5,320 bases of DNA from positions 1 to 5,320 of the forward strand of contig DGRY01000050.1 in assembly GCA_002391185.1 (NCBI GenBank). The letters run 5' to 3'. Origin of the DNA: Prevotella sp. UBA4376 (lineage in GTDB: Bacteria; Bacteroidota; Bacteroidia; Bacteroidales; Bacteroidaceae). The position numbers and the translations under genes are program-made. Positions 1-5,320 of this stretch are shown in pieces; the stretch's first letter is position 1; each line of letters begins with the position of its first letter. Under the pieces are notes generated by a model, which was not told the DNA's origin, did not search any database, and worked only from the letters and a program-made list of their open reading frames with translations.

Positions 1-60
1 TGATATCCTTTGCGCTTATTGCGCACTGGTGCATCAGCACATAATTTTCCAAGCTTAAGC

Positions 61-186
61 ATGAGAGCCGAACTTGTGAGGGAGGAATATTTATATGAAC
101 CTGATGAGAGCTTGCTCACAAAAAGGTTCAAAGAAATATACCACACGGCTTTGAAGAAGCCCACTCATGCTCAAGCATTTTCTTAA
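61..186 (+). CDS. Doubtful small ORF, 41 codons
   Basis: This plus-strand frame starts with ATG at 61, reads MRAELVREEYLYEP..., is rich in charged residues, and ends with TAA at 184-186. The frame is open back to a TGA at 1-3, so unless a frameshift lies nearby it cannot be the tail of a longer gene entering from the left. There is no ribosome site, signal peptide or family I recognise. It converges on the DGR operon, whose terminator lies 150 bases downstream. It could be a small gene, a degraded 3' end or chance. Confidence 0.25.
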   Translation: MRAELVREEYLYEPDESLLTKRFKEIYHTALKKPTHAQAFS

Positions 187-200
187 AAAACTTATAATGC

Positions 201-227
201 ATTCGTGTGATTCGTGCGATTCGTGTT
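201..227. repeat. Three tandem 9-base units ATTCGTGNN
   Basis: The units ATTCGTGTG, ATTCGTGCG and ATTCGTGTT are contiguous. Short ATTCGTG repeats of this kind are frequent in Bacteroidales intergenic DNA. Three short units with no spacers do not make a CRISPR. Confidence 0.65.
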
Positions 228-300
228 CACTCACCAAACGACTAAACCACTAATTTTGAATATTGAATTTTTGCAACAAGAAACTCAAGCAGGTAATTCT

Positions 301-318
301 CCTCTCCTACCGGAGAGG
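301..318. repeat. Perfect 7-bp hairpin, intergenic
   Basis: CCTCTCC pairs with GGAGAGG across a TACC loop, followed by a related GGGAGAGGCT. This resembles short palindromic intergenic elements seen widely in Bacteroidetes genomes. It lies just beyond the operon terminator, and no U-run follows on either strand. Confidence 0.5.
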
Positions 319-333
319 TCGGGAGAGGCTGCT

Positions 334-362
334 AAAAAAGGAGGCACATCACTGTGCCTCCT
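334..362 (-). terminator. Rho-independent terminator of the DGR operon
   Basis: On the minus strand AGGAGGCACA and TGTGCCTCCT (353-362 and 339-348) form a perfect 10-bp stem with loop GTGA, followed directly by a run of U (plus-strand A run 334-339). This is a textbook intrinsic terminator pointing left. It lies about 240 bases past the TR and would end transcription of the operon inside the window. On the plus strand no U-run follows the stem. Confidence 0.8.
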
Positions 363-374
363 AAATACTTCGCA

Positions 375-392
375 ATGGGCACGCTTGCCCAT
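375..392. repeat. Perfect 7-bp hairpin in the TR trailer
   Basis: ATGGGCA pairs with TGCCCAT across a CGCT loop. It has the same geometry (7-bp stem, 4-base loop) as the two hairpins after the VR and the one at 301-318, and lies just before the terminator in the direction of transcription. Confidence 0.5.
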
Positions 393-470
393 AAAAGAAT
401 ATTTTATTAAATTATTCGATAAAATCAGCGCCTCACGGCGGTATATTTTTTAAGCGCGGAGCGCTCGTTT

Positions 471-532
471 ATCATTTATAACCTTTGAACTTTGAGGTTT
501 GAGTTTTGAACTTTATGATTACATTCAATGTT
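471..532. repeat. Dispersed AT-rich repeat, left copy
   Basis: Shares the string ATTTATAACCTTTGAA, then TTTTGAACTTTATGAT, with the copy at 4132-4179, in the same orientation. This copy carries about 14-15 additional bases (TTTGAGGTTTGAG region) between the two blocks. Similar AT-rich elements are common between genes in Bacteroidales. It lies just beyond the TR trailer hairpin. Confidence 0.6.
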
Positions 533-557
533 CAATATTCAATATTCAATGTTCAAT
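523..557. repeat. Five tandem heptamers RTTCAAT
   Basis: Five uninterrupted 7-base units ATTCAAT/GTTCAAT occupy exactly 35 bases, right next to the hairpin 3' of the TR. On the minus strand the unit reads ATTGAAY. It may be a slippage-prone microsatellite; no function is evident. Confidence 0.75.
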
Positions 558-558
558 A

Positions 559-587
559 GCGAAGCGCCTGCGGCTGCGGCGCTTTGC
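559..587 (-). other. Strong hairpin immediately 3' of the TR
   Basis: GCGAAGCGCC (559-568) pairs with GGCGCTTTGC (578-587), giving 10 pairs with one wobble or mismatch depending on the strand and a 9-base GC-rich loop. It lies 15 bases beyond the TR in the direction of transcription, where DGR RNAs carry the structured spacer used for priming. It is not followed by a U-run, so it is unlikely to be a terminator. Confidence 0.5.
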
Positions 588-602
588 GCACTAAAAGGCT
601 AA

Positions 603-734
603 AACTGCGCGTACGCGGTTCGTGTTCGACTTATTGTTGTTGTTCAAGTTCATATTGCCATCACTGTTGAAGTTGGCGTTGTAAGCGTTGTTCGAACTGT
701 TCTCGCTGGAACTCCAGTAGTTCTCATTGCTTTC
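603..734 (-). repeat. DGR template repeat (TR)
   Basis: This 132-base non-coding copy of the target's 3' end is in the same orientation as the VR. Read in the target frame it contains 16 Asn codons out of 44 (13 AAC, 3 AAT), including AAC AAC AAC AAT at 633-644. AAY codons are the classic DGR design: random change of the two A positions samples many amino acids but never makes a stop. All 20 VR differences fall on its A residues (minus strand). The match also covers the GC-rich 3' block at 603-619. No start codon or ribosome site makes it a gene of its own. Similarity becomes unclear beyond 735; at the other end coding-like similarity (Leu-Ala-Phe against Ile-Ala-Phe) continues to 594. Confidence 0.95.
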
Positions 735-754
735 TGTTATCAGTGTATTCTTTA

Positions 755-910
755 CTAACTATTGCCTTCACGAGGCATCTGCCAGTCGATAACCCATTTC
801 CACAGGAAATCAGCTCTCTTTGTTAAGCCGTAGCCAAACAAACTCTCGCCACATCTTTTCTTATCGTTTAGTCTTTTCTTTGTAATTCTCTTTTCAGTTT
901 TGCAATAAAG
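755..910 (-). other. TR leader region with a doubtful small open frame
   Basis: On the minus strand this stretch links the msl-like gene to the TR. A reading frame stays open for 52 codons between stops, overlapping the msl 3' end in another frame; its later part reads FGYGLTKRADFLWKWV and ends before a TAG at 755-757. It has no ATG near its beginning and no ribosome site, so I do not call a gene. It may be a decayed ORF or simply structured leader RNA. Two perfect small hairpins lie within it: ATTTCC/GGAAAT (796-810, 3-base loop) and TGCCT/AGGCA (763-777, 5-base loop). Confidence 0.3.
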
Positions 911-1332
911 TTAATGGCATCCATTGGTGATGAATTCGATAAGTCATACTCACGCAATTCTCTCAACACCATTTCCTTAACATTGCTACTCCTGTTAGTT
1001 TCACTCACTGGCTGCGTATATTCTTCGGCAGCCACAACAACATCAGTGGATGAGATATCAATACCTTCAAATTCCACAACATCATCTGTGTTTCTTTTTA
1101 TGTTACCATTGTTCTCTTTTATTTTGGTTATTATTTTAGGAAGCTGGCTAATAGGAAAGCCCAACACATATATTGTTCCCAATCGCTTGCGTTGTTTCGT
1201 CTTCACTTTATAACCAGTTATCTTTGCAAGGGCATAAGCTCCTTCGTTATATGCATTATAAAACATGCCGATTTTAATTAAGAAGCAGCTATTGCCCTTT
1301 GCTTGTTCTGCTATTACTTCACTTTCTGTCAT
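868..1332 (-). CDS. MutS-domain-I-like protein, probable DGR accessory (MSL type)
   Basis: This 154-residue protein resembles only the N-terminal mismatch-recognition domain of MutS. Residues 17-44 (FLIKIGMFYNAYNEGAYALA...) match the MutS pattern of a hydrophobic strand, G-x-FY, then a helix; LGFP at 57-60 corresponds to the MutS GVPYH turn, followed by a helix (64-73) and NGNIKR (75-80). The MutS connector, clamp and ATPase domains are absent, against roughly 850 residues for full MutS, so this is not a repair enzyme. The DNA-contacting Phe-x-Glu of MutS reads Phe-Tyr-Asn here (24-26), so the Glu is lost. Residues 81-115 look acidic and low in structure; 116-152 is a charged helix. MutS-like proteins are a recognised minor class of DGR accessory genes. 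A role with TR RNA, cDNA or heteroduplexes is inference. Its start overlaps the end of avd by 14 bases. Confidence 0.75.
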   Translation of the reverse strand: MTESEVIAEQAKGNSCFLIKIGMFYNAYNEGAYALAKITGYKVKTKQRKRLGTIYVLGFPISQLPKIITKIKENNGNIKRNTDDVVEFEGIDISSTDVVVAAEEYTQPVSETNRSSNVKEMVLRELREYDLSNSSPMDAINFIAKLKRELQRKD

Positions 1333-1687
1333 TTCTTTCTGTTTGTTTATCTAATGACTTTTTCCATCCTGTTGCCTGTTTGCCAATCTTTGTGAGAATC
1401 ATTGCAATATGTGAATACTGTGCTGGCGTGATAATTTTTTCTTCAACACACAACCGATACAGCAACATTAACATATGATATTTTGAAAGAAACTTTTCCA
1501 AATACGGGAGCTTATTGTATGAACTATTTATTTCAAATATCAACTCCAGCATATCAAGATTAGCATTCAGCATGCGCTCACCTATGGTGTAGCGATAGAA
1601 TTTTGGATAATTCTGTAATTTATGTACTGTCTCATGTAATAATTTTAAAGTATCTCTATATATAGGTAATTCTTCTGATAACGCCAT
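1319..1687 (-). CDS. avd: DGR accessory variability determinant (Avd-like four-helix protein)
   Basis: This 122-residue protein has the size, composition and sequence pattern of the Avd family of DGR accessory proteins (ribosomal S23-like four-helix bundle). In Bordetella phage BPP-1, Avd is a basic pentamer that binds the reverse transcriptase and template RNA and is essential for retrohoming. Family-like features are LPIYRDTLKLL (7-17), NYPKFYRYTIGERM (26-39), LELIFEINSSYNK (47-59), LPYLEKFLSKY (60-70) and IGKQATGWKKS (101-111), in four amphipathic helices. The tail is strongly charged (KKSLDKQTERNDRK). The ATG is the first in frame and sits after an A-run. Its stop overlaps the start of the next gene by 14 bases, implying translational coupling. 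Its position between VR and TR is the usual DGR arrangement. It contains no reverse transcriptase motif. Confidence 0.85.
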   Translation of the reverse strand: MALSEELPIYRDTLKLLHETVHKLQNYPKFYRYTIGERMLNANLDMLELIFEINSSYNKLPYLEKFLSKYHMLMLLYRLCVEEKIITPAQYSHIAMILTKIGKQATGWKKSLDKQTERNDRK

Positions 1688-1692
1688 TTCGG

Positions 1693-1702
1693 TTTTTTTT
1701 TT
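1693..1702 (-). promoter_or_regulatory. A10 homopolymer in the avd ribosome-loading region
   Basis: Ten consecutive A residues on the minus strand lie 6-15 bases upstream of the avd ATG. There is no Shine-Dalgarno, and A-rich leaders commonly support initiation in Bacteroidetes. A run of this length is also prone to slippage, so its length could vary between cells. Confidence 0.4.
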
Positions 1703-1745
1703 GACCGCCTTACGGCGGTCTTTTATACCAACGCATAAGCGTTGG
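1703..1745 (-). promoter_or_regulatory. Two tandem perfect hairpins downstream of the VR
   Basis: Two inverted repeats lie between the target stop and avd, each with a 7-bp perfect stem and a 4-base loop: CCAACGC/GCGTTGG at 1728-1745, and GACCGCC/GGCGGTC at 1703-1720 (minus-strand loop GTAA). In the Bordetella phage DGR a GC-rich hairpin or cruciform just after the VR stimulates retrohoming. These are placed comparably but about 43 bases from the VR end, further than in that phage. Neither is followed by a U-run on the minus strand (an A-run follows), so they are poor terminators of the target transcript. They could also affect mRNA stability or avd translation. Confidence 0.55.
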
Positions 1746-1776
1746 AAATAGATAAATTGGTAAATTGATAAATAGG

Positions 1777-4101
1777 TCAGAATGCTATAACTGCGCGTAC
1801 GCGGTACGCGTTCGACTTATAGTTGTGGAGCAAGTACATATTGCCACCACTGTAGAAGTCGGCGTAGTAAGCGAGGGTCGAATAACTGCCCTCGCTGGAA
1901 CTCCAGTAGTCCTCATAGCTACCGAAGCTATCGTATTTGCCAGAGCCAACTTTACTGAGCTTACTATTGAGTGTTGCACTCGTACTACCTAAGTTGCGCG
2001 ATATATTATTCCACTGACCACTACTTGGAAGGAACCAGCCACTTGAATTTGAAGGAGCAGTTGCCTGACTTGCGTAAGTGGTCTTGGCAGCATAGCCAGC
2101 AGGGTAAGCTGTACTATTGAGATAAGTAGTGTTGGTGTAACCATCCATATCCTCCCCGTTAGGAATTCCAGACACGTCAGTACCTTCTCTACCCCATTCA
2201 TAATAACCAACTGTACTACCGCTACTGTGCACATTCTTCAATGCCATGGCATAGCCGTGTTTCCAATTAGCATTCGCTTGACGATCTTTAGTTGTTGTTA
2301 CAGGACTATTCGCATTTGTTGTTGCCATAAACACAATTGCTACAGGAGTTTTACCACTTCGTAACGACTCTGATTGGTGACTAAATCCACCATCACTATA
2401 AAGAATGTCGCCCACCTGCAAGGTGTAGGATGTAGAGTTGGATATTGATGTCCTTGAACTTTGTACTGTATAGGTATAAGAACTGTTTGCTGCAACATTA
2501 CACGATTGACTCCAACTATCAGTACCTGTGGCAGAAAAAGAGGTTGCTGTACTTGCCTTTACTACAGCTACATAATTGGTGCCACTTGTAATAGGATATG
2601 GTGTATTGCCAGAAAAACTGCTTGATGCTTTAACATTCTGTGAACTAGAAGTATTCCATCTATAATTAGCATCTATTGATAAACTAAATCCAGTATTAAC
2701 ATTTACACTTTTAGTACCTAAATTTATATATGCTAATCCTACAGCATGATTCATAGTAAAATTAATAGCTCTAGCATCTAATGAGATTGTCCCCTTTGCT
2801 ACTTGAAGATCACTGGAAACAAAACTAGTACTTGTACTTTGATTCGACAGAATTGTCCAGTTACTTATTCCTGTTGCAAAGAAGGTTGGAGCACTAGTTA
2901 TATTTGTCGTAGGAGTTAGCCCATCAGTCTTATATGGATAATATGCAAAAAAGCTATAACCCGCTTCGTAATATAAATTTATGGATGAAGGTATAGTCCA
3001 TTTGCTCCCATTATATGTTATTTTGACATTGCTATGTATAAGATTACCACTGGCATCAGCAACATATAATCCTGCCTCATCACCATTACTGTAATTCTGT
3101 TTAGGAAGGTTTGTTTTTAAACTTGGAAAAACTATGCTACCAATGTTTAGTTTTATAGTTGATGACATAATCACATAGGTAATTGTCGAACCTGCTTCCC
3201 AGCTGGATCCTGTTAAAGGATAACTAAATGTATATGTTCTCTCGCCTTCATTATACACCACTTCTATAAGCTGTTCACTATCGGAGAACTGCTGGGGAAT
3301 CATTGTCATGGCAACGCCTTCGGTGGCTGCGACATCAGAACGGGTGATGCCAGCAAAGCTCCAACCTCCACCAAATGTTAGCTTCCCCGAGTTATACACT
3401 TTCTTTATGCTTATGCTTGTTATGGTGCCAGGCAGTTCATCGCTCTTTTCAAATTTAATTGTTGTTAGCGCATGATTAAAGGTAAGGGGTACACCTGTGC
3501 CTGTTACCGTTAATGCCTGATTGGTGGCTGTTGCTGTGATAAGGTCATGCTGACTGCTGGCATCGTAGGTTATCGTTGGCACTCCAGTTGCTGATGCCGG
3601 CGAGAGGGTGATACCTGCACCTTGATAAGGAGCATAGGCATAAAAATCGAGCACATCGCTGTTCATTGGCCAGAATTGCTTTTCGGCAGTAGCCCATCTA
3701 TTACCCGTTTTCACCACCTCGGCATCATAGATGAAATTTGGTGCCATGCTGGCTATACTTGCAGTCGATGCACGACGGAAAGCCACCACGCCAAAATTAC
3801 TGAGGTTATTCTCCGTATAAAGAGTAACACGTGACGAAGATTTTAACTCGTCAACAACATCAGCTGTTTTTGATACCAACGGATACATATACATTGGTTT
3901 ATCATAATCAGATTCCGCCTTTATTGGCTCCTGTAATCCACTAATGCTATCTGTAACAGCACGAGAGCCATTCTCTGCGCTCTGATCAGAAGTGCAAACC
4001 TTAAAGCAAATCTCCTTGTTGGAAAGAGCCGAATGGTCTGGTTCAAATTCGCTGCATGCGGCAAGGGTCATAGCAGCAAGAAAATATAATATCTTTTTCA
4101 T
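1777..4101 (-). CDS. DGR target: fimbrillin-like lipoprotein with variable C-type-lectin/FISUMP-like C-terminal domain
   Basis: Predicted 774-residue surface lipoprotein whose C-terminus is diversified by the adjacent retroelement. Signal peptide at 1-16 with lipobox LAAC (Cys16); Ser-Arg-Ala at 46-48 resembles an Arg-protease maturation site of type V pilins. Two fimbrillin-like modules follow with matching motifs: FYAYAPYQ (153-160) with FNHALTTI (208-215), and FFAYYPYK (384-391) with MNHAVGLA (450-457). Residues ~555-774 form a C-type-lectin/FISUMP-like domain with VGDILYSDGGF (563-573), GWFLPSSGQW (688-697), YWSSSE (732-737) and terminal RVRAVIAF. Residues 727-771 are encoded by the VR; 16 of them differ from the template (727, 729, 731, 738, 742, 743, 746, 748, 750, 752, 756, 758, 759, 761, 765, 766). 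The second module is far more AT-rich than the first, suggesting a mosaic gene. The function, binding a variable ligand such as a glycan or another cell, is inferred from known DGR targets. The avd-like gene follows 89 bases downstream. Confidence 0.9.
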   Translation of the reverse strand: MKKILYFLAAMTLAACSEFEPDHSALSNKEICFKVCTSDQSAENGSRAVTDSISGLQEPIKAESDYDKPMYMYPLVSKTADVVDELKSSSRVTLYTENNLSNFGVVAFRRASTASIASMAPNFIYDAEVVKTGNRWATAEKQFWPMNSDVLDFYAYAPYQGAGITLSPASATGVPTITYDASSQHDLITATATNQALTVTGTGVPLTFNHALTTIKFEKSDELPGTITSISIKKVYNSGKLTFGGGWSFAGITRSDVAATEGVAMTMIPQQFSDSEQLIEVVYNEGERTYTFSYPLTGSSWEAGSTITYVIMSSTIKLNIGSIVFPSLKTNLPKQNYSNGDEAGLYVADASGNLIHSNVKITYNGSKWTIPSSINLYYEAGYSFFAYYPYKTDGLTPTTNITSAPTFFATGISNWTILSNQSTSTSFVSSDLQVAKGTISLDARAINFTMNHAVGLAYINLGTKSVNVNTGFSLSIDANYRWNTSSSQNVKASSSFSGNTPYPITSGTNYVAVVKASTATSFSATGTDSWSQSCNVAANSSYTYTVQSSRTSISNSTSYTLQVGDILYSDGGFSHQSESLRSGKTPVAIVFMATTNANSPVTTTKDRQANANWKHGYAMALKNVHSSGSTVGYYEWGREGTDVSGIPNGEDMDGYTNTTYLNSTAYPAGYAAKTTYASQATAPSNSSGWFLPSSGQWNNISRNLGSTSATLNSKLSKVGSGKYDSFGSYEDYWSSSEGSYSTLAYYADFYSGGNMYLLHNYKSNAYRVRAVIAF
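1789..1805 (-). other. Putative IMH (initiation of mutagenic homing) core of the VR
   Basis: The last 17 bases of the VR (coding sense) are identical to TR 603-619 and GC-rich, and contain the 10-base perfect palindrome CGCGTACGCG (1794-1803). Beyond them the two copies diverge at bases that are not template A: ATA GCA TTC then stop in the target, TTA GCC TTT with no stop at the TR. In characterised DGRs such a GC-rich block, differing slightly from its TR counterpart, marks the 3' boundary and sets the direction of homing. Assignment is by position and composition. Confidence 0.65.
1789..1923 (-). repeat. DGR variable repeat (VR)
   Basis: This 135-base segment encodes target residues 727-771 and aligns end to end with the template repeat at 603-734. 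All 20 substitutions are at bases that are A in the TR in coding orientation; the other 82 TR positions are unchanged. Of 16 Asn codons in the TR, 13 are changed here (to Tyr, His, Leu, Asp, Thr or Gly). One extra in-frame Tyr codon (1882-1884, residue 740) has no partner in the TR. Its 3' end in coding sense is a GC-rich block identical to the TR, the expected initiation-of-mutagenic-homing site. Confidence 0.95.
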
Positions 4102-4200
4102 TGTCAGTTTGTAGTTTATAGTTTACGGTTTACCATTTATAACCTTTGAATTTTGAACTTTATGATAACATTTTATGTTACTTCCATCTAATGCTTTGCA
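4102..4200 (-). other. Intergenic spacer between the two lipoprotein genes
   Basis: This 99-base AT-rich gap separates the fimbrial lipoprotein stop from the target ATG. It contains the right-hand copy of a dispersed repeat (4132-4179) and a weak 5-bp inverted repeat (AACAT/ATGTT, 4167-4179). I see no exact Bacteroidetes TAnnTTTG -7 box on the minus strand, so I cannot say whether the target has its own promoter or is read from upstream. Confidence 0.5.
4132..4179. repeat. Dispersed AT-rich repeat, right copy
   Basis: Second copy of the element at 471-532, without the internal extra bases, immediately upstream of the target gene. Together the two copies bracket target, avd, msl and TR as direct repeats. 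No inverted ends or transposase are present. Confidence 0.6.
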
Positions 4201-5307
4201 CTACAATTGCATATCGATCGTTTCTCGTGTTTCAGTTGCCCAAGGAGTTACCTCTATTGTTGCATTCACATCACCATTGATTCCTGCACGGTAGTCATCA
4301 ATAATATAGCTTGAGAACACGATGTTGAGATGGTAATCGTGATTACGAAGGATATTGAACTGGGTGGCATCGGGATTACCATCAGCATCAACACCACCAA
4401 GATAGATGCGGTAGTAATATGCAAGGGAAGGTTCAGAAGGCTTGCATGCCGTAACCTCAAGATAGGCAGCTGTGGCTGGCGCCTTACCCTCTATGCGGTC
4501 GCGCTGATTGGTGATGATACTGCTGCTAATGGGAGCATTATACGACTTGAAGCCGTAGTAGCTGATGTTCTCTGCCAAAGCGGTACTACCCAAATCAACC
4601 TTTGTTGAACTCTGATAATCCGTGCCCGTCATATCCTCATCATGCCCCACGAGATAGTCGCCAACAGGCATGTTTACAAAACGGTAGCTAAGCAGTTGCA
4701 CATCATTGCCGTAGAGGTTGAGCACAAACTTAGGCACAAGGCGCACAAGATTAAGTTTGAAACCCACACCAGCAAGCGCCAGTCGCTTTATTGCTTTGTT
4801 TGAGATCATTAAGGCATGTGTTTCGTTGGTTACAGTAGCCACAGGTGTTTCATCGCCAGCCTTATAGAGCGAGAAAGTGCCCTGTGTGCTGCCATCGGCA
4901 TCAGCAGCCTTTACATACATATTCTCAAACTCAGACAGAGTTATACTGTGATCACTGAATGCCGTAGAATTACCAAGATTGGCTATAGCATATACAGCAA
5001 CCTGTGTTTCCTGAGCACCAGCAATGGCCAGTTTGCAGGTGATGTTCGACAGGTTGTCAACCTCGGTGTATCCATTGCTGAGCATAACACCTGTTTCGTT
5101 GTTGAAAGCTAAGATATGAATATTGGCTATCTTGTTCTCGTTTGCATCATTAAGAGCACGAGATTTGCCAACACTCACAGCATCATCAACCTTTATGTTC
5201 ACTGTGAGCTCGTTTGATGCCTTAGCCTTTTCCTCTTCATTGGTGCAACCTGCAAACAGCAATGCAACACCAAGAACTAATAGCCAGTAATATAAAAATC
5301 GTTTCAT
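4201..5307 (-). CDS. Fimbrial-type lipoprotein (fimbrillin / Mfa-like family)
   Basis: Predicted 368-residue exported lipoprotein related to the type V pilus (FimA/Mfa) proteins of Bacteroidales. Residues 1-21 form a signal peptide: basic MKR, a hydrophobic stretch, and lipobox LFAGC with Cys21 as the lipidated residue. A Ser-Arg-Ala at 49-51 lies about 30 residues after the lipid Cys, where type V pilins are cut after Arg by a trypsin-like protease; this use here is inference. The C-terminal third has family-typical features: YLEVTA near 282, a YYYRIYLGG strand near 297, RNHDYHLNI at 321-329, and a terminal EVTPW at 352-356, as in DUF4906/Mfa-like proteins. The start is an ATG followed by a standard signal peptide; the upstream bases are A/T-rich with no Shine-Dalgarno, normal for the phylum. 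It precedes the DGR target gene by 99 bases in the same direction. Shaft, anchor or accessory subunit cannot be decided. Confidence 0.82.
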   Translation of the reverse strand: MKRFLYYWLLVLGVALLFAGCTNEEEKAKASNELTVNIKVDDAVSVGKSRALNDANENKIANIHILAFNNETGVMLSNGYTEVDNLSNITCKLAIAGAQETQVAVYAIANLGNSTAFSDHSITLSEFENMYVKAADADGSTQGTFSLYKAGDETPVATVTNETHALMISNKAIKRLALAGVGFKLNLVRLVPKFVLNLYGNDVQLLSYRFVNMPVGDYLVGHDEDMTGTDYQSSTKVDLGSTALAENISYYGFKSYNAPISSSIITNQRDRIEGKAPATAAYLEVTACKPSEPSLAYYYRIYLGGVDADGNPDATQFNILRNHDYHLNIVFSSYIIDDYRAGINGDVNATIEVTPWATETRETIDMQL

Positions 5308-5320
5308 ATCTATTAAGTTT

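Follow-up and report, generated by a model that had tools for sequence, protein, structure and literature searches.

A template-bearing, reverse-transcriptase-less DGR cassette at a predicted pilus tip gene of Prevotella

We analysed a 5,320-nucleotide stretch of DNA from Prevotella sp. UBA4376 (hereafter the window; contig DGRY01000050.1, positions 1-5,320, forward strand, assembly GCA_002391185.1). The genome is a metagenome-assembled genome (MAG) of 204 contigs and is 71% complete. On the minus strand the window carries a target gene, avd, an MSL gene and a template repeat (TR), in that order, and no reverse transcriptase (RT) gene lies beside the TR. The target gene (1777-4101, minus strand) encodes a fimbrillin-type lipoprotein of 774 amino acids that has the fimbrillin fold and a likely C-type-lectin-like domain at its C terminus. 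Its putative lipoprotein signal, an LAAC lipobox, was read by eye, and the match to LPAM_1 is weak (E = 0.92). A second fimbrillin-type lipoprotein gene lies upstream on the same strand (4201-5307; 368 amino acids) and matches DUF4906 (4e-9) and P_gingi_FimA (2.3e-4), with a FimD_tip_adhes score of 59 bits that is below the cut-off of 170; the two genes likely share a pilus operon. Given its domains and its place in the operon, the target is predicted to be a type V pilus tip lipoprotein that serves as an adhesin. Fimbrillin paralogues are abundant in this genome (40 Mfa_like_1 matches). Phage records gave no match to positions 1-2300 at E 1e-5, an Rfam scan of the window at gathering scores gave none, and nothing usable was seen in the base composition of positions 1-2400.

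The initial annotation had proposed a diversity-generating retroelement (DGR) on the basis of a repeat pair, and alignment confirmed the coordinates that it gave for both copies. The TR core (603-734, minus strand) reads in frame as ESNENYWSSSENSSNNAYNANFNSDGNMNLNNNNKSNTNRVRAV, followed by LAF and a stop. The variable repeat (VR; 1789-1923, minus strand) encodes target residues 727-771, likely the last strands of the lectin-like domain. When the 132 aligned minus-strand positions were tabulated base by base, all 20 substitutions fell on template adenines (nine A>T, seven A>G and four A>C) and none of the 82 non-A positions differed, in full agreement with the annotation. The TR contains 50 adenines in its 132 nt, and the hypergeometric probability of this placement is 2.0e-10, in keeping with an earlier hand estimate of less than about 1 in 10^8; the count of 16 in-frame Asn codons, 13 of them altered in the VR, also held. 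Substitution confined to adenines, with no drift at other bases since the last copying, indicates that the machinery was working recently. The VR (135 nt) is longer than the TR by a 3-nt indel, or one codon, between the AGT and TCG of the TR, so the VR is not an exact product of the TR as it now stands. Little homology to the VR flank remains upstream of the TR core. Beyond the GC-rich CGCGTACGCGCAGTT that is common to both repeats the tails diverge at non-A bases, as expected for a position outside a retrohoming tract. This GC-rich VR end (1789-1803, minus strand), identical in the TR (603-617), is likely, judging from the sequence, to be the initiation-of-mutagenic-homing (IMH) site. A search of the assembly for further copies of the TR returned the VR alone, apart from six short matches (14-24 nt) with E >2.

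Variation across strains was checked at the protein level in two homologues, P0001 and P0002, the sole two of 126 matches to be compared with the window TR. Outside the VR they are 93.9% and 90.2% identical to the target, respectively, but they agree with the window VR at only 28/47 and 29/47 residues. Compared with the TR, 17 of the 18 changed residues in P0001 (P = 3.8e-3) and 17 of 17 in P0002 (P = 4.3e-4) are at codons that bear an adenine. Changes reachable by A>N numbered 15 in P0001 (null mean 6.4) and 16 in P0002 (null mean 6.1), with a null maximum of 13 in 20,000 draws. These changes agree with template A positions, where variation had been predicted to lie. Two tandem paralogues on another contig of the same genome (C199) were compared over their last 45 codons; ahead of the RGVRPV anchor they differ at 12 codons, and all 12 are compatible with a single template of Asn/Thr codons. 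A 30-base pattern for that template, with up to three mismatches, occurred at two places in the assembly, both of them the VRs themselves. Because the template that the paralogues fit was not found in the assembly, the assembly probably lacks some of the genome's DGR components.

The gene next to the target, avd (accessory variability determinant; 1319-1687, minus strand), encodes 122 amino acids and matches Pfam bAvd (2e-15) and the PHROG 'Avd protein of DGR' (2.7e-25). Its Pfam score of 57.6 passes the cut-off of 40, and its NCBIfam score of 65.6 is below the cut-off of 80. Avd thus supplies an accessory protein of the kinds known from DGRs (Avd, HRDC or MSL type). It is the only Avd copy in the MAG, and a PDB sequence search with it gave no match. 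The MutS-domain-I-like accessory gene (MSL; 868-1332, minus strand; 154 amino acids) overlaps the end of avd and scores 20.3 bits against MutS_I, 0.3 below the Pfam cut-off of 20.6; among six MSL relatives, two scored above the cut-off (28.5 and 28.7 bits), two scored below it and two had no match. Both avd and MSL are intact open reading frames. The viral contigs searched held four distant relatives of Avd and none of MSL, and the sole GTDB-contig match for MSL was in a Nitrospirae MAG at 30% identity.

Two hairpins follow the VR on the minus strand, at +44 (1728-1745; loop TTAT) and +69 (1703-1720; loop GTAA). Each has a 7-bp stem and a 4-nt loop that is not GRNA, and the fold has a z of -5.6; the plus strand of the second also scans as a terminator. 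A candidate GC-rich hairpin directly after the TR did not stand out clearly from shuffles (z = -1.4) and was rejected. Downstream of the TR there is an intrinsic-terminator-like site (339-362, minus strand) with a 10-bp stem, a T tract and a DNA fold z of -6.9, which likely ends the TR transcript. Two dispersed intergenic repeats occupy the region beyond the TR. One (483-568) is 94% identical over 84 nt to contig C199 of the same genome, has shorter matches to contig C97 and starts 34 nt past the TR core, where an RT would be expected. Copies of the other (1-287) start at approximately the first base of the contig, and the contig is therefore likely to have broken there.

The RT is the defining component of a DGR. 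Six DGR RT queries from the same genus gave a best E of 0.08 anywhere in the window, and a best tblastn E of 1.5 in the 602 nt beyond the TR (1-602) speaks against an RT remnant there. Pfam RVT_1 and one DGR RT protein had no matches in the 71%-complete MAG; as a control, the protein query found matches in seven of nine genomes. The proposal of a DGR therefore stands in part. The adenine signature, avd, MSL, the fimbrillin target and two varying homologues all speak for it, and with the RT absent from the window the locus is an RT-less cassette rather than a demonstrated complete DGR. The portions of the DGR literature consulted contained no cassette that bears a TR and lacks an RT.

We examined 36 relative loci: 21 with both a TR and an RT, from 17 genomes; four with an RT in which the scan saw no TR (L014, which has masked bases, L020, L167 and L172); and 11 with neither. 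The last group comprises nine Avd loci (L128-L134, L144 and L170, with RT absence at L144 and L170 referring to the examined stretch and not to the genome) and two MSL-only loci (L016 and L018, scanned for TRs at stricter settings only). Wherever a relative locus has an adenine-specific TR (21 of 21), the start of its RT is no more than ~100 nt away from that TR; the scan requires A-only mismatches, such that the A-specificity of these relatives arises by selection and is not evidence. No TR was found at the nine RT-less Avd loci, one short A-type match at L130 being left out (45 nt, six mismatches, P = 1e-4, 5.6 kb apart), and five of the nine have stops inside Avd. Among all loci examined, the window alone has a clean TR without an RT. 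The closed genome G024 has a single RT match and six extra Avd places, four with stops; a second closed genome, G250, has one intact Avd, and the RT query was matchless across that genome. G024's single TR was considered as a recent rewriter of the six RT-less sister loci and rejected, as their best VR-like stretches are not A-only copies of it (P = 0.02-0.07 in five and 5.9e-4 in one, with many non-A differences in each). Together with the stops in Avd, this points to decay, rather than service in trans, as the usual fate of RT-less copies.

We favour, with a probability of roughly 0.6, the reading that the VR of this predicted type V pilus tip gene was rewritten by mutagenic retrohoming with an RT encoded elsewhere in the genome; elsewhere, because none lies within 602 nt beyond the TR. 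A minus-strand RNA would run through avd, MSL and the TR and end at 362-339, and RT and Avd would copy the TR with misincorporation at A. The cDNA would then enter the VR via the GC-rich end that it has in common with the TR, perhaps aided by the hairpins at 1703-1745, and the new Asn-codon variants would alter the face with which the lectin-like domain meets its ligand. Such an RT probably resides at a different locus in this genome, or was displaced by the dispersed repeats found today beyond the TR. Analogy lends this reading support: excerpts of two papers describe avd, TR and RT of phage BPP-1 as functional when supplied in trans (PMC3240598) and remote targets in which A-only change continues (PMC3521204). 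Against it are the RT not found in the MAG, the single Avd, the G024 sister loci and the one-codon difference between TR and VR. Tentatively, the cassette may be a non-autonomous (satellite) DGR that shed its own RT, kept TR, Avd, MSL and pilus tip, ends its template RNA at a terminator and depends on a second DGR of this genome, whose RT would rewrite it in trans, one enzyme serving several pilus loci. If an RT acts in trans, searches that are anchored on the RT and look beside it would overlook cassettes of this kind, and several of a genome's surface adhesins could be diversified by a single enzyme.

The main rival is very recent loss of the RT, with TR, avd, MSL and VR left as frozen remains that have yet to drift; we judge it somewhat unlikely. 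It would account for the failure to find an RT in contig or MAG, the dispersed repeats in the expected RT place offer a possible deletion route, and closed genomes do hold RT-less Avd loci (the six extra places in G024 and the intact one in G250). However, the nine RT-less Avd loci of relatives showed no TR and five have stops in Avd, whereas the window has its TR, avd and MSL intact, with no non-A drift between TR and VR. If the RT was just lost, the locus gives an early view of DGR death, with the RT going first, then the TR and then avd, an order suggested by closed G024. An assembly artefact, with the RT truly right after the TR and the first 570 bases of the contig misjoined at a repeat, is improbable: the MAG is fragmentary, the contig starts near a repeat boundary and the RT follows the TR in 21/21 relative loci, but the nearer repeat (483-568) starts 34 nt after the TR core, a false jump within it would still need that repeat to lie between TR and RT, and a terminator-like site on the right strand follows the TR. 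Ordinary duplication followed by drift or gene conversion, with no retroelement, might be entertained where fimbrillin paralogues are so plentiful, but it is very unlikely given the A-only placement, the adjoining avd and two homologues that vary at the same codons. Whether the RT acts in trans or was lost, the locus adds one more likely hypervariable pilus tip to a fimbrillin-rich genome.

The closest likeness within the genus is the G024 cassette (L013), which has the same order of target, avd, MSL and TR and an A-only TR/VR pair, with 56% Avd and 38% MSL identity to the window; unlike the window, it has an RT beside the TR, beginning 44 nt past it. The remaining comparisons draw on excerpts of the cited papers. 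The DGR of Bordetella phage BPP-1 resembles the window in A-directed divergence, Avd and perhaps a hairpin after the VR, but has a phage target and its RT is present (PMC3240598). DGR hairpins after the VR have a GC-rich stem of 7-10 bp and a 4-nt loop, which in phage DGRs fits GRNA (PMC3240598); the loops in the window do not. Partial DGRs of Nanoarchaeota have A-directed VRs without an RT on site, as here, and are proposed by their authors to be fossils or to be diversified remotely; they consist of target, VR and cis elements only, whereas the window also keeps TR, avd and MSL (PMC4372165). Treponema denticola has targets that are remote from the core or occur without it, a further likeness, although isolates without the core lack both RT genes and TRs, unlike the window (PMC4891356). 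Bacteroides DGRs target the tip pilins of type V pili (Macadangdang et al. 2024, via PMC12632263); the window cassette differs from them in having no RT beside its TR, and it resembles them in its target, a predicted pilus tip protein.

Aligned in coding sense, the template repeat (TR; 603-734, minus strand) and the variable repeat (VR; 1789-1923, minus strand) at the 3' end of the target gene showed 20 differences and one 3-nt gap over 132 aligned positions. All 20 substitutions fell on an A of the TR (A to T in 9, A to G in 7 and A to C in 4; P = 2.0e-10) and 0 of 82 non-A positions was altered in the VR, which bears out the adenine-only divergence described in the initial annotation. That account did not mention that the VR is one codon longer than the TR, a codon that is missing from P0002, one of the two nearest homologues of the target. 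A 3-nt TR/VR length difference was also observed in a separate cassette (L139; VR 10131-10339) of a relative, G005; these differences may be indels introduced in the course of retrohoming, or the TR may have been altered after copying. The TR is an open reading stretch that ends in RVRAVLAF and a stop.

From 126 homologues (the best 120 of 126 were listed), we compared the two nearest with the window TR at the protein level. Outside the VR, identity to the target is 93.9% for P0001 and 90.2% for P0002, but only 28 and 29 of 47 residues, respectively, are shared with the window VR. Although 33 of the 47 TR codons carry an A, the differences from the TR were concentrated there: 17 of 18 for P0001 (P = 3.8e-3) and 17 of 17 for P0002 (P = 4.3e-4). 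Changes of A to another base could produce 15 and 16 of these differences, respectively (null means 6.4 and 6.1; null maximum 13 in 20,000 draws). Farther homologues, judged by eye only, appear to vary in the same columns.

The window is the entire contig C57 (5,320 bases) of a 2.37-Mb genome in 204 contigs that is 71% complete. Its genes all run leftward on the minus strand: a fimbrillin-type lipoprotein gene (4201-5307), the target (1777-4101; Mfa_like_1, 6.5e-30), avd (1319-1687) and a MutS-domain-I-like gene (MSL; 868-1332), followed by the TR. Known accessory proteins of diversity-generating retroelements (DGRs) include HRDC and MSL, the latter listed under the Pfam MutS domain I number (PMC10053308). 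The signal peptide of the target (4040-4101), MKKILYFLAAMTLAAC, is similar to those of paralogues on contig C199, and the near-identical P0001 and P0002 begin differently, with MKKIYLYTMFAAAFLA; recombination between the 5' ends of paralogues is therefore likely. Part of a dispersed intergenic repeat, different from the one at the contig start (see below), also lies upstream of the target at 4128-4179.

Six same-genus reverse transcriptase (RT) proteins used as queries had no match in the window (best E 0.08; 1.5 within the first 602 bases). Neither RVT_1 nor the RT of the relative G024, a query that finds matches in 7 of 9 genomes, detected an RT in the 71% complete assembly. Where an RT would be expected, a dispersed intergenic repeat (483-568) starts 34 nt past the TR core, followed by a terminator-like site on the TR strand (362-339, minus) and a second dispersed intergenic repeat (1-287) that reaches the contig end; both repeats have several copies in the genome. 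Sequences upstream of the six other matches to the second repeat diverge at about window base 1, placing the contig end near a repeat boundary.

Relatives were sought with MSL, which matched in 8 of 200 genomes of the genus, and with Avd, which matched in 13 of 329 genomes of the genus at E 1e-3 and, across the family at E 1e-6, in 12 of 399. All three counts include the window's own genome. From these, 36 loci were fetched. An A-only TR was found in 21, and an RT followed it in 21 of 21. The distance was 21-98 nt in 14 loci; in the remaining 7, the start of the RT alignment lay no more than about 70 nt away. Four loci had an RT and no TR was seen; nine Avd loci without an RT likewise showed no TR (one short match was dropped). 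Among the loci examined, the window alone has a TR without an RT.

An RT sited elsewhere in the genome could serve the cassette in trans. No drift at non-A positions separates TR from VR, both avd and MSL remain open, and two tandem fimbrillin paralogues on C199 (L081; 9288-11120 and 11516-14074) behave like two VRs of a second, unseen Asn-rich template: among the final 45 codons, all 12 that differ ahead of the anchor fit this pattern, and the four past it differ in another way. Part of the genome's DGR machinery is thus likely to be missing from the assembly. A third C199 paralogue, truncated by the contig end at 16499, is similar there to the window target. Relatives speak against service in trans, however. 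In closed G024, where the query yields a single RT, none of six sister loci without an RT is an A-only copy of the G024 TR, and 4 of 6 extra Avd places contain stops; closed G250 has an intact Avd, yet no RT was found genome-wide and no TR was seen at the locus. These RT-less loci therefore look like fossils. At these seven fimbrial loci (L128-L133 in G024; L134 in G250), Avd survives whole or as remnants, with RT and TR not seen; they are apparent stages of DGR decay. What sets the window apart from them is a clean TR, which leaves two readings: service in trans, or a very recent loss of the RT.

The cassette appears to work like a DGR. Of the identity first proposed, the signature, accessory genes and target type stand; the defining RT was sought in the cassette and not found, and we therefore file it as an RT-less variant rather than a complete DGR. 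GC-rich hairpins (stem at least 6 bp) occur 3' of the VR in the window (1703-1745), as they do in 11 of the 14 relatives compared; a T-rich TTTATC/CTTTAA-like tract often precedes them. In contrast to the hairpin loops of phage DGRs, which follow a GRNA rule, the window loops do not conform, whereas one loop (GATA) of the relative locus L017 does. The kind of target is already known, since DGRs acting on the tips of Bacteroides type V pili are reported in the review PMC12632263.
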